Source of the DNA: Paludibaculum fermentans
Lineage (GTDB): Bacteria; Acidobacteriota; Terriglobia; Bryobacterales; Bryobacteraceae
Length of the DNA: 64,000 nt
Reading direction: 5' to 3'
Assembly: GCF_015277775.1 (NCBI RefSeq)
Contig: NZ_CP063849.1
Coordinates: 3,720,001 to 3,784,000, forward strand
Below are positions 1-64,000 of this stretch, piece after piece; the stretch's first letter is position 1, and each line of letters starts with the position of its first letter. The notes under the pieces were generated by a model that worked only from the letters and a program-made list of their open reading frames with translations, was not told where the DNA came from and made no database searches. Made by a program: the position numbers and the translations under genes.

Positions 1-872
1 ATGAGCCAGCCGCGCAGGTCCAATTGCACCAGCCGCCCTGTGTCCCGCAGGGCCTTGAACACATAGTCGCGATAGAACGCCACCTGCCGGTCCGCCGGAA
101 TCCCAGACTCGCCATTCGTCCGCATCTGCACACTGCGGATCCCCGGGCATGCCTGCAGCACCATCTTCAACGCCGCGTACGAATACGGCCCGATGTTCTC
201 CGGCGTCAGGCCCTCCACACTCGGCGTCATGCCGCGCTGGATATCGTGCTCCCAGACACCCAACGTGAAATCGATGCCGTACTCATTCGCGGTCTGGGCA
301 ATGAACTTGAGCGTCTCCAGGTTCTTCGCCCGCTGCTCCGCCGTCACCCCCTTCGCACGCACCTGCGGGAACTCCGGCACCTCCACCCAGAACGGATACG
401 GCGGGGCCAGGTAATCTGTCTGGTGCGCAAAGACGAGATTGAACCGGTTGTAGCGGTTCCGCGCCAGCATCTCGAAGAACGCGCGCCAGTGCTCGTGGTC
501 GTAATACCAGCCGCGCTCCAATTCTTCGTTGTGCAGAAACCAGCGAATCCCGCGCATCTGGTTCGGCGGATCGACCTTCGCCGGAGCCAGGTGCCCCAAC
601 CGCCGGATCTGCTCCGCCGCCTCCAGCAGCCCGTACATCAGCCCTCGCTGGCTGCCGCCCCGGATGATGTTCCCGGTGATGGAGAAGCCGTCCCCGGACA
701 GCACCATTGAAAACTCAGTGAGAATCTGATTCCGTTCCGGAGCCAAGCCCCGCGCCTCGAGGGCCTTCCGGTACTCCGCCATGCCAAAGTCGAGCGGCCC
801 CGCCGCCCACAGCCCTCCGCAGGCGGCCAGCAGGGCAATCGCGGTCTTGAAGAACCAGGAGGTGAGATGCAC
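1..872 (-). CDS. Secreted glycoside hydrolase-like protein, C-terminus cut by window edge
   Basis: The minus strand is open from the start codon to the left edge, so only the N-terminal ~290 residues are seen. The likely start is GTG at 872, because GGAGG lies 5 nt upstream; an in-frame ATG at 884 has no good ribosome site. The product begins with a signal-like hydrophobic stretch ending near AACGGLWAA. A segment resembling the alpha/beta domain that precedes the catalytic barrel in GH20/GH67-type enzymes follows (GGSQRGLMYGLLEAAEQIR), then a barrel-like part beginning MRGIRWFLHNEE and containing NRFNLVFAHQTDYLAPPYPF. I infer an exported carbohydrate-active enzyme. The exact GH family and substrate cannot be settled from this fragment. 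Confidence 0.55.
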   Translation of the reverse strand, partial: MHLTSWFFKTAIALLAACGGLWAAGPLDFGMAEYRKALEARGLAPERNQILTEFSMVLSGDGFSITGNIIRGGSQRGLMYGLLEAAEQIRRLGHLAPAKVDPPNQMRGIRWFLHNEELERGWYYDHEHWRAFFEMLARNRYNRFNLVFAHQTDYLAPPYPFWVEVPEFPQVRAKGVTAEQRAKNLETLKFIAQTANEYGIDFTLGVWEHDIQRGMTPSVEGLTPENIGPYSYAALKMVLQACPGIRSVQMRTNGESGIPADRQVAFYRDYVFKALRDTGRLVQLDLRGWL

Positions 873-1055
873 GGCGGCCTCCATTATAACGGCGGATCCG
901 AGCCCTCAGGCGGCCGGCACGAGGAGTGGAATTTCCGGATACTTCGCCAAAACATCCGTAAATTCGCCGTGAAGCAGCGCGGCAAATTGCTCGAATTCGG
1001 GAACCGGCACAACGCGCTCAGTGTCTCAATGCACAACGGTCAACATGGAGACGCC

Positions 1056-2426
1056 ATGCCTTTAAGTCTTTCCGTTGTGGCAGGTCCGCGCCCGGTCGAG
1101 GACTTGGCGGAACGGGATCTGCCCTGGCTCCCGTTCGCCGCCTGCCTGCTGGCCGGACTCGCCGCCGCAGCCCTCACCGCGCCCAGGCCGCAACCCGTCT
1201 CCGATCCAGCGGGCTGGACCATCTGGAAGGCACTCTTCGCCGTGGCGATCGCGGCGGGCGCCACCGCCCTCGTAGCAAGGCTCACCCTCCCCTACTTCAC
1301 CGCCTGTTCCGATGAGCAGGCCTCTGCCCTCGCTTGGAGATCCGCGGCCATCGGCGCATGGTTCGCCCCCATCGCGGCGATCGCCGCGCAGAACTCGCTG
1401 CTGGCGCTGCCGGTGGCATTTTTCTGCGGCCTGGCTGCGGGCCGCCTGTTGCGCGGCTCCGCGCGGCTCATCGCGGAACCGGGAGCCGCCGGGGATGACG
1501 AACCAGCCATCCTGTTCACCGCGCGCTATCCCAGCCAACTCACCCGTGAACTGGCTTACGCCGTCGCGGCGGCGGCCATCCTGGAATTCTCCGCGGCCTG
1601 CTCCGTTGGAGGCTACTTTCTGGCTGCCGCGATTCTGACAGGTACCGCAGCTTCGCTAATCGCTGCCTCGGCGCCGGATACGCAGGCCCCCCAGGAAGAC
1701 AGCCGCCCGTGGCTTCGCTTCCTGCTCCAGGCGAGCCTGGCCCTGGTGCTGGCCTGTTTCGCGCTGATCCCTCTGCCGGCTTTCCGCGCAGTCAGAAGCC
1801 ATAACGTGGCAGCCCGCGGGCCTGATGCGGCAGGCGGCCCATCCAATGCGGATCTCATCTCCGGAGCGATCCTTCTGGCCGACAGCCGGAATGCCGCCAA
1901 ACTCAGCATCCCTATCCCGCACGGCCGCGTGGGATCAGCCCGGCCTCGGGCAACCCCACCCTCGGTACTCGCCTTCTCCGGCCTCTACTGGATCCTCTCA
2001 CCGCCTCATCGGCGCCCCTCCGCCAGTGCCAAGGTCTTTCACGACTCACCGGTCAGCTACAGCTTCACCGCCGGCCATCACGGGTTCCTCACCATGCAGG
2101 CCCACCAGCAGCTGCCCTCTGCCGTCGACCCGCGTTGCTGCTCGGCCCTGGAGGTCACCATCGAAACCACTGACCCCATGCCGCAGTCTGTTGCCTTGGA
2201 CGTCGTGCTGACAACCTCAGAGGTCCACCAGGCTCCTCGTCAGTCCCTCGGCGTGCAAAGAGTCGCCGGACCGGGCGAATCCGTCCTGCGCTTTCCCATC
2301 CCGGTGCATCCCACCATCGACAGCTTCGACCGCATCATCATCGATTTCCGTCTTGGCGGCCAGCGGTTCAATCGGAGCGCCAACGTCGCCATCCGAAGCT
2401 TCGCCTTCGTTCCGAAGGGGCAGTGA
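1056..2426 (+). CDS. Hypothetical multi-pass membrane protein with soluble C-terminal domain
   Basis: I recognise no family. The frame is open further upstream, but ATG 1056 has GGAG 5 nt before it and begins a sensible N-terminus (MPLSLSVVAGPRP), giving 456 aa. Several hydrophobic segments lie in roughly the first 260 residues (for example LPFAACLLAGLAAAALTAP and LALVLACFALIPLPAF). A C-terminal half of about 200 residues without membrane segments follows and looks beta-rich, so it is probably extracytoplasmic. The gene is divergent from the hydrolase-like gene on its left and convergent with the esterase on its right. No function is proposed. Confidence 0.75.
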   Translation: MPLSLSVVAGPRPVEDLAERDLPWLPFAACLLAGLAAAALTAPRPQPVSDPAGWTIWKALFAVAIAAGATALVARLTLPYFTACSDEQASALAWRSAAIGAWFAPIAAIAAQNSLLALPVAFFCGLAAGRLLRGSARLIAEPGAAGDDEPAILFTARYPSQLTRELAYAVAAAAILEFSAACSVGGYFLAAAILTGTAASLIAASAPDTQAPQEDSRPWLRFLLQASLALVLACFALIPLPAFRAVRSHNVAARGPDAAGGPSNADLISGAILLADSRNAAKLSIPIPHGRVGSARPRATPPSVLAFSGLYWILSPPHRRPSASAKVFHDSPVSYSFTAGHHGFLTMQAHQQLPSAVDPRCCSALEVTIETTDPMPQSVALDVVLTTSEVHQAPRQSLGVQRVAGPGESVLRFPIPVHPTIDSFDRIIIDFRLGGQRFNRSANVAIRSFAFVPKGQ

Positions 2427-2434
2427 ACCGCCCC

Positions 2435-3355
2435 TCAGTTCTGCGGCATCGGTTGCGGCAGCATTGGATGCGGCTGTCCCATCGGGAAGCCCGGCGTGTG
2501 CGCCAGGATCCCCAGGAACACATCGATCTGGTCATCCCAGAAATCCCACGAATGCACGCGCGGCGAGATCTCCCTGTATTCATATGGAATCTTCTTGGAG
2601 GCCAGCAGGTCCACGAAATCCCGGTTCTGTTTGATCAGGAAATCCTGCCCGCCACAGGCGATATACAGCAGCGGCATCTGGCCGGCCGGAACCTTATCCA
2701 GCAGCTCAAACGGATCCCGTTCCTTCCGGGCTTCTGATTCGGCGGCGCCGAACAGCGCGTTCATCTCCTCGGTCCGCTTCCGAGCCTCCGCCGTAGCCGT
2801 CGCCGGAACCGCCATGGGCGCGCTGTGCGAGATCGCCAGGGCTCCGCTAAACGCACCAATCGCTGCGAAGCGCCCGGAGTGCTTCAAGCCCAGGAACATC
2901 GCTCCGTATCCGCCCATCGACAACCCCGCCACCGCCCGCGCGCGGCGCAGCGGAATGCTGCGATAGTTGCTGTCGATGTAAGGGATCAGGTCTTTGACGA
3001 TCATGTCCTCATACTTCGCCGCTGGATCGGCCGCGCTGTTCACATACCAGTTGCGGCCCACGTCCGGCATCACCACGATGATCCCGAAACGGCTCGCATA
3101 GGCGGAAACATTGGTCATGAACGTCCAGGCCGTATGGTCGTCACCCAGGCCGTGCAGCAGGTAAAGCACCGGGTACCGGCGCGTCGACTGCTGATAGTCC
3201 ATCGGCAGGATCACGTTGCACAGGCGATCGGCATTGAGCGACTCGCTGTGGTACTTCATCGTCAGGACGTTGCGCGCCACCACGCCCTTGCTGACTTCGG
3301 CGGCCTGCACAATGCCAAGCACGGCAATCAGGGTGAATAGAATTCGGGAAATCAT
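2435..3355 (-). CDS. Secreted alpha/beta-hydrolase, putative esterase (esterase D / S-formylglutathione hydrolase type)
   Basis: This is a serine esterase of the PF00756 type, about 306 aa, starting at MISRILF with a signal peptide (ILFTLIAVLGIVQAA). YPVLYLLHGLGDDHTAW is the typical oxyanion-loop strand. GLSMGG (Ser at about residue 146) is the nucleophile elbow, and the late histidine of VHSWDFWDD (about residue 268) completes the triad together with an Asp in the GGQDFL region. Relatives hydrolyse acyl or feruloyl esters or act as mycolyltransferase-like enzymes; the substrate here is unknown. An upstream extension of 10 residues is possible, but the signal peptide favours the start used. 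The C-terminus is rich in Pro and Gln. Confidence 0.85.
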   Translation of the reverse strand: MISRILFTLIAVLGIVQAAEVSKGVVARNVLTMKYHSESLNADRLCNVILPMDYQQSTRRYPVLYLLHGLGDDHTAWTFMTNVSAYASRFGIIVVMPDVGRNWYVNSAADPAAKYEDMIVKDLIPYIDSNYRSIPLRRARAVAGLSMGGYGAMFLGLKHSGRFAAIGAFSGALAISHSAPMAVPATATAEARKRTEEMNALFGAAESEARKERDPFELLDKVPAGQMPLLYIACGGQDFLIKQNRDFVDLLASKKIPYEYREISPRVHSWDFWDDQIDVFLGILAHTPGFPMGQPHPMLPQPMPQN

Positions 3356-3438
3356 GCTGAGGCGGAGTATATCGCAGAGCGCCACCAGCGACCCGGACTG
3401 TTATCCTGTCCGGTGATCGGATATCGAGGAGAGCCACC

Positions 3439-4122
3439 ATGACCCTGCAGGAAGCAATGCAGACGCTCGAGTCGCTGGGCACCGAACAGGCCCGCAAGAT
3501 CTACCGCCGCCACGGCGCAGTCGAACCTATGTTCGGAGTCTCGTTCGCCAATTTCGGCAAACTCCAGAAAAAGATCAAACAGGACCATGCCCTGGCCGGT
3601 CAGCTCTGGGCCACAGGGAACTTCGACGCCCGCGTCTTGGCCACTATGATCGCCGATCCGCAAGCCATGACTCCGGCCGAACTGGACCGCTGGGTCAAGG
3701 ACCTCGAGGGATACTCGCTCACAGACTTGTTCGGGAAGTTCGCCGCCCAAACCCCGCATGCCCGCAAAATGCGCGAGAAGTGGATGAAGTCGAAGGAGGA
3801 GTTCACCGCGCAAGCCGGCTGGCTGCTACTCTCCTACGCCATTTCCGGCGGCGAAGATCTCTCGGACGAGTACCTGAAGGAGACCCTGGCCTTCATCGAG
3901 AAGAACATCCACAAATCGATGAACCGCGTGCGCCACTCCATGAACGGGGTCATGATCAACATCGGGATTCACCGCGAACCCCTCCGCCCTCTGGTGCTCG
4001 TCACCGCGGCCCGCATCGGCAAAGTTGTGGTCGATCACGGCGAAACTTCGTGCGAAACGCCGGATGCCGCGTCTTATATCGCAAAGACCTTGGCGCACTA
4101 TGCCAGGAAGAAGGGAGCATGA
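3439..4122 (+). CDS. DNA alkylation repair protein, AlkD-like HEAT-fold glycosylase
   Basis: The 227-aa product matches the AlkD/AlkC-like family (PF08713): an all-helical HEAT-like fold that excises alkylated bases. Typical stretches are LGTEQARKIYRRHG near the N-terminus, FGVSFANFGKLQKKIK, WATGNFDARVLATMIADP and GWLLLSYAI. Start ATG 3439 has GAGGAGAG just upstream. The protein is probably cytosolic. It is followed after 4 nt by the DinB-like gene, so the two are probably co-transcribed. DNA-repair specificity is family knowledge and is not visible in the sequence; some relatives are inactive. Confidence 0.85.
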   Translation: MTLQEAMQTLESLGTEQARKIYRRHGAVEPMFGVSFANFGKLQKKIKQDHALAGQLWATGNFDARVLATMIADPQAMTPAELDRWVKDLEGYSLTDLFGKFAAQTPHARKMREKWMKSKEEFTAQAGWLLLSYAISGGEDLSDEYLKETLAFIEKNIHKSMNRVRHSMNGVMINIGIHREPLRPLVLVTAARIGKVVVDHGETSCETPDAASYIAKTLAHYARKKGA

Positions 4123-4126
4123 ACTC

Positions 4127-4654
4127 ATGACATCCAGACGCGGCTTCTCACTCGCCCTGCTGGCCGCCCCGGCAGCCGCGCAATCAGACAGCGCAACCTC
4201 CGAATACCTCGGGGAATTCGGCTATACCGCCCAACACACAATCGATCTGGCCAAGGCGTTCCCGGCCGGGAAGTTCGGCTGGAGACCGGCGCCGGGAGTC
4301 CGTTCCACCGGAGAAGTCTTCGTTCACCTGGCTGCGGGCAACCTGATGCTGCTCGGCAAAGCCGCGGCGCCCGGCTCCTGGCCCGACGTGAAGGAGATTC
4401 AGGGCTGGGAGAAGACCAAAGCCGCCAAGGACCAGACGGTCGACCTGCTGGTGCGTTCCAAATCAGCGGTGGAGAAGGCCTACGCCGAATCCGGCGCCGC
4501 CGGCTTGTCCACGAAGGTGGACTTCTTCGGCAAACCGGCCACGGCCAATGCGATCTACCTCCGCATCCTGGCCCATACCAACGAACACCTAGGGCAGATG
4601 ATCGCCTACGCCCGGATATCCGGCGTGACCCCGCCGTGGAGTAAATCCGAATAG
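4127..4654 (+). CDS. DinB superfamily protein with signal peptide
   Basis: The 175-aa product starts at MTSRRGFSLALL and is preceded by GGGAG about 9 nt upstream. The N-terminus is Tat/Sec-like (SRRGFSLALLAAPAAAQ), suggesting export. The body is a four-helix DinB_2-like bundle with the usual metal-ligand pattern: a His in VFVHLAAGNL and the late motif HTNEHLGQMIAYAR. DinB-fold proteins are metal-dependent enzymes or thiol S-transferases; no substrate can be assigned. The start lies 4 nt after the AlkD-like gene. Confidence 0.8.
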   Translation: MTSRRGFSLALLAAPAAAQSDSATSEYLGEFGYTAQHTIDLAKAFPAGKFGWRPAPGVRSTGEVFVHLAAGNLMLLGKAAAPGSWPDVKEIQGWEKTKAAKDQTVDLLVRSKSAVEKAYAESGAAGLSTKVDFFGKPATANAIYLRILAHTNEHLGQMIAYARISGVTPPWSKSE

Positions 4655-4692
4655 TCTTGATTGAATCAATTCGGCTATCGTAAGATAGAAAC

Positions 4693-5118
4693 ATGACCAA
4701 GTCAGTCATGTTCGCCATTGCGGCGCTCAGCGCCCTTCCCTGCTTCGCCTTCGACCAGCCCAGGATCGTAGTTCTCGACCGTGCCCGCGACTTCGCTCCT
4801 CACATCCGGACCGCGGCCGAAAACCTGAAGCTGAACATCGAATTCCACGATACGCACACTAACCCGCACTTCACAGTAAATCTGGGCCCGAAGTTCGAGA
4901 CGGCTGCAGCCCAGATCATGCACCGCAAAGTGACCGGCCGGGCCGAAGACGCCAGATTGGAACTCCGCGAGGCGTCAACTCGTAAGGTCCTGACATCACA
5001 CGAATTCCGGATGGGCACGGATGAATCGTCGCGCCGCACTGCCGCTAAGGAGTTCGTGCGAAAGCTCAGCAAACACTTGGACCTTGCCCAGCCGGCCGCC
5101 TCCGAAGTCCGGGAATAG
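4693..5118 (+). CDS. Hypothetical small secreted protein
   Basis: The product is 141 aa with a clear signal peptide (MTKSVMFAIAALSALPCFA) and a mature part of about 120 residues containing FHDTHTNPHFTVNLGPKF and a C-terminal basic helix (RRTAAKEFVRKLSKHLD). I recognise no family. It is likely periplasmic and likely the last gene of the rightward set beginning with the AlkD-like gene, since a GC-rich hairpin follows. Confidence 0.7.
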   Translation: MTKSVMFAIAALSALPCFAFDQPRIVVLDRARDFAPHIRTAAENLKLNIEFHDTHTNPHFTVNLGPKFETAAAQIMHRKVTGRAEDARLELREASTRKVLTSHEFRMGTDESSRRTAAKEFVRKLSKHLDLAQPAASEVRE

Positions 5119-5141
5119 TCTCCTCAACCCCCGCGAACGTC

Positions 5142-5167
5142 CCCGCACGCCGCTCCTGGCGTGCGGG
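5142..5167 (+). terminator. GC-rich hairpin, terminator-like
   Basis: A perfect 10-bp stem (CCCGCACGCC pairing with GGCGTGCGGG) closes a 6-nt loop just after the small secreted protein gene. No U-tract follows, so it is a terminator-like structure rather than a classic intrinsic terminator. Confidence 0.5.
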
Positions 5168-5277
5168 ACTCCCTCCTCCGAAATATTCCTCTCTCCTCTG
5201 TCGATCTCTCATTCATTCACTCGACGTCAAGTTAGAGCGCGGCTTCGGCCGCGATTGGAATGAAACGGAGAACGGCA

Positions 5278-5658
5278 ATGCGATTCATGCTGATGATCAA
5301 GGCTACCCAGGAGTCAGAGGCGGGCCTGCCGCCCAGCCCGGAATTAATGGCTGCCGTCGGGCAACTGACACTGGAGGGGATGAAATCCGGAATCATCATC
5401 TCCGTTGGCGGCTTGGGACCCAGTTCCCAGGGCACGCGCATCCGGGCGTCCAAAGGCACTCTCAGCGTGGTCGATGGCCCCTTCGCGGAAACCAAGGAAT
5501 TGATCGCGGGCTTCGCGGTGATCGAAGCCCCGACCAGGGAGGCCGCCGTCGAGCAGGGCCGGCTCATGATGGACCTCCACGTGAAAACACTCGGACCCGG
5601 CTATGAGGGCGAGTGCGAGGTTCGTTCGATGTCTGAACCGCCGCCGTGCAGCCGCTGA
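5278..5658 (+). CDS. YCII-related domain protein
   Basis: A 126-aa protein of the YCII family (PF03795), of the type often beside ECF sigma factors. It starts MRFMLMIKATQESEAGLPPS, with GGAG 7 nt upstream. Typical features are SVGGLGPSSQGTRIR, the VDGPFAETKELIAGFAVIE core and a C-terminal MDLHVKTLGPGYEGECEVR. The protein is small and cytosolic. Relatives are ferredoxin-like dimers, some with hydrolase activity; the role here is unknown. It forms a tight rightward set with the next two genes. Confidence 0.85.
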   Translation: MRFMLMIKATQESEAGLPPSPELMAAVGQLTLEGMKSGIIISVGGLGPSSQGTRIRASKGTLSVVDGPFAETKELIAGFAVIEAPTREAAVEQGRLMMDLHVKTLGPGYEGECEVRSMSEPPPCSR

Positions 5659-5680
5659 CCAACCCCCTTCGGAGCCAGCC

Positions 5681-6100
5681 ATGGACAAATCAACTAAATC
5701 GAAATCCGCGGTCACTTCAGGATCCTCCGCCAAGCCCGGCAGCGTCGAGCAATGGGTAGCGCGGCTCAGCCCCGAACAGCAGGCCATCTTCGCCGAGGTT
5801 CGGGACACGGTAGCCCAGCAGGCGCCCGCAGCGGCCGTGCTCATCAAGTGGGGTCACCCCATCTGGGATTCCGGCGGCCCCTTCATCCTCTTCAAGCCTG
5901 CCACCCATCACGTCACCCTGGGGTTCTGGCATGGCACCGCCCTGCCCGATCCGGAAGGTCTGCTGGAAGGCGAAGGCGGCAGCGTGCGCCACATCAAGCT
6001 GCGCGTCCCAGGCGACCTGCGGAAGTTCCCGGTCGATCAATGGATCCAGAAGGTTCTTGCCCTGAACGCCGAAGTCGGGGATGCCAGCAAACGGAAGTAA
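5681..6100 (+). CDS. DUF1801 (YdhG/YjbR-like) domain protein
   Basis: The 139-aa product starts MDKSTKSKSAV with GGAG 6 nt upstream. After a Ser/Lys-rich N-terminal tail, the DUF1801 fold is recognisable: VEQWVARLSPEQQAIFAEVR, IKWGHPIWDSGGPFILF, VTLGFWHGTALPDPEGLLEG, RHIKLRVPGD. The family is small, cytosolic and of unknown biochemical role, with an iron-chaperone frataxin-like fold in some members. It sits between the YCII and DoxX-like genes with short spacers. Confidence 0.8.
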   Translation: MDKSTKSKSAVTSGSSAKPGSVEQWVARLSPEQQAIFAEVRDTVAQQAPAAAVLIKWGHPIWDSGGPFILFKPATHHVTLGFWHGTALPDPEGLLEGEGGSVRHIKLRVPGDLRKFPVDQWIQKVLALNAEVGDASKRK

Positions 6101-6113
6101 TCAGGAGATCAAC

Positions 6114-6533
6114 ATGAACACCAATTCAACCGCGCAGATTGCCTCCAGGAAACGTCTCTGGACCGGCAGGGTCATCACGGCCTTGCCCGCCCTGTTCCTG
6201 CTCGCCGATGGGGTAGCTAAACTCTTCAAACCCGTGCCGGTAGTGCAAGGCACCTTGCAGTTGGGCTTCACGGAGGCCGTCATTGTACCCCTGGGCCTTC
6301 TCCTGACAGCCTGTACGATCCTGTATCTCATTCCGCGCACCGCCGTCCTCGGAGCCGTGCTCCTCACTGGCTACCTGGGTGGAGCCGTCGCCACTCACCT
6401 GCGCGCTAATCCTTCCTGGTTCACGCTTCTCTTTCCGGTGATGATGGGCTCACTCGTCTGGTGCGGACTCTGGTTGCGGAACGGCCGGCTGCGCGCCATG
6501 ATGCCTGTCGTTGGGGATCCGCGCGCAGTCTGA
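6114..6533 (+). CDS. DoxX-like family membrane protein
   Basis: The 139-aa product starts MNTNSTAQIASRKR, with AGGAG 6 nt upstream. It has four predicted membrane helices (TALPALFLLADGVAKLF, AVIVPLGLLLTACTILYLI, TAVLGAVLLTGYLGGAVATHL, LLFPVMMGSLVWCGLWL). The pattern DGVAKLFKP...LTGYLGGAVATHLR is diagnostic of the DoxX-like family (PF13564). It is the third gene of the YCII-DUF1801-DoxX set. No enzymatic function is established for this subgroup. Confidence 0.85.
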   Translation: MNTNSTAQIASRKRLWTGRVITALPALFLLADGVAKLFKPVPVVQGTLQLGFTEAVIVPLGLLLTACTILYLIPRTAVLGAVLLTGYLGGAVATHLRANPSWFTLLFPVMMGSLVWCGLWLRNGRLRAMMPVVGDPRAV

Positions 6534-6583
6534 TGCCGCCGCCCCGGCCGCTTCCGCCGGAGTGTGCGGGTTAACCTGTTAGC

Positions 6584-7987
6584 ATGCCGAGCCGCCGCTC
6601 CGTCCTGGCCGCGCCGTTCCTCCTCCTGCCTTCCCGCGCCGCCGCCAGCCGCACTAACGTCGTGATCTTCATGTCGGACGACCACGGCGCCTGGGCCAAC
6701 GGCTGCTATGGCTGCGCGGATATCCAGACACCCAACATCGACCGCCTGGCCGCCACCGGAACTCGCTTCACCGGCGCCTACGCCTGCACTCCGGTCTGCT
6801 CGCCCAGCCGCATGACGTACATGACCGGCCTGATCCCGTCCCAACACGGCGTCCAGGACTACCTGCAGCCCAGCGACAGCTTCGGCCCCACGGCCACCCG
6901 GTTCCTGGACGGCCACCCCACCTGGAGCGAAGCGCTCGCGGCGCAGGGCTACACGCTCGGCATGTGCGGCAAGTGGCACATGGGCGACGACGACAAGGCC
7001 CAGCGCGGATTCTCCTATTGGCACACCGTGCCCGGCGGCGGAGGCACTTACCGCGACCCCGAGTTCGTCACCAACGGCACACGCCGCAAATTGACAGGCT
7101 ACAAGACCAATCTCGTCACCGACGGAGCGCTCGAGTTCCTGGACACAGTCAGGAACAAGCCATTCGTCCTGCACCTGCCGTTCTACGCCCCGCACACGCC
7201 GTACGACTACCAGCCAGAGGAGTTCCGCGAGCCCTACCGGAGTTCCAACTTCTCATGCTTTCCGGATGCGCCCAAACACCCCTGGCAGAATCCGGAACTT
7301 GCCCAGCACCACGGCCAGCGTGCCAGCAAACTCGGCTACTCCGCCCTGATCACCGGCATGGACCACAACATCGGCCGCGTCCTGCAGCGCCTGGATCAGA
7401 TGGGTGTTCGCGAGAACACCCTGGTTATCTTCACGGCCGACCAGGGCTGGAGCGCCGGCCACCACGGCGTCTGGGGCAAAGGCAACGGCACCTGGCCCTT
7501 CAATATGTACGAGGAAGCCCTGCGGGTCCCACTCATCTGGACCCACCCCGGCCGCATCTCCGCCGACCGTGTCATCCCGTCGCTCGTCTCCAGCTACGAC
7601 TTCTTCCCTACGATCCTCGACTACCTCGAGGTCCCGGCGCCGAAAGGTGGCCGCCGGCCCGGCCGCAGCTACACGCGCCTCCTGCGCGGCGAAGCTCAAA
7701 ACTGGCGCAATCGCCTCTACTTTGAGTACGCCAACGTGCGCGGCCTGCGGACGCAGACCTTGAAGTACATTGAACGCACCGCTGAGTTCCCCAGCGAATT
7801 GTACGATCTCGAAGCCGACCCCGGCGAAACGAAAAGCGTCCTCCGCGACGCGGCTTATGCTCGAACCGCGGCCACCCTTCGCACCGAACTGGCAGGGTTC
7901 TTCCGCTCTTCCGGAGCGCCCCCCATCCAGGACTGGCGGACCACGGTCCGCCACCAGTTGCACACTTATCCTCCGCCACGGCAGTGA
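6584..7987 (+). CDS. Exported type I sulfatase
   Basis: A 467-aa formylglycine-dependent sulfatase. The N-terminus MPSRRSVLAAPFLLLPSRAAAS is a twin-arginine/Sec-type signal. Metal-binding Asp32-Asp33 lie in IFMSDDHGAW. Cys72 in CSPSRMTYMTG fits the C-x-P-S-R-x4-T-G signature, where the Cys is converted to formylglycine. Later hallmarks are GKWHMG, LHLPFYAPHTPY, VIFTADQGWSAGHHG and WGKGNGTWPFNMYEEALRVP. It probably removes sulfate from glycans. A formylglycine-generating enzyme is not seen in the window. Confidence 0.93.
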   Translation: MPSRRSVLAAPFLLLPSRAAASRTNVVIFMSDDHGAWANGCYGCADIQTPNIDRLAATGTRFTGAYACTPVCSPSRMTYMTGLIPSQHGVQDYLQPSDSFGPTATRFLDGHPTWSEALAAQGYTLGMCGKWHMGDDDKAQRGFSYWHTVPGGGGTYRDPEFVTNGTRRKLTGYKTNLVTDGALEFLDTVRNKPFVLHLPFYAPHTPYDYQPEEFREPYRSSNFSCFPDAPKHPWQNPELAQHHGQRASKLGYSALITGMDHNIGRVLQRLDQMGVRENTLVIFTADQGWSAGHHGVWGKGNGTWPFNMYEEALRVPLIWTHPGRISADRVIPSLVSSYDFFPTILDYLEVPAPKGGRRPGRSYTRLLRGEAQNWRNRLYFEYANVRGLRTQTLKYIERTAEFPSELYDLEADPGETKSVLRDAAYARTAATLRTELAGFFRSSGAPPIQDWRTTVRHQLHTYPPPRQ

Positions 7988-8073
7988 GCTGGAAAGGCGC
8001 TTGGCACGGAGTGCTCGGGAGCTCCCGCCGCACGTTCCCGTCAGTTCGTCATTCCAGGACGCGCCAGGCTCTG

Positions 8074-8970
8074 TCAATTCCGAAGATTCGTCGGCGACAT
8101 CGGCCGCGGATCGCGGTACGGCAACCGCAGGCTCTCCCAGAAAAATCCGGCTGTGTTCGCCAACTGCCACGCTGCCACCAACCCGGCTGCCAGGACAGGA
8201 TTGGGCGATTCCCGCACCGGCCGCACCAGCCAGTCGTGGACCCGCCAGCGGAACGAAACATCCCGCCTCAGCCGGCCCAGCCGGCCCCTGTGGAACTGCG
8301 CCGCCCCACGGCCATATTGGAAGTGCTGCCGGCAGAAGGTCCGGAAGGTGAGCGCGTGGAAGTGGTCCACCACAGCATCCTCCGCCGTCACAATCCGCCC
8401 GCCGCCGGCCAGCCACCGTTCACAGAACTCGCGATCCTCGCTGGCCACCCGGAATCTCACGTCCAATCCGCCGCAAGCCAGAAACCGCTCGCGCGCCACC
8501 ACCAGATTATCGGTCGCGAAGAACCGCGCATTCTCCGGATCCGGATTGAAATACCTGTACGCCGCATCCAGAATCGACTGGCTGGCCTGGGAGTACGCAT
8601 TCGTTTTCAACGCATTGATCGTGACCCCGCCAACCAGCGCGCCAGGATGAGTCCCCAGGACGCGCTTCATCGCCGCCAGCCACCCGGGCCGTGGACGGCA
8701 GTCATCATCCGTGAACGCCAACCATTCGCCGCAGGCTGCTTGCGCACCCAGATTGCGGCCCGCCGCTGGGCCCGAATTGACCTGCCTGACCAACCGCACA
8801 TTCCTCCCCGATCTCTGCACCGCCCGCTCATCCAGTGGCGTCGGGCTGCCGTCGTCCACCACCACGACTTCGAAGGCCTCCGGGGGATACACCTGCGCCG
8901 CCAGTGCATCCAGGCACTGCGCCAGCGAATCCGGCCGGTTCCACGTCGTGATTACGACGCTGAAGTCCAC
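8074..8970 (-). CDS. Family 2 glycosyltransferase
   Basis: A 298-aa GT-A enzyme. FSVVITTWNRPDSLAQCLDAL and VVVVDDGS form the nucleotide-sugar half. The metal-binding DDD lies in LAFTDDDCRPRPGW, and GGLDVRF...EDREFCERW supplies the acceptor/catalytic loop with ED. The C-terminal third is rich in Arg and Trp and may touch the membrane. The start codon lies inside the end of the upstream fusion gene (19-nt overlap), so the two are translationally linked and probably act on the same glycan. Donor and acceptor are unknown. Confidence 0.88.
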   Translation of the reverse strand: MDFSVVITTWNRPDSLAQCLDALAAQVYPPEAFEVVVVDDGSPTPLDERAVQRSGRNVRLVRQVNSGPAAGRNLGAQAACGEWLAFTDDDCRPRPGWLAAMKRVLGTHPGALVGGVTINALKTNAYSQASQSILDAAYRYFNPDPENARFFATDNLVVARERFLACGGLDVRFRVASEDREFCERWLAGGGRIVTAEDAVVDHFHALTFRTFCRQHFQYGRGAAQFHRGRLGRLRRDVSFRWRVHDWLVRPVRESPNPVLAAGLVAAWQLANTAGFFWESLRLPYRDPRPMSPTNLRN

Positions 8971-10832
8971 AAGGCCCTCTCTTGCTGTTTGACGTGGTCA
9001 GCGCGATTGAACTCGTAGAACGCCAGCCGCCGCATCGAGTCGCCCGCACCCCACAAATACCCGGCCATCTGACCGATCCCGTCCAGGATCAGCCCGAAGG
9101 TCAGCATCGGCAGCATCTTCCAGAACAAGCCGCGGCTCCGGCCTGGCTTGTACATCTCACGAGCGCATCGCCACAACCGCACGGCCGGAATCAGGGGCGA
9201 AGCTGCGGCATAGAACCACTTCCGCTTCCAGCTCCACGACATCGCGCGCGAACCGCCGAACAGGCGTCCGCAAAGCAACTGCACCGGAATCCACACGCTC
9301 AACTTCGAGTAGTTGATGTGCCGCGCGCGCGCCGCCGGCTCCACTCTCAGCGGGATCCCATTGGCGCTGAGTTCGTAATGCAGCACCGTCTCCGCCTCCA
9401 GCAGCGCCTCCATCCGTCCGCCCAGTTCCAGCAGGATGTCGCGCTTGTAGCAACTGTTGTGCCCCGGCAGAAAGTCGGGCGAACACGGCGCCATTGGCTC
9501 CATCCAGGGCCCGTAGCCGATCAGGAAATCGCACCAGCTCACGAGCGTATCGGGATTGCCGTTCCGCATCACCGGTCCGACCACTGCATACGGACCTTCG
9601 TGCGCCGCCACCAGGGCCGCCGCCCAGTCGGGCTCGGGGAAGCAATGATCCTCGGTGAACACCACCAGCCGGCCGCGCGCTGCCCGCACCCCTGCCGCAT
9701 TGGCGTGCGCGATCGAGCGGACTTCGCCCAGTCCGATCCGCTGCACCGACGCGAAGGCCTCCGTCTCGCCGGCGGGCCCACGCAAAGCGGCCTCACTCGG
9801 CCCCACCAGGATCAGCTCGAGCTTGCTCGCCATGGTTTGCCGGCGCAGGTAGGAGAGCGTCGTCCGAATGGCTTCATAGTCCCGCGTCGTCGAGCACACC
9901 AGCGAGAGTGGATATTCCACAGGCCGCGCGTCCCAGCGCGGAGCCAGCGGCAGTTCCATGGCCGCGTCCAGCATCGAGTCCAACGCCGCCACGCCTTCGG
10001 CTAACGTCGCCCCGGTCCAAGGCTGGCCTGCGAGTGCCGTCTCGAAGGCCTGCCACTGCCCAGTGTAGGATTCCTTCATGCGTCTATATGGAAAGACGCG
10101 CGCCGAGCCCGTTTTGCCGATCACCTCAATGTCAAATCTGTCGGTGGAAGCGAGGGAAAGGACGGCGGAAACCACGGCGCCGCGCGACGACCGTCCGTGG
10201 ATAGCCACCGTCTGATCGTCGATCCATTCAGAGCGCCCCGTGGCCTGGATGCCCTCAATCTCCGAACCCAACAGCCACTGCCACAGATCCGCCACATGGA
10301 TCCCGAGGTCGAGCATCGCGCCCCCGCCCTGCTCGCGCCTCCGCAACCACGCCCGCGGACTGAGAGCCGAGCCCGAGGTCCAAACCACATTCACCGCTTC
10401 GATGTCGCCGAATTCGCCGCTGGCCAACCGGCGCTTCAGTTGGATCAGTTCGGGATGATGGCGCTGATTCAATGCCGGCACGCACAACAGCTTCGACGCG
10501 GCGGCCCAATCCAGAATCCGGTGCGCCTCTTCGCGTGTGGCCGCGGGGGGCTTCTCCAGCAGGACCGCGCGCCCTGCGCGCAAGGCCCACTCAACGGCGT
10601 TGGCATGCGCTACCGGCGGCGACGCGATGATGACCGCATCGCAATCCACTTCGCCCAGCATTCGTTCAATCTCGGTGAATTTCCGGGAACAGGCGATCGC
10701 GGCCAGGTTTCGCTCATTCGGATCCGCCGCGGCCACCAACCGGATGCCGCCTGCCCGCCGCAACGCAGGCAAATGCAGATTCTGGGCAGCCCAGCCACAG
10801 CCCACCAGCGCGACACGCGTTTCCTTCAACAC
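8952..10832 (-). CDS. Fusion: Gfo/Idh/MocA oxidoreductase plus family 2 glycosyltransferase
   Basis: The 626-aa product joins two domains. Residues ~1-300 form a Gfo/Idh/MocA NAD(P)-dependent sugar oxidoreductase (VALVGCGWAAQNLHLPAL Rossmann loop; VLLEKPPA with the EKP motif; GGGAMLDLGIHVADLWQWLLG with catalytic D and H). Residues ~305-626 form a GT2-type transferase (SLVCSTTRDYEAIRTTLSYL, LVVFTEDHCFPEPDW, LPGHNSCYKRDILLELGG) ending in hydrophobic stretches that may anchor it. The start is GTG 10832. The GT half shows EDH where DxD is common. It overlaps the downstream GT2 gene by 19 nt. The inferred role is to make and transfer an oxidised or deoxy sugar onto a surface glycan; the substrate is unknown. 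Confidence 0.88.
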   Translation of the reverse strand: MLKETRVALVGCGWAAQNLHLPALRRAGGIRLVAAADPNERNLAAIACSRKFTEIERMLGEVDCDAVIIASPPVAHANAVEWALRAGRAVLLEKPPAATREEAHRILDWAAASKLLCVPALNQRHHPELIQLKRRLASGEFGDIEAVNVVWTSGSALSPRAWLRRREQGGGAMLDLGIHVADLWQWLLGSEIEGIQATGRSEWIDDQTVAIHGRSSRGAVVSAVLSLASTDRFDIEVIGKTGSARVFPYRRMKESYTGQWQAFETALAGQPWTGATLAEGVAALDSMLDAAMELPLAPRWDARPVEYPLSLVCSTTRDYEAIRTTLSYLRRQTMASKLELILVGPSEAALRGPAGETEAFASVQRIGLGEVRSIAHANAAGVRAARGRLVVFTEDHCFPEPDWAAALVAAHEGPYAVVGPVMRNGNPDTLVSWCDFLIGYGPWMEPMAPCSPDFLPGHNSCYKRDILLELGGRMEALLEAETVLHYELSANGIPLRVEPAARARHINYSKLSVWIPVQLLCGRLFGGSRAMSWSWKRKWFYAAASPLIPAVRLWRCAREMYKPGRSRGLFWKMLPMLTFGLILDGIGQMAGYLWGAGDSMRRLAFYEFNRADHVKQQERALWTSAS

Positions 10833-10952
10833 GCCACCATTCTCGCATTCGGCGGCAGCAAGGCAGCAGCTTGAAGACAGTTCCGGCCCGGTGGCGCTTG
10901 CAACGGAACCGCCATCGGGCCGGAGTATTTCCCTCAGGAATTCGACTCGAAC

Positions 10953-12272
10953 CTAGACCACTAACTTCCAGGGTGCGCGATACTTCTCCACCAACGCCGG
11001 CTTCACCGCATCCTGTTTCACCGTCCACTCCTTTTCATCCCAATCGAGCCACGTCTTGTGGCGCATCGAGAGATTGGCCAGGATGCAGGTAGCGGAGGAG
11101 CGGACACAAGTCTCGATGTCGCTGGTAGGCCGTTTCCGCGACTTGATGCACTCCATGAAGTTGCGCCAGTGCGGTACATTCATCTGGCTCATCTCTTTGT
11201 CTTTTTCCCAGGTCTGCGGCTCCATCTTTGACGGGTTGTTCGGAATCAGCCAGCAGCCCGAACGGTTCACCATCAGGCTCGCCTCGGTCCCATGAATCGT
11301 TGTCGCCGCGCCCTGCGTCGTCCCGAACATCGGCAGCGGGTTGCAGGTCCGGCTCTCGTACGAGCTCAGGAATTTGGGATAGCGGAAAGTAGCCAGCATT
11401 GTGTCCGGCGTCTGGACATTGTCCTTCACATAGAACTTCTCGCCCATGGCCGATACAGACAAAGGCATCACTTCGTCAAAACACTGGTGCAGCGGATCGA
11501 TCAGGTGCACACCCCAATCCGTCATCGCGCCGCCGGCATAGTCCCAGAAGTAGCGGAAGGTCGGGAAGGTGGTGGTCTTCACACCCCAGCGATTGGGATT
11601 GAACGGCACCTTGGGCGCCGGTCCGAGCCACATATCCCAATTCAGGTCGGCCGGCGGCGTGGTGTCACCCGGATCCCCGAATCCGGCTTCCTTTGTAAGC
11701 CCCGTCTGGAATGCGTGGCAGAACGTGATCTCGCCGAGAATGCCGCTCTTCACCAGTTCGGCCGCCTTCTTGAAGTAGCCGCCCGAGCGTTGCATCGTAC
11801 CCGCCTGCACCACACGGTCGTACTTTCGCGCGGCCTGCACCATCTTCTTGCCTTCGTTGATGTAAGTGCAGGCGGGCTTCTCGACGTATACGTCCTTGCC
11901 GGCTTTGCAGCCTTCCACTGTCATGTAGGCGTGCCAATGGTCGGGCGTCGAGACGCAGATCGCGTCGATCGATTTATCGGCGATAATATCCCGGAAATCG
12001 GTCACGGCCTTCACCTGCACGCCTTTCTTGGCGGCGGCGGAAACGGCCCGCTCCAGGTGCGGACCATAGATGTCGCACACTGCGACGGGCTGTGCTTCCG
12101 GAACCTGCATCGCGTAGGAGAGGTTGCCCGAGCCCATGGCCCCGAGGCCGATAAATCCCACCGCAATGCGGTCGTTGGCGCCCCGGACCCGGCCGGTGAA
12201 CAGCGAGGTAGTGAATGCGGCGCTGGCGCCGGTGAGAATGCTTCTACGAGGAATGGATGGTGTGTCTGGCAT
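10953..12272 (-). CDS. Tat-exported Gfo/Idh/MocA family oxidoreductase
   Basis: About 439 aa. ATG 12272 is preferred over TTG 12278 because GGGAG stands 6 nt upstream. The leader IPRRSILTGASAAFTTSLF is a twin-arginine signal, consistent with export of a folded NAD(P)-bound enzyme. IAVGFIGLGAMGSGN is the Rossmann motif, DVYVEKPACTYINEGKKM holds EKP, and AMTDWGVHLIDPLHQCF holds the catalytic Asp/His. This secreted subgroup is abundant in Acidobacteriota and Planctomycetota; some relatives act as glycosidases or sugar oxidoreductases. The substrate is unknown. Confidence 0.9.
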   Translation of the reverse strand: MPDTPSIPRRSILTGASAAFTTSLFTGRVRGANDRIAVGFIGLGAMGSGNLSYAMQVPEAQPVAVCDIYGPHLERAVSAAAKKGVQVKAVTDFRDIIADKSIDAICVSTPDHWHAYMTVEGCKAGKDVYVEKPACTYINEGKKMVQAARKYDRVVQAGTMQRSGGYFKKAAELVKSGILGEITFCHAFQTGLTKEAGFGDPGDTTPPADLNWDMWLGPAPKVPFNPNRWGVKTTTFPTFRYFWDYAGGAMTDWGVHLIDPLHQCFDEVMPLSVSAMGEKFYVKDNVQTPDTMLATFRYPKFLSSYESRTCNPLPMFGTTQGAATTIHGTEASLMVNRSGCWLIPNNPSKMEPQTWEKDKEMSQMNVPHWRNFMECIKSRKRPTSDIETCVRSSATCILANLSMRHKTWLDWDEKEWTVKQDAVKPALVEKYRAPWKLVV

Positions 12273-12356
12273 GGGCAACTCCCGAATGAATGAATCGATC
12301 CCGCCCTATGATCATACGGCGATCCGCGGCGGCCGGAGTGGGCCCCATTCAAGCCG

Positions 12357-13703
12357 CTACCGGTTGAACAGGTTGGTATCCAGGAAATCGTTGCGAAACT
12401 TCCCCGCCGGGTCATACTTCGCCGCCAGCGCAAGAAACTGCGGCAGCTTCTCATACCGCGAACGCAGCTGCGCCGGCGCGATGGTGAACAGCTTGCCCCA
12501 GTGCGGCCGGTACTGAAAGGCCGAGAGCTCCTTCTCGATCACCGGCAGAACGCTCCGCACCGCCGGCCAGTCCGGCTTCCAGGTGAAATGGATCGCCACG
12601 CTGGGCTGTTTGTAGCTGGCGCTCATCCACAAATCGTCCGCGGCAATCGTGCGGATCTCCGAGATCAGCAGATGCGGCGTAATCTGGTCGCGCAGCCGTT
12701 CGACGGCCAGGATGGCATCGACCGCATTCTTTCGAGGCACGAAGAACTCCGACTGCAACTCCTTCCCGGCGCTGGGTGTGAAGCCCATGCGGAAGTGCGG
12801 CAGCCGCTCGTACCAGGGACCCGCCACACCCAGCTGTTCCGTACAATTCACCGCCGAGAGCTCGGCAATGGGGTGCAGGTTCTTTGTGGCGCGCTTCGCG
12901 CCAAACAACTCGGCGGGCGCAGCGAAAGGCGGCCCGTCGCCCACCTTGCTCTTGATCCAGACCTCGTTGATCCGCTGCTTCTGCCAGTCGGTGAACAGGC
13001 TCACGCTGTACCCGCTGGCCTGGATCGCATCGAAGTGGTCCCTCATCTGCGACAGCGGCAGATTCTCGTAGACCCACTGCCGTACAGAAAACTTGGGCTG
13101 GATGTCGAGCGTGATCCGCGTGATCACCCCCAAAGCCCCGAGCCCCACCACCGCACCCCGGAACGTGTCGCCATCGGCCTTCCGCGAGAGCGTCACCACG
13201 TCGCCCGCCGCCGTAACCAACTCCAACGCCGCGACCGCCGTAGCCAGATTCCCGTTCTTCTCCCCTGACCCGTGCGTGCCCGTACTGCACGCCCCCGCAA
13301 TCGAGATATGCGGCAGCGATGCCAGGTTGTGCAGCGCAAAGCCCTTGCTGTCGAGATACGGACCCAGTTGCCCGTACGTGATGCCCGCGTCGACAGTCAC
13401 GGTGTGGGCCGCGGCATCGATCGCGACCACCTCGTGCATCGGCTTCAGCGACAGCAGGTTGAACTTGCTGTCGGCGATGGAGTTGAAGCAGTGCCTGGTG
13501 CCGAGTACCTTCACCTTCTTCTGCGCTCGCAGGCAGGTCTTGATCTGATCGACGGAGAAAGCTTCCTGCAGCCGGTCCGTGCTGTAAGTGAGATTTCCGG
13601 CCCAATTGGCCAGCTTCTCGTGAGCCATCCAGGCGGACATGGGTGTGGTAACCGGAGCGGCCCCCGCGGCCGAGAGCAGTTTGAGGAAAGTTCTCTTATC
13701 CAC
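12357..13703 (-). CDS. FAD-linked alditol/xylitol oxidase-like enzyme, exported
   Basis: A 448-aa VAO-type flavoprotein. The N-terminus MDKRTFLKLLSAAGAAP is Tat-like. KVLGTRHCFNSIADSKFNLLSL, HTVTVDAGITYGQLGPYL and HISIAGACSTGTHGSGEKN form the FAD-binding domain and resemble Streptomyces alditol oxidase. The C-terminal substrate domain has SAFQYRPHWGKLF and YDPAGKFRNDFL, as in the D-arabinono-lactone/alditol oxidase family. Relatives oxidise polyols with O2 and release H2O2. The residue usually carrying 8-alpha-histidyl FAD would be the His of TRHCFN. It lies close upstream of the exported oxidoreductase, so the two may process related sugars. Confidence 0.85.
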   Translation of the reverse strand: MDKRTFLKLLSAAGAAPVTTPMSAWMAHEKLANWAGNLTYSTDRLQEAFSVDQIKTCLRAQKKVKVLGTRHCFNSIADSKFNLLSLKPMHEVVAIDAAAHTVTVDAGITYGQLGPYLDSKGFALHNLASLPHISIAGACSTGTHGSGEKNGNLATAVAALELVTAAGDVVTLSRKADGDTFRGAVVGLGALGVITRITLDIQPKFSVRQWVYENLPLSQMRDHFDAIQASGYSVSLFTDWQKQRINEVWIKSKVGDGPPFAAPAELFGAKRATKNLHPIAELSAVNCTEQLGVAGPWYERLPHFRMGFTPSAGKELQSEFFVPRKNAVDAILAVERLRDQITPHLLISEIRTIAADDLWMSASYKQPSVAIHFTWKPDWPAVRSVLPVIEKELSAFQYRPHWGKLFTIAPAQLRSRYEKLPQFLALAAKYDPAGKFRNDFLDTNLFNR

Positions 13704-13792
13704 GGTCGCTCAGGATATCAGATAAAACTGGTATGGATTCAAGCGAAGGCAGACGAAGGGGAAAATCAGCTGCGCGTTCAGGACAGTCGCGC

Positions 13793-14437
13793 TCAGTTGC
13801 CCTGAGGTCCGGCAACCGTGACTTCCTTCCGCGACACCTTCCCAGCTTTATCGCGCATCTCCATAACTACAACCGTCCCGTTCGCCGCCTGAGTGCAGCG
13901 GCAAGTCACCGGACTAAGATTGGCCAGCGAGTCGCTGACGATCTCGTCTTTGACGCGGTCATCCGTCTCACGCAGTAGCATCAGCCGGGTCACTGGCAGC
14001 GAATCCTCGTCTTTCGGATAGGTCCGGCAGATCAGATTTCGGCTGACCCGTTGCTCCCACTCGGGCACAACGGGATCACTGATGGGAGTCAGCGCAGTCC
14101 AAATGAACAGGCAGGCCAACCCCAGCCCCAACACCATAGGCATGTGAATCAGCATCATCAATGCTGATCTCACGCGGAAGGATAGGATCCAACCGAAGGT
14201 GAGCAGACACACGGGCACTGCAAAGAGGACCACCTGGTCGTGGCCGATAACCATGCCTGCGCAGGCCACAGCCAGATAGAGGCCTACCAGCAACACGATG
14301 GCGGCCGCGCCGGCCGGACCGGGCTTCGATCTGACAGAACCAAGCCGCCACGCGAGCACAATGGTCCCGGCAATTACAGCAAAAAGCCCGGCTCGAACAA
14401 ACCAGAAAATCGCCTGCGCCACCCAAGGTTTCAACAT
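13793..14437 (-). CDS. Hypothetical membrane protein
   Basis: About 214 aa starting MLKPWVAQAIFW; a TTG start 24 nt upstream is possible. Four hydrophobic helices occupy the first ~130 residues, followed by a soluble tail with VSRNLICRTYPKDEDSLPVTRL and CRCTQ, whose paired cysteines suggest an extracytoplasmic location. I recognise no family. It sits head-to-tail between the alditol oxidase-like gene and the hydrolase gene but with clear gaps, so co-transcription is uncertain. Confidence 0.65.
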   Translation of the reverse strand: MLKPWVAQAIFWFVRAGLFAVIAGTIVLAWRLGSVRSKPGPAGAAAIVLLVGLYLAVACAGMVIGHDQVVLFAVPVCLLTFGWILSFRVRSALMMLIHMPMVLGLGLACLFIWTALTPISDPVVPEWEQRVSRNLICRTYPKDEDSLPVTRLMLLRETDDRVKDEIVSDSLANLSPVTCRCTQAANGTVVVMEMRDKAGKVSRKEVTVAGPQGN

Positions 14438-14537
14438 TTCTATCGAGTATAGCTGCGCCAATCTGATTCAGGCATTGCGCGGCATAAACCCTCCGCCGCC
14501 CGGACGGCCGACCGCATTTCTCGGGAGAATCCGCCGC

Positions 14538-15851
14538 TCAGCACAGCATCCGCACCACCGCCGTCACATTCGGCGGCGTCGGCACCGCCACCGCGCCCAC
14601 CCCGGGCCCGCACACCGTCCACACCGCTGGCGACCCCATGCCGCCCTTGCGCTCCACCAGGTACACGCTCGACAGCAGCTCGAACGAATCTGGATCGGTC
14701 TGGTACAACTGCTGCAGCTTCTGCGCCCACCGGTCCGTGGCCAGGAAACTGGTCGTCGCCTTCCCCAACGGATTCGGCACCGTATTCGTGAAGAAGTAGT
14801 TGTAGATCTCCGGGTAGGCCATCTGGAAGCACTCCCGGTGATGCTCGTTCACAAAGAACTTCGAATCCGCGGCGACGTATCCCTGGACATTCGCCTTGAC
14901 TGACCTGTCCATCAGCCCGCCCATTAGGGAGTTCTTGAAACCCTTCCCGAGCTTCGCGTACTCCGACCGCTTCAGCATCATCGCCGCGTAATTCCGGCAG
15001 CAGTCGATCTGGGAAAAAACCGGCTCGTGGATCTTGAACTGCGATCCGCACACGGTCAGGAATCTGTACGCCAGGTGGCGCACCACCCGGGTCACCTCCG
15101 GCAGTTTGGAACTCTTCATCAGCACAGGCGTATTGTGCACACCCGGAAACGGCAGCATCGCCAGGTTGGTGATCATGCAGTTCTGGATCACCAACCGGCT
15201 GAGGTCCTGCGGCTTGAAGTCCCCGCGCATGTCATCCAGCGCCAGGATACCGACGTAGTTCTTCACGTTATCCGGCACATAGTACGTATCCTGCAGCCGC
15301 GCCCCGGCATCCAGGCCGGCCACCGGATCGACAGCGAAGATATTGATGTCGAACCCGGGCCCCAGGAATTCCTTAATCCAGTTGGCCATGCGCAAACACG
15401 TCACCGCGCCCCGGCTCCAGCCAATCATGTTGATGGTGCCCTGCAGGTTCGGAAACACATCGCCAAGCACGGCAATGGCGTGCCGGATGTTGTCGTCCCA
15501 ACCATGGCCGGTAATGGCCGCATTCGTCTTGCCCGTACTCGAAGTCAATGCCTGCAACGCCCCGTGCCCGGTCGGCGAAAAGGTCCCCTGGCCCTTGGAC
15601 ACATCCGACAGAGTCTGCATCGGAGTCTTCGACCAGGACGGCGATTTCCCCTTGGCTGTTTTGTCTTTGGTGAATGGATCGAACGTGCCCGGCATGGGAT
15701 TGGCGGTGGTGCCTTTGGATCCGACGCCGTCCGTGATCAGAAAGTCCCGGTACTCCACGCCGTTCAGCATGGCTCCGAAGTCAGCGACCAGTTCGCCCCG
15801 TTTCGAGCGGTCAAAATTGGTGCCGCAATTCAGGATCGTGAAAACACTCAT
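14538..15851 (-). CDS. DUF2235/Tle-like alpha/beta-hydrolase
   Basis: 437 aa starting MSVFTILNCGTNFDRSKRG, preceded by a purine-rich GGGAGGGGG. The opening resembles the F-D-G-T-x-N strand of DUF2235 and T6SS phospholipase effectors. INMIGWSRGAVTCLRMANW carries the nucleophile elbow G-W-S-R-G; INIFAVDPVAGLDAG supplies the acid Asp, and HNTPVLMKSS, or a histidine near VNEHHRECFQM, may be the base. No signal peptide is seen. A lipase or phospholipase role is inferred from the family. No T6SS genes are in the window, so an effector role is unproven. Confidence 0.65.
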   Translation of the reverse strand: MSVFTILNCGTNFDRSKRGELVADFGAMLNGVEYRDFLITDGVGSKGTTANPMPGTFDPFTKDKTAKGKSPSWSKTPMQTLSDVSKGQGTFSPTGHGALQALTSSTGKTNAAITGHGWDDNIRHAIAVLGDVFPNLQGTINMIGWSRGAVTCLRMANWIKEFLGPGFDINIFAVDPVAGLDAGARLQDTYYVPDNVKNYVGILALDDMRGDFKPQDLSRLVIQNCMITNLAMLPFPGVHNTPVLMKSSKLPEVTRVVRHLAYRFLTVCGSQFKIHEPVFSQIDCCRNYAAMMLKRSEYAKLGKGFKNSLMGGLMDRSVKANVQGYVAADSKFFVNEHHRECFQMAYPEIYNYFFTNTVPNPLGKATTSFLATDRWAQKLQQLYQTDPDSFELLSSVYLVERKGGMGSPAVWTVCGPGVGAVAVPTPPNVTAVVRMLC

Positions 15852-15958
15852 GCCCAGCCCCCTCCCGGTTTGGGATTCCAGATCGCTCAAATATAGCAGG
15901 AGAGAACTGCGTTTTCATTCATCTCGCAGGCAAACGGCGCCTGCGGAATACCCGCCGC

Positions 15959-17137
15959 CTACCAGCCGATTCTAGGCTTGGCGAACGCGTTGTTCAACGC
16001 CAGCGAAATCGCGCCCTGCAGATACAGATCCTCCGGCGAGAGATTGGCTGGACGCACCCGGATCGCAATCTTCGAGGGCGCGAATTTGTTCTCGATCATC
16101 GGCCCGACCAGATCCCAGGCCGCCGTAATCTCACCGGTAATCACGATCAGTTCAGGATTCAGCGCGAGCACGATGTTCGAAATCCCGATCGATAGATACC
16201 GCGCCGTCTCCTCCAACGCCCTCATCGCGTCGCCCGACCCATTCCGGGCCTCGGCCAGTAGCGTAGCCATGCTGGTGGCCTCGAACGGCGCCGACCCCCG
16301 GTAGCGCTGCCACGCCGCCTGGTCGCATACGAACAACTCCCAGCACCCCTGGCGCCCGCAACGGCAATTGGGTCCATTCGGGTCGACGATCATGTGACCG
16401 AACTCCGCCGCGAACCGCCCATCGTATCCCCGATAGACCTCCCGGCCCAGAATCAGCCCTGCCCCGACGCCGATCGCGCCGATCTCCAGGAACACAAAAT
16501 TCTGCAGTCCCGCGATCTCCTCCGCGCTCAGCCACAGATCCGCCAGCGCTCCGAGATTGCAGTCGTTGTCGGCCGTGACCGGCACCCCCACCACGTCCTG
16601 AATCGCCGTCGCCAGCGGGAAGCCGGCATACTCCGGCAGCGCCGGCAGCCACAAAACCTCACCCGTCTCAGCATTGATGAGACCGGGAACGCTTACACCC
16701 ACGTGCTGGAAGAATCCGGACGCCCCATGAATCGACTTCGCCGCCAGCATCCGCACGAACTTCTGCGGCGTGGAAGGCGTGGGAAAGGTGATGACTTTCT
16801 GCGCATGCCCGCTCAATCCGGCGTACGCCAGCGATGTGGACCCGGCCCGGATACTGATTCCCAACACGCGGAATCCATCGTCGTTGAGGGACAGATGGAT
16901 CGGCACGCGGCCGCGCTTGCTGGGCTCGGCCTGCTTTTCCTTCACCATGCCCATGAGCACGAGTTCATCGACGATTTCGCTGATGTTGCTGCGGGAGATG
17001 CCCGTCTGCGCCGACAGATCGGCCCTCGAGATGGGCTGATGCAGCCGGATCAGGTTCAGAATGATGCGCCGGTTTACGTCACGCACCGTGGAAGGCGTGG
17101 CGGTCTGCACGAGCAATGCGGGGCTGGCGGGTTTCAC
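15959..17137 (-). CDS. ROK-family transcriptional repressor (NagC/XylR type)
   Basis: A 392-aa protein with an N-terminal winged helix (residues ~20-70, INLIR-like helix then SRADLSAQTGISRSNISEIVDEL) followed by a ROK sugar-kinase-like domain. The ROK zinc site is present: His248, then Cys258, Cys260 and Cys265 in NCRCGRQGCWE. The ADND around residue 190 is the sugar-contact Asp. It probably senses a sugar or amino sugar and represses catabolic genes. The upstream fucosidase gene on the same strand is a candidate target, and a palindrome just before its start codon suggests autoregulation. Confidence 0.9.
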   Translation of the reverse strand: MKPASPALLVQTATPSTVRDVNRRIILNLIRLHQPISRADLSAQTGISRSNISEIVDELVLMGMVKEKQAEPSKRGRVPIHLSLNDDGFRVLGISIRAGSTSLAYAGLSGHAQKVITFPTPSTPQKFVRMLAAKSIHGASGFFQHVGVSVPGLINAETGEVLWLPALPEYAGFPLATAIQDVVGVPVTADNDCNLGALADLWLSAEEIAGLQNFVFLEIGAIGVGAGLILGREVYRGYDGRFAAEFGHMIVDPNGPNCRCGRQGCWELFVCDQAAWQRYRGSAPFEATSMATLLAEARNGSGDAMRALEETARYLSIGISNIVLALNPELIVITGEITAAWDLVGPMIENKFAPSKIAIRVRPANLSPEDLYLQGAISLALNNAFAKPRIGW

Positions 17138-17155
17138 GCGGGATTCCTTAACTCA

Positions 17156-17172
17156 ACAATCAAATAGATTGT
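17156..17172. promoter_or_regulatory. Candidate operator upstream of the ROK repressor
   Basis: A perfect inverted repeat, ACAATC-AAATA-GATTGT, lies 19 bp before the ROK start codon within an AT-rich patch that is unusual for this GC-rich DNA. A self-regulatory operator is inferred; a promoter very probably overlaps it. Confidence 0.45.
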
Positions 17173-17453
17173 ACTGTCTAGAAACTATAAGCAATCGAGC
17201 GGAGGTTTTGTGCGCCGGGTCCGCACAGCCGCCGGCCGGACCTTCGTGCGCCACACTGCGCACAACGATCCTCCGGCTCCTGCGGGATGACGGCAATTCG
17301 GCGTCATGCGCCGTGGCAAGACTTATCAATTCCAACAATAGGACCCCGTTCGAACTAGTTACAGCTGTATCAGATTACTATCGCACGGCGCTACAGGGAG
17401 GACGTTCTTTCGATCCGCCAACCGCCGGCATTCAGCCGCCCGGATCACCGGTC
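17173..17453. other. Intergenic region between ROK and fucosidase genes
   Basis: About 280 bp with no convincing gene. The part nearest the ROK gene is AT-rich (TAGAAACTATAAG) and probably holds its promoter. The rest has ordinary GC content, and I see no strong hairpin. Confidence 0.5.
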
Positions 17454-19226
17454 TCACTCCACCATGCGATGGCCGGCCGGGCTGAGTTCCAGGGCCTGGA
17501 AGAAAATCAGGTTGTGCCCGGTGTCAGCGGCAGGCTGGAGTTTCACTGTCAGCGGACCGGTCTTCGGCAGGCGCACCCGCCCCAGGTCGATGGTCTTGTA
17601 CTCATAGCCCTCCCCTGTACCGGAAACCGTGCCGCGCACCGTCTGCCCTCCAATGTTCACCACGAAACCGGCTCCATTCGATTCCGCGCGCGCGGAGTAG
17701 CGGATCCGGACCTCATACTCGCCAGCCTGGCTCACCAGCAGTTGCCATGTGGCGGAATCCGCCGGCCCGGTCCATTTGGCGATGTGGAACTTCCCGCTGC
17801 GGTTGAACCTCTTCACCGCCTTGCCGGAAGTGACAGCAGCGAGATAGTCGAGATCGAATCCGACATCGCTACCCTGCACCACGATCAACGGCTCCGCGCG
17901 CGGAGCCCCGTCCAGTTCCAGCGCAATCACGGTATCGTTCTGATCCAGGGGCTCGGCCGGCAGCTTGACCAGCGGAACCCCGCCTTCCCGGCTGAGCGCC
18001 AGCTTCTGCGAGGGCGCGGCCAGCGGATACGCGGCCTTTACCGTATTCGTCAGTCCCTGGACACGCAGAATTCCGTCGGCCGGCCAGCTGAATACGTGCA
18101 GGAAGACCTTGTTACCCTTCACCGTGCTCCGGCCCCAGGGCTGCGCGGTCAGCGGGCTGGCGACGGTGCCGTAGATGCTCTCGCCGTTGATCTGCATCCA
18201 CGCCCCCACCGCCTTGAGCGTGGCCACACTGGGCGACGGGATCGTACCATCGGCCATCGGTCCTATATTCAGAAGGTAATTCCCGCCCTTGCCGACGATC
18301 TCCACCATGCGATGGATCACTTCACCTGGAGTCTTCCACTGCTGGTCGAACTTGCTGTAGCCCCAAGTGGTGTTCATCGTCTGGGGCGTCTCCCAGTCCT
18401 CCTGCAGCCCGCCGTTCGGCATGCCGTTGTCGTTCATGTTCTGGTAGTCGCCCATCAGGTCGGCGCCATAGTCGCCCACCCGCCCATTGATCAGGCAGTT
18501 CGGCTGCAACTCGTGGACTATGTCGATGAACTGCTGTGTGTGCTGCGGAGTGTCCATGCCGCGGTCGAACCACACCAGGTGGATCGGGCCGTAGCGCGAG
18601 AGCAGCTCTCGCAGTTGCGGCTTCGACTTCTCGTCCAGATAGCGCTCGAAATTCTTCTTGGTCCGGTCGTAGTCCCAGTTGTTGCCGAACCCGTCTGGAT
18701 GATCCCAATCTTCCCGGTGCGAATAGTAGACGCCAAACCGGATCCCCGCCTTCTGGCAGGCGGCGGAAAGCTCCTGCACCGGATCGCGATCGAACTTTGC
18801 CCAGTCCAGCAGGTTGTATTTGGAAACCGTCGAGCGGTACATGGCGAACCCGTCGTGGTGCTTGGCGGTCAGCACCAGATACTTCATGCCCGTAGCCTTG
18901 GCCAGCGCGACCCATGCCTCCGCGTCAAACTTCACGGGCTTCATGCCGCGCGCCGTTTCCCGGTAGTCGGCTACGGGAATGTTGAAGCGCTGCATGATCC
19001 ACTCGGCCTCCGTCCCCACCGGCACCTTTTGGCCCTTATACTCCCCGGCGAAGGCGGAGTAAGGACCCCAGTGGATGAACATTCCAAATTTGTCGTGCCG
19101 GAACCATTCCATGCGCTGATCTTGAGTCGGCGCGGGCTTCGATTGCGCGGCGGCGGAGGCGGCGAGGCAGAGCAGGAGCGCCACGCCGCGTCCGGTGCGG
19201 GCTGGACCGGATTGTCGTTTGGTCAT
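17454..19226 (-). CDS. Secreted alpha-L-fucosidase, GH29
   Basis: 590 aa starting MTKRQSGPARTGRG, with signal peptide VALLLCLAASAAAQS. The GH29 catalytic domain spans ~35-380: WFRHDKFGMFIHWGPYSAFAGEY, KYLVLTAKHHDGFAMY, FGVYYSHREDW, and the nucleophile Asp221 in HLVWFDRG. It is followed by GGNYLLNIGPMADGTIP. A C-terminal beta-rich domain (about 460-590) resembles a carbohydrate-binding module. It releases L-fucose from glycans in the periplasm or outside the cell. The ROK regulator lies immediately downstream on the same strand. Confidence 0.93.
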   Translation of the reverse strand: MTKRQSGPARTGRGVALLLCLAASAAAQSKPAPTQDQRMEWFRHDKFGMFIHWGPYSAFAGEYKGQKVPVGTEAEWIMQRFNIPVADYRETARGMKPVKFDAEAWVALAKATGMKYLVLTAKHHDGFAMYRSTVSKYNLLDWAKFDRDPVQELSAACQKAGIRFGVYYSHREDWDHPDGFGNNWDYDRTKKNFERYLDEKSKPQLRELLSRYGPIHLVWFDRGMDTPQHTQQFIDIVHELQPNCLINGRVGDYGADLMGDYQNMNDNGMPNGGLQEDWETPQTMNTTWGYSKFDQQWKTPGEVIHRMVEIVGKGGNYLLNIGPMADGTIPSPSVATLKAVGAWMQINGESIYGTVASPLTAQPWGRSTVKGNKVFLHVFSWPADGILRVQGLTNTVKAAYPLAAPSQKLALSREGGVPLVKLPAEPLDQNDTVIALELDGAPRAEPLIVVQGSDVGFDLDYLAAVTSGKAVKRFNRSGKFHIAKWTGPADSATWQLLVSQAGEYEVRIRYSARAESNGAGFVVNIGGQTVRGTVSGTGEGYEYKTIDLGRVRLPKTGPLTVKLQPAADTGHNLIFFQALELSPAGHRMVE

Positions 19227-19327
19227 TCGCGCACAGTATATCCGGCTCCGGGGCATGGCATGGCCGGTGACGGGCCACCTCGACACCGGACCGCGTATTG
19301 CTTAGCATGAGTGGATCGGAGGTGATC

Positions 19328-20197
19328 ATGACATTCTGTACAGGTTGCGGGACGCCGGTGGAAGGAAACTTCTGCCAGAAGTGCGGGCAGGCCGTGGCTC
19401 AACCGGCTCAACCACCCGCCGGCTTCGGACAACCAGCCGCCCCGCCGCCACCGGCCGGCTTTGGACAGCAACCGGCGCCGCCGCCAGCTGGATTCGGTCA
19501 GCAAACTCCACCTCCCGCCGCGGGTGCGAAGAAAGGCATGGGGCCTCTCGGCTGGGTGCTCATCGGGCTGGGCGCGTTCTGCCTGCTGATCGGTGTCGTG
19601 GTCGTCGGCGCCGGATTCTTCTTCGCGCACAAAGTCAAGGAAGCGGGCATCGACTCGGAACTGGCACAAAAGAACCCCGCGCTGGCCGCAGCCAAGGTCA
19701 TGGCTGCCCTCAACCCCGACGTCGAAGTCGTCCGTGTGGATGACGAGAAGGGCACGCTCACCATCCGCGAGAAGAAGTCCGGCAAGACCATTACCATGAA
19801 TGCGGACGACGTCAAGAACGGCAAGATCACCTTCTCCGACGACAGCACCGGCGAGAAGGTCTCCATCGGCTCCGGAACCGATGTCCGGTTGCCGTCGTGG
19901 ATCCCTGAATATCCCGGCTCCAAACCCGAGGGCACGATGGCGGCTAGCGGCAATCACGGCGAAGGCGGCATGGCCCACTTCACCACCAGCGACTCTGTCA
20001 CCAAGGTTCTCGGCTTCTATCAGGACGAATTGAAGGGCGCCGGCTTCAAAATCACCTCCAACGTCAGCGGAGACTCCGGCGACTCGAAAGGCGGCCTGAT
20101 CACCGCTGAAAACACGAGCACGAAACATACTGTCCTGGTAACTGTGGGTTCCAGCGACAAGGGCACCGAAGTTGCTCTCACTTACGGCAGCAGGTAG
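19328..20197 (+). CDS. Zinc-ribbon, PAGFGQ-repeat membrane protein
   Basis: 289 aa. Start ATG 19328 is preceded by GGAGGTGATC, a near-perfect anti-16S sequence. Order: zinc ribbon (CTGCGTPVEGNFCQKCG), a Pro/Gly-rich linker with three PAGFGQ repeats, one membrane helix (GWVLIGLGAFCLLIGVVVVG), then a soluble domain with KSGKTITMNADDVKNGKITF and a C-terminal part (FYQDELKGAGFKITSN). The likely topology is cytosolic ribbon and outer soluble domain. Function is unknown; the architecture recurs in the gene at 30104. Confidence 0.85.
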   Translation: MTFCTGCGTPVEGNFCQKCGQAVAQPAQPPAGFGQPAAPPPPAGFGQQPAPPPAGFGQQTPPPAAGAKKGMGPLGWVLIGLGAFCLLIGVVVVGAGFFFAHKVKEAGIDSELAQKNPALAAAKVMAALNPDVEVVRVDDEKGTLTIREKKSGKTITMNADDVKNGKITFSDDSTGEKVSIGSGTDVRLPSWIPEYPGSKPEGTMAASGNHGEGGMAHFTTSDSVTKVLGFYQDELKGAGFKITSNVSGDSGDSKGGLITAENTSTKHTVLVTVGSSDKGTEVALTYGSR

Positions 20198-20208
20198 GCC
20201 CTCCTTCC

Positions 20209-20241
20209 AGCCGGGTTGCGGGGCGCCCCCGCCCGGCTTTA
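20209..20241 (+). terminator. Intrinsic terminator-like hairpin
   Basis: AGCCGGG pairs with CCCGGCT, with a second inner stem (GCGGGG with CCCCGC), followed by TTTAT. It lies 11 bp after the zinc-ribbon gene and before the next gene. Confidence 0.65.
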
Positions 20242-20253
20242 TCTTGGTGCGCG

Positions 20254-21795
20254 GTGCCTGAGGCGTCCCAAGACCGGATACGGCAACTGATCCTGGAAGG
20301 TCCGGCGGAACCGGGCGTCTGGGCTGCGCGTTCCATGCTCGGCCTGATCCTGCTGATTACCTCTTTCTTAGGCGTCTGGCAGGCGAAGACCAAACCGTTC
20401 TGGTTCGACGAGATTCTAACCATTGAGGTCAGCAGCCTGCCCTCACCGGAACTGCGCTGGCAGGCCCTGTACGCTGGCTGCGATGGCATGCCGCCCGGCT
20501 ACTACTGGATCAATGCCATGGCCGCCCGCCTGCCCTTCGATGACCACATTCGATGGCGCGGCCCCGAACTGCTGGGCTGGCTTCTGGCCTTGACCGGGGT
20601 CTATCACTTCACCGCCGCTGTGTGCGGCCGCAGCGCGGGTCTGGCCGCGGTGCTGCTGCTCGCCCTCACCCCCGTGTCCTCCTACGCCTGGGAGGCGAGG
20701 CCCTACGCGCTGCTGCTGGGCGTTCTCGCCTGGGCGGCGGCATCCTGGCAGAGGGCGGAACGCCACTGGGGCTGGATCGCCGCGCTGGCCGCGCTGCTCG
20801 CCACCGCCACCAACCTGCACTACCTGGCGCCCTTGTCTGTGGTCTGCTTCGCCTTGGCGGAGACGGCCGTCAGCCTCGCGGAACGCAGGCTGCGTTGGCG
20901 CATCTGGGCGGCTTTCGCGGCCGCGGCCATCCCCACGCTGCTCGCCTTGCCCCTGCTCATCAAAATGAAGGCGGACTTCGGAGCCCGCTTCTGGGCCCGC
21001 CCGGAGCTGGGTGGACTGCCCTACTACTACGGCAATCTGCTGGGATTCCCGCTGGCCGTTGTCCTGGTCCTTCTACCGTTCGGGCTCCCTTACCTGCTCC
21101 GTTCGATTCTGAAGGAGAACCCGGCGTCACCCCGCCGGCACGCGCTCTTTCTGACCATGTGCCTGCTGCTGCTTCCGGTCTTGAGCCTCCTCTTCACCCT
21201 GGCCACGCACGGCGGCTTCAACGAGCGCTACACCATGCCCATGGTGATCGGCTACGCGGCGGCCATCCCGCTGCTGCTGGCATGGAGGCCCGGCGGTCTG
21301 GCGAGAGGCTTCACCCTCAGTCTGCTCCTGGCGTTCCTCGTCCTGTCTGGTCGGGAGGCGTCAAGACTGGCGGCGGAACCGCCCGCCCAACTGGCGGGAG
21401 AATCGGGAACAGCCCTGACCGCCCTGCGCTCGGCTCCGGAAGGACTCCTGCTGATCAACAACCCGCTCGATTTCCTGGCAGGCTGGTACTACGCCAATCC
21501 GGCGCAGCGGGCGCGGCTCGCCTACATCGGCGACACGGAAGCGGCCTACCGTCTCGGCCGCACGGACGGGGCAGTCCGTCTGTTGCTGGCCTTGCGTCAG
21601 TTCTACCCCGTGCCGGTCAGGACTTTTGAGGAGTTCCTGCCGGACCACCGGGAGTTCACCATGTTCTCCAGCGGACCGCCCCACCTGCAGTGGCAACCTT
21701 CTCGATTGAAAGAACTTGGCTGGAAGATCGAACTCTTCGCCTCACCGGTTCCCGGCCGCCTTGACCGCGTGCGGGCCCCGCAGCCAGGTTCGTAG
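20254..21795 (+). CDS. GT39/ArnT-like membrane glycosyltransferase
   Basis: A 513-aa polytopic protein with a GTG start. TKPFWFDEILTIEVSS contains the acidic DE motif in the first extracytoplasmic loop, typical of GT-C enzymes that use polyprenyl-phosphate sugars. About ten hydrophobic helices follow, with GFNERYTMPMVIGYAA in the middle and a soluble C-terminal ~150 residues. It probably transfers a lipid-linked sugar to a glycan, lipid or protein at the outer face. It precedes the nucleotide-sugar epimerase cluster and may use its product. Confidence 0.75.
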   Translation: MPEASQDRIRQLILEGPAEPGVWAARSMLGLILLITSFLGVWQAKTKPFWFDEILTIEVSSLPSPELRWQALYAGCDGMPPGYYWINAMAARLPFDDHIRWRGPELLGWLLALTGVYHFTAAVCGRSAGLAAVLLLALTPVSSYAWEARPYALLLGVLAWAAASWQRAERHWGWIAALAALLATATNLHYLAPLSVVCFALAETAVSLAERRLRWRIWAAFAAAAIPTLLALPLLIKMKADFGARFWARPELGGLPYYYGNLLGFPLAVVLVLLPFGLPYLLRSILKENPASPRRHALFLTMCLLLLPVLSLLFTLATHGGFNERYTMPMVIGYAAAIPLLLAWRPGGLARGFTLSLLLAFLVLSGREASRLAAEPPAQLAGESGTALTALRSAPEGLLLINNPLDFLAGWYYANPAQRARLAYIGDTEAAYRLGRTDGAVRLLLALRQFYPVPVRTFEEFLPDHREFTMFSSGPPHLQWQPSRLKELGWKIELFASPVPGRLDRVRAPQPGS

Positions 21796-21858
21796 CATGA
21801 TGGAAGAGACGAGTTACGCCGATGGAAGGGGTGCCCGCGATTTGAGGAAGCATTTGGT

Positions 21859-22929
21859 ATGAGTCAACCGTGCGTACTGGTGACAGGCTCCTGCGGCCTG
21901 ATTGGATCGGAAGTGGCCGTGTATTTCGCCCGGCAGGGCTTTCACGTGGCCGGCATCGACAGCAACCACCGCGCCGTCTTCTTCGGCCCGGAAGGGGACA
22001 CCAGTTGGGTGCTGGACCGCCTGCGGAGGGAGATCCCGGGCTACCGCCACGAGGCCCTCGACATCCGCGACCGCGACCGGCTCCTCGCCTTCATGGGCGA
22101 ACTCCGCCCCGATCTCATCATCCACACCGCCGCCCAGCCCTCGCACGACCGCGCCGCCGCCATCCCCTTCCTCGATTTTGAAGTCAACGCCCTCGGCACC
22201 CTCCACCTGCTCGAGGCCGCCCGTCAGCACTGCCCGGAGTCGCCCTTCATCCATATGTCCACAAATAAGGTATATGGAGACCGGCCGAACACCATCGCCT
22301 TGCAGGAACTGGAAACCCGCTGGGACTACGCCGATCCCGCCTACGAGCACGGCATTGCCGAGGACTTCTCCATCGACCAGAGCAAACACTCCATCTTCGG
22401 AGCCTCCAAGGTCGCCGGCGACGTCATGGTCCAGGAGTACGGACGCTACTTCGGCATGCCTACCTGCTGCCTGCGCGGCGGCTGCCTCACCGGCCCAAAC
22501 CACAGCGGCGTCGAACTCCACGGCTTTCTCAGCTACCTCGTGAAGTGCAATTTGGAGGAGCGCGAATACCGCGTCTTCGGCTACAAGGGCAAGCAGGTCC
22601 GCGACAACATCCACTCCGAGGATGTCGCCCGGTTTATGTTCGAATTCTGGAAGGCGCCGCGCGTGGCCGAGGTTTATAATCTCGGCGGCGGCAAGGACAA
22701 CGCCTGCTCCGTCATGGAAGCCTTCCAGCTCGCTGGGAACGTCACCGGCAAACCCATGCACTGGCGCTATGTGGACGAGAATCGCATCGGTGACCACATC
22801 TGCTACTACAGCGACCTGCGGAAGATGCGGGCTCACTATCCGGCCTGGAGCATCACCAAACCGCTGCCCGCCATCTTCGAGGAGATCGCAGGAAGCTGGC
22901 AGGAGAGACTGAAAACCGCGGCACTATGA
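21859..22929 (+). CDS. CDP-paratose 2-epimerase-like NAD-dependent epimerase (Y-to-F variant)
   Basis: A 356-aa extended [18 protein letters not shown] is the NAD-binding Gly motif and [14 protein letters not shown] the sugar-contact strand. [15 protein letters not shown] is typical of the CDP-paratose/tyvelose epimerase group. The expected catalytic YxxxK appears as FGASK in [13 protein letters not shown], with Phe in place of Tyr. The C-terminal [15 protein letters not shown] and [15 protein letters not shown] are as in the family. It overlaps the next gene by ATGA. It may act with the second epimerase as one heteromeric enzyme, or use a different acid-base residue. Confidence 0.85.
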
Positions 22930-23993
22930 AGATCCTGATCACCGGCATCTGCGGCTTTGTCGGCAGTACCCTCGCTCGCACGCTGCTGGCCTGCGTCGAA
23001 GGATTCCAGATCATCGGCATCGACAACTTAATGCGGCCGGGCGCCGAAACGAACCGCCAGTCGCTCAAGAGCCTGGGTATCGAATTTGTCCATGGCGACA
23101 TCCGTTCAGCCAGCGATCTCGCCGGCTTGCCCGCGGCCGACTGGATCATTGATGCCGCCGCTAATCCCAGCGTTCTGGCCGGTGTGGCGGGCGGCGGCAG
23201 CAGCCGCCAGTTGTTCGAACACAATCTGGCCGGCCTCGGCAACGTATTGGAGTACGCCAAGGTGCACCGCGCCGGACTGCTGCTGCTCAGCACCAGCCGC
23301 GTCTACTCCATCCCCGCCCTGGCCACCCTGCCCTTGAAGGTGGAAGGAGATGGCTTCGTTCTCGACGATACCCGGCCCCTCCCCGCGGGCGTCACCGCGG
23401 AAGGCATCGACACCGCCTTCGCCACCACCGCGCCCATCTCGCTCTATGGCGCGACCAAACTCGCCTCGGAAATCATGGCCCTCGAATACGGCGCCGCCTT
23501 CGACTTCCCAGTCTGGATCACACGCTGCGGCGTTCTCGCCGGGGCCGGCCAGTTCGGCACGCCAGACCAGGGCATCTTCGCTTACTGGATCAACGCCCAC
23601 CTCCGCCGCCGCCCCCTGCGCTACATCGGCTTCGAAGGACTCGGCCGCCAGGTGCGCGACGCGTTCCACCCCTCTGACCTCGCGGCGCTCCTCCTGGCGC
23701 AGATGCGCTCTACCCGCGACGGCGGCCAACGCATCTACACGGCCGGCGGCGGACCGCGCAACGCATGGTCTCTTGCTCGTCTGAACAGCTGGTGCGACGG
23801 CCGTTTCGGAACCCACACACCCGCGGCCGACCCGCGCCCCCGTCCCTATGACATACCGTGGGTCGTGATGAGCAATGCGGATGTCCAGCGTGATTTTGCG
23901 TGGAGTCCGGCGCTGGGTCTCGATGCCATTGCCGCGGAGATCGCCGCGCATGCCGGGCAACACCCGCAGTGGCTGGAACTGAGCGGACTATGA
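22926..23993 (+). CDS. CDP-paratose 2-epimerase-like NAD-dependent epimerase/dehydratase
   Basis: A 355-aa extended [19 protein letters not shown] is the NAD-binding motif, [15 protein letters not shown] the catalytic Ser region, and [19 protein letters not shown] holds an intact YxxxK. The C-terminal [17 protein letters not shown] and [16 protein letters not shown] match CDP-paratose epimerase-like proteins. The start overlaps the upstream stop and the stop overlaps the next start (ATGA twice), so all three genes are translationally coupled. It probably makes a rare NDP-sugar for a lipid or polysaccharide. Confidence 0.85.
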
Positions 23994-24757
23994 AGACGCC
24001 CGCGCCCGAAAAGCGGAGCCCGCTGAAACTGCTGTCCGTAGTCATCCCGGCGCACAACGAGGAGGGCTGCGTCGCCCTCACGGTGGAACACCTGCACGTT
24101 GAATTGCGCGGCAACGGCATTCCCCACGAAATCGTGGTCGTCGACGACGGCTCAACCGACACCACGTGGGCCGTCCTGCAAGGATTGGTGCCGCGCATCG
24201 CCGAATTGCGTCCCGTTCAGAACAAAGGCGAACACGGCTTCGGGCGCGCCATCACCTTCGGCTTCGATCACATTCAGGGCGATGCGGTGGTGGTCATGAT
24301 GGCCGACGAATCCGACGATGCCCGCGACGTCGTCCGCTATTGGAGCCTGCTCGGCGAAGGCTGGGACGCCGTGTTCGGCTCGCGCTTCGTCAAGGGCGGA
24401 GCGGTCATCGACTACCCCTGGCTCAAGCTGTCCATCAACCGCATGGCCAACTTCTTCATCCGGATTCTCTTCAACATCCCGCTCAACGACACCACCAACG
24501 CCTTCAAGGCCTACCGCCGCGAAGTCATCGAAGGCTGCCGGCCCTTCCTGTCGCCGCACTTCAATCTCACCGTGGAACTGCCGCTGAAGACCATCGTGCG
24601 TGGCTACTCGTGGACCGTCATGCCCATCTCCTGGCGCAACCGGCGCTTTGGCGAGTCCAAGCTTAAGATCAAGGAGATGGGCAGCCGTTACCTGTTCATC
24701 GCCCTCTACTGCTGGCTGGAAAAGTACTTCAGCCGCGGAGACTACCGCGCGCGATAA
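23990..24757 (+). CDS. Polyprenyl-phosphate GT2 glycosyltransferase (DPM1-like)
   Basis: 255 aa: LSVVIPAHNEEGCVALTVEHL, EIVVVDDGSTDTTW, KGEHGFGRAITFGF and the DxS-type acidic site MMADESDDARD, followed by FGSRFVKGGAVIDYP and NDTTNAFKAYRREVI. This is the dolichol/undecaprenyl-phosphate mannosyl or glucosyl transferase type. There is no C-terminal membrane pair beyond a short amphipathic end (LFIALYCWLEKYF). It starts within the stop of the epimerase gene. It probably loads the sugar made by the two epimerases onto a polyprenyl phosphate. Confidence 0.87.
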   Translation: MKTPAPEKRSPLKLLSVVIPAHNEEGCVALTVEHLHVELRGNGIPHEIVVVDDGSTDTTWAVLQGLVPRIAELRPVQNKGEHGFGRAITFGFDHIQGDAVVVMMADESDDARDVVRYWSLLGEGWDAVFGSRFVKGGAVIDYPWLKLSINRMANFFIRILFNIPLNDTTNAFKAYRREVIEGCRPFLSPHFNLTVELPLKTIVRGYSWTVMPISWRNRRFGESKLKIKEMGSRYLFIALYCWLEKYFSRGDYRAR

Positions 24758-24782
24758 TGGAAATACTGTCTAGTCTCGTACC

Positions 24783-26531
24783 GTGAACAAAGAACTCGTC
24801 GATCAGGTGAAGTCGGCAGTAGACATCGTTCAGGTGGTGCGCGAGTACGTACCCAGCCTGAAGCGCAGCGGCGCGGGCACGCGTTACATCGGACTTTGCC
24901 CCTTCCATACGGAGAAGACCCCCTCGTTCTCCGTCCACGGCACCCACCAGTTCTACAAGTGCTTCGGCTGCGGAGCCGGTGGCGACGTCTTCAAGTTCGT
25001 CCAGGAGATGGAACGGCTTACCTTCTGGGAGTCGCTGAAATACCTGGCCGAACGCAACGGCATCCCCCTGCCCAAACGGTCCGACCTGGCCGACGAAGAG
25101 GCGAAGAAGCGCGGCGCGGTCTACGAGATGAACGAGATCGCCGTCAAGGTCTACCAGGACCTGCTCTTCTCGCCTGCAGGGCAGGAGGCGCGCGCCTATC
25201 TGAAGCACCGCGGCCTTTCCCAGGCCATCGCCGAAGAGTTCAATCTCGGTCTCTCTGAGCGCGGCGGCCAGATGCTGGTGAAGATCTTCGAGAAACAGGG
25301 CTTCACGCACACTGAGATGGAATCCAGCGGCCTCATCCGGGTACGCAATGAAGGTACCGGCCACTATGACGTCTTCCGCGGCCGGCTCATGTTCCCCATC
25401 CACTCCGAGACCGGCAAGGTCATCGGCTTCGGCGCCCGTGCCCTGGCCGAAGGCGACGAGCCCAAATACCTCAATTCGGGCGACTCGGATGTCTACCAGA
25501 AGCGCAGCGTTCTCTACAACCTCAACCGCGCGCGCAAGCCCATCCAGGAAGCCGGCTTCAGCATTCTGGTAGAAGGGTATATGGATGTGATCGGAGTGTA
25601 TGCGGCCGGAGTGCGCAATGTCGTCGCCTCCTGTGGCACCGCGCTCACCAACTTCCAGGTGCGCAGCCTTCGCCGCCATGCCGGCGAAGTGGTGCTGAAC
25701 TTCGACCCCGACAACGCCGGAGCCAACGCGGCCGAGAAATCCATCCCGATCCTCCTCGAAGAGGGCGTCCGCCTCCGCGTGCTCTCCCTCACCGGCGGAC
25801 TCGATCCTGACGAATACATCAAGGCCAACGGCGCCGCAGCCTACGGGGACGCCCTGCGCGGCGCGCGCGGCTACTTCCATTGGCTGGCCGACCGCGCCCG
25901 CACCCGCCTCGATCTCCACACGCCCGAGGGCCGCGTCGCCGCCTTCCAGTTCCTGCTGCCCGCCATCCAGAAGATGCCGGACAAGCTCGACCGCCTCGCT
26001 GTCGCCAACGATGTGGCGGAGTACCTCAAAATGGAACCCGGCATCGTACTCGATGAATTCCGGAAGGCTGCGGCGGAAAAGCGCGGCCGTGTGACCAGGC
26101 GAGAAGAGAACACCCCCGACGCCAACGAGGTCCTCCTGCTCCATGCCCTGCTGGGCAACCCGGAGGCCCGCGACGAGATCGTGCCCGTCCTGCGCGGCCT
26201 CTCCGTCGTAACAAAGTTCCGTTCGGCTCGTATATTCGAAGTGATTCTTCAACTGGTGGCGGAAGGCGTGAGTCCTTCCTACTCGTCGGTGGAGGCCCGC
26301 CTGGGCGAGCCCGACAAGGCTCTATTGGTGTCGCTGGTGTTTGCCGATGATACCCTGAGCCAGAACTTCACTACGGAGCAGGCCGTGGCCTGCGTGCGGC
26401 AACTGGCCTTCGGAGAACGCGATGTCCATCTGGCCGAACTGCGGCAGCGCATCAAAGATGCCGAGAGATCGGGCAATATGGAGGAAGCCCTGCATTTGAT
26501 GGAAGAGCTCAACGCCTTGAAACGATCGTGA
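24783..26531 (+). CDS. dnaG: DNA primase
   Basis: A 582-aa replicative primase that makes RNA primers. The GTG start gives MNKELVDQVKSAVDIVQVV. The N-terminal zinc domain has Cys39, His42, Cys60 and Cys63 (CPFHTEKTPSFS...CFGCG). The catalytic core and TOPRIM domain contain RLMFPIHSETGKVIGFGAR, ILVEGYMDVIGVYAAG with the catalytic Glu, and VVLNFDPDNAGANAA with the metal Asp pair. The C-terminal helical part binds DnaB. Gene order dnaG-rpoD is the common macromolecular-synthesis arrangement, and the two are probably co-transcribed. Confidence 0.96.
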   Translation: MNKELVDQVKSAVDIVQVVREYVPSLKRSGAGTRYIGLCPFHTEKTPSFSVHGTHQFYKCFGCGAGGDVFKFVQEMERLTFWESLKYLAERNGIPLPKRSDLADEEAKKRGAVYEMNEIAVKVYQDLLFSPAGQEARAYLKHRGLSQAIAEEFNLGLSERGGQMLVKIFEKQGFTHTEMESSGLIRVRNEGTGHYDVFRGRLMFPIHSETGKVIGFGARALAEGDEPKYLNSGDSDVYQKRSVLYNLNRARKPIQEAGFSILVEGYMDVIGVYAAGVRNVVASCGTALTNFQVRSLRRHAGEVVLNFDPDNAGANAAEKSIPILLEEGVRLRVLSLTGGLDPDEYIKANGAAAYGDALRGARGYFHWLADRARTRLDLHTPEGRVAAFQFLLPAIQKMPDKLDRLAVANDVAEYLKMEPGIVLDEFRKAAAEKRGRVTRREENTPDANEVLLLHALLGNPEARDEIVPVLRGLSVVTKFRSARIFEVILQLVAEGVSPSYSSVEARLGEPDKALLVSLVFADDTLSQNFTTEQAVACVRQLAFGERDVHLAELRQRIKDAERSGNMEEALHLMEELNALKRS

Positions 26532-26611
26532 CGCGGACCGCACAACTCATCGGACGCGCTGTTGTACTATGAGTGAGACGTATAGGCAAGGGGATTACTG
26601 GCGAGGTTTCC

Positions 26612-28297
26612 GTGGCAACGGAAGAACGATATAGCCGCTTTCAAAAACTCATCAGCATGGGCAAGGAAAAAGGCTACGTTCTCTATGACGACGTTTCCGA
26701 AGTCCTTCCCGAGGATCTGAACACCGGTCCAGAGCTCGATGACCTGCTGGCTGGGCTCGACGAGGCCGGCGTCGACCTGCTGGAAGAGCCGAAGCTCGAC
26801 CTGGACAAGAAGGGCGAAGACGCCGATGAGTTCGCGGAAGCGGACCTCATCCAGGAAAGCTCTGAGAAGACCAATGACCCTGTTCGCATGTACTTGCGCG
26901 AAATGGGCACCGTTTCGCTGCTCACCCGCGAGGGCGAGATCGAACTGGCCCGCCGCATCGAACACGGCCAGAAGATGGTCGTGCGCGCTCTGTCCCGCTC
27001 GCCCCTGGTCGTCCGGGAAGTGCTCGAAATCGCCCGCGAGGTCGAAGAGGGCAAGCTCAGTCTGCGCGATGTTCTCTCCTTACCCGATCTACTGACAACC
27101 GATGAAGAGTTGGAGAAGTTCCGCGTCGATTTTCTGGCGGCTGTGGAAGAAATCGCCAAACAGCTTCGCAAAGCCCAACAGACCAAACTGAAGTTGATTG
27201 CGACACCCCGCGGAACGAAGCCAAAGCAATACCGTGCCACCCGCTGGGCGCTCGCTCGATCTTTGGTCAAAATCTCACGCGACATCCGCAAACTGCAGTT
27301 CAGCTCGACAATTTATCGCCATCTCTCCAGCCGCCTGCGCAGCGCCGTCGAACAGTTCCGGCCCCTGGAGAAGGAAATCGCCCGGCTGCAGCGGGCCATC
27401 GAGGACGCGCAGCGCGTCGATCCGAACCTGGTCAAGGATCACCGCAAGGATCTGAAGACCGCCAGCCAGAAGATCCAGGATCTGGAAGAGGACTTCGGCG
27501 CCTCGGCTACTGACCTGCGCCGCACCCTCAGCATGGACGAGCACGGCGAGCAGGAAGCCGATGCCGCCAAGAAGCAGCTCATCGAAGCCAACCTCCGGCT
27601 CGTCGTTTCCATCGCCAAGCGCTACACCAACCGCGGTTTGCAGTTCCTGGACCTCATCCAGGAAGGCAACATCGGCCTCATGAAGGCCGTCGACAAATTC
27701 GACTACCAGCGCGGCTACAAGTTCTCGACCTACGCTACCTGGTGGGTCCGTCAGGCCATCACGCGCGCCATCGCCGACCAGGCCCGCACTATCCGTATCC
27801 CGGTGCACATGATCGAGACCATCAACAAGATGGTCCGCACGCAGCGCCAGCTTCAACAGGAGCTCGGCCGCGAACCTACCACCGAGGAACTGGCCAAGCG
27901 GCTCGATCTCTCCGTACCCAAGGTGCGCAAGGTCCTCCGAATTGCACAGGAGCCGATCTCACTCGAAACGCCGGTGGGTGAGGAAGAAGAGTCCCATCTG
28001 GGCGACTTCATCATCGACAAGCGCGTCGTGTCGCCATCGGAAGCCGTGATCAACCTCAATCTCCGCGAGCAGACGGCCGAGGTTCTGAAAACCCTCAGCC
28101 CGCGCGAGGAGAAGATCATCAAGATGCGCTTCGGCCTGCAGGACGGCAGCGAGCACACCCTCGAAGAGGTGGGCCAGCACTTCGCCGTCACGCGCGAACG
28201 CATTCGCCAGATCGAAGCCAAAGCCCTGCGCAAGCTGCGGCACCCCAGCCGGAGTCACCGGCTCCGCGCGTTCCTGGAACACGGCCCTCAGGACTAA
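26612..28297 (+). CDS. rpoD: Primary RNA polymerase sigma factor (RpoD, sigma-70)
   Basis: The housekeeping sigma factor, about 561 aa. The start used is GTG 26612 with GAGG 5 nt upstream; a GTG at 26573 would add 13 residues. Region 1.1 is visible ([23 protein letters not shown]), then 1.2 ([21 protein letters not shown]). A non-conserved insert follows. Regions 2.1-2.4 ([42 protein letters not shown]), region 3 (HMIETINKM) and region 4.2 ([29 protein letters not shown]) are complete. It follows dnaG by ~80 bp. Confidence 0.95.
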
Positions 28298-28300
28298 GGG

Positions 28301-28894
28301 CTAGTAAGCGCCGCGGACAGAGTCACGGATCTCGGCGGGCACCAGGCTCGCCCACTCCTGCCCGGCAGCAATGCGCGTACGCACCTCCGACGAAGACACC
28401 TCGTGCCACCCGTCGCCCAGGTGCAACGCGTGAACCCGCGCCGCCAGCCCGGCCGGCGGCACATACTCGCCCTGCCGCGGAGCCACCAGCAGCTCATACT
28501 CCCGCAATTGCCGCTCGATCGAGTCGTTCGCGCCGTAGTCCCAGCCCACGATCCGCTCCGCCGCATCCCGGCCGCAGACCAGCAGCACCCGGCTCGCGGC
28601 CAGCGCCTGCCGGACTTCCCTGGCCATGTCGATAAACAGGCCACCCTCGCTCCACGCGACACCCAAGCCCGGATGCCGGGCCGCCAGCTCCACCAGCCAT
28701 TCCGCCCGCCGTCCCAGCGGCGCCCCCTCCGGAGCCTTGTGGGGAAACGCTCGCGGCAGCACCAGCACGGCCTCATCCGCCCAATTGAGTGAAGCTTCAG
28801 CCATCGCCAGATGAGCCAAAGTGGGAGGATTCCAGGCGCCGGGCAGCAGGGCCACCGTCTCTCTCTTCAGCCCGCCGCCCCACAGGAATTCCAT
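28301..28894 (-). CDS. NadD-like nicotinate-nucleotide adenylyltransferase family protein
   Basis: A 197-aa cytidylyltransferase-fold protein. VALLPGAWNPPTLAHLAMAEAS carries the (T/H)xxH-type nucleotide motif (TLAH), and VSSSEVRTRIAAG is the C-terminal ISSTxIR-like phosphate-binding motif. The length fits NadD. NAD biosynthesis is a plausible role, but the N-terminal motif diverges from canonical NadD (GGxFDPxHxGH), so it may be a paralogue. It is convergent with rpoD (3-nt gap) and divergent from the enolase-superfamily gene. Confidence 0.7.
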   Translation of the reverse strand: MEFLWGGGLKRETVALLPGAWNPPTLAHLAMAEASLNWADEAVLVLPRAFPHKAPEGAPLGRRAEWLVELAARHPGLGVAWSEGGLFIDMAREVRQALAASRVLLVCGRDAAERIVGWDYGANDSIERQLREYELLVAPRQGEYVPPAGLAARVHALHLGDGWHEVSSSEVRTRIAAGQEWASLVPAEIRDSVRGAY

Positions 28895-28911
28895 GCCATC
28901 ATCGTAGCGAG

Positions 28912-30018
28912 ATGAAGATCCTCCAAGTTGAAGCCATCGCCATATCGATTCCGTTGCCCAAGCCCGTAGCCGACGCCGTGCGCCTCATCACGCACCGCGA
29001 TCACCTGATTGTCACCATTCGCACCGAGGATGGACTCTCCGGCACCGGCTTCACCCTGGGCTACGACGGCTCAAAGGCGATGGTCGAACTGGTGAACCAG
29101 ATCTACCGCCCGCTGCTGATCGGCGCGAACGCACTCGACACCGAGTACCTGTGGGGCGAGATGTACCGGCAGTCGATCCAGGCCGGACGCCGCGGAGCCG
29201 CCCTCCGCACCATCAGCGCCATCGACATCGCCCTGTGGGACCTGCGCGGCAAAGCCGCCAAACTCCCGGTCATGGAGCTGCTTGGCGTCCACTCCCGCAA
29301 GCTGCGCTGCTATGCCACCGGCGGCTACTACCGCGAAGGCCAGACACTGGACGACCTCGTCCGTGAAACCTCAGCAGTGGTCGAGCAGGGCTTCACCGCC
29401 CTGAAGCTCAAGGTCGGCGGCCAGTCCTCCCGCGAGGACGCCAAACGGATCGGCGCCGTCCGCCGGGCCCTCGGCGACGACATCGACATCCTGCTCGACG
29501 CCAACGGCGGCTGGAAGAGCGCGCCGGAAGCCATCGCCGCCATGGACCGTCTCGAAGAGTACGAACCCTTCTGGATCGAGGAACCGGTGCGCGCCGACAA
29601 CCTCACCGCCATGGCGAAGATCGCCGAGGCGATCCGCACGCCCGTCGCCACCGGCGAACTCGAAGCCACCCGCTGGGCTTTCGCCCAGTTGGTCGAGACC
29701 CGCGCCGCCGAGATCCTCCAGCCCGACGTCACCGTGGTCGGTGGAGTCAGTGAATGGCTCAAAGTCGCCCACATGGCCGCCGCCCTGGACATCCCCATCG
29801 CCCCACACTACAACTGGGATTTCCACAGCCAGCTCTGCGCCACCATCCCGAACGCGATCTTCGTCGAGTACTTCCTGGCCGCCTCCGGGGTCAAGATGTT
29901 CGACAGCGTCCTGGCCAATCCCATGATGCCCGTGGACGGCTACATGACGCCCCGGCAGCTCCCCGGCTTCGGCATCGAATTGATACCACAGGAGATCGAA
30001 CGATATCGCCTAGCGTAG
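28912..30018 (+). CDS. Enolase-superfamily enzyme (mandelate racemase/muconate lactonizing type)
   Basis: 368 aa from ATG 28912. An N-terminal capping domain is followed by the modified TIM barrel. ALKLKVGG gives the KxK pair on strand 2, LLDANGGW the first metal Asp, FWIEEPV the Glu, PVATGELEATRW the third ligand, and IAPHYNWDFHSQL the late catalytic His region. The enzyme abstracts the alpha proton of a carboxylate, as in sugar-acid dehydratases or racemases; the KxK plus HxN pattern points to a mandelate-racemase-like subgroup. The substrate is unknown. It is cytosolic, and a 17-bp gap separates it from the divergent NadD-like gene. Confidence 0.88.
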   Translation: MKILQVEAIAISIPLPKPVADAVRLITHRDHLIVTIRTEDGLSGTGFTLGYDGSKAMVELVNQIYRPLLIGANALDTEYLWGEMYRQSIQAGRRGAALRTISAIDIALWDLRGKAAKLPVMELLGVHSRKLRCYATGGYYREGQTLDDLVRETSAVVEQGFTALKLKVGGQSSREDAKRIGAVRRALGDDIDILLDANGGWKSAPEAIAAMDRLEEYEPFWIEEPVRADNLTAMAKIAEAIRTPVATGELEATRWAFAQLVETRAAEILQPDVTVVGGVSEWLKVAHMAAALDIPIAPHYNWDFHSQLCATIPNAIFVEYFLAASGVKMFDSVLANPMMPVDGYMTPRQLPGFGIELIPQEIERYRLA

Positions 30019-30103
30019 GGGCAACCAGCGGGCTTCGGGCCGCATCTATCAAATGACCTGACCAAGCGATACAAGTAAAAGGTCTAAAGTATAAAGAACC
30101 CAC

Positions 30104-30901
30104 ATGTTCACCTGGATCTGTCCACAATGCGGCCGGGAAGTCCCTCCCTCCTATTCAGAATGCCCCACCTGCGCGGAGCGCCGGCAGGCCGCGGCTGGAG
30201 GCCAAGCTCCCGTCGCAGCGCCGCCGCAACCCCAGCAGCCTCAATACGCACCCCAGGCTGCCCCGCCTCCGCCACCGCCGCAGTACGCTCCTCCGACGCA
30301 GCAGTACCCCGCGCCTCAGCAACCTCCGCAATACGCGCCGCCGCCACAACCGCAGTACGCGCCTCCTCCTCAGCAGCAGTATGCGCCGCCCGCACCGCCC
30401 CCTGGTCAACAGGTCTACACCATCAATGAGCCGAAGAAAGGCATGCCGGCCTGGCTGGTCGGCGTCCTGACAATCGCGGTTCTCGGCGGCGCCCTGTTCG
30501 GACTCTACCGGTTCGTCGGCGGCCGCGGTTCCACCTCGAACGCGGACGCGACCGCGACGAAATTGCCGGCGGCGGGCGCATCCAAGAACCCTTACTCCAA
30601 GTACGTGGAAGTGGTGGGCGTTCGCCTTTTCGAGAACGATGCCAAGAAGCCGGTCGTCCGCTTCACCGTGGTCAACCACTCACCGGCCGAAATCACGGGC
30701 CTGGAACTCCAGGTCGTCCTGAAACCGGTGGATTCCAAGCCCGAAACCGAACCCGTCTCCGAGATCGACGCCAAGGTGGGCAGCGTCCCGGCCAACGGAA
30801 CCAAAGAGTTTGAGGCCCTTCTCAACACGAAGATGAAGATCTACGAGCTGCCGGACTGGCAGTTCCTGAAGACCGACTTCGTCGTTACGGCGCCGAACTG
30901 A
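30104..30901 (+). CDS. Zinc-ribbon, proline-rich membrane protein
   Basis: A 265-aa protein beginning with a zinc ribbon (WICPQCGREVPPSYSECPTC), then ~80 residues of Pro/Gln/Tyr repeats (units such as PQYAPP), one membrane helix (GMPAWLVGVLTIAVLGGALFG) and a soluble C-terminal domain (VEVVGVRLFENDAKKPVVRF; VVNHSPAEITGLELQV) with an Ig-like/FxLYD-like look. The function is unknown. The same layout occurs at 19328 with a different outer domain. The 3' end overlaps the convergent TMTC-like gene by 17 bp. Confidence 0.82.
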   Translation: MFTWICPQCGREVPPSYSECPTCAERRQAAAGGQAPVAAPPQPQQPQYAPQAAPPPPPPQYAPPTQQYPAPQQPPQYAPPPQPQYAPPPQQQYAPPAPPPGQQVYTINEPKKGMPAWLVGVLTIAVLGGALFGLYRFVGGRGSTSNADATATKLPAAGASKNPYSKYVEVVGVRLFENDAKKPVVRFTVVNHSPAEITGLELQVVLKPVDSKPETEPVSEIDAKVGSVPANGTKEFEALLNTKMKIYELPDWQFLKTDFVVTAPN

Positions 30902-32405
30902 TCTCCGGCCGTTGAAGCAATTCCGCCTGGCGCCGCGTCCAGGCACAGCCGCTGGGCATCGTGCGAACGACGCCCAGCCGGCGCAGATTCCAGTGGGCAT
31001 CGAACAGGCACGGGTCCTTCTCGAGGGCCCGTGCGAAATCCCCTTTCGCCGCATCCGCCTGCCCCAGCAGCAGCAGCGCCATTCCGCGATTGTGGATGGC
31101 CATGGCTGAGTTGGGATCCAGGGCCAAGGCCCGCCCAAATTCACCCAGCGCTACCTCGGGCTTGTTCGCCCGCAAGTAGCTGAGCCCCAGGTCCGTCGCC
31201 ACCGCCGCATCCTCCGGAGCCAACCGCTTCGCCTCCTCCATCAACTCCACCGCCTGGGCCGGCTGCACCACCCGAGCCAGTTGCCGTTTGGGCCGGATCT
31301 TGGAAGGCGCGTGGCGCGCAGCCTCCATCCACAGCGCTTCCGGCGACATCCACACCCGGGTCTGGGCAAAGCTCAGCACCAGCAGCAGCGCCGCGTAGCC
31401 ATACAGCAGCTTCTGGTTCGCCTTCTGCAGCAGCATCCCGAACAGCGCGGCAAAGCAGAACAGTGGCAGGTACATGCGGCGGTCGACGGCCAGATCCTCG
31501 GCGGGAAAGATGGACGAACTCGGCAGCAGCAGCAGCAGTCCGCCCAGCACCCAGAACCCCGGCTGCGCCGCGCGAACCGTCCGCCACGCCAGAATCGCTA
31601 CCACCACAATCACGCCCCAAGCCAGCGCCGCCGCGAGGGGAGGCACCCGCACCTCCGCGTCCACTGTGAACCCAATCGGCACCAGCAGCAGTTGCAGGTA
31701 GCGCAGGATCGCCACACCCTGGTAGCTGAAGTAGTCGAACGACGTCAGCCCGGCTTGCGTCCCCGCACCCGACCCGGCAATCATGGACGTTGCGTAGATC
31801 GTCCTCAACCCCGCGGCCAACGCAGCCGCGCACATCGCGGCAATAGGACCCACGGCCGCCTTGCTCCGCCGGGTCGACCATTCCAGCAGCGCCAGGAACA
31901 GCGGAAACGCGGCGACCTCTTCCTTGGCCAGCAGCCCACAAACAAACAGCCCAAACGCCCACCACCGCCGCCCCTTCAACCAGCACGACAGCGACAGCAG
32001 GCAGAACAGGGCCGCCAGCAGCGTAGCCCGCGAGAAGACGTAAGCCACCGCCTCCGTCTGCAGCGGATGGAACGCAAACACCGCCGAGGCCAGCCAGGCC
32101 GCCCTAAGCGGCAGCAGCTCCAGCAGCAGCCCCGAGGCCAGCCACACGCAGGCCAGGTGCAGCACCAGGCTGACCAGGTGGAAGGTCCACGGAGCGTCGG
32201 AAATTTGCAGGTTTACCCAGAACGAGAGAAATGTTAGCGGACGCGTTTGTGTTGCTGTGAAAACGTGATTCCAACCGTGGGCGGAATTCAGTGCGGGATC
32301 ATTTAGCAGCGAGAAATCGTCGAACTGAAACGGGGCTCCTAACGCGCCGCAAAACGCTAGCAGGGCAGCCGCTACGAGGAGAATCCGGAAACGCAATGCT
32401 ACCAT
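30885..32405 (-). CDS. TMTC-like O-glycosyltransferase membrane protein with TPRs
   Basis: 506 aa. About ten membrane helices are followed by TPR units in the last ~120 residues (APEDAAVATDLGLSYLRANKP, ALGEFGRALALDPNSAMAIHNRG). FQFDDFSLLNDPALNSAHGW is the hallmark first luminal loop of TMTC-type GT-C proteins, which use polyprenyl-phosphate sugars. LAKEEVAAFPLFLALLEW and VDRRMYLPLFCF are also typical. It probably mannosylates or otherwise glycosylates exported proteins. It is convergent with and overlaps the zinc-ribbon gene. Confidence 0.8.
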   Translation of the reverse strand: MVALRFRILLVAAALLAFCGALGAPFQFDDFSLLNDPALNSAHGWNHVFTATQTRPLTFLSFWVNLQISDAPWTFHLVSLVLHLACVWLASGLLLELLPLRAAWLASAVFAFHPLQTEAVAYVFSRATLLAALFCLLSLSCWLKGRRWWAFGLFVCGLLAKEEVAAFPLFLALLEWSTRRSKAAVGPIAAMCAAALAAGLRTIYATSMIAGSGAGTQAGLTSFDYFSYQGVAILRYLQLLLVPIGFTVDAEVRVPPLAAALAWGVIVVVAILAWRTVRAAQPGFWVLGGLLLLLPSSSIFPAEDLAVDRRMYLPLFCFAALFGMLLQKANQKLLYGYAALLLVLSFAQTRVWMSPEALWMEAARHAPSKIRPKRQLARVVQPAQAVELMEEAKRLAPEDAAVATDLGLSYLRANKPEVALGEFGRALALDPNSAMAIHNRGMALLLLGQADAAKGDFARALEKDPCLFDAHWNLRRLGVVRTMPSGCAWTRRQAELLQRPEISSAP

Positions 32406-32431
32406 GTTAGAGCAATTCCAACTGCACTCTC

Positions 32432-33103
32432 ATGAGCAAAGTTTCACGGCCTCGCACCGCGGCCGAGCGCAAGGAACGCCTCTATCGCATTCTGGATGCG
32501 TTGTCACTCCGCTACCCGAACGTGACCTGCGCTTTGAATCACGCCGATGCCTGGCAACTGCTGGTCGCCACCATTCTTTCCGCGCAGTGCACCGATGCCC
32601 GCGTGAACATGGTCACTCCGGAACTGTTCAGGAAGTTTCCCACGATGCAGGACCTGGCCGTGGCCGATGTGCGTGAAGTCTCCGAGGTCATCCGCTCCAC
32701 CGGGTTCTTCAACAACAAGGCCAAAAGCATCGTTGGCGCGGCGCGCACCATCATCCAGGACTTTGGCGGCGAGATTCCCCGTACCATCGAGCAACTGCTC
32801 ACCGTCCCGGGCGCGGCTCGCAAAACCTCGAACGTTGTCCTCGGAACCGCATTCGGGATTCCCAGCGGCGTGGTGGTCGACACGCACGTTGGCCGCATCG
32901 CCTTGCGGCTCGACCTGACGAAGGAGACCAATCCGGTAAAGGTGGAACAGGATCTCATGAAGATTCTGCCGCAGAACCGCTGGATCCTCTTCTCGCACCA
33001 GTTGATCCACTTTGGACGCGAGCTGTGTGTGGCGCGCAAGCCGCGCTGCGGCGAGTGCCCCATCGAAGGGCTGTGTTACGCGAAAGACAAGGCAGTGCTG
33101 TAA
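32432..33103 (+). CDS. nth: Endonuclease III, DNA glycosylase/AP lyase
   Basis: A 223-aa base-excision repair enzyme acting on oxidised pyrimidines. The helix-hairpin-helix reads LTVPGAARKTSNVVLG with the catalytic Lys131, and VVVDTHVGR carries the catalytic Asp150. The [4Fe-4S] loop has Cys199, Cys206, Cys209 and Cys215 with the canonical 6-2-5 spacing. The hairpin has GAA where GVG is usual. It is followed directly by a lipoprotein gene (no gap), so the two share a transcript. Confidence 0.94.
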   Translation: MSKVSRPRTAAERKERLYRILDALSLRYPNVTCALNHADAWQLLVATILSAQCTDARVNMVTPELFRKFPTMQDLAVADVREVSEVIRSTGFFNNKAKSIVGAARTIIQDFGGEIPRTIEQLLTVPGAARKTSNVVLGTAFGIPSGVVVDTHVGRIALRLDLTKETNPVKVEQDLMKILPQNRWILFSHQLIHFGRELCVARKPRCGECPIEGLCYAKDKAVL

Positions 33104-33634
33104 ATGCTAGGCCGTATTCTGATCCTCTCCCTGCCGCTTCTGCTGGCCGGCTGCGTGAAATATCCCGAACCGTACCGTCCGCCCGTGCAGCGCAAACCGA
33201 TGGAGGTGGGCGGCGATCTCAAGCTCAGCCACTACATTGGCATGAGCATGCCGAACGCGGCGGACCACTTCATCTCGGGCGTTGTGCCGGATCTGCACGA
33301 CGGCGCGTGGCGCTGGGTGACGAAGAGCCCGACATTCCAGTTTCAAGTCCCCACAACCAAGTCTCTGAGGTTGAAGGCGGACCTCACCGTGCCGGATATC
33401 ACGTTCGAGCAGACCGGCCCGGTCAAGATCACAATCAGCGTGGGCTCGCATCTTTTGGAGACGCTCGAATTCCCGAAACCAGGGCAGCGGATCTTTGAGA
33501 AGGCCGTGCCGGAAGAGTGGCTGACCGCGACACGCACTAACCTCGTCCGGCTGGAGATCGACAAACTGTGGACCTCGCCGGCGGATGGAGTCCAGCGCGG
33601 CTTCATCATCACAAGCATCGGGTTCGTGCAGTAG
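33104..33634 (+). CDS. Hypothetical lipoprotein
   Basis: 176 aa. MLGRILILSLPLLLAGCVKYPEPYRPP shows a lipoprotein signal with lipobox LLAGC (Cys17). The mature part of about 160 residues is probably beta-rich and ends with FIITSIGFVQ. It starts on the base after the nth stop and precedes the large membrane protein gene by 10 bp. It looks linked to the following glycosyltransferase-like gene. No known family is recognised. Confidence 0.75.
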   Translation: MLGRILILSLPLLLAGCVKYPEPYRPPVQRKPMEVGGDLKLSHYIGMSMPNAADHFISGVVPDLHDGAWRWVTKSPTFQFQVPTTKSLRLKADLTVPDITFEQTGPVKITISVGSHLLETLEFPKPGQRIFEKAVPEEWLTATRTNLVRLEIDKLWTSPADGVQRGFIITSIGFVQ

Positions 33635-33644
33635 GACACGGCGG

Positions 33645-35834
33645 ATGCCCAAGGCGTTTTCCATCCTGTTTGGAGCGCTGTTCACCCTCGCCACGGCCTA
33701 CGGCCTGGGCCGGTTGCTGCTGCAACGGCTGAAGCCGAACCTGACGCGCGAAGAGCAGCATCTGTTCGGCTTCGTGGCCGGAGTGCCGGTGCTGAGCCTC
33801 ATCATCTTCCTGCTGGCCTGCGTCCACCTCATCTACGACGCGACCTTCCTGGTGCTGGGCCTCGCCGTATTCGCCGCGGTTTGGAAGACGCGCGCTTACC
33901 AGACCACGGGCGATCGCCTCCCTGCCCTGCCCCGTTTGTGGCAATGGACATTCTGGCCGCTCTACACGGTGTTTGCCGTGATTGCCGTCATCTACGCCAT
34001 GGCGCCCGAGTGGAGCCCGGACGGCAGTTCCTATCACCTCGGCATCGTCGGCCACTTCTACCGGGCACACGGCTTCAAGCTCATCTCGTCGAACATGTAT
34101 GCCTTCCTCTCGCAGGGCTTGGAGATGTTGTTCCTCTCCGCCTGGGCGTTTGGACGGCATTCGGCCGCCGCCCTGGTGCACGGCGCGTTCCTGCTGGTGC
34201 TGCCGCTGCTGCTGCTGCGCTACGGACAGCGGCAGGGGATTCCCGGCGCCGGCGCGGCGGCCGGGCTGTTCGTGCTGATCAGTCCCGTCGTGATGATCGA
34301 CGGCGCCAGCGCCTACAACGATGTCGCCGTGGCCTGCCTGCTGTTCGCGGTCTTCTACCTGTGCGAGATCGACGCTCCTCCTGCGCTCACAGGATTGCTG
34401 GCAGGGTTCTGCTACGCGCTGAAGTACACGGCCTTCCTGGCTGTCGTCTACGTCGTCCTGCGCTACGCGTTCCAGCGCCGCTGGCGCCACATCCTCATCG
34501 CCTGCATCCCGGCCGCCTGCATGGTGCTGCCGTGGGTGCTGCGCAACTGGATCTGGACCGGCAACCCGTTCTCGCCTCTGCTGAACGCCTACTTCCCAAA
34601 CCCCTTCGTCCATGCCAGCTTCGAAGCCGAGTACGCACAATCGATGCGCTGGTATGTCGGACTGGAGACCTGGCAGCAGATCCCGCTCGAGTTGACGCTG
34701 CGCGGGCGGATCCTGGGCGGCTTCCTGGGTCCGCTGTTCCTGCTCACTCCGCTGACGCTACTCGGCTTGCGTTCGAAACCCGGGCGGCGGGCGCTGCTGT
34801 GCGCCGTGCTGTTCTCCCTGACCTATGCCGCCAACATCGGCACGCGCTTCCTGATTCCCGCGCTGCCGTTCTGGTCCCTGGCGCTCGCCGCGGGGCTGCC
34901 CTCCGTGACACTGCCCGTGCTGGTGCTGGCGCATGCGTTCCTCAGCTTTCCAGGCCAGCCCGACCGCTACTGCGATCCTTACGGCTGGCGCATCGACAAG
35001 ATCCCGTACAAGCAGGCGCTGCGCGGGAAGAAGGTGGAGGCGTGGCTCGCCGAAAAGTGGCCGGCCTACCGGCTGGCGCGGATGGTGGAGGGCGCGACGC
35101 CGGAGGGCGCGGTCGTCTACTCCATGTCGCCCATCGCGGAGAGCTACACAACACGGGAGATCCGGGCCAGCTTCCAGAGCGGGCCGAATGAGCAACTGCG
35201 GGACTACCTGCTGACGCCGCTGGTGGCCGAGTTCCAGCCGGAGCAGCAGCTCGAGTTCCGGTTCCCGGCACAGTCCCTCACTGGCCTGCGCGTGGTGCAG
35301 ACGGCGTCACCGGAACCAGGCGCTCCGGGTTCGCGGGACGTGTGGAGCATCACGGAGTTCCGCGTCCTCTCCCAAGGGCGGGAACTGCCCCGTGACGACG
35401 ACTGGCGCCTGCAGGCGCGCCCCTCCGCTTGGGACGTCCAGAAGGCGTTCGACAACTCACCGGTCACCCGCTGGCGGTCATGGGCGGGGATCCGGCCGGG
35501 CATGTTTGTGGAAGTGTCCTTCGGCCATGCCCGCACAGTCGACACCGTCAGGCTGGACGTGACGCGAGACCAGTACGCGGTCCGGCTGAAGCTGGAGGGC
35601 CGCGACGCCTCCGGCCTCTGGCGCGAGCTGACGCACGAGCCCAAAGCAAGCGGCCTGGCTCCGCCGCTGGGCATGCGCCGGATGGCCATCGACGAATTGA
35701 AGCGGGACGGGGTCTCCTACCTGCTGCTGAGCGATGACGACTACCGGGCCGACGACTTCCGGGAGCATGCCGATCTGTGGGGCATCCGCCAGACGGCCAT
35801 GGTGGACAACGTGCGACTGTATAAGCTGGAGTGA
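33645..35834 (+). CDS. Large GT-C-like membrane protein with C-terminal discoidin-like domain
   Basis: 729 aa from MPKAFSILFGALF. About twelve hydrophobic helices fill residues 1-450. The first extracytoplasmic loop has EWSPDGSSYHLGIVGHFYR, reminiscent of ArnT/PMT-like acidic motifs. Residues ~530-725 form a soluble domain whose part from about residue 560 (LRVVQTASPEPGAPGSRDVW, DNSPVTRWRSWAGIRPG, VDTVRLDV) looks like an F5/8 type C (discoidin) carbohydrate-binding fold. A polyprenyl-sugar glycosyltransferase acting outside the membrane is inferred. It sits between a lipoprotein and a sugar-kinase-like gene. Confidence 0.7.
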   Translation: MPKAFSILFGALFTLATAYGLGRLLLQRLKPNLTREEQHLFGFVAGVPVLSLIIFLLACVHLIYDATFLVLGLAVFAAVWKTRAYQTTGDRLPALPRLWQWTFWPLYTVFAVIAVIYAMAPEWSPDGSSYHLGIVGHFYRAHGFKLISSNMYAFLSQGLEMLFLSAWAFGRHSAAALVHGAFLLVLPLLLLRYGQRQGIPGAGAAAGLFVLISPVVMIDGASAYNDVAVACLLFAVFYLCEIDAPPALTGLLAGFCYALKYTAFLAVVYVVLRYAFQRRWRHILIACIPAACMVLPWVLRNWIWTGNPFSPLLNAYFPNPFVHASFEAEYAQSMRWYVGLETWQQIPLELTLRGRILGGFLGPLFLLTPLTLLGLRSKPGRRALLCAVLFSLTYAANIGTRFLIPALPFWSLALAAGLPSVTLPVLVLAHAFLSFPGQPDRYCDPYGWRIDKIPYKQALRGKKVEAWLAEKWPAYRLARMVEGATPEGAVVYSMSPIAESYTTREIRASFQSGPNEQLRDYLLTPLVAEFQPEQQLEFRFPAQSLTGLRVVQTASPEPGAPGSRDVWSITEFRVLSQGRELPRDDDWRLQARPSAWDVQKAFDNSPVTRWRSWAGIRPGMFVEVSFGHARTVDTVRLDVTRDQYAVRLKLEGRDASGLWRELTHEPKASGLAPPLGMRRMAIDELKRDGVSYLLLSDDDYRADDFREHADLWGIRQTAMVDNVRLYKLE

Positions 35835-35840
35835 CACAGA

Positions 35841-36788
35841 GTGGCTGAGTACTATCTGGGGGTTGACGGCGGCCAGTCGTCCACCACCGCGCTGATCGGC
35901 GACGAAACGGGGCGGGTCCTGGGCATGGGCCGGGGCGGACCCTGCAACCATGTCAGCGCCGCCGAAGCCCGAGCCAAGTTCATGGGCGCGATTGGCGGCT
36001 GTGTCAGCCAGGCCCGGGAAGCAGCGGGCCTGCCCGCCGACACCCACTTCCGCGCCGCCTGCCTGGGCTTTTCCGGCGGGCCGGCGGACAAAGATTCACT
36101 GATTGCCGAGATGTTCACCATTGCCAGCCGGGTGGTGACGAACGACGCCGTCATCGCGCTGGCCGGAGCCCATGCGGGCCGCCCGGGGATCATCACCATC
36201 GGCGGAACCGGCTCCATCGGCTATGGCCGCAACGGTACGGGCAAGTTCGCCCGGGTGGGCGGCTGGGGCTACATCTACGGCGACGAGGGCGGCGGCTTCG
36301 ACATCACGCGCCAGGGCCTGCGGGCCGCGCTGCGTATGGAGGAGGGCTGGGGCCCGGAGACCGTGCTGCGCGCGTTGCTGCTGGAGGCCTCGGGCGCCAC
36401 GAACGCCAACGAGCTGATGCACAAGTTCTACACGCCAGAGTTCCCCAGGCCCAAGATCGCGGCGATGTCGCAGATTGTGGTCCGCGCGGCGGCCCAGGGC
36501 GATGAAGTGGCGGCGGACATCCTCAGCGAGGCGGCCCAGCAACTGGCCGGCATCACCCGGGCCACGCGGCTGCAGTTGTTCACGCGCGAAGAGGTGGTGC
36601 CGGTGGCGCCCATCGGCGGCGTCTTCAAGAGCGACACCCTGATGGCCGAGTTCCGGAGACGCGTGGAGCTGACCAACGACATGCAAGTGGTGGCGCCCAC
36701 CTTCGGGCCGGCCGCCGGCGCCCTGCTGGAGGCCTACCAGCAGGCCGGGCTGCGGGTGGAATTGACCGGCGTGCCGGCCGAGAAGTAG
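35841..36788 (+). CDS. BadF/BadG/BcrA/BcrD ATPase family protein, N-acetylglucosamine kinase-like
   Basis: 315 aa with a GTG start 6 nt after the upstream stop. The actin-like ATPase motifs are YYLGVDGGQSSTTALIGD (phosphate 1), TNDAVIALAGAH (with the catalytic Asp) and GIITIGGTGSIGYGRN (phosphate 2), then YGDEGGGFDITRQGLRAA, typical of N-acetylglucosamine kinases of this family. It is likely cytosolic and phosphorylates an amino sugar, possibly released from peptidoglycan or glycans. Exact specificity is unproven. Confidence 0.83.
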   Translation: MAEYYLGVDGGQSSTTALIGDETGRVLGMGRGGPCNHVSAAEARAKFMGAIGGCVSQAREAAGLPADTHFRAACLGFSGGPADKDSLIAEMFTIASRVVTNDAVIALAGAHAGRPGIITIGGTGSIGYGRNGTGKFARVGGWGYIYGDEGGGFDITRQGLRAALRMEEGWGPETVLRALLLEASGATNANELMHKFYTPEFPRPKIAAMSQIVVRAAAQGDEVAADILSEAAQQLAGITRATRLQLFTREEVVPVAPIGGVFKSDTLMAEFRRRVELTNDMQVVAPTFGPAAGALLEAYQQAGLRVELTGVPAEK

Positions 36789-36873
36789 TTCATTTCCCAA
36801 TTAGTTCGGGATCTTAAGGCTCAAAGCGCCTATTCCGGTTGACCTGCCGGCCCAGCCGCCGTTATTGTGTCTC

Positions 36874-38160
36874 ATGGACCGACGACGTTTCGTCTCCTCT
36901 ACCGTAGGGGTGCTCGCAGCTTTGCAGCATGATTCTGTGGCGCGCGCCCAGTCCGCGGTAGGGGCTGTTTCCGGCCGGCCGGCCGATTCCGTGGCCAGGG
37001 ATGAAGATTTCTGGCTCAATATCCGTCACGCGTTCACCGTCGATCGCAACCTGATCAATCTCAACAACGGCGGCGTTTCGCCGTCCCCGAGAATGGTCAT
37101 GGACACTGAAAAACGCTACCTCGAAGTAGAGAACATGAGCCCGTCCTACTACATGTGGAACGTGCTCGACCCGGGGATCGAGACGGTGCGGCGCCGGCTG
37201 GCGCGCACGTTTGGATGCGACCCGGAAGAGATCGCCATTACCCGCAACGCGAGCGAGTCGCTGGAGATCGTGCAGCTCGGCATGGAGCTGAAGGCCGGCG
37301 ACGAGGTCCTGACCACGAACCAGGACTATCCGCGCATGATCACGACCTGGAAGCAGCGCGAGCGCCGCGACGGCATCGTGCTGAAGCAGATCACCTTCCC
37401 GGTGCCTCCGCCCAGCCTGGACTACCTGGCCAAGCGGATCGAGGAGAACATCACCTCGAAGACCAAGGTCATCCACATCTGCCACATCACGAACCGGACC
37501 GGCCAGATCTTCCCCGTGAAGAAGATCTGCCAGATGGCCCGGGCGCGTGGGATTGAAGTGGTGGTGGACGGCGCGCATGCCTTTGCCCAGTTCCCGTTCA
37601 AGCACGAGGACCTGGACTGCGACTACTACGGCACGTCGCTGCACAAGTGGGTACTGGCGCCGATTGGGACGGGCATGCTGTATGTCCGCAAATCCAAGAT
37701 TTCAAAGATCTGGCCGATGATGGCCGCGCCCGAGAACATGGCGGAGAACATCCGCAAGTTCGAGGAGATCGGCACGCATCCGGCGTCGCAGCGCAACGCG
37801 ATTACAGAAGCCCTGACGTTCCACGAGAGCATTGGGGCGGAGCGCAAGGCGGAACGGCTGCGCTACCTGCGCCGCCGCTGGTCGAACAAGCTGCGCGCGC
37901 TGCCCGGGGTGAAGATCCTGAACAGCGACGATCCGGAGCAGTCGTGCGGGATCGGGTTCATCCAGGTGGACGGCTTCGACGCGCCGGCGCTGGCCAAGTA
38001 CCTGATGGACAAGTACCGCATCTGGACTGTGGCCATCGTGACACCCGGTGAGTATCACGGGTTGCGGATCACGCCCAATGTTTACACGACGCTGGAGGAG
38101 ATCGACACCTTTGCGGAGGTAATGGAGAAGGTCATCCGCAAGGGCTCGATTCCGGCCTGA
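36874..38160 (+). CDS. Exported class V aminotransferase (isopenicillin-N epimerase-like)
   Basis: 428 aa. The N-terminus MDRRRFVSSTVGVLAALQ is a twin-arginine signal. The fold-type I PLP domain has ITRNASESLEIVQLG (cofactor phosphate loop), VVVDGAHAFAQFPF (Asp that pairs with the pyridine N) and YYGTSLHKWVLAPIGTG (Schiff-base Lys). It resembles CefD/isopenicillin-N epimerase and cysteine-desulfurase-like enzymes. Tat export fits a folded PLP enzyme working outside the cytoplasm, which is unusual. The substrate is unknown. It stands ~85 bp after the BadF-type gene. Confidence 0.88.
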   Translation: MDRRRFVSSTVGVLAALQHDSVARAQSAVGAVSGRPADSVARDEDFWLNIRHAFTVDRNLINLNNGGVSPSPRMVMDTEKRYLEVENMSPSYYMWNVLDPGIETVRRRLARTFGCDPEEIAITRNASESLEIVQLGMELKAGDEVLTTNQDYPRMITTWKQRERRDGIVLKQITFPVPPPSLDYLAKRIEENITSKTKVIHICHITNRTGQIFPVKKICQMARARGIEVVVDGAHAFAQFPFKHEDLDCDYYGTSLHKWVLAPIGTGMLYVRKSKISKIWPMMAAPENMAENIRKFEEIGTHPASQRNAITEALTFHESIGAERKAERLRYLRRRWSNKLRALPGVKILNSDDPEQSCGIGFIQVDGFDAPALAKYLMDKYRIWTVAIVTPGEYHGLRITPNVYTTLEEIDTFAEVMEKVIRKGSIPA

Positions 38161-38174
38161 GGCTCATCCTGGAA

Positions 38175-38203
38175 GCCGGGCGGCGGACGGTTCTCCGCCC
38201 GGC
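38175..38203. terminator. Hairpin between convergent genes
   Basis: GCCGGGCGG pairs perfectly with CCGCCCGGC across an 11-nt loop between the ends of the aminotransferase and GxxExxY genes. With no U-tract it is only terminator-like, and could serve both strands. Confidence 0.45.
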
Positions 38204-38230
38204 CCTGGGCGCACCCTATTCTGGAGCCAG

Positions 38231-38617
38231 TCAGAGGTCGAAGACCACGCGCTTCCAGGCCACTTTCGATCGCTGGAAGTTCAGGAGCAGGGCGACGTGC
38301 AGGCCGGAGGCTTTCAGGTAGTTGATGCACTGGGCCAGATGTTCGTTCGCGAACTGCTCCACGCACTTCAGTTCCACGATCACCTTGTCCTGAACGATGA
38401 GATCGGCCACATACTCGCCAACGTAGTGCCCTTTGTAGCGGACTGGCAGGGAGACCTGGGATCTGGCGTGCAGACCACGGAACTCCAGTTCGCGGAGCAG
38501 CGCCCGTTCGTAGACCTTCTCCAGGAACCCGGCCCCCAGAACATTGGCGACCTCGAAGGCAGCCCCAATCACTTCTTCCGTAATCTCAGATTCCGATCCG
38601 TGTGTATCTGTGTCCAT
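38231..38617 (-). CDS. GxxExxY family protein (PD-(D/E)xK nuclease-like fold)
   Basis: 128 aa from MDTDTHGSESEITEEVIG. The name-giving motif is GFLEKVYERAL, and DKVIVELKCVEQ carries the E-x-K of a PD-(D/E)xK core; the protein ends RSKVAWKRVVFDL. The family is common, small and of unknown function, and may be a nuclease or DNA-binding relic. The start ATG lies inside a repeated sequence, and degenerate copies of its first ~25 codons are repeated upstream. It is convergent with the aminotransferase gene. Confidence 0.85.
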   Translation of the reverse strand: MDTDTHGSESEITEEVIGAAFEVANVLGAGFLEKVYERALLRELEFRGLHARSQVSLPVRYKGHYVGEYVADLIVQDKVIVELKCVEQFANEHLAQCINYLKASGLHVALLLNFQRSKVAWKRVVFDL

Positions 38618-39090
38618 CAGCGGCCCAATCAAAGAGTTCCGCAAGCGAGCACAACCTCTCACCAATCGGAGCGCTAATCTTAGCCACAGATGAACACGGA
38701 TGAACACAGATCCACACGAGTTGTAGCCGAGAGTAGTGAATACTGGAGATGCCTGGAAACTTTGAAGGAAGCCCCAATCCCGGCCCTTCTCAACTCAGCC
38801 TCCCCATCCGTGTGTATCTGCGTCCATCTGTGGCCCAATCAAAGAGTTCCGCAAGGGAGCAAAGGCAGGGGCTGGGCAACCTCGAAGACTTTCCCGAGCC
38901 CGGTCCTTCTGAACTCAGCCTTCCATCTGTGTGTATCTGTGTCCATCTGTGGCCCAATCAAAGAGTTCCGCAAGGGAGCAAAGGCAGGGGCTGGGCAACC
39001 TCGAAGACTGCCCCAATCCCGGTCCTTCTCAACTCAGCCTCCCATCCGTGTGAATCTGTGTCCATCTGTGGCCCAATCTCCGAGTTCCCT
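38600..39090 (-). repeat. 119-bp tandem repeats made from the 5' end of the GxxExxY gene
   Basis: Minus-strand copies of ATGGACACAGAT-type starts occur at 38617 (the gene), 38827, 38946 and 39065. The last three are exactly 119 bp apart. Each contains GTCCATCTGTGGCCCAATC, CGCAAGGGAGCAAAGGCAG and similar blocks. Translated, the copies read [19 protein letters not shown] then VFEVAQ (39065) and MDTDTHRWKAEFRRTGLGK then VFEVAQ (38946). These parallel the gene's MDTDTHGSESEITEEVIGA then AFEVA, before jumping to a shared tail. The copy at 38827 is frameshifted. GATGAACAC direct repeats at 38690-38708 lie in the same block. The array forms the upstream region of pgk. Confidence 0.88.
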
Positions 39091-39146
39091 TGCCCGGCGT
39101 CCCCCCATTTCCGGATGTTACGATCTCTATTGAGGTCTTCATTCCT

Positions 39147-40316
39147 ATGGCTAAACTCTCCATCCGCGATCTCGATCTGAAGGGCAAGCGCATCTTCATG
39201 CGCGTCGACTTCAATGTCCCGCTGGCCCCTGGCGGCCAGGAGATCACGTCCGACAAGCGCATCAAAGCGGCTCTCCCCACCATCAAGTACGCTCTCGAAC
39301 AGGGCGCCGGCCTCGTGCTGGCCTCGCACCTGGGCCGTCCCAAGGGCAAACCGAATCCAGAGATGAGCCTGAAGCCGGTGGCGCTCAAACTGGCCGAACT
39401 GCTGGGCAAGCCCGTGGCGTTCGCCCCCGACTGCATTGGCGCCGAAGTGGAAGCGATGCTGCCCGCTCCAGGCGAGATCCTGCTGCTCGAGAATCTGCGC
39501 TATCACGCGGAAGAAGAGAAGAACGATCCGGCGTTCGCGCAGCAACTGGCGAAGCTGGGCGATGTGTATGTGAACGACGCCTTCGGCACCGCGCACCGCG
39601 CGCATGCGTCGACGGAAGGCATCATCGCGTTCCTGAAGCCGGCCGCGGCCGGCCTGCTGATGGAGAAGGAACTCGAGTACCTCTTCAAGTGCACGCAGAA
39701 CCCGGAGCACCCCTGCGTGGGCATCCTGGGCGGCGCGAAGGTCTCCGATAAGATCGAAGTAATCCAGAACCTGCTGAAGTTCGTCGACCGCCTGCTGATT
39801 GGCGGCGCGATGGCCTACACGTTCATGAAGGCGCAGGGCAAGGCGACGGGCAAGAGCCTGGTGGAAGAGGACAAGGTGGAGCTCGCGAAGGAGCTGCTGG
39901 CCACTTCCGGCGACAAGCTGCTGCTGCCGGTGGATCACGTGGTGTCGGCTGAGTTTGCCGAGAACGCCCCGAACGAAGTGGTGACGGAGATTCCGGAAGG
40001 CATGATGGGCCTGGACATCGGACCGGCGACGGTAGCCGAGTTTGCGGCGGTGTTGAAGTCGGCGAAGACGATCATCTGGAACGGCCCGATGGGCGTGTTC
40101 GAGAAGAAGCCGTTCGACAAGGGCACCTTCGCGGTGGCGACGGCCGTGGCCGAATCGGGAGCGCTCTCCGTAGTGGGCGGCGGTGATTCGGAGAAGGCCG
40201 TGAAGTCGGCCGGTTTGTCCGACAAGATCAGCCACATTTCGACGGGCGGCGGCGCCTCGCTGGAGTTCCTGTCGGGCCTGGTATTGCCGGGTGTGGCGGC
40301 CCTGACCGACAAATAG
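39147..40316 (+). CDS. pgk: Phosphoglycerate kinase
   Basis: 389 aa from [20 protein letters not shown]. The substrate site [16 protein letters not shown] and [10 protein letters not shown] is complete. [12 protein letters not shown] and the C-terminal nucleotide motifs ([33 protein letters not shown]) are intact. It is the glycolytic ATP-generating enzyme, cytosolic. It appears monocistronic: no gapdh neighbour is seen, and a strong terminator follows. The upstream region is occupied by the 119-bp repeats, so its promoter must lie in or just after them. Confidence 0.97.
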
Positions 40317-40340
40317 TCCTCCGACTCTGGTATCAAAGAT

Positions 40341-40382
40341 GGGACGGCCTGGCAGCGTGCTGCCGCGCCGTCCCCTTTTTTT
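40341..40382 (+). terminator. Rho-independent terminator of pgk
   Basis: GGGACGGC pairs with GCCGTCCC and an inner stem GGCAGC pairs with GCTGCC, followed by CTTTTTTT. It is a textbook intrinsic terminator 25 bp after pgk. The T-tract runs into the next start codon. Confidence 0.9.
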
Positions 40383-41060
40383 ATGCCACTCATCGTGACT
40401 GGCGGCGACGGCGCGCTGTTCCATCAACTCCAGAAGCTGCGGGCGCCTTTTCCGGAGATCGTCATTGAAGCCAAGGGCCGGGGCAATGCCCTGGCGCGGG
40501 ACCTGCGCGGCCTGCCGGCTCCGGCAGCCGTGGACCTGATGGCGGTGGAGGTGATCCCCGAACGGGGCGCTCCCTACCTGCGGCTGTGCGGGTCGTCGGT
40601 GTCGTTCGGCTACCCGACGCTAGTGACACGGTTGGCGGAGCACTTCCGTCCATTGCGGCGGCTGAGCTACGCGGCGGCGTCCGTGTTGGCCTGGCCGAGC
40701 GTGCAGGAGTTCCGGATCGCATACCATGGCGGGCCGCTGGAGACTCGCCGGCTGACGGGCATCCTGCTGAACAACACGAAGCATGTGGGCGGGTTTGTGG
40801 GCTTCCCGGAGGCGTCGTGCCAGGACGGGCTGGCCGACGTGATGGAGATGACCGCCCCCTATCCGTCGCAGATGCTGCACAACGTGACGTCGATGCTGAA
40901 GCTGCCGGTGTGGCGGCCATCGCGATTCCTGCAGGTGGAGGAGGCGGAGATCCACGCGGTGGCGGCGCAGCAGTTGATGCTGGACGGCGAGCTGATTCCG
41001 GGAGTCGCGGGCGTCCGGCTGCGGATGCTGCCGGCGGCGCTGGTGTGCCGGACGGTGTAG
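40383..41060 (+). CDS. Diacylglycerol/lipid kinase-like protein lacking the N-terminal segment
   Basis: 225 aa. MPLIVTGGDGALFHQLQKL places the GGDG nucleotide motif at residues 7-10, whereas lipid kinases of the YegS/DgkB family carry it near residue 60. Later features fit the family: RGNALARDLRG, the ILLNNTKHVGGFVGFPEA strand with the CQDGLADVMEM Asp region, and the C-terminal IHAVAAQQLMLDGELIPG. The start ATG directly follows the terminator T-run with no ribosome site, so expression is puzzling. It may be a 5'-deleted remnant or a leaderless short form. Confidence 0.6.
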   Translation: MPLIVTGGDGALFHQLQKLRAPFPEIVIEAKGRGNALARDLRGLPAPAAVDLMAVEVIPERGAPYLRLCGSSVSFGYPTLVTRLAEHFRPLRRLSYAAASVLAWPSVQEFRIAYHGGPLETRRLTGILLNNTKHVGGFVGFPEASCQDGLADVMEMTAPYPSQMLHNVTSMLKLPVWRPSRFLQVEEAEIHAVAAQQLMLDGELIPGVAGVRLRMLPAALVCRTV

Positions 41061-41099
41061 GTGGGTCGCGCGGGCCCGGTTTGGGCCCACAATAGGTTC

Positions 41100-41519
41100 A
41101 TGTCGACCCGTGCCCCTTTCGCCTGGCGCAGCCGGATCCGGTTCGTTGATACGGATGCGAGCTGCCGGATTCACTACTCGGCGTTGTTCCGCCATCTGGA
41201 GACGGCGGAGGACGAATTCATGCGGTCGCTCGGGTTTGCGTACTCCGAGCGGGCGCCCGCGCATCTGTCGTATCCGCGGGTCCATGTGGAGGCGGACTAT
41301 CTGGCGGCGCTGCGCTATGACGACCCCATCTACATCACGGTGGGGGTGTCGAAGCTGGGGACGTCGTCGTACACGCTGGAGTTCAACGTGTACCTGGAAG
41401 AGACGTCGGAGGTAGCGGCCAGCGGGATCGTCACGGTGGTGTGCATGTCGACGAAGACGCAGAAGGCGTGTCCCTTGCCCGAGGATTTGCGGGAGGCGTT
41501 GAGCGGGCAGCGGACGTGA
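41100..41519 (+). CDS. 4HBT-family acyl-CoA thioesterase (YbgC-like)
   Basis: 139 aa from MSTRAPFAWRSRIRFVDTDA. The hot-dog catalytic helix region VDTDASCRIHYSALFRHLETAED contains the conserved Asp and Tyr, followed by PRVHVEADYLAALRYDDPIYI and VVCMSTKTQKACPLP. It hydrolyses acyl- or hydroxybenzoyl-CoA thioesters. It is cytosolic and likely tetrameric. It begins 39 bp after the lipid-kinase-like gene. The right neighbour is the repeat array. Confidence 0.85.
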   Translation: MSTRAPFAWRSRIRFVDTDASCRIHYSALFRHLETAEDEFMRSLGFAYSERAPAHLSYPRVHVEADYLAALRYDDPIYITVGVSKLGTSSYTLEFNVYLEETSEVAASGIVTVVCMSTKTQKACPLPEDLREALSGQRT

Positions 41520-41607
41520 GGGAGACGGGCTGGTGGACAAGTGGGTTTGTTCAGCCAGAATCTTTTGAGCGGACTCTTGCGCAGCGATGACCTCTGGTGG
41601 ATTCTCC

Positions 41608-42350
41608 TCAGGTCGGGTTTCGGCGTTTGAGTCGGGTGACGTTGGGATTGGGGCGGGCCTCCGGCAATGCCGGAGGGAAGGCTGGGGGAGTTGGTGGGGT
41701 TGTTGGGACTGTAGTGTCACGAGTTGCGGCGGCGGTGTCACGAGTTGATGCTGTCGTGTCATGCATTGCGACGGATTGGCGAAGTGGGTTTGTTCGGCCA
41801 AATTCCTTTGAGCAGACTCTTGCGGAACGATGACCCCTGGCGGGTTGGCCTCCGGGTGCGTTTCGGGATTTGGGTCGGGTGACGTTGGGATTGCGGCGGG
41901 CCTCCGGCAATGCCGGAGGGAATGCTGGGGGAGCGGGCCGGGTTGTTGGGATGGCTGGCTGGCGCAGTGGGTTTGTTCGGCCAGGTGAATTTGCGATTTG
42001 GCTTCTGGGTTTGGATCGGGTGATGTTGGGATTGCGGCGGGCCCCCAGCTGCGCTGGGGGTAATGCTGGGGGAGCGGGCCGGGTTGTTGGGATGGCTGGC
42101 TGGCGAAGTGGGTTTGTTCGGCCAAATGAACTTGTGATTGGGCTGCTGGGTTTGGTTCAGGTGACGTTGGGGTTGCGGCGGGCCTCCGGCAATGCCGGAG
42201 GGAATGCTGGGGGAGCGGGCCGGGTTGTTGGGATGGCTGGCTGGCGCAGTGGGTTTGTTCGGCCAGGTGAATTTGCGATTTGGCTTCTGGGTTTGGATCG
42301 GGTGATGTTGGGATTGCGGCGGGCCCCCAGCTGCGCTGGGGGTAATGCTG
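41608..42350 (-). repeat. Tandem repeat array of 141-bp units with hairpins
   Basis: Hairpin-bearing units start their stems at 41658, 41901, 42042, 42183 and 42324; the last four are exactly 141 bp apart and the first step is 243 bp. Every unit shares TGGGTTTGTTCGGCCA and GGGGGAGCGGGCCGGGTTG. The hairpin is one of two kinds: CCTCCGGCAATGCCGGAGG or CCCCCAGCTGCGCTGGGGG. Read on the minus strand, 141 bp equals 47 codons and the frame stays open through all units (repeated LAEQTH, QQPGPLPQH, PAAIPTSPDPNPE). The array is the severed 3' part of the gene at 44701, split by the IS element. Confidence 0.85.
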
Positions 42351-43876
42351 TGTACGGCCGCGGACATGGGTGACAATCTGGTCTACCGACATGGGTAACA
42401 GTCGTCGCGGGGGCTTGTCTGATCGCCTTTCGCGATTCTAGCCGGATTCGTACGCCTGTGGAAATGTGGGAATCGCGTAGCGATTTCCAAGCGCGGTGGG
42501 AAGCGAGGGAATCCTGTTTTTGGATTTCCTCGCTTTCCACGGTGCGTCATTTCCATGGGCCTTACTCAGCGGCCGGCACCGCCGCGGATTCGTCGTCCTG
42601 TTGCTCCAGCGCCTTCGGCTTCTTCCTCATAAACCGATTACGCTCTATGTCCAGCCAGCCGAGCAACAGCATGCCGTAGAACACTTCGAAATAGCGATCG
42701 TCAACCTGCCGCAGTCCAAGCAACTGACGCGCAAAGATCTCGCTGATGAAAATCCTCTGATCCTTGTAGTAGAGATCTCCGTGATTCTGGATCCGTCGTA
42801 GCACGAGCCCTGCCGGGTACTCCACCTCCGGGATCCGACGTGGCATCGGGCGCAACGACGGCTGATAGTGTTTTGCCGGCGTATCGTAGTCCAGGGCTTC
42901 ATGGGGCCGCTGCTCGTTGTAGATCCTTTGAAAGTCGTGAAATCGCTTCTGCTGCTGGCGCGGGTTGGCCGCCGGCGGATTCAGCGTGTCCTGTTTCAAC
43001 GTCCGATGCATGCGCTCGTGGCGGCCGTTTTCCTGCGGTGAGGCCGGTGCTGTGCGCTCCGGCAGAATGCCCAGCCGAACCCAGCGCATCGACAACCGAC
43101 TGAGTCCGCCAGGCGCCCGCGTCGAAAACGGCGTGCCATTGTCCGTACGAATCACCTCCGGCAGACCGTACTCTCGAAACGCCGCCTCGAAGATCGCAGC
43201 CGCATGCTTTCCATCCGTCTTCGGCGTAATTTGGCAGCGCAGCAAGTACCTGCTGTGGGCGTCCGTGATGGTCAATGGATCGCAACGCACGCCATCACCT
43301 GTACGGAACCAACCCTTGAAGTCCGCGCACCACGTCCGATTGGGTCCATCCACGGACGCAAAGGGCTGCCCGAAGGGCGGCGTCCGCAAGCGTCGCTTTC
43401 GTGTGACACTCAGACCCGCTCTTTTCAGGATCATGGCGATGGTGCTGGGCGCCGGCCAGTGCTTCCTCTCCGGCTCCGCCTCGGCCAACTTCCTCAATAG
43501 CTTGCGCGGGCCCCAGTTCCACTTCCGCCGCTCAGCCAGGATGCGCTCTATGACTTCCTGACTGACTTCCTGCGGGCTGGTATGAGGCGCCCGGCTGCGG
43601 TCCTGCAAACCGGCCACGCCTTCCTCCTCTCGACGCTTGATCCACTTGTGGACCGTCTTTCTCGATACGCCATAGGCTTCCGCCAGTGCGGTCACGGTCT
43701 CGCCTTCGTCGTACTCCTGCAATAGTTGAACCCGTTGGTCCATTGCTCTGGTCTCCTTCCACGGCATCGACACTCATCGTGCCGTACCGATAAGGCGGAT
43801 CAGATCTCTTGCGCCGCTGATCTGTGTTACCGATGTCGCCGGTCCAATTCGTTACCTATGTCCGCGGACCGTACCC
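42351..43876 (-). mobile_element. IS481-family insertion sequence (about 1.5 kb)
   Basis: The ends are imperfect inverted repeats. The left end TGTACGGCCGCGGACATGGG mirrors the right end read on the minus strand (GGGTACGGTCCGCGGACATA), and both have a second internal GACATNGGTAAC block about 35 bp in. A single transposase gene fills the element. The array triplet CTG is present on both sides (42348-42350 and 43877-43879), consistent with a short target duplication. Insertion is inside the 141-bp repeat array. Confidence 0.88.
42562..43773 (-). CDS. IS481-family transposase
   Basis: 403 aa (start MSMPWKE; MPWKE at 43767 or MDQRVQ at 43743, with GGAG before it, are alternatives). An N-terminal helix-turn-helix pair (ETVTALAEAYGVSRKTVHKWIKRR) precedes the rve integrase core. 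The DDE residues are Asp in NRTWCADFKGWF, Asp in EVIRTDNGTPF and Glu in PASPQENGRHERMHRTLK. The C-terminal region ends RNRFMRKKPKALEQQDDE. The reading frame is intact, so the element may be active. Length and layout fit IS481 elements. Confidence 0.93.
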   Translation of the reverse strand: MSMPWKETRAMDQRVQLLQEYDEGETVTALAEAYGVSRKTVHKWIKRREEEGVAGLQDRSRAPHTSPQEVSQEVIERILAERRKWNWGPRKLLRKLAEAEPERKHWPAPSTIAMILKRAGLSVTRKRRLRTPPFGQPFASVDGPNRTWCADFKGWFRTGDGVRCDPLTITDAHSRYLLRCQITPKTDGKHAAAIFEAAFREYGLPEVIRTDNGTPFSTRAPGGLSRLSMRWVRLGILPERTAPASPQENGRHERMHRTLKQDTLNPPAANPRQQQKRFHDFQRIYNEQRPHEALDYDTPAKHYQPSLRPMPRRIPEVEYPAGLVLRRIQNHGDLYYKDQRIFISEIFARQLLGLRQVDDRYFEVFYGMLLLGWLDIERNRFMRKKPKALEQQDDESAAVPAAE

Positions 43877-44701
43877 CTGGGGGAGCGGGCCGGGTTGTTG
43901 GGGCTGTAGTGTCACGAGCTGGGGCGGCGGTGTCACGAGTTGAGGCTGTGGTGTCACACATTGCGACGGATTGGCGCAGTGGGTTTGTTCGGCCAAAATC
44001 GGATTGGGTTGGACGGCGGGTGGCTCCGGCGCGGGCGTTTCGGCGCGGGATTCGGCTTCGATTGGATTGATTAGGGCCAATTCGGATTCGAGCCGGTCGG
44101 GGTCGGCGGAGAGCGCTCGTTCGACTTTGCTCAGGTGGGCCTGGATCCAGCCGGCGTAGCGGTTGAGGGCTGCAATGTAGCCGGACTGGCGGAGGACCCA
44201 GGCGGCGGCTTGGGTTTCGTCGCCTTTGGCATATTCGAGGCCGGCGTTGAACAGCCCCTGCTCCCGCTTCTCGTGGAGGATTCGATGGCCGTCGAGCATC
44301 CACCAGTCGTAGTGGTGGGCTCGGCGGGCTGGGTCGGAGAGGCAGCGAGTTTTCTCTTCGGCGCGGGCTTTGAAGTGTGCCTCGATGTGCGGCGGCATGC
44401 GGTGGACGCGGGCGAAGAACCGGGTGCGGCAGGCGTTTTCGGCTACGGCCGATTTGCCGACGGCGGTGCGTGGGCCGGTGGACTGCCTCGCGTTGGCGCG
44501 GTTGGCCGCGAGGCGCTTTTCCGAAATGCTGGCGAGGGGGCGGGTGGTGCGAGAGCGGCTGGACTGCGTGGCCGGCTGGCTGTCCGCGCAGGATGCCACG
44601 GCGGCGGATATGGTGCTGGACGCGCACTCCGTGGGGACAGGCACGGAGGACGGAGAGCTCCCGGCGGCGCGGGTGGCTTCCGTGGTGTCGGCGTTGTTCA
44701 T
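43856..44701 (-). CDS. Repeat-bearing hypothetical protein, C-terminus cut by the IS481 element
   Basis: 281 aa as it now stands. The N-terminal motif KRLAANRANARQSTGPRTAVGK is a small conserved domain seen in many Acidobacteriota hypothetical proteins. The middle is helical (HHYDWWMLDGHRILHEKREQG, AAAWVLRQSGYIAALNRYAG). The C-terminal ~50 residues begin the Pro/Gln repeat (ILAEQTHCANPSQC, QQPGPLPQ), and the last six residues (GYGPRT) are IS sequence. Removing the IS rejoins ...QQPGPLPQ to HYPQRSWGPAAIP in frame, so the ancestral protein ran on into the 141-bp repeats. Function is unknown; the current form is truncated. Confidence 0.7.
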   Translation of the reverse strand: MNNADTTEATRAAGSSPSSVPVPTECASSTISAAVASCADSQPATQSSRSRTTRPLASISEKRLAANRANARQSTGPRTAVGKSAVAENACRTRFFARVHRMPPHIEAHFKARAEEKTRCLSDPARRAHHYDWWMLDGHRILHEKREQGLFNAGLEYAKGDETQAAAWVLRQSGYIAALNRYAGWIQAHLSKVERALSADPDRLESELALINPIEAESRAETPAPEPPAVQPNPILAEQTHCANPSQCVTPQPQLVTPPPQLVTLQPQQPGPLPQGYGPRT

Positions 44702-45003
44702 CGAAATATTCCTCTATATCCAGCGTAGACAGGGGCTACCAAGCATTTTCGAGCATGAGGTCTGTATGTCTTTGAATTGATAAAGCGAGAAATATTTCGG
44801 AGTTCTGTGATGAAGAAAACTCAATGTGTCAAATCGGCCTGGTTTGCGTGATACCGGAACTGTGATGGGGGAGGCTCGCAGGCGTTGGAGATGCTGGTAG
44901 TGCAGGGCTGCCACATTCCGAATGCACTCGCGCTTTCCTACCGGTTGGGGCTGTCCAAGCTGACCAAGGAACGCACGCCGCTTGGTATCCTTCGGGAGTG
45001 AAT
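44702..45003. other. Intergenic region before the TonB-like gene
   Basis: About 300 bp between two divergently read genes. It is locally AT-richer near 44770-44830 (ATAAAGCGAGAAATATTTCG), probably promoter sequence for one or both neighbours. I see no RNA gene or repeat. Confidence 0.45.
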
Positions 45004-45498
45004 GTGGGATCTGCCGGCAGAATCGCAACTGTGCTGATTCTGCTGGCGCTGCTTCAAAGACCGGCTACAGGTGAGAGTGAAACGTGCATACCGGACTTGA
45101 CTGCGGCATTGAGCTACCCCGCGTTGGTTTTGAAGAGCCGCATTCAAGGAACCGTCGAGACCACAGTCCTCATCGATTCGGCGTCAATGCTCGTCGAGAT
45201 TCAGTCCCATGGGTATCCCCTACTCACACACCAGGTTGAATCAGCGATCCGGGCTGCTCCGTTCGCCAAAACGTGCGGTGGTGAACACTTTTCGATAAGG
45301 GTTCAATTTGTCATTGACTCGGACGTCGAACCCGACTCGAAGATCCTGATCAAGCGGACTTCGGACTCAACCTACGATGTGATCGCACCCGCTGAGGTGG
45401 TGAACGTCACGACCTCCGATCCCGCTTGGATTTTCACTCGGCGAGGCCGGTTCCTGCACCACATGCGCGGATTGGTGGCAAAACTAAGATTTTGGTAG
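45004..45498 (+). CDS. Secreted TonB-C-terminal-like protein
   Basis: 164 aa. GTG 45004 is preferred because GGGAG stands 5 nt upstream. Signal peptide AGRIATVLILLALLQRPATG. The mature part has the TonB C-terminal look: ALSYPALVLKSRIQGTVETTVLIDSASMLVE, then HQVESAIRAAPFA and HFSIRVQFVID. Unlike TonB it has no N-terminal anchor plus Pro-rich spacer, so it is a free periplasmic domain. The role is unknown. It lies in the accessory region. Confidence 0.7.
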   Translation: MGSAGRIATVLILLALLQRPATGESETCIPDLTAALSYPALVLKSRIQGTVETTVLIDSASMLVEIQSHGYPLLTHQVESAIRAAPFAKTCGGEHFSIRVQFVIDSDVEPDSKILIKRTSDSTYDVIAPAEVVNVTTSDPAWIFTRRGRFLHHMRGLVAKLRFW

Positions 45499-45691
45499 GC
45501 GGAATTCGAGACCAAAGTAGAGGAATCCAGCTTGGTTGCTGGAGTAGGTAACCACACGTTCCGGCCTTTTCGATAGCTTCGAGCCACCGCTGGTTGCTTG
45601 GCTCGTTCCGATGGATGGCGACTTACGCGGGATGGTCGCCACCCATCCGTTAATCGTGTTTTGGCCCGTAGCCCAGAATCCGATGTTCCTC

Positions 45692-45922
45692 TTATTTGCT
45701 GAGAACACGTCCGAGTTCGGCGGGCGGAACCAACGGCCAGATGTTTCGCTCCATGTAGTCCCGGATGTTTCTGGGGCCAACAGACCTGTCCTCGCTGGGC
45801 TGCAAGCGAGCGCGGCGTTCCAGCAGGGCGTTCCGGGTGGCTGCGGTCGTGGATTCACGAGCCAAACCGGCCACTTCAGCGGCCAGCCGTTCCACGTCGG
45901 CGTTCCTGGTGTTGAGTCCCAT
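45692..45922 (-). CDS. VapB-like antitoxin (Rv0623 type) with premature stop
   Basis: 76 aa. MGLNTRNADVERLAAEVAGLA and ALLERRARL match the Rv0623-like VapB antitoxin start, and ERNIWPLVPPAELGRVLSK is its usual C-terminal block. At RVLSK the frame meets TAA (45692-45694). Past that stop the same frame reads EEHRILGYGPKHD, which is the normal end of this family, so a single base change (GAA to TAA) has shortened the protein. No VapC toxin gene is seen on either side. It is probably a decayed or orphan toxin-antitoxin relic. Confidence 0.72.
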   Translation of the reverse strand: MGLNTRNADVERLAAEVAGLARESTTAATRNALLERRARLQPSEDRSVGPRNIRDYMERNIWPLVPPAELGRVLSK

Positions 45923-46030
45923 GGCAGAGAGCTATCCAGGTTCCACCTTGGCCTGATCACAGAACGAGGGGCTTGCCGCCAGTGGGCTGAGCTATTGCGC
46001 ATGATGCTCAGGGCCGGTGGCTAAGCGCGC

Positions 46031-46197
46031 ACCACCAACCGGTTGTGCCGAGAGCCTGGACGCCGCGGTTGGGCGCGTGGTCTCATCAGCCGCACGCTGG
46101 GTGACTGGGGGCACTGTCGGGGTTATCCGCTCCCTTACGGTCGCGGCTCAAAACGGTCGCGGCTCTGTTTGAGGGTTACCACCAACCGGTTGTGCCG
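46031..46197. repeat. Direct repeat flanking the patatin-like gene end
   Basis: ACCACCAACCGGTTGTGCCG occurs at 46031-46050 and again at 46178-46197, 147 bp apart, with further similarity beyond (GCCTGGAC). The second copy encodes the last residues of the patatin-like protein (TTGWW), so the gene's 3' end appears duplicated. Confidence 0.7.
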
Positions 46198-47027
46198 CGG
46201 GCCTGGACCACCCGGCGGCCTTGCGCGCGGCCGGCTCGGGTGGCCGGCTCACAGATCGCGGGATTCATGGGCGTGCCGCCCGACGCGATCGCTTCTGTTG
46301 CTTCTTCGTCCGGTTGGATCACCACAACCTCCGCACCCGTTGCCCGGAGGTCGGCGACGCCATCTTCCAGCGGCACCAGTTTCATAGCCCCCGGTGGCGG
46401 GTTCAGCGCCAGGACCAGCACCTTGGCGTAGCCTGCCGAGAGATCGGCATTGTCGCTGGAATGGAAGCCACCGTCGATGTAGGGCGCCCCTTCGAACCAG
46501 ACCGGCGGGCAGCCGAAGAAGGCCGTGGTGGCCATCAGGGCGTCGACCAGGTCGATTCCGCTCTCGCGGTCAAAGGCGCGGCGTAAACCGGTTTCGGCGT
46601 TCAGCGCGGTGAAGAGCACGCGCCGCTCCGGCCAGTTCTGCATCGGCAACTGCGAGGCGACCAACGCCCGGCGGTCCGGTCCGCCGTTGGCCAGGGCGAG
46701 TGCTCCGATGCGCTTGAGGATGTCGGTGCGCTCGCCGCCGAGTGCTTTCGCGTGGGCGATTTCCCGTTGGAGGCGGCTCCAGTCGACGTTTGTCGCGGGC
46801 CGGGCCACTCGCGAGGCGACGGTCACTTGCTGTTCGAAGATTTCCTCGAGCGGCGCGTTGGAGACCAATTGCAGGGCTACGCGGCCTCCGGAGGAGGTGC
46901 CGATGATTACGTCTGCATCGCGGACATCGACGCCAGCGTCAGCCATGCCGATGATGAGTCCGGTGGACCAGGAACTCGCGGCAAATCCGCCGCCGCCCAG
47001 GACTAGGGCTTTTTGTTGATTGATCAG
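46176..47027 (-). CDS. Patatin-like phospholipase
   Basis: About 283 aa. The glycine-rich oxyanion motif LVLGGGGFAASSWSTG lies upstream of the first ATG, so the start must be earlier. CTG 47027 with GGAG 8 nt before it is the best candidate (no ATG/GTG/TTG is available before an in-frame stop). VIIGTSSGGRVA contains the nucleophile Ser of GxSxG, and YIDGGFHSSDNAD carries the catalytic Asp of DGG. A Ser-Asp dyad lipid acyl hydrolase is inferred; it is likely cytosolic or an effector. The C-terminal tail (RAGRAQGRRVVQARGTTGWW) is unusual and lies in a duplicated segment. Confidence 0.78.
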   Translation of the reverse strand: MINQQKALVLGGGGFAASSWSTGLIIGMADAGVDVRDADVIIGTSSGGRVALQLVSNAPLEEIFEQQVTVASRVARPATNVDWSRLQREIAHAKALGGERTDILKRIGALALANGGPDRRALVASQLPMQNWPERRVLFTALNAETGLRRAFDRESGIDLVDALMATTAFFGCPPVWFEGAPYIDGGFHSSDNADLSAGYAKVLVLALNPPPGAMKLVPLEDGVADLRATGAEVVVIQPDEEATEAIASGGTPMNPAICEPATRAGRAQGRRVVQARGTTGWW

Positions 47028-47168
47028 TATAGGATCTCCATGGGTTCAGGATAGCGGGTGGGGGTGGGGATGATGGAGGAAGGGTGGGGGGGCGGGAGCA
47101 ATGGGGAAGTCCTCGTCGTATCGATTGGCCCACGACGATTAATCTAGTCCGAACCATGGCTTACCAAT

Positions 47169-48863
47169 TTGGGGGGGCGCCTGAGGGGTCAATCTTCCAG
47201 GCTGTATTCTGGGAGCGGTGACGGAGCACTTGAAGAACTCGTGAAGAACTACAGCTTGAGACGAGTGTCCCCGTCCACCGAAGCGCTTCTTGCCAGGCTG
47301 AACGGTTGGTGGAGGAGCCCTGCCAAGTGGATTGGATGGGGAGACGTACCTGGTGTACTCGAGCAGATCGGCAATTCGAAGGAGCCGCTCGCCATCCCGT
47401 TCATCATGTCGTTTGGCATTGTCGGTAACGAGAGGATTCGCGCCCAGGCGCTATCGGCAATTCATCGGTTGTTTTCTTCGCTTCCGATTGAATTTCTGCC
47501 GCTGTTGGACGAAGCATTGAGGCCGGCCTGGATTCCTGAGTACAGCTGGCACGGCATGACGGCCGAACAGATCCCAGCCTTGCCCAAATCCAGTGACGCC
47601 GAACTGCTCTACCTCAACCTGATGAGTTGCCACCAGAGCGGATACGTGCGCGCGGCGGCTTTGCAGACCCTCTCCGCCGAATCCACGGCGACGAGTATTC
47701 CTTTCATCCTTTCGCGGCTGGTTGACTGGGTGCGCGAAGTCCGCTTAGCGGCGGAAATCGCGCTTCGCAACAAGCTCAATCCAATTTATGGCGACGAGTT
47801 TGTGCGGTGTCTCGGCCTTATCGGGCGCCTCGCCAGGAACAGCCGATATCGGCCAGAGTTCACAGTGTGGGTCGAAGATCTCCTGCGGAGTCGCGAATGT
47901 GCGGAGAGCCTTCGCCGTGGACTTAGTGCTGAATCCAAAGATGTGCGGCGACGCTGTTACCGGATTGCAGTAAGCAGCCCGTCGTTCCCTTTCCGGGACG
48001 CAATCCTCCACGCGATTGCCGACGACGACGTGGTTGTCCGAAGGTGGGCGTTCGAACTTGCGACCAGCCGACCGGGTGAGGACCACGATGCATTCAGAAG
48101 GAAGGCCGCAGAAGATCCCTATGGGCCTATCAGGCGAATGGCCCTTGAGGCTTATTTGGATCGAGAGACGATTGAACCGGGGGAGCTGGAACGCTATCTC
48201 TATGACCGTTCGGCAACGAATCGCCATTTGTGTCAAAGGGCCTTTTCGGAACGGCTCGGGCTGCAACCGGCAGAGTTCTATCGTGCTGCAATTCGCGATC
48301 ATGCCGCAAAGCAGCCCGCAATCTGTATTCAAGGTCTAGCCGAGACAGGGAACCCCGGTGACGCGATCCTGGTGGCCGGGGCTCTTCAACGCAGTTCCTC
48401 CCGAGTGCGCCGCGTGGCGGTGCAAGCGTTAGGGGCGTTGGGAGTGGGGGGCCACGAACAGGGCCTGTGCCAACTTGTCTCGTCCGATGTTCTGTCTGTT
48501 GCCAGAGTTTCTGCCTCCACGCTCCTGGAGAAGCGAGCAGTCCCGGCGGAGGCGGTCTGGGCCGCAGCGCTCGAAAATCCCGATGCCAAGGTTCACCGAG
48601 GCGTGTTGCGGCTGCTTCGTTCTACTGGGAAGTGGCAGCAACTCGGTTACTATCTCCGCGCCGCCGATTCAAACGACTCTGATTTTCTGGATTGCGCCAT
48701 CGAGTTGATGAACTTGTGGGTGGAAAAATTCAATGAAACATTCACTCCGGTGAGCGAGGGCGAGGCTCTGCAGCTACTTAAAATGCTTGAATGTGTGCGA
48801 TTGGGATTGCCCGTCGATCTGGCACGCCAAGTGGAGTTTATTCTTCAGAGGGTGTCCCAGTAG
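47169..48863 (+). CDS. HEAT-repeat protein
   Basis: Up to 564 aa of helical repeats. Typical units are PLAIPFIMSFGIVGNERIRAQ, SGYVRAAALQTLSAESTATS, VREVRLAAEIALRNK, SSRVRRVAVQALGALGVGG and LSVARVSASTLLEKR. It is likely a protein-protein scaffold of unknown function. The start is uncertain: the frame opens with TTG at 47169 in a G-run. A nearby ATG at 47156 (MAYQFGGAPEGSIFQAVFWE) is in another frame that closes at 47221, so a frameshift near the seven Gs is possible; a GTG at 47242 is another option. It may be a cargo-type accessory gene. Confidence 0.65.
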   Translation: MGGRLRGQSSRLYSGSGDGALEELVKNYSLRRVSPSTEALLARLNGWWRSPAKWIGWGDVPGVLEQIGNSKEPLAIPFIMSFGIVGNERIRAQALSAIHRLFSSLPIEFLPLLDEALRPAWIPEYSWHGMTAEQIPALPKSSDAELLYLNLMSCHQSGYVRAAALQTLSAESTATSIPFILSRLVDWVREVRLAAEIALRNKLNPIYGDEFVRCLGLIGRLARNSRYRPEFTVWVEDLLRSRECAESLRRGLSAESKDVRRRCYRIAVSSPSFPFRDAILHAIADDDVVVRRWAFELATSRPGEDHDAFRRKAAEDPYGPIRRMALEAYLDRETIEPGELERYLYDRSATNRHLCQRAFSERLGLQPAEFYRAAIRDHAAKQPAICIQGLAETGNPGDAILVAGALQRSSSRVRRVAVQALGALGVGGHEQGLCQLVSSDVLSVARVSASTLLEKRAVPAEAVWAAALENPDAKVHRGVLRLLRSTGKWQQLGYYLRAADSNDSDFLDCAIELMNLWVEKFNETFTPVSEGEALQLLKMLECVRLGLPVDLARQVEFILQRVSQ

Positions 48864-49171
48864 CCGCATGGTGTTTGCATGAGGCGGTTCCTACCGGGTT
48901 GAAGCGCGATTGCGAACGAAGCAAAGGAAAGGCTAACCGCGATCTGATCAGATCGTTCCAGAAACTCGCCCTTGTCCCTGGATGTAGGCAGGATGCCGCA
49001 CTTGTGCCCGTAGTTGTGGCCGGCGCTGTGCGGCTTGGCGAGAACTTCATCTCACATCGGTGAACCGTCTTTCCGGGGAGACTTCTTCGACCGCCGATGG
49101 CCGCCACGCGTCCATCGGAGGCGCACATCTTAATTGGCGCACGGAGTAGACTTATTCCGATTGGAGTTTTC
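48864..49171. other. Intergenic region with a 16-bp palindrome
   Basis: No convincing gene in about 300 bp. CGATCTGATCAGATCG at 48940-48955 is a perfect palindrome and a possible operator. The end just before 49172 holds the GGAG ribosome site of the next gene. Confidence 0.4.
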
Positions 49172-49870
49172 ATGCGCAAGTATCTTACATTCCGGATGGT
49201 CTGGAGAGTCAATGCGCTGCTGATTTTCATTGCCGGAACCGGCGCCTGCACAACTCTCTGTTTCTCCGCCTGGACTCTCCTCTTTGGGAGCCAGGCGGCG
49301 TATCGCGCAAATGGTGCGGTTCAAGTCGAGGGAAGCGGCGAGGAGCGTTGGTGGTTCGGGCGATTTGAAACAGTCGCAGGATCCGGCTACGTGGTCGCGC
49401 CCGTCTCGTCGATGCAGCCGTACAAGGTTGGCTCGATTGGCAAGCAAGACTCAGCAGTCCGAAACTACCTCTTCGTCCAGCTCGCCGATAAATCTTCCCG
49501 CTGGCTGATGCCTCACAACAAGGGTTTGATTGTGAGCATGGAGCGTTACGGAGCGGATGGACTCATCCCGGGCTTCGAAAGCGAGAAGCGGCCGATCAAA
49601 TGGCTGGTCTTTCAGGTCGTGCCGGCCGACACGAACGGCGACAAGAGCGTAACGAGCGAGGATCGACTCGTTTTCGGCGTCGCTAACGCGGATGGGTCCC
49701 ACTATGTGGAGGTCGTGAAAGATATCGACGGGGTTTTGGGGTCGACCTGGGTTGCCGGCGACCGGTTGGTCCTGTTCTACGCCAGAGGGGGAAAGAACAT
49801 GGTCAGCGAGATCGATTTCGCGGGCCGGTCTGTTGTGAGTACGAAGGAACTGCCGAAGATCGGTACGTAA
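49172..49870 (+). CDS. Membrane-anchored protein with an EF-hand-like loop
   Basis: 232 aa from MRKYLTFRMVWRVN, with GGAG 6 nt upstream. One N-terminal membrane helix (ALLIFIAGTGACTTLCFSAWTLL) is followed by an outer domain. VPADTNGDKSVTSEDRLVFGV looks like a calcium-binding EF-hand/dockerin loop (D-x-N-x-D-x-x-V-T-x-x-D), and DGSHYVEVVKDIDGVLGS is beta-propeller-like. It is likely periplasmic; the function is unknown. Confidence 0.7.
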   Translation: MRKYLTFRMVWRVNALLIFIAGTGACTTLCFSAWTLLFGSQAAYRANGAVQVEGSGEERWWFGRFETVAGSGYVVAPVSSMQPYKVGSIGKQDSAVRNYLFVQLADKSSRWLMPHNKGLIVSMERYGADGLIPGFESEKRPIKWLVFQVVPADTNGDKSVTSEDRLVFGVANADGSHYVEVVKDIDGVLGSTWVAGDRLVLFYARGGKNMVSEIDFAGRSVVSTKELPKIGT

Positions 49871-49977
49871 GGACGTGAACCGCAACGAGACGGCGCACAC
49901 GCTCGAGGGCCTCGAACCTTGCCCTCGCTTGATATGGCCCCAGGAACAATTGAGGTCGCTCGGGTTTCCAATCGTAT

Positions 49978-50655
49978 GTGTTCTTGACCTCCCGATGGTT
50001 CCCGCTGGTCTTCGCTCTGCTGCAGACGGCCCGGTATTTTGGGTTGATCGGGTATGACTACTGGGCGGCGGCGCAGAATGAGCGAAGGTCCGACGTGGCG
50101 GCGTTCGTCCGAATGGATCTGGCCCGGCCGATGTTTGAACCTTACGGTTTCTGCGGCGCATGGACAAGTTACTCCTTCGGTCAGTCGGCGGCACTAGGCA
50201 CCGACTACCCCGCCTTCATGGCCGCGATGCTGCTTCAGGCTTCAATCAGCCGAAAGGCTACTTGTATTGATACCCTGGCCACGCCACGCGGGCAAATCCT
50301 GACAAGCCTGTTTGTGCTGCCTATCTGGTTCCTCGTCGGGCTCAGTGCCCGCCGAATTGCCTTGCGCAGATGGCGGCGACCCGTCGCACGTCCAATTGCC
50401 CGGGCCATTCTGCGTCTTGGATGGGTGCTTCTGCCGCTTGGCTCACTCCTACTTCTGATGAGCGTCACAAGCCTATTCTTCTCCGGAGCCGAGCTCTCTA
50501 TTCGCCTGGCGGGCCTGGCGTTCTGGATGGTGTATTGGGGTAGTCTGGCCGCAGAGAGTCTCGGTGTTTGGCCCTTTGAATGGGTGGACAGGATGACTGA
50601 GAGGCTCCGTCAGAGCGGGGCACCTCGCGAGGCGCGTGCGGATGGCGGCCGGTAG
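49978..50655 (+). CDS. Hypothetical membrane protein
   Basis: 225 aa with a GTG start (MFLTSRWFPLVFALLQTARYF). There are three or four hydrophobic helices (ILTSLFVLPIWFLVGLSA, LGWVLLPLGSLLLLMSVTSLFF, LAGLAFWMVYWGSLAAESLG) and a short charged tail. No recognised family and no clear ribosome site, so the exact start is uncertain. It is convergent with the Imm27-like gene. Confidence 0.55.
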   Translation: MFLTSRWFPLVFALLQTARYFGLIGYDYWAAAQNERRSDVAAFVRMDLARPMFEPYGFCGAWTSYSFGQSAALGTDYPAFMAAMLLQASISRKATCIDTLATPRGQILTSLFVLPIWFLVGLSARRIALRRWRRPVARPIARAILRLGWVLLPLGSLLLLMSVTSLFFSGAELSIRLAGLAFWMVYWGSLAAESLGVWPFEWVDRMTERLRQSGAPREARADGGR

Positions 50656-50685
50656 CGCGGTGAACCGCGAACCTTCTCAATGACC

Positions 50686-51033
50686 TCAGCCGGCGCAGCT
50701 TCCCGGTGCGCCGGGGTATGGTTGCCGCACCTCTTCGAGTGAGAGCCTCGTCAGTTTGGGCGGGCCGCCACCGTGCAGGTGACTCTCCGGATAGGTGAGT
50801 TCCCATGACGGGCGACAATTAAAACTCCCGGCCGTGCGGAATAGTTGACGCCAGACATCCCAGTAGCTTTCGTCAGTCCGGTGCTGGTACAGAATTCTCC
50901 AACCTCCCTCGCGAGACGAGACCAGTTGGAGATACCTGGAGATGCGGCGCTGGATTTCCTCGCAGATTTCGTCCGCGACTATTTCTCCTCCACTGAGGAC
51001 CCACCTGCCTATTAACTCGGGATTGTCAGCCAT
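50686..51033 (-). CDS. Imm27-type immunity protein
   Basis: 115 aa. MADNPELIGRWVLSGGEIVADE, GGWRILYQHRTDESYWDV, WELTYPESHLHGGGPPKLTRL and the short acidic end fit the Imm27 immunity-protein family of polymorphic toxin systems. No cognate toxin is visible in the window. An orphan immunity gene is a common defence against toxins delivered by neighbours. Confidence 0.75.
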   Translation of the reverse strand: MADNPELIGRWVLSGGEIVADEICEEIQRRISRYLQLVSSREGGWRILYQHRTDESYWDVWRQLFRTAGSFNCRPSWELTYPESHLHGGGPPKLTRLSLEEVRQPYPGAPGSCAG

Positions 51034-51341
51034 GGCGGGCTTTGGCCCTGCTTCCTCCTCACTTTACAGTTTCGGGAGGGCGGACGGGGTGGGACTGAAG
51101 TCCCGCGCAAGATGAATCTCGCCCCACACTCAGACTGGCCTCGGGGGCAATCGCGATTGCGTGGCAAACAGTTGCTCGTGTTAGTTCACGGGGGCCCGGC
51201 CGGATGGAATGGCGATTGCAGGTGATATGCGAAGGAACCGTTTCCTCCAGGTTTGCCACGCCTGAGGGAAGACCCTTGGATGGCTCATGACCGCAGCCAT
51301 TGCAGGAGTTCACGGAGGGAAGTGCGGGCACGGGGAATGAT
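51034..51341. other. Intergenic region upstream of ligD
   Basis: About 300 bp between the divergent Imm27-like and ligD genes. It contains one small palindrome (GGGACT-GA-AGTCCC, 51091-51104). I see nothing else with structure; promoters for both genes are expected here. Confidence 0.4.
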
Positions 51342-53870
51342 ATGGCGCTCGAGCACTACCGCAGCAAACGCGATTTCAAGAAGACGCCCGAGCCCACGCC
51401 CGGACGGATCCGGGCGAAGGGCAAGAAGCTGTCGTATCTCATCCAGAAGCACGACGCCACGCGGCTGCACTACGACTTCCGGCTGGAACTGGACGGCGTC
51501 CTTTTGAGCTGGGCGGTCACCAAAGGGCCGAGCCTCGATCCCGCCGACAAGAGGCTGGCGGTTCGCACGGAGGATCATCCCCTCTCCTATGGCCAGTTCG
51601 AGGGGACCATTCCTGGAGGCCAGTATGGGGGCGGCACCGTGATGTTGTGGGACGACGGCCACTGGGAGCCCAAGGGGGATCCGCATGCGGGGCTGAAGAA
51701 GGGCCACCTTTCTTTCCTGCTTCATGGGCAGCGCCTGAAGGGCGGCTGGGGGCTCATCCGCATGCGCGGGGACGGCAAGCGGGAGAACTGGCTCCTGGTG
51801 AAGGAGAAGGACGATGAGGCGCGTCCCGATGAAACGAATGAGGAGTTCCTTGGCGGGCTCGATTCCAGCGTCAAAACAGGACGATCCATGGAGCAGATCG
51901 CGGGCCCGCGGGCTCCGGCCCCGCACGGCAAAGTGAGGGCGATCCAGAGGAAGGCTCAGCAGGTGCTCGGATCCGACAGGCCTCTGGAGCGCCTCATGGA
52001 GCTTCACCCGGCCGTCCAATTGGCCACGCTCGTCGAGGAACCGCCCCAGGGCGACGAATGGCTGCATGAGATCAAGTTCGACGGCTACCGTTTGCTCGGT
52101 TTTGCCGCCGGAGGCGCCGCTGCGCTGCGGACACGGAACGGCCACGACTGGACCGTGCGTTTTCCTTCGCTGGCCGCGGCCTTGAAGAAGCTGAAGGTGA
52201 AAGACGCGGTCCTCGATATGGAGGCGGTGGTTGTCGATGGGCGCGGCAAGAGCAGTTTCCAGGCCCTGCAGACTGCGCTGGGCGACGGAGGCAGGCCGGA
52301 AGAGATTGACGCTTATGTTTTCGACCTGCTCCATCTCGATGGCCAGGATCTGACCGGGCTGCCGCTGACCGAGCGAAAGAAGAAGCTGGAAACCCTGCTG
52401 AAGAGATCGAAACAGAAGAGCCTGCACTACAGCGCGCATATTGACGGTGACGGCGGCGCGGTGTTCGCCCAGGTTTGCGAGACCGGGCTGGAGGGGATCA
52501 TCTCGAAGCGCGCCACTGCGTCGTATGTCGCGGGGCGACAGAAGAGCTGGTTGAAGATCAAATGCTCGCTGCGGCAGGAGTTCATCATTCTTGGCTTCAG
52601 CGACGCGCGCACAGGCGGCCGCGCTCTGGGCGCCCTGTACCTGGGATATCGGAAGCAGGGCGCCCTGCACTATGCAGGCAAGGTGGGGACGGGTTTTTCC
52701 CTGGCCTCCGCCCGTGCCTTGAGGCAGCGTTTCGACGCAATGGCGACCAGGAAGCCGACGCTATCCAGAGGTGAGACCACCGGACTGGGCGAAGGGGAAT
52801 GGAAGACTGTCCACTGGATCCGGCCTTCACTACTTTGCGAGGTCGCCTTTGCCGAATGGACCCAGGACGGGCATATCCGGCATCCCTCGTTCCTGGGGCT
52901 GAGGGAGGACAAGGAGGCTCGCGATGTCAAACAGGAGACGCCCGTGAAGAGTTCGGCAGCCCCAGCGCCCAGGAAGAAGAAGGCCGCGGCTGAAGGCCTG
53001 GTCCTGGCCGGCGTCACTATCACTCATCCCGACCGGATCCTGTCCGCCGACGGTCAGGTGACCAAGGGCGAACTCGCGGAGTATTATGCCGCGATCGCGC
53101 CGCTAATGCTGCCGCAAGTGGCGGGCCGGCCGCTGAGCCTGCTGCGCTGCCCCTCCGGGATCGACGCGGAGTGCTTCTTCCAGCGCAATCCGGGCAAGGG
53201 TTTTGGCCCGGACGTGAAGCCATTCGCCTTCCGGCACAAGGGCAAGGAATACGAGTATCTCTACATCGAGGATGAAAAGGGCCTGCTGGAGGTCGTGCAG
53301 ATGGGCACCATCGAGTTGCATCCGTGGGGCGCGCCGGTGGATGCGATTGACTATCCCGACCGGATGATTTTCGATCTGGACCCCGCTCCGGAGGTACCGT
53401 TCGAGGCGGTCAAGCTGGCCGCGCAGGACTTGCGGCAGCAGCTTCAACTGCTGGGACTGGAATCTTCCCTGAAGTGCACCGGCGGCAAAGGACTGCATAT
53501 TACGGTGCCCCTGGACGGCACCGAGAAGTGGCCGGCGGTGAAGGCCTTCGCGGCCTGGGTGGCCCAGCAGATGGTGGAGGCCACACCGGAGGCCTATGTC
53601 GCCACCATGAGCAAGGCCAAACGGAAGGGCAAGATCTTTATCGATCACTTCCGCAACGACTACACGGCCACAGCTATTGCCGACTATGCGGTCCGAGCGC
53701 GGCCGGGGGCTCCGGTGGCGCTGCCGCTGGAGTGGAAAGAGCTGAAGGATTTGCAGTCCGCCAGCCAGTTCACGATGAAGGAGGTTCTGGCGCGCATCAA
53801 AAACAAACGGCGCGTACCGCCGGTACGCCCCCCGGCGCAGTCGCTGCCCAAGCTGGCAGCAGCCAGGTAG
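51342..53870 (+). CDS. ligD: Multifunctional ATP-dependent DNA ligase D (PE-ligase-polymerase)
   Basis: 842 aa from MALEHYRSKRDFKKTPEP. Order: 3'-phosphoesterase domain (~35-150, YLIQKHDATRLHYDFRLELDG and FEGTIPGGQYGGGTV). Then the ATP-dependent ligase (~215-520), with the adenylated Lys245 in HEIKFDGYRLLG and downstream motifs VLDMEAVVVDG, GLEGIISKR and WLKIKC. Then a linker rich in Lys/Ala and the primase-polymerase domain (~570-840), with MIFDLDPAP as catalytic acids and KCTGGKGLHI. It repairs double-strand breaks by NHEJ, with Ku as partner. It faces the ku gene (convergent, ~150 bp apart). Confidence 0.95.
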   Translation: MALEHYRSKRDFKKTPEPTPGRIRAKGKKLSYLIQKHDATRLHYDFRLELDGVLLSWAVTKGPSLDPADKRLAVRTEDHPLSYGQFEGTIPGGQYGGGTVMLWDDGHWEPKGDPHAGLKKGHLSFLLHGQRLKGGWGLIRMRGDGKRENWLLVKEKDDEARPDETNEEFLGGLDSSVKTGRSMEQIAGPRAPAPHGKVRAIQRKAQQVLGSDRPLERLMELHPAVQLATLVEEPPQGDEWLHEIKFDGYRLLGFAAGGAAALRTRNGHDWTVRFPSLAAALKKLKVKDAVLDMEAVVVDGRGKSSFQALQTALGDGGRPEEIDAYVFDLLHLDGQDLTGLPLTERKKKLETLLKRSKQKSLHYSAHIDGDGGAVFAQVCETGLEGIISKRATASYVAGRQKSWLKIKCSLRQEFIILGFSDARTGGRALGALYLGYRKQGALHYAGKVGTGFSLASARALRQRFDAMATRKPTLSRGETTGLGEGEWKTVHWIRPSLLCEVAFAEWTQDGHIRHPSFLGLREDKEARDVKQETPVKSSAAPAPRKKKAAAEGLVLAGVTITHPDRILSADGQVTKGELAEYYAAIAPLMLPQVAGRPLSLLRCPSGIDAECFFQRNPGKGFGPDVKPFAFRHKGKEYEYLYIEDEKGLLEVVQMGTIELHPWGAPVDAIDYPDRMIFDLDPAPEVPFEAVKLAAQDLRQQLQLLGLESSLKCTGGKGLHITVPLDGTEKWPAVKAFAAWVAQQMVEATPEAYVATMSKAKRKGKIFIDHFRNDYTATAIADYAVRARPGAPVALPLEWKELKDLQSASQFTMKEVLARIKNKRRVPPVRPPAQSLPKLAAAR

Positions 53871-54017
53871 GACAGCATTTGGCTCCGTCCAGCCGCAGAA
53901 TTTGGACAAGCCTTTTTGCGGGAGGGAGCGCGCGGGGCTGGAATGCCGGGAAGAACTACCCGTGCAGACTACCGGAAGTGGTAAAAAGTGTCGGGCTTTG
54001 GCGGCGTTGGCGCGACG

Positions 54018-54854
54018 TTACCCGGCCTTGCGCCGCCCGGATGCCTTATGGGCTGCCGGCTTGGCATGACCTTTGGCCGCCACTTTCCCCGCCCCTGATT
54101 TCAGGCTGCGCCTGAGGGCATCCATCAGATCGATCACGGGCGCCTTGCGAGGCTGCCGGATGCTGGTGATCTTCCTGCCTTTCTGCTTTTCCAACAGAAG
54201 GCGTTCTACATTTGCCCGGTAGCCGTCGGTGAACTCCTGCGACTGGAAGGGCGCCTTCATCTGTTTGATCAGGCCCTTCGCCAGCTCCAGTTCCCGGGCG
54301 GTGTATTTCGATTTGGGCGTCTCGCTTCTGTTGGTTTGGTGAAGCTCATCCGGGTAGAACAGGGTGTGGAGGATGAGGCCCCCTTCGGAGGGCCGGATGA
54401 GCACAACGTGTTCGCGGTTGTGCATGGCCAGCTTGGCGACCGCGTCCTGGTTTGTCTCTTCCAGGGCGGCCGTGAATAGCGCGTAGGGCTTTGCCGCCTT
54501 GCCTTCGCCGGTGACGTAGTAGGAGCTCTCGAAGAAGATCGGGTCCACCTCATCCTTGCTTACAAACTGCAGGATTTCCATGGTGGTCGCCGTTGGGGGC
54601 GCTATCTTCTTCAATTCCTCATCCTCCACGACGATGTAGTTGCCGTTGTCCAGCTCGTAGCCTTTGACAACGTCCGTGCGTTCGATGCGCTTATCTTCCT
54701 CGGCGCAGAACCAGACTTCTTTCACGCGCGAGAGGTCTTTCCTGTGGAGCATATGAAAACGCACCCTCTCGGCCCGGGCAGCCGAGGTGAGCCGTACCGG
54801 AAACGATACGAGGCCAAAGCTGATGTAACCCTTCCAGACTGTCGATGCCGCCAT
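54018..54854 (-). CDS. ku: Ku protein, bacterial NHEJ
   Basis: 278 aa from MAASTVWKGYISFGLVSFPV, the signature start of bacterial Ku. The beta-barrel core (VRFHMLHRKDLSRVKEVWFC, GYELDNGNYIVVEDEELKKI, KPYALFTAALEE) is complete, and the C-terminal end is basic (SGAGKVAAKGHAKPAAHKAS). It forms a ring on DNA ends and recruits LigD. It is convergent with ligD. The upstream strand leads into a ~310-bp divergent region. Confidence 0.96.
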   Translation of the reverse strand: MAASTVWKGYISFGLVSFPVRLTSAARAERVRFHMLHRKDLSRVKEVWFCAEEDKRIERTDVVKGYELDNGNYIVVEDEELKKIAPPTATTMEILQFVSKDEVDPIFFESSYYVTGEGKAAKPYALFTAALEETNQDAVAKLAMHNREHVVLIRPSEGGLILHTLFYPDELHQTNRSETPKSKYTARELELAKGLIKQMKAPFQSQEFTDGYRANVERLLLEKQKGRKITSIRQPRKAPVIDLMDALRRSLKSGAGKVAAKGHAKPAAHKASGRRKAG

Positions 54855-55168
54855 CCAGTTCCCCTTCTTTCTGTCTTGGACACGCCGTTCTGGAACTTGC
54901 ATTGCAGTTCATGGTCCAAAGGACGCGCTCCCTCTTTGACCGCGAGCGACTTGCTGGCGGGTGGGCGAATCGGGACGCCGCATGGCGAGGATGGATGAAG
55001 GCCGTCGAAGGGGGGCGTTACCTACCGGGGAGGGTAGTTGCGGGCGCTGTGACCGGAGTTCCTCCGATGAGACGGAGAGAGGAAACGGAGGGGGGATGAG
55101 CGCGGCTGTTGGCGCGGCCGGCTCTAGTAAAGTTCCCTGGGGAACCTACCGAATACGGTAGAGAAGAG
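54855..55168. other. Divergent intergenic region between ku and the AAA ATPase gene
   Basis: About 310 bp, GC-rich, with no credible coding frame. It presumably holds promoters of both genes. I see no repeats or clear palindromes. Confidence 0.4.
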
Positions 55169-56734
<1,566 letters not shown>

Positions 56735-56854
56735 CGATTGATCTTCTGTGCGTGGGCTGTAATCAATTGCGGCCTGACTCCCGATACTGAAACAGTGCGA
56801 CATCCTTCTCCGTTCTCCTTCTTACCGTCCTCCAGGCGCACGACGGTATGGGAC

Positions 56855-56986
56855 ATGGTCGTGATCATCCTGAAGCGCATGCTTGCCATTGTGGTGGTGA
56901 GAGTGATGCTGGGAGGCGCCGCGATTCTCATTATGCTGCTTGCGGTAGCGGCTGCCAAAATCTTCTTTTTCCAGGGTAATTCATGA
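56855..56986 (+). CDS. 43-aa single-span membrane peptide
   Basis: MVVIILKRMLAIVVVRVMLG followed by GAAILIMLLAVAAAKIFFF: one or two hydrophobic spans with basic residues. The stop overlaps the next start by ATGA, which supports translation. The frame is open upstream to 56738, so the true start is uncertain. No family. It probably belongs to the AAA/zinc-ribbon set. Confidence 0.45.
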   Translation: MVVIILKRMLAIVVVRVMLGGAAILIMLLAVAAAKIFFFQGNS

Positions 56987-57828
56987 AACCAGGCATTGGA
57001 TTCTTAGGAATATGCGGTGTTGCTTTCGCCTCGACCGGCGGGGTGCTCGCATTGACGGGCGGAGGGCTCGCCCTATCAGGCAGCCGCGACCCGGCGGCCA
57101 TCTTTCTGATGTGTTCGGCTTTGGTTGGGTCACCGGGCATCTTTTTCTGGTGTGTGGGGCGGGCGCGGAATCGCAGGATGACTGCCGTCTGCATGACACA
57201 GCAGGCGATGAACCAGGGCGTAGATTCCGTCATCGCGCTGGCGAATGTGGTGGGGTTCTCGGTGCCCGAGACCGCGTGGTGTGTCAACAAAGCTATTTCG
57301 GAGGGGATGCTCCCTGGCAAGACCTTGGACTTGGCCTCTGCCGCGGTGGTGGAGGTGCGTCCTCCGGCTCTGCCAGTACCGGCAACGGTGGTCTCCGCTC
57401 CAGTGCGTGTACAGCCGCCGCCAGCGGCGAGGGCCGCAGCTTCTGGAACGGGTCTTGAGTTTCTCGACGATGACCCCTGCGACTCCGTCGACGATTTCGG
57501 AAACGGGGCGGCGGTGGAGGACTCGGAGGACGCGGAGGAGGATTGCGAAGAAGCCGCCCCAACGGGTTCCATCCAGGAGCGGCTATCCGAGTACAGCGAG
57601 CTTGTTCACCGGCGCACTTGCGCGCATTGCGGATATTACGGCCGTATGGGTATCAATAAGACCATCAGCCGGGCAGGGACGCGGTTTTCCGGCAAAGCGG
57701 TTAACCAGATCATGGGGCAATCCGGCCTGAGCCGGTGGATGACGAAGGACCTACGGCAGCAAAAGGATCAGTGGGAAGCGATCTGTCCGAGCTGCGAAGG
57801 CAAGAACTATTTCGAGGCATACCGATGA
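56983..57828 (+). CDS. Membrane and zinc-ribbon hypothetical protein
   Basis: 281 aa from MKPGIGFLGICGVAFASTGG. Two N-terminal hydrophobic segments (residues ~5-30 and 38-58) precede a helical part (AMNQGVDSVIALANVV). A long Pro/Ala and then acidic linker follows (DSEDAEEDCEEAAP). The C-terminal zinc site is CAHCGYYG...CPSCEGKNYF. The acidic linker echoes that of the upstream AAA+ ATPase. It is coupled by ATGA to both neighbours. Function is unknown; it probably forms a membrane complex with the ATPase. Confidence 0.72.
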   Translation: MKPGIGFLGICGVAFASTGGVLALTGGGLALSGSRDPAAIFLMCSALVGSPGIFFWCVGRARNRRMTAVCMTQQAMNQGVDSVIALANVVGFSVPETAWCVNKAISEGMLPGKTLDLASAAVVEVRPPALPVPATVVSAPVRVQPPPAARAAASGTGLEFLDDDPCDSVDDFGNGAAVEDSEDAEEDCEEAAPTGSIQERLSEYSELVHRRTCAHCGYYGRMGINKTISRAGTRFSGKAVNQIMGQSGLSRWMTKDLRQQKDQWEAICPSCEGKNYFEAYR

Positions 57829-58304
57829 TAGCGATGAAAAGGCCCACCTCTGGGATTCTGATGGGCGTGCTGCTCTCGAGCGCGTGGTTCTTCACGATGA
57901 CCGGGCTGGCCGTGGCTCTTCATCCAGAGCGCAAAGCCGCTGAGGAGACGGCGGCCAAACCCGAAACACCCGCAGCCGTGGTGGAGCCCAGGCTCGAACA
58001 TGCGGCGCCAACGGCGGAAGCGCAGGCTGCTGCCTCGCCGGGCGGGTCGTGGGACATCCCGGAATGCAAGCTTGAGGGGTGTGATGCCGCGGCACTCGCC
58101 ACGGAGCGGGACCAATTGACGGCTGCCTACGGCAAGCTGGACGCGGGCCTCACCAGTGAGGACCGGGCGGAACTGGTGAGAAGCCACTCGGAATGGAAGG
58201 ACGAACTGGCGGCGTGCACTGACAAGGATTGTGTTTCGAAGCTCTATCGCAAGCGACTGGACCTGATTAACGCTCGGGAGGCTCCTGAAGCTCCGAAGCA
58301 GTAG
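57825..58304 (+). CDS. LprI-like secreted or membrane-anchored protein
   Basis: 159 aa from MIAMKRPTSGILMGVLLSSAW. A hydrophobic N-terminal helix (GILMGVLLSSAWFFTMTGLAVAL) is followed by an Ala/Pro/Glu-rich linker. The C-terminal domain (LVRSHSEWKDELAACTDKDC, KLYRKRLDLI) has the Cys spacing of the LprI lysozyme-inhibitor family. It is probably periplasmic and the fourth gene of the AAA+ set (ATGA overlap with the previous gene). It is convergent with the ATP-grasp gene (3-nt gap). Confidence 0.65.
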   Translation: MIAMKRPTSGILMGVLLSSAWFFTMTGLAVALHPERKAAEETAAKPETPAAVVEPRLEHAAPTAEAQAAASPGGSWDIPECKLEGCDAAALATERDQLTAAYGKLDAGLTSEDRAELVRSHSEWKDELAACTDKDCVSKLYRKRLDLINAREAPEAPKQ

Positions 58305-58307
58305 CTG

Positions 58308-59318
58308 TCAGCAGGGCCGGCCTTGCGTCTGAATGAGCGCGGCAGCGATTGCCGCGCTGATGGGCAAGGCCGCGTCCAGTTCGGTCCAGAGCCAGTTGCC
58401 GGATACGTTCGATTCCAGGAAGCGGATCTCATCGTTCTCATCGACGGTGAGATCGCAACTGGCGTAACGCAATCCGAGCGACGCGACCAGCGTTACCAAC
58501 GAAGCCTGGATGGCGGGAGGCAGGGGGAAGGGCTCGGCGCGAAAGTTCGTTTCGCGGCGGAAGTCCACCGGCGCGCCGCTGCGGACGCGCATGGCCGCGG
58601 AGAAGACGCTGTTGTCGACCACCGTGGCTCGAATATCGAATTTCTTGTGGACTCGTTCCTGGAGGAGAGACGGCGTGGTGTCGACACTGTCCCGATGACC
58701 GGACGGCAAGGGCCGAAACTCGACCGCGTAGGGAGCGGAGAAGTTTTCAGTGGTGAGTTCATGGGCGTGGACGAACTCTCCGCTGACCTTGGCGAGCGCG
58801 GCATTCGAGATCGGCTTGATGATGCAGTCGTGGTTGTGGGCCGCGTGGAATTCCAGAAGCTTCGAGTAGTCTGAGCTGACGATGCAAGGGGGGACGCTCA
58901 AGCCCGCGGCGATGGCCTGCTGGGCTTGGAGGATGCGGCAATCGGCGCGCGCCTCGACCCAGGGATCGTTGATCCACAGTGATGAGTCCAACATGCGCAA
59001 AGGCGCCAGGAACGCGGCCAGTTCTTCGGATCTGGAGAAATAGGCGAGGGGGTTGGCATCAGACGGCGTCAGGCCATCGATGGCGAAGCGGCAGAGCACT
59101 CCTGTGATGTCGGCTGACGACAGTGTTTCGCCGGATGGGAACTCGTACACGGCGCGAGTTCCCGTCCCGGTTTCAATATGTACGTTCGCTGGAAGACAGT
59201 GATCGACGGTGGGATCGACCCTGACGACCCGGACACCTTTTTCGCTCAACCGGTAGACGACGCTGTCCGCATGAAGATCGCTCTCGAGCGCGACGAGCAA
59301 GACCGCTGAGGAGTCCAT
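58308..59318 (-). CDS. MvdD/TgmB-like ATP-grasp peptide ligase (graspetide maturase)
   Basis: 336 aa. A pre-ATP-grasp domain (~1-110: VLLVALESDLHADSVVYRLSEK, RVVRVDPTVDHCLPANVHIE, VLCRFAIDGL) is followed by a hinge (SLWINDPWVEARADCRILQA, AGLSVPPCIVSSDYSKLLEF). The catalytic ATP-grasp part has CIIKPISNAA with the ATP-binding Lys, LLQERVHKKFDIRATVVD, YASCDLTVDENDEIRFLESN and NVSGNWLWTELDAALPIS. This class forms omega-ester or omega-amide bonds in RiPPs. It starts immediately after the candidate precursor stop (TAAATG), so the two are coupled. No methyltransferase gene is adjacent. Confidence 0.85.
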   Translation of the reverse strand: MDSSAVLLVALESDLHADSVVYRLSEKGVRVVRVDPTVDHCLPANVHIETGTGTRAVYEFPSGETLSSADITGVLCRFAIDGLTPSDANPLAYFSRSEELAAFLAPLRMLDSSLWINDPWVEARADCRILQAQQAIAAGLSVPPCIVSSDYSKLLEFHAAHNHDCIIKPISNAALAKVSGEFVHAHELTTENFSAPYAVEFRPLPSGHRDSVDTTPSLLQERVHKKFDIRATVVDNSVFSAAMRVRSGAPVDFRRETNFRAEPFPLPPAIQASLVTLVASLGLRYASCDLTVDENDEIRFLESNVSGNWLWTELDAALPISAAIAAALIQTQGRPC

Positions 59319-59606
59319 TTAGCGACCGGCGCGCTTGTCGGTTTTGCCCGGCACAATGGTGGACGACTTGTATTTCCCGCTCGGGGTGTAGCCGGCGGGA
59401 ATGGTGTGACCGGGGGTATAGCAGGAGGTTGGCGGGCTGCTGCTGCGGGCGAGATGCAGCGGCAAGCCGTCGACACCGACATTCAACTGCCTCTCGCTGC
59501 TGTACTCTTCGTGGTCACTGTTCGTCGGACCAGTTTGAGATATGGGATAGGGCTGAAGAAAGAACGCGATGAGTGGTTGTTGGTTTTCCATACTGGATGA
59601 ATTCAT
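59319..59606 (-). CDS. Candidate graspetide precursor peptide
   Basis: 95 aa starting MNSSSMENQQPLIAFFLQPY, with AAGG in front. A leader-like part ends with EEYSSERQLNVGVDGLPLHL, which resembles the YDPERQ..V..DG.PL block of ATP-grasp-target RiPP precursors. The C-terminal core region is rich in Thr, Ser, Pro and Gly (SSSPPTSCYTPGHTIPAGYT, SGKYKSSTIV) but contains only one acidic residue near the end (KTDKRAGR). It directly precedes the ligase gene. It is probably the substrate, but modified-residue positions cannot be assigned. Confidence 0.68.
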   Translation of the reverse strand: MNSSSMENQQPLIAFFLQPYPISQTGPTNSDHEEYSSERQLNVGVDGLPLHLARSSSPPTSCYTPGHTIPAGYTPSGKYKSSTIVPGKTDKRAGR

Positions 59607-59746
59607 TTCTGTGTTGCCTTTCGAAGTAGCTTGCGGCTCAGCTTCCAGACAACACCGTCAACAGTACCATCGTCCGCATTCCAGACGAAGATTAGGGCCG
59701 TTTTGTCCTTTGTTTCCTGCGATGACGGGCCGGTTCGGGCACCCAC
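59603..59746 (-). CDS. Candidate 47-aa small protein upstream of the precursor
   Basis: A GTG-initiated frame reads MGARTGPSSQETKDK then TALIFVWNADDGTVDGVVWK and ends KATQK, its stop overlapping the precursor start by ATGA. Most of the 5' half overlaps the end of the next gene in another frame. The LIFVWNADDG segment looks protein-like, but no ribosome site is clear. Alternatively it is the frameshifted end of the 143-aa gene. Low certainty. Confidence 0.3.
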   Translation of the reverse strand: MGARTGPSSQETKDKTALIFVWNADDGTVDGVVWKLSRKLLRKATQK

Positions 59747-60123
59747 CAACGGAGGGGTATGGGGCGAGGTGAAATGTCGCTCACAACGTCGCTGCCACCC
59801 CAGACATAGCGACCGGTGCGTCCCGAGAGTTTCCAGCCTTTCGGTGGATTGCCCAGTGGTGCAGCGTAGATTATTTCGCGTCCAAACAAGCGTGCGCGCA
59901 TCACCCGCAGTAGCGGCTCGCCCTGGGGGCTGCCCTGCAGGAGCCCAGCCGGGTCGTCTACCAGGACGAACGCCCGGCTGTGGCTGACGGCCGTGATGAT
60001 CCTGCCTGCAAGAGGGAGTTCGATTTCCTCAGCCGGACTGACCAGGAGACCTATGCCCTCCAGTGGATTGTCGATGGACTGGTCCCAGGCCAGATAGACC
60101 CTGTAGCGCTTCGGCTTCCTCAT
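59692..60123 (-). CDS. Hypothetical protein upstream of the graspetide genes
   Basis: 143 aa from MRKPKRYRVYLAWDQSIDNP. It contains EEIELPLAGRIITAVSHSRAFV and KGWKLSGRTGRYVWGGSDVV, and a basic C-terminal tail (RHRRKQRTKRP). No family is recognised. It is the first gene of the minus-strand set that includes precursor and ligase, and overlaps the 47-aa frame. It could be a cluster-specific partner or an unrelated gene. Confidence 0.5.
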   Translation of the reverse strand: MRKPKRYRVYLAWDQSIDNPLEGIGLLVSPAEEIELPLAGRIITAVSHSRAFVLVDDPAGLLQGSPQGEPLLRVMRARLFGREIIYAAPLGNPPKGWKLSGRTGRYVWGGSDVVSDISPRPIPLRWWVPEPARHRRKQRTKRP

Positions 60124-60330
60124 CGGATTTCTGGATTCCCTTGCCGGCCGTTCTGGCCGCGGACAGACAGTGATCGGACGAAAGCCGCGAGGCCATTAGG
60201 TGGCGAAGGGCCCATGGAGCGGATGCGCTATCGCCTCAGGCTTCGCGGGATCAGATCAGTAGGAGGCTTGCGACGGCGGGGTTTATATCGCGTGCGGAAA
60301 GAATCCTGCCCTACAAGAGGCTGGATGCGA

Positions 60331-60915
60331 TTATTTGGTCGGCCGCGAGCCGGTGATCAGGATGTCCACCAGCCTTTGGGCACTCTGCTGCCAGTCGGGA
60401 CTGGCGGCGACGTTGGCCACTCCGATCAGGGCCCGCAGCAGGTCGAGGGGGTCGAGGTCTTCCCGGATGTCGCCACTGGCGATCGCGCGCTGGACCAGGG
60501 CCCGGATCGCGTCCCAGATCTGAACGTGCGAAGACTCGAAGACCTTGGAAGCGCCGCCTAGCAGCGTGTTCAAGACCGGCGCGATGAGCTTCTTCGCCGC
60601 GATGTACTCCACAAACAACTTCATCCAGGCCCGCAAGGCCTCAATCGGCGGCATCGACTCGGCGAATTTGCGCTCGGCCGCGGCGAGCTTCGCCACTTCC
60701 GTCCGATAGACCGCTTCGATCAACGCCTCGCGCGTCGGGAAGTGGCGGTACAACGTGCCGGCACCCACTTCGGACTGCTTGGCGATCTCGTCCAGGCTCG
60801 CTTCCGCGCCAAACCGCGTGAACGCCTCCTTGGCTACCTGCAGAATGCGGTCGCGATTCCGCTCCGCATCGGCGCGCGGTTTTCTGGAGGCGGGTTGAAC
60901 ACGCTTGGTGGCCAC
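60331..60915 (-). CDS. TetR-family transcriptional repressor
   Basis: 194 aa. The N-terminal HTH spans ~18-65 (RNRDRILQVAKEAFTRFGAE, ASLDEIAKQSEVGAGTLYRHFPTREAL) in the standard TetR layout. The C-terminal helical domain (AWMKLFVEYIAAKKLIAPVL) binds a ligand and dimerises. It is divergent from the SDR gene with two palindromic operators between them, so it very probably represses that operon and itself. Confidence 0.92.
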   Translation of the reverse strand: MATKRVQPASRKPRADAERNRDRILQVAKEAFTRFGAEASLDEIAKQSEVGAGTLYRHFPTREALIEAVYRTEVAKLAAAERKFAESMPPIEALRAWMKLFVEYIAAKKLIAPVLNTLLGGASKVFESSHVQIWDAIRALVQRAIASGDIREDLDPLDLLRALIGVANVAASPDWQQSAQRLVDILITGSRPTK

Positions 60916-60931
60916 TGGAATTTACTTGCAA

Positions 60932-60976
60932 CCGGAGACTGTCTCCGGTAATCTACGAATGCGGAGACAATCTCCG
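60932..60976. promoter_or_regulatory. Two palindromic TetR operators
   Basis: CCGGAGAC-T-GTCTCCGG (60932-60948) and CGGAGA-CAA-TCTCCG (60962-60976) share a GGAGAC..TCTCC core and are centred 29 bp apart in the divergent region. They are the expected sites for the adjacent TetR protein. Confidence 0.78.
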
Positions 60977-61023
60977 TTTTAGCAGATTGCCGTAGCCTGG
61001 TCAATCCAGAAAGGGCCATAAGC

Positions 61024-61929
61024 ATGCGTGTTTTTGTTACGGGCGCCACGGGCTTCGTGGGCTTCGCTGTTACACAGGAATTGCTGGGCGCGGGCCAGGA
61101 GGTGCTGGGCCTTGCCCGTTCGGAAGAGGGCGCGAATGCCCTGACCGCCATCGGCGCGCAGGTTCATCGCGGCGACCTCGAAGACCTCGAAAGCCTGCGG
61201 AGTGGGGCCGCGCTGGCGGACGGCGTGATCCACTGCGCCTTCAATCACGACTTCTCGAAGTTCGCGGCCAATTGCGAGCTGGACCGGCAGGCCATTGAGG
61301 CCCTGGGTTCCGCGCTCGCCAGTTCGGAGCGGCCGTTGGTCGTGACGGGCGGGATCGGGTTGATTGCGCCCGGACGTTCGGCCACGGAAGAAGACCGGCC
61401 GCCCGCCGAGGGCAGCCGAGGGTATCCGCGGATGTCGGAACAGACGGCGGACCTGCTGGCTGGCGGCGGCGTGCGCACGGCGGTGATGAGATTGCCGCAG
61501 GTCCACGATCCCGTCAAGCAGGGCTTTGTCACGTATCTCGTCGCCGTGGCGCGCGAAAAGGGCGTCTCCGCGTATGTCGGCGAGGGACACAACCGCTGGG
61601 CGGCCGTGCACCGGTTGGACGCGGCGCGGCTGTACCGCTTGGCCTTGGAGAAGGCGGCGGCCGGCCACGACAGCGCGGTCGCGCGGTATCACGCGGTCGG
61701 CGAGGAGGGGGTGCCGGCGAAAGAGATCGCGGAAGCCATTGGGCGAGGTTTGCAGATTCCGGTTGTCTCTGTCGCCCCGGAGCAGGCGGTGGAGCACTTT
61801 GGGTTTCTCGGCAACTTCGCGGGTCTCGACATGCCGGCGACTAGCGACCTGACCCAGCAGCGCCTGGGCTGGCAGCCGGAGGGGCCGGGGTTGATTGCCG
61901 ACCTGGACGAGATGTTCCGAACGGCGTGA
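61024..61929 (+). CDS. NAD(P)-dependent extended SDR family oxidoreductase
   Basis: 301 aa. MRVFVTGATGFVGFAVTQEL is the Rossmann Gly motif, VHRGDLEDLESLRSG the cofactor contact and LVVTGGIGLIAPG a substrate strand. The classical YxxxK is not evident: YPRMSEQTA stands where it would be, so this is an atypical NmrA-like/epimerase-fold member. The cytosolic role is unknown. It is the first gene of the TetR-controlled operon, 17 bp before the next SDR gene. Confidence 0.85.
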   Translation: MRVFVTGATGFVGFAVTQELLGAGQEVLGLARSEEGANALTAIGAQVHRGDLEDLESLRSGAALADGVIHCAFNHDFSKFAANCELDRQAIEALGSALASSERPLVVTGGIGLIAPGRSATEEDRPPAEGSRGYPRMSEQTADLLAGGGVRTAVMRLPQVHDPVKQGFVTYLVAVAREKGVSAYVGEGHNRWAAVHRLDAARLYRLALEKAAAGHDSAVARYHAVGEEGVPAKEIAEAIGRGLQIPVVSVAPEQAVEHFGFLGNFAGLDMPATSDLTQQRLGWQPEGPGLIADLDEMFRTA

Positions 61930-61946
61930 AGGAAAGGGAGAGCAGA

Positions 61947-62720
61947 ATGCCCGACAGACCAGGAAACGATAAGGAAGTCGCGCTGATCACCGGAGCCAAC
62001 CAGGGCATCGGTCTTCAGATCGCGAAAGAGCTCGCGGCGCGTGGCCTCACGGTGCTGGTGGGGTCGAGGAATCTGGAACGCGGCCTGGCGGCGGCGGAAA
62101 CGATCGACGGAGACGCCCACGCGGTTCAGCTCGACGTGACGGATGCAGCTTCCATCGCGGCCGCCGCGAGCCGCATCCGGAACGAGTTTGGCCGCCTCGA
62201 CGTGCTCATCAACAACGCCGCCATCTCCAGTACGAGTATGCGGCCCGACATGACGATGGAGGAGTATACCCGGACGACGCGGCCGAGCGTTGTGTCCCTG
62301 GACGAAGTGCGCGCGGTGTGGGAGACCAATGTGTTCGGGGTGCTGGCGGTGTACCAGGCGATGCTGCCGCTGCTGCGCGAGGCTCCGCATGCGCGGATTG
62401 TCAATGTGTCCAGCGGCTTGGGCTCGCTGACGGCGAACTCGGATCCGAACTCCCCTTTCCGCCCGATCTTTGGCCCGGTTTACCCCGCATCCAAGACGGC
62501 TCTCAATGCGATGACGGTGGCCATGGCGATTGAGCTGGAGTCGACGGGGATCCGGGTGAACGCCGTGACTCCGGGGTACACCAAGACGAACCTGAACAAC
62601 TATACGGGGACGGAGACGGTGGAGGAAGGGGCGGCCGAAGCGGTGCGGGTCGCGCTGCTGGGTCCGGACGGGCCGACGGGTACGTTTACGCATGCGAAGT
62701 TGGGGAGGCTTCCCTGGTGA
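61947..62720 (+). CDS. Classical short-chain dehydrogenase/reductase
   Basis: 257 aa from MPDRPGNDKEVALITGANQG, with GGGAG 6 nt upstream. The SDR motifs are complete: TGANQGIG (cofactor), NNAAISS, IVNVSSGLGSL (catalytic Ser), YPASKTALNAM (Tyr and Lys), and PGYTKTNLNNYTG. It is an NADP-type carbonyl reductase-like enzyme that may detoxify an aldehyde or quinone under TetR control. It overlaps the next gene by GTGA. Confidence 0.92.
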   Translation: MPDRPGNDKEVALITGANQGIGLQIAKELAARGLTVLVGSRNLERGLAAAETIDGDAHAVQLDVTDAASIAAAASRIRNEFGRLDVLINNAAISSTSMRPDMTMEEYTRTTRPSVVSLDEVRAVWETNVFGVLAVYQAMLPLLREAPHARIVNVSSGLGSLTANSDPNSPFRPIFGPVYPASKTALNAMTVAMAIELESTGIRVNAVTPGYTKTNLNNYTGTETVEEGAAEAVRVALLGPDGPTGTFTHAKLGRLPW

Positions 62721-62968
62721 GGATGATGAATCAGGAACTGACTTGTGGCGGCGCCAAGGCCATGGCGGAGCGGGAACTCGCGGCCTTCTTCCAGGCGGTG
62801 ACGGAGCTGTATGGGCCGGAACAGGCGGAGGCCTCGGCGGAGGACTGGCTGGGCGAGCTGATGGCCCGGTGCGGGCTTCCGGCTTCGGTCCGGGAGTGGA
62901 GGGAGGTCAGCATCGCGGCGGCGGCGCGGCTGGCGGGCCGGTTGGGGCCGGGTTTGCAGGGGGCGTGA
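62717..62968 (+). CDS. Small hypothetical protein
   Basis: 83 aa (GTG start overlapping the SDR stop; ATG at 62723 is an alternative). Helical with acidic character (ELAAFFQAVTELYGPEQAEA, SAEDWLGELM). No recognised family. It is probably the third gene of the TetR-regulated operon. Confidence 0.55.
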   Translation: MRMMNQELTCGGAKAMAERELAAFFQAVTELYGPEQAEASAEDWLGELMARCGLPASVREWREVSIAAAARLAGRLGPGLQGA

Positions 62969-63234
62969 GCTTCGTGGTTGGACAGGGGAACGGCCTCGCC
63001 CGCTGGTTGGGTGGGGCCTTTTCATTGCTCCCCCGCCCCTTGCAGTCGCGGCACGGCCTGGCGGACTGGCGGGGGTGGGGGACTCTGTGGAGGGCGAGGG
63101 GCTTGGGGGCGCGCTAATAAATTGATGTGGCCGTTCGGTGGGCTATCCGCACCCTGAGGGTCGAGGCTCCATGTGTCTGCGACGGGCTGGGGGCTCGCGG
63201 GCAGGGAGGGTTATACTCGTTCCACAGCCCTCGC

Positions 63235-63705
63235 ATGAAGCGCCACGTCCTCCTCTTTGGTCTCGTCGGCGGCGTGCTCATCGCCACCCTCCAGTACACC
63301 GAATACCGCTTCGTGGTCATTGAGCACTCCGTTGAGCTGTACACCACACTGGTGGCCATCCTCTTCGCCGCTTTCGGGATCTGGCTCGGCCTGCGGATTA
63401 CGCGGCGGCGGGAGATTGTCCGCGAGACCGTGGTGGTGAAGGAGGTGCTTGTGCCCATGGAGGCACCTGCTGCTGAACCCTTCGCTCCCGATACGGCCCA
63501 GCAGCAGGCCCTGGGCCTGACGGCCCGCGAGTTGGAGATCCTCAACCTGATCGCGCGCGGGCTGAGCAATCGCGAGATCGCCGGGCAGCTCTTCGTCTCC
63601 GAAAGCACCGTGAAGACGCACTGTGCCCGCACCTTCGACAAACTGGGGGCCGCCCGACGCACGCAGGCCGTGCAGCGCGGCAAGGAACTGGGCCTGCTAC
63701 CGTAA
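63235..63705 (+). CDS. Membrane-anchored LuxR-type HTH regulator
   Basis: 156 aa. Two N-terminal helices (HVLLFGLVGGVLIATLQYTEY and ELYTTLVAILFAAFGIWLGL) precede a linker and a C-terminal GerE/LuxR HTH (~90-150: LTARELEILNLIARGLSNRE, IAGQLFVSESTVKTHCARTF). It is a one-component membrane regulator type. It is followed by a hairpin region and a DUF4199-like gene, a pair seen in several phyla, so that gene is a likely target or partner. Confidence 0.87.
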   Translation: MKRHVLLFGLVGGVLIATLQYTEYRFVVIEHSVELYTTLVAILFAAFGIWLGLRITRRREIVRETVVVKEVLVPMEAPAAEPFAPDTAQQQALGLTARELEILNLIARGLSNREIAGQLFVSESTVKTHCARTFDKLGAARRTQAVQRGKELGLLP

Positions 63706-63710
63706 CGGCG

Positions 63711-63765
63711 TCATCCGAAAGGACTATTTCGGCTTCATGCTGTAGAATCATCCGAAAGGATGACG
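63711..63765. repeat. Repeated GAAA-loop element before the DUF4199-like gene
   Basis: TCATCCGAAAGGA occurs at 63711 and 63748. The second copy forms a 6-bp hairpin TCATCC-GAAA-GGATGA (63748-63763) with a GNRA tetraloop, 61 bp before the next start codon. It could be a regulator site or leader structure. Confidence 0.5.
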
Positions 63766-63824
63766 ACAGCCGGCCCCGTTACACGGCATCGTGACTCCAT
63801 CGCCATTCGCACCAGGAGCCTCAC

Positions 63825-64000
63825 ATGAAGAAAACCGTCCTCACCTTCGGCCTCATCGCCGGCCTGATCATCTCCGTCCTGATGGGCGGGTCGCTGCTGC
63901 TCGCCGACAAGATCGGCACCGGCCACAGCATGGTCCTCGGCTACACCATGATGGTGGCGTCGTTCCTGCTGATCTACTTCGGGGTCCGCAGCTACCGCGA
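63825..64000 (+). CDS. DUF4199-like membrane protein, cut by the window edge
   Basis: 58 residues seen. MKKTVLTFGLIAGLIISVLM and SMVLGYTMMVASFLLIYFGV match the first two helices of DUF4199 proteins, ending at RSYR at the edge. AGGAG stands 7 nt upstream. It is paired with the membrane-anchored LuxR regulator. Function is unknown. Confidence 0.78.
   Translation, partial: MKKTVLTFGLIAGLIISVLMGGSLLLADKIGTGHSMVLGYTMMVASFLLIYFGVRSYR

Follow-up and report, generated by a model that had tools for sequence, protein, structure and literature searches.

A probable two-gene graspetide-type locus with an acid-poor precursor core in Paludibaculum fermentans

The ligase and its adjoining peptide gene

The window (the whole stretch of 64,000 nucleotides analysed here) probably holds a two-gene RiPP locus of the graspetide type, in which an ATP-grasp ligase is paired with a precursor peptide, and the product is most likely a graspetide that has one ring at most. 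Both genes are on the minus strand: P0001 (58308-59318) is an intact ORF encoding a graspetide-synthetase-like ATP-grasp ligase of 336 aa, and P0002 (59319-59606) encodes the putative precursor, a 95-aa peptide recognised by a sub-cut-off match to TIGR04186 and by its rank on a leader profile. Unmodified and untagged, the peptide has a calculated monoisotopic neutral mass of 10261.01 Da. The first-pass annotation had the ligase beginning right at the stop codon of a 95-aa peptide gene, and the positions of both ORFs were confirmed; the peptide TAA directly abuts the ligase ATG, the two ORFs are in the same frame, and this stop-start junction suits translational coupling. By codon usage, the ligase scores 78.7 bits in its own frame against -124 and -117 in the two others of the minus strand, a very strong coding signal, and the peptide's own frame is the best of its strand by more than 20 bits, with an absolute signal that is weak (-1.9). 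Only one such ligase is present in the whole genome (9.53 Mb, two contigs).

Identity of the ligase

Profiles, invariant residues, modelled fold and phylogeny together support the ligase as a graspetide synthetase. Among NCBIfam models, TIGR04187 (ATP-grasp ribosomal peptide maturase) ranks first (E 1.5e-48), its 165.6 bits falling short of the curated cut-off of 350 bits; MvdC (TIGR04185) follows with 103.8 bits, MvdD with 83 and RimK with only 23.4, and the curated cut-off is reached for none of the models matched. In an alignment with 60 relatives, the ten invariant residues (Q131, K168, R230, D252, R254, D289, F300, E302, N304, and G307) are all kept, and the usual E-[IV]-N-P is replaced by E-S-N-V. 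The AlphaFold2 model (pLDDT 87, pTM 0.88) has one low-confidence insertion, at residues 197-210, and when it was searched against the PDB, ranks 1-32 were all graspetide macrocyclases (E 4e-26 to 1e-16), comprising AMdnB, PruB, MdnC, MdnB, PsnB, and CdnC, with RimK (3e-15) and LysX ranking after them.

In a tree of 114 sequences, the ligase groups with TgmB-type enzymes of Actinomycetota and several acidobacterial ligases (clade support 85/94), a position that may also be described as among TgmB-type and microviridin-type ligases. Its branch is very long, at 2.5 changes per column, and identity to the closest relatives that the searches found is about 26-34%. Exact peptide patterns yielded no close relative in the GTDB r220 contigs; a second scan used the pattern E[IV]NP, and because the ligase itself lacks it, that scan was blind to any relative sharing the change to ESNV. 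The enzyme had been called MvdD/TgmB-like from the sequence, with a place outside the graspetide ATP-grasp clade named beforehand as the result that would speak against the locus; the best profile, fold and tree agree with that call, and the ligase lies inside the graspetide synthetases.

The peptide leader

Two elements of the peptide resemble graspetide leaders. The first, PLIAFFL (aa 11-17; 59556-59576, minus strand), fits the published graspetide leader motif Phhx(1,2)h (PMC8939145), and the second, SSERQLNVGVDGLPL (aa 36-50; 59457-59501, minus strand), aligns with the Y-D-x(3-4)-LNLSV-x-K..P elements of other precursors; the block EYSSERQLNVGVDGLPL likewise has aligned counterparts in the precursors of other loci, for instance IEYDETLNLSVDKSTRLPAI. 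TIGR04186 is the sole NCBIfam family matched by the peptide at E up to 1, with 14.2 bits and E 0.034 over 18,950 models, below the cut-off of 25 bits. TIGR04187 and TIGR04186, the two profiles first proposed for checking the pair, are thus each the top profile for their protein, with the curated Tgm cut-offs unreached by both.

When a leader profile was made from 27 other precursors, with the peptide itself left out, the peptide scored 9.3 bits on it; the best of 2000 shuffles reached 4.7, and all 365 other small ORFs of the window scored below it. A chance resemblance of the leader is therefore very unlikely, as judged from sequence comparison, and the likeness to ATP-grasp-target RiPP leaders noted in the first-pass annotation is borne out by both the two elements and the profile score. 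Searches for relatives of the peptide gave matches at chance level only, and no homologous locus of the ligase and peptide pair was found, so that conservation of the leader could be judged against remote precursors only, where its elements do recur. Nor was there a homologous locus that would allow a test of selection on the gene pair.

An acid-poor core

The scarcity of acids in the core is the most distinctive feature of the locus and had been missed at first. The predicted core (aa 53-95; 59322-59450, minus strand) holds 17 Ser/Thr/Lys, one Cys and one acid, Asp90 (codon 59337-59339, minus strand). Counted over the last 45 residues, the peptide has 1 acid versus 5-13 in the 27 comparison precursors; these were hand-picked by leader motif, and the range describes them rather than a census. 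A frame error hiding an acidic core was considered and rejected, as reading the core region in either of the other minus-strand frames also gives few acids.

Two consequences follow. With Asp90 as the single core acid, at most one canonical ring is available. Further, one acid or none in 45 residues is expected in about 4% of ordinary sequence, given protein composition, so that the stretch is possibly no graspetide core. Makarova et al. describe only two clusters that allow just a single ester bond (PMC8939145); cores with one acceptor are therefore rare, yet known.

Upstream ORFs and surroundings

The first-pass annotation counted two small genes upstream, and one of them holds up. P0004 (59692-60123, minus strand, 143 aa) is a probable gene, co-directional with the peptide and ligase genes. 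It is an orphan: it has no family match above chance and no plasmid match, a credible relative is absent from 100 related genomes (chance-level matches only), and its single-sequence fold is uninformative (pLDDT 35). Among graspetide synthetases, partner-dependent cases have been described (PMC13097080). The other ORF (59603-59749, minus strand, 48 codons) is doubtful: it lacks an ATG and runs over the end of P0004, and its TGA shares bases with the ATG of the peptide (ATGA). Near 59760 the codon signal shifts, by a few bits only, from the frame of P0004 to that of this ORF, and the two may perhaps be one gene with a frame change, or reflect an assembly error.

When the eight other genomes of the genus were searched, none matched the window between about 54.9 and 60.3 kb. 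The TetR gene upstream (60331-60915) is part of a conserved block shared with two congeners, and because that block ends at the TetR stop codon, the gene was excluded from the locus. On the other side, below 58304, lie convergent genes for a membrane protein with a zinc ribbon and a small protein that looks exported and matches no family, and past them an AAA ATPase, Ku and LigD. A plus-strand gene at 55109-56734, outside the congener-conserved block, encodes a protein that combines a zinc ribbon, an AAA domain and AAA_lid_6, and about 14 consecutive Glu occur in its linker.

No methyltransferase, protease or peptide transporter was seen among the genes scanned between about 45 and 63.7 kb (part of the ORFs there), in line with the earlier remark that none lies nearby. 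Genome-wide, there is no C39 leader peptidase and no TgmC methyltransferase (TIGR04188) above cut-off; the best TIGR04188 match (105.6 bits) lies a long way from the locus, and sub-cut-off matches of this sort occurred in 14/14 control genomes. PADLOC gave no match for the ligase, the peptide or P0004. A defence-system reading, drawn from the TIR-like and membrane neighbours of two related loci, was rejected, as those genes are absent here.

Proposed function and alternatives

We infer the action of the ligase on P0002, the ring, its position and the role of the product, and the scheme is as follows. The ligase would bind the N-terminal leader of the 95-aa peptide and, using ATP, would phosphorylate a side-chain carboxylate, which a nearby Ser, Thr or Lys would then attack to give a macrolactone or macrolactam with the loss of one water. 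With no second acceptor in the core, at most one ring would form, between Asp90 and a donor within about T64-T83; that the ring does lie at Asp90 is a tentative assignment, to which we give somewhat less than an even chance. Removal of the leader and export would be left to general cell enzymes. The graspetides characterised so far are protease inhibitors (PMC8939145). Several points count against the pairing: the sub-cut-off scores of both proteins, the core with its one acid, the long ligase branch, the weak codon signal of the peptide, and the failure of the searches to find a homologous locus.

A different history, which we hold to be unlikely, is that the locus is decaying: the pair would have been acquired, the core acids and the upstream frame then lost, and an intact ligase left without a functional product. 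Such a course would fit the nearly acid-free core and the possible frame change upstream, as well as the long ligase branch and the 54.9-60.3 kb stretch unmatched in all eight congeneric genomes. However, the ligase ORF is fully open, keeps every invariant residue and has its strong codon signal, and in the peptide the leader elements are kept and the frame is open from start to stop.

Less probable again is a linkage outside the canonical chemistry, in which the 17 possible core donors would react not with a core Asp or Glu but with the leader acids (D31, E33, E34, and E38), the C-terminal carboxylate, or another molecule or protein. The mismatch between 17 donors and one core acid is the argument for it, and the four leader acids are clustered between the two leader elements; acids in that place, however, are common in ordinary precursors. 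Other RiPP ATP-grasp enzymes do form head-to-tail or peptide-to-amino-acid bonds (PMC8939145), but no such chemistry was found among graspetide synthetases in the literature examined, and the fold and sequence of this ligase are closest to ordinary macrocyclases. Finally, that the 95-aa ORF is spurious or unrelated, with the real substrate elsewhere, would suit the sub-threshold TIGR04186 score and weak codon signal, but is highly improbable given the leader-profile test against 2000 shuffles and 365 ORFs, the contiguous stop and start, and the lack of any other NCBIfam match. A paired ligase and precursor thus remains the preferred reading.

Related loci

The searches also brought up loci that differ from the one in the window. 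In four genomes of the window's family, an entire peptidase domain is fused to graspetide-like repeats in a large protein encoded directly upstream of a graspetide-type ligase: an S8 subtilase in L159 (1956-4007, plus strand; Pfam S8 E 7e-27), M43 metalloproteases in L160 (5691-7133, minus strand) and, from another genus, L161 (2497-4083, plus strand), and an M12A astacin in L162 (4533-5930, minus strand; E 2e-47). In these fusions, repeats such as TLKFRDD are followed by a C-terminal motif of the kind PF-[IV]-L-S-T-P-H-H-S-M-A-W, looser in L162. The repeats are presumably modified and the C-terminal motif recognised by the ligase, as if a protease bore its own modified inhibitor together with a natural C-terminal recognition sequence. 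Engineering has shown that a recognition sequence can stand at the C-terminus (PMC13003496); a search of the open-licence literature turned up no account of a natural example or of a protease-precursor fusion. These peptidase fusions are more surprising than the gene pair of the window.

Three related loci have no peptidase; in each, another protein directly precedes a ligase of this kind. That of L165 (3974-5104, minus strand) is 375 aa long, contains DPK repeats by the dozen and ends in GPFILTTNWPY; those of L163 (3576-4238, plus strand) and L154 (the ORF upstream of its ligase) are proteins of roughly 170 aa with an APFVA.APHH-type motif. In two acidobacterial graspetide loci (L003:34-936 and 2466-3299; L002:2202-2861), the downstream protein looks membrane-bound by eye, and in one of the two a TIR-like protein is encoded upstream as well (E 2.6e-6 to a PADLOC TIR effector). 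Graspetide-type ligases were further seen on twelve IMG/VR viral contigs (L136-L147) and in Leptospira phage LE1 (KF114876.1); the viral L143 ligase, with 33% identity, is one of the nearest to that of the window.

Place among known graspetides

The locus has two features of the class: its ligase is nearer to the MvdC/MvdD/TgmB/PsnB kind than to RimK, and it adjoins a precursor with the Phhx(1,2)h motif. Among the closest known systems is the Tgm system of Actinomycetota (TgmA/TgmB, TIGR04186/TIGR04187), which provides the best profile for both proteins and shares the tandem precursor-ligase order, the leader block Y-x-x-E-R-Q and the region of the ligase tree. In contrast to that system, both proteins here are below its cut-offs, no TgmC methyltransferase above cut-off accompanies them, and the core lacks the acid-rich ending of a Streptomyces TgmA. 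Plesiocin- and thuringinin-like precursors (MKPLIxEF ... EYDxxLNLSV ... repeated TETFT..E.SDSD) have a similar leader architecture, PLI-x-F and then Y...LNV...P, whereas the peptide described here has no repeated T..T/E..D cores, and their ligases are in another clade. The microviridin synthetases MdnB/MdnC/AMdnB and PruB resemble the ligase in fold (best PDB matches 7m4s and 9bou), and PLIAFFL is similar to the PFFARFL leader helix; however, the TxKxPSDxD[DE] core is absent, there is a single ligase rather than a pair, and identity is about 25%.

In gene content, with nothing further in the locus, the pair resembles graspetide groups 27, 28, and 35, which consist of synthetase and precursor only (PMC13097080). 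The first-pass annotation described a very small and undescribed graspetide locus; the graspetide likeness stands, but because these synthetase-and-precursor groups were already published, the locus is not of an undescribed kind. With this gene pair the graspetide synthetases gain a branch that is deep and isolated; otherwise the pair is one more graspetide locus among roughly 18,000 predicted (PMC13097080). Its interest lies with the core. Should no ring form at Asp90, a new acceptor must be involved, and the non-canonical linkage, if true, would take ATP-grasp peptide linkages beyond the canonical chemistry, with the usual core Asp/Glu not serving as acceptors. If a single ring is indeed made, the locus would offer a simple case of one ring and one enzyme in a chemistry that usually gives interlocked or repeated rings.
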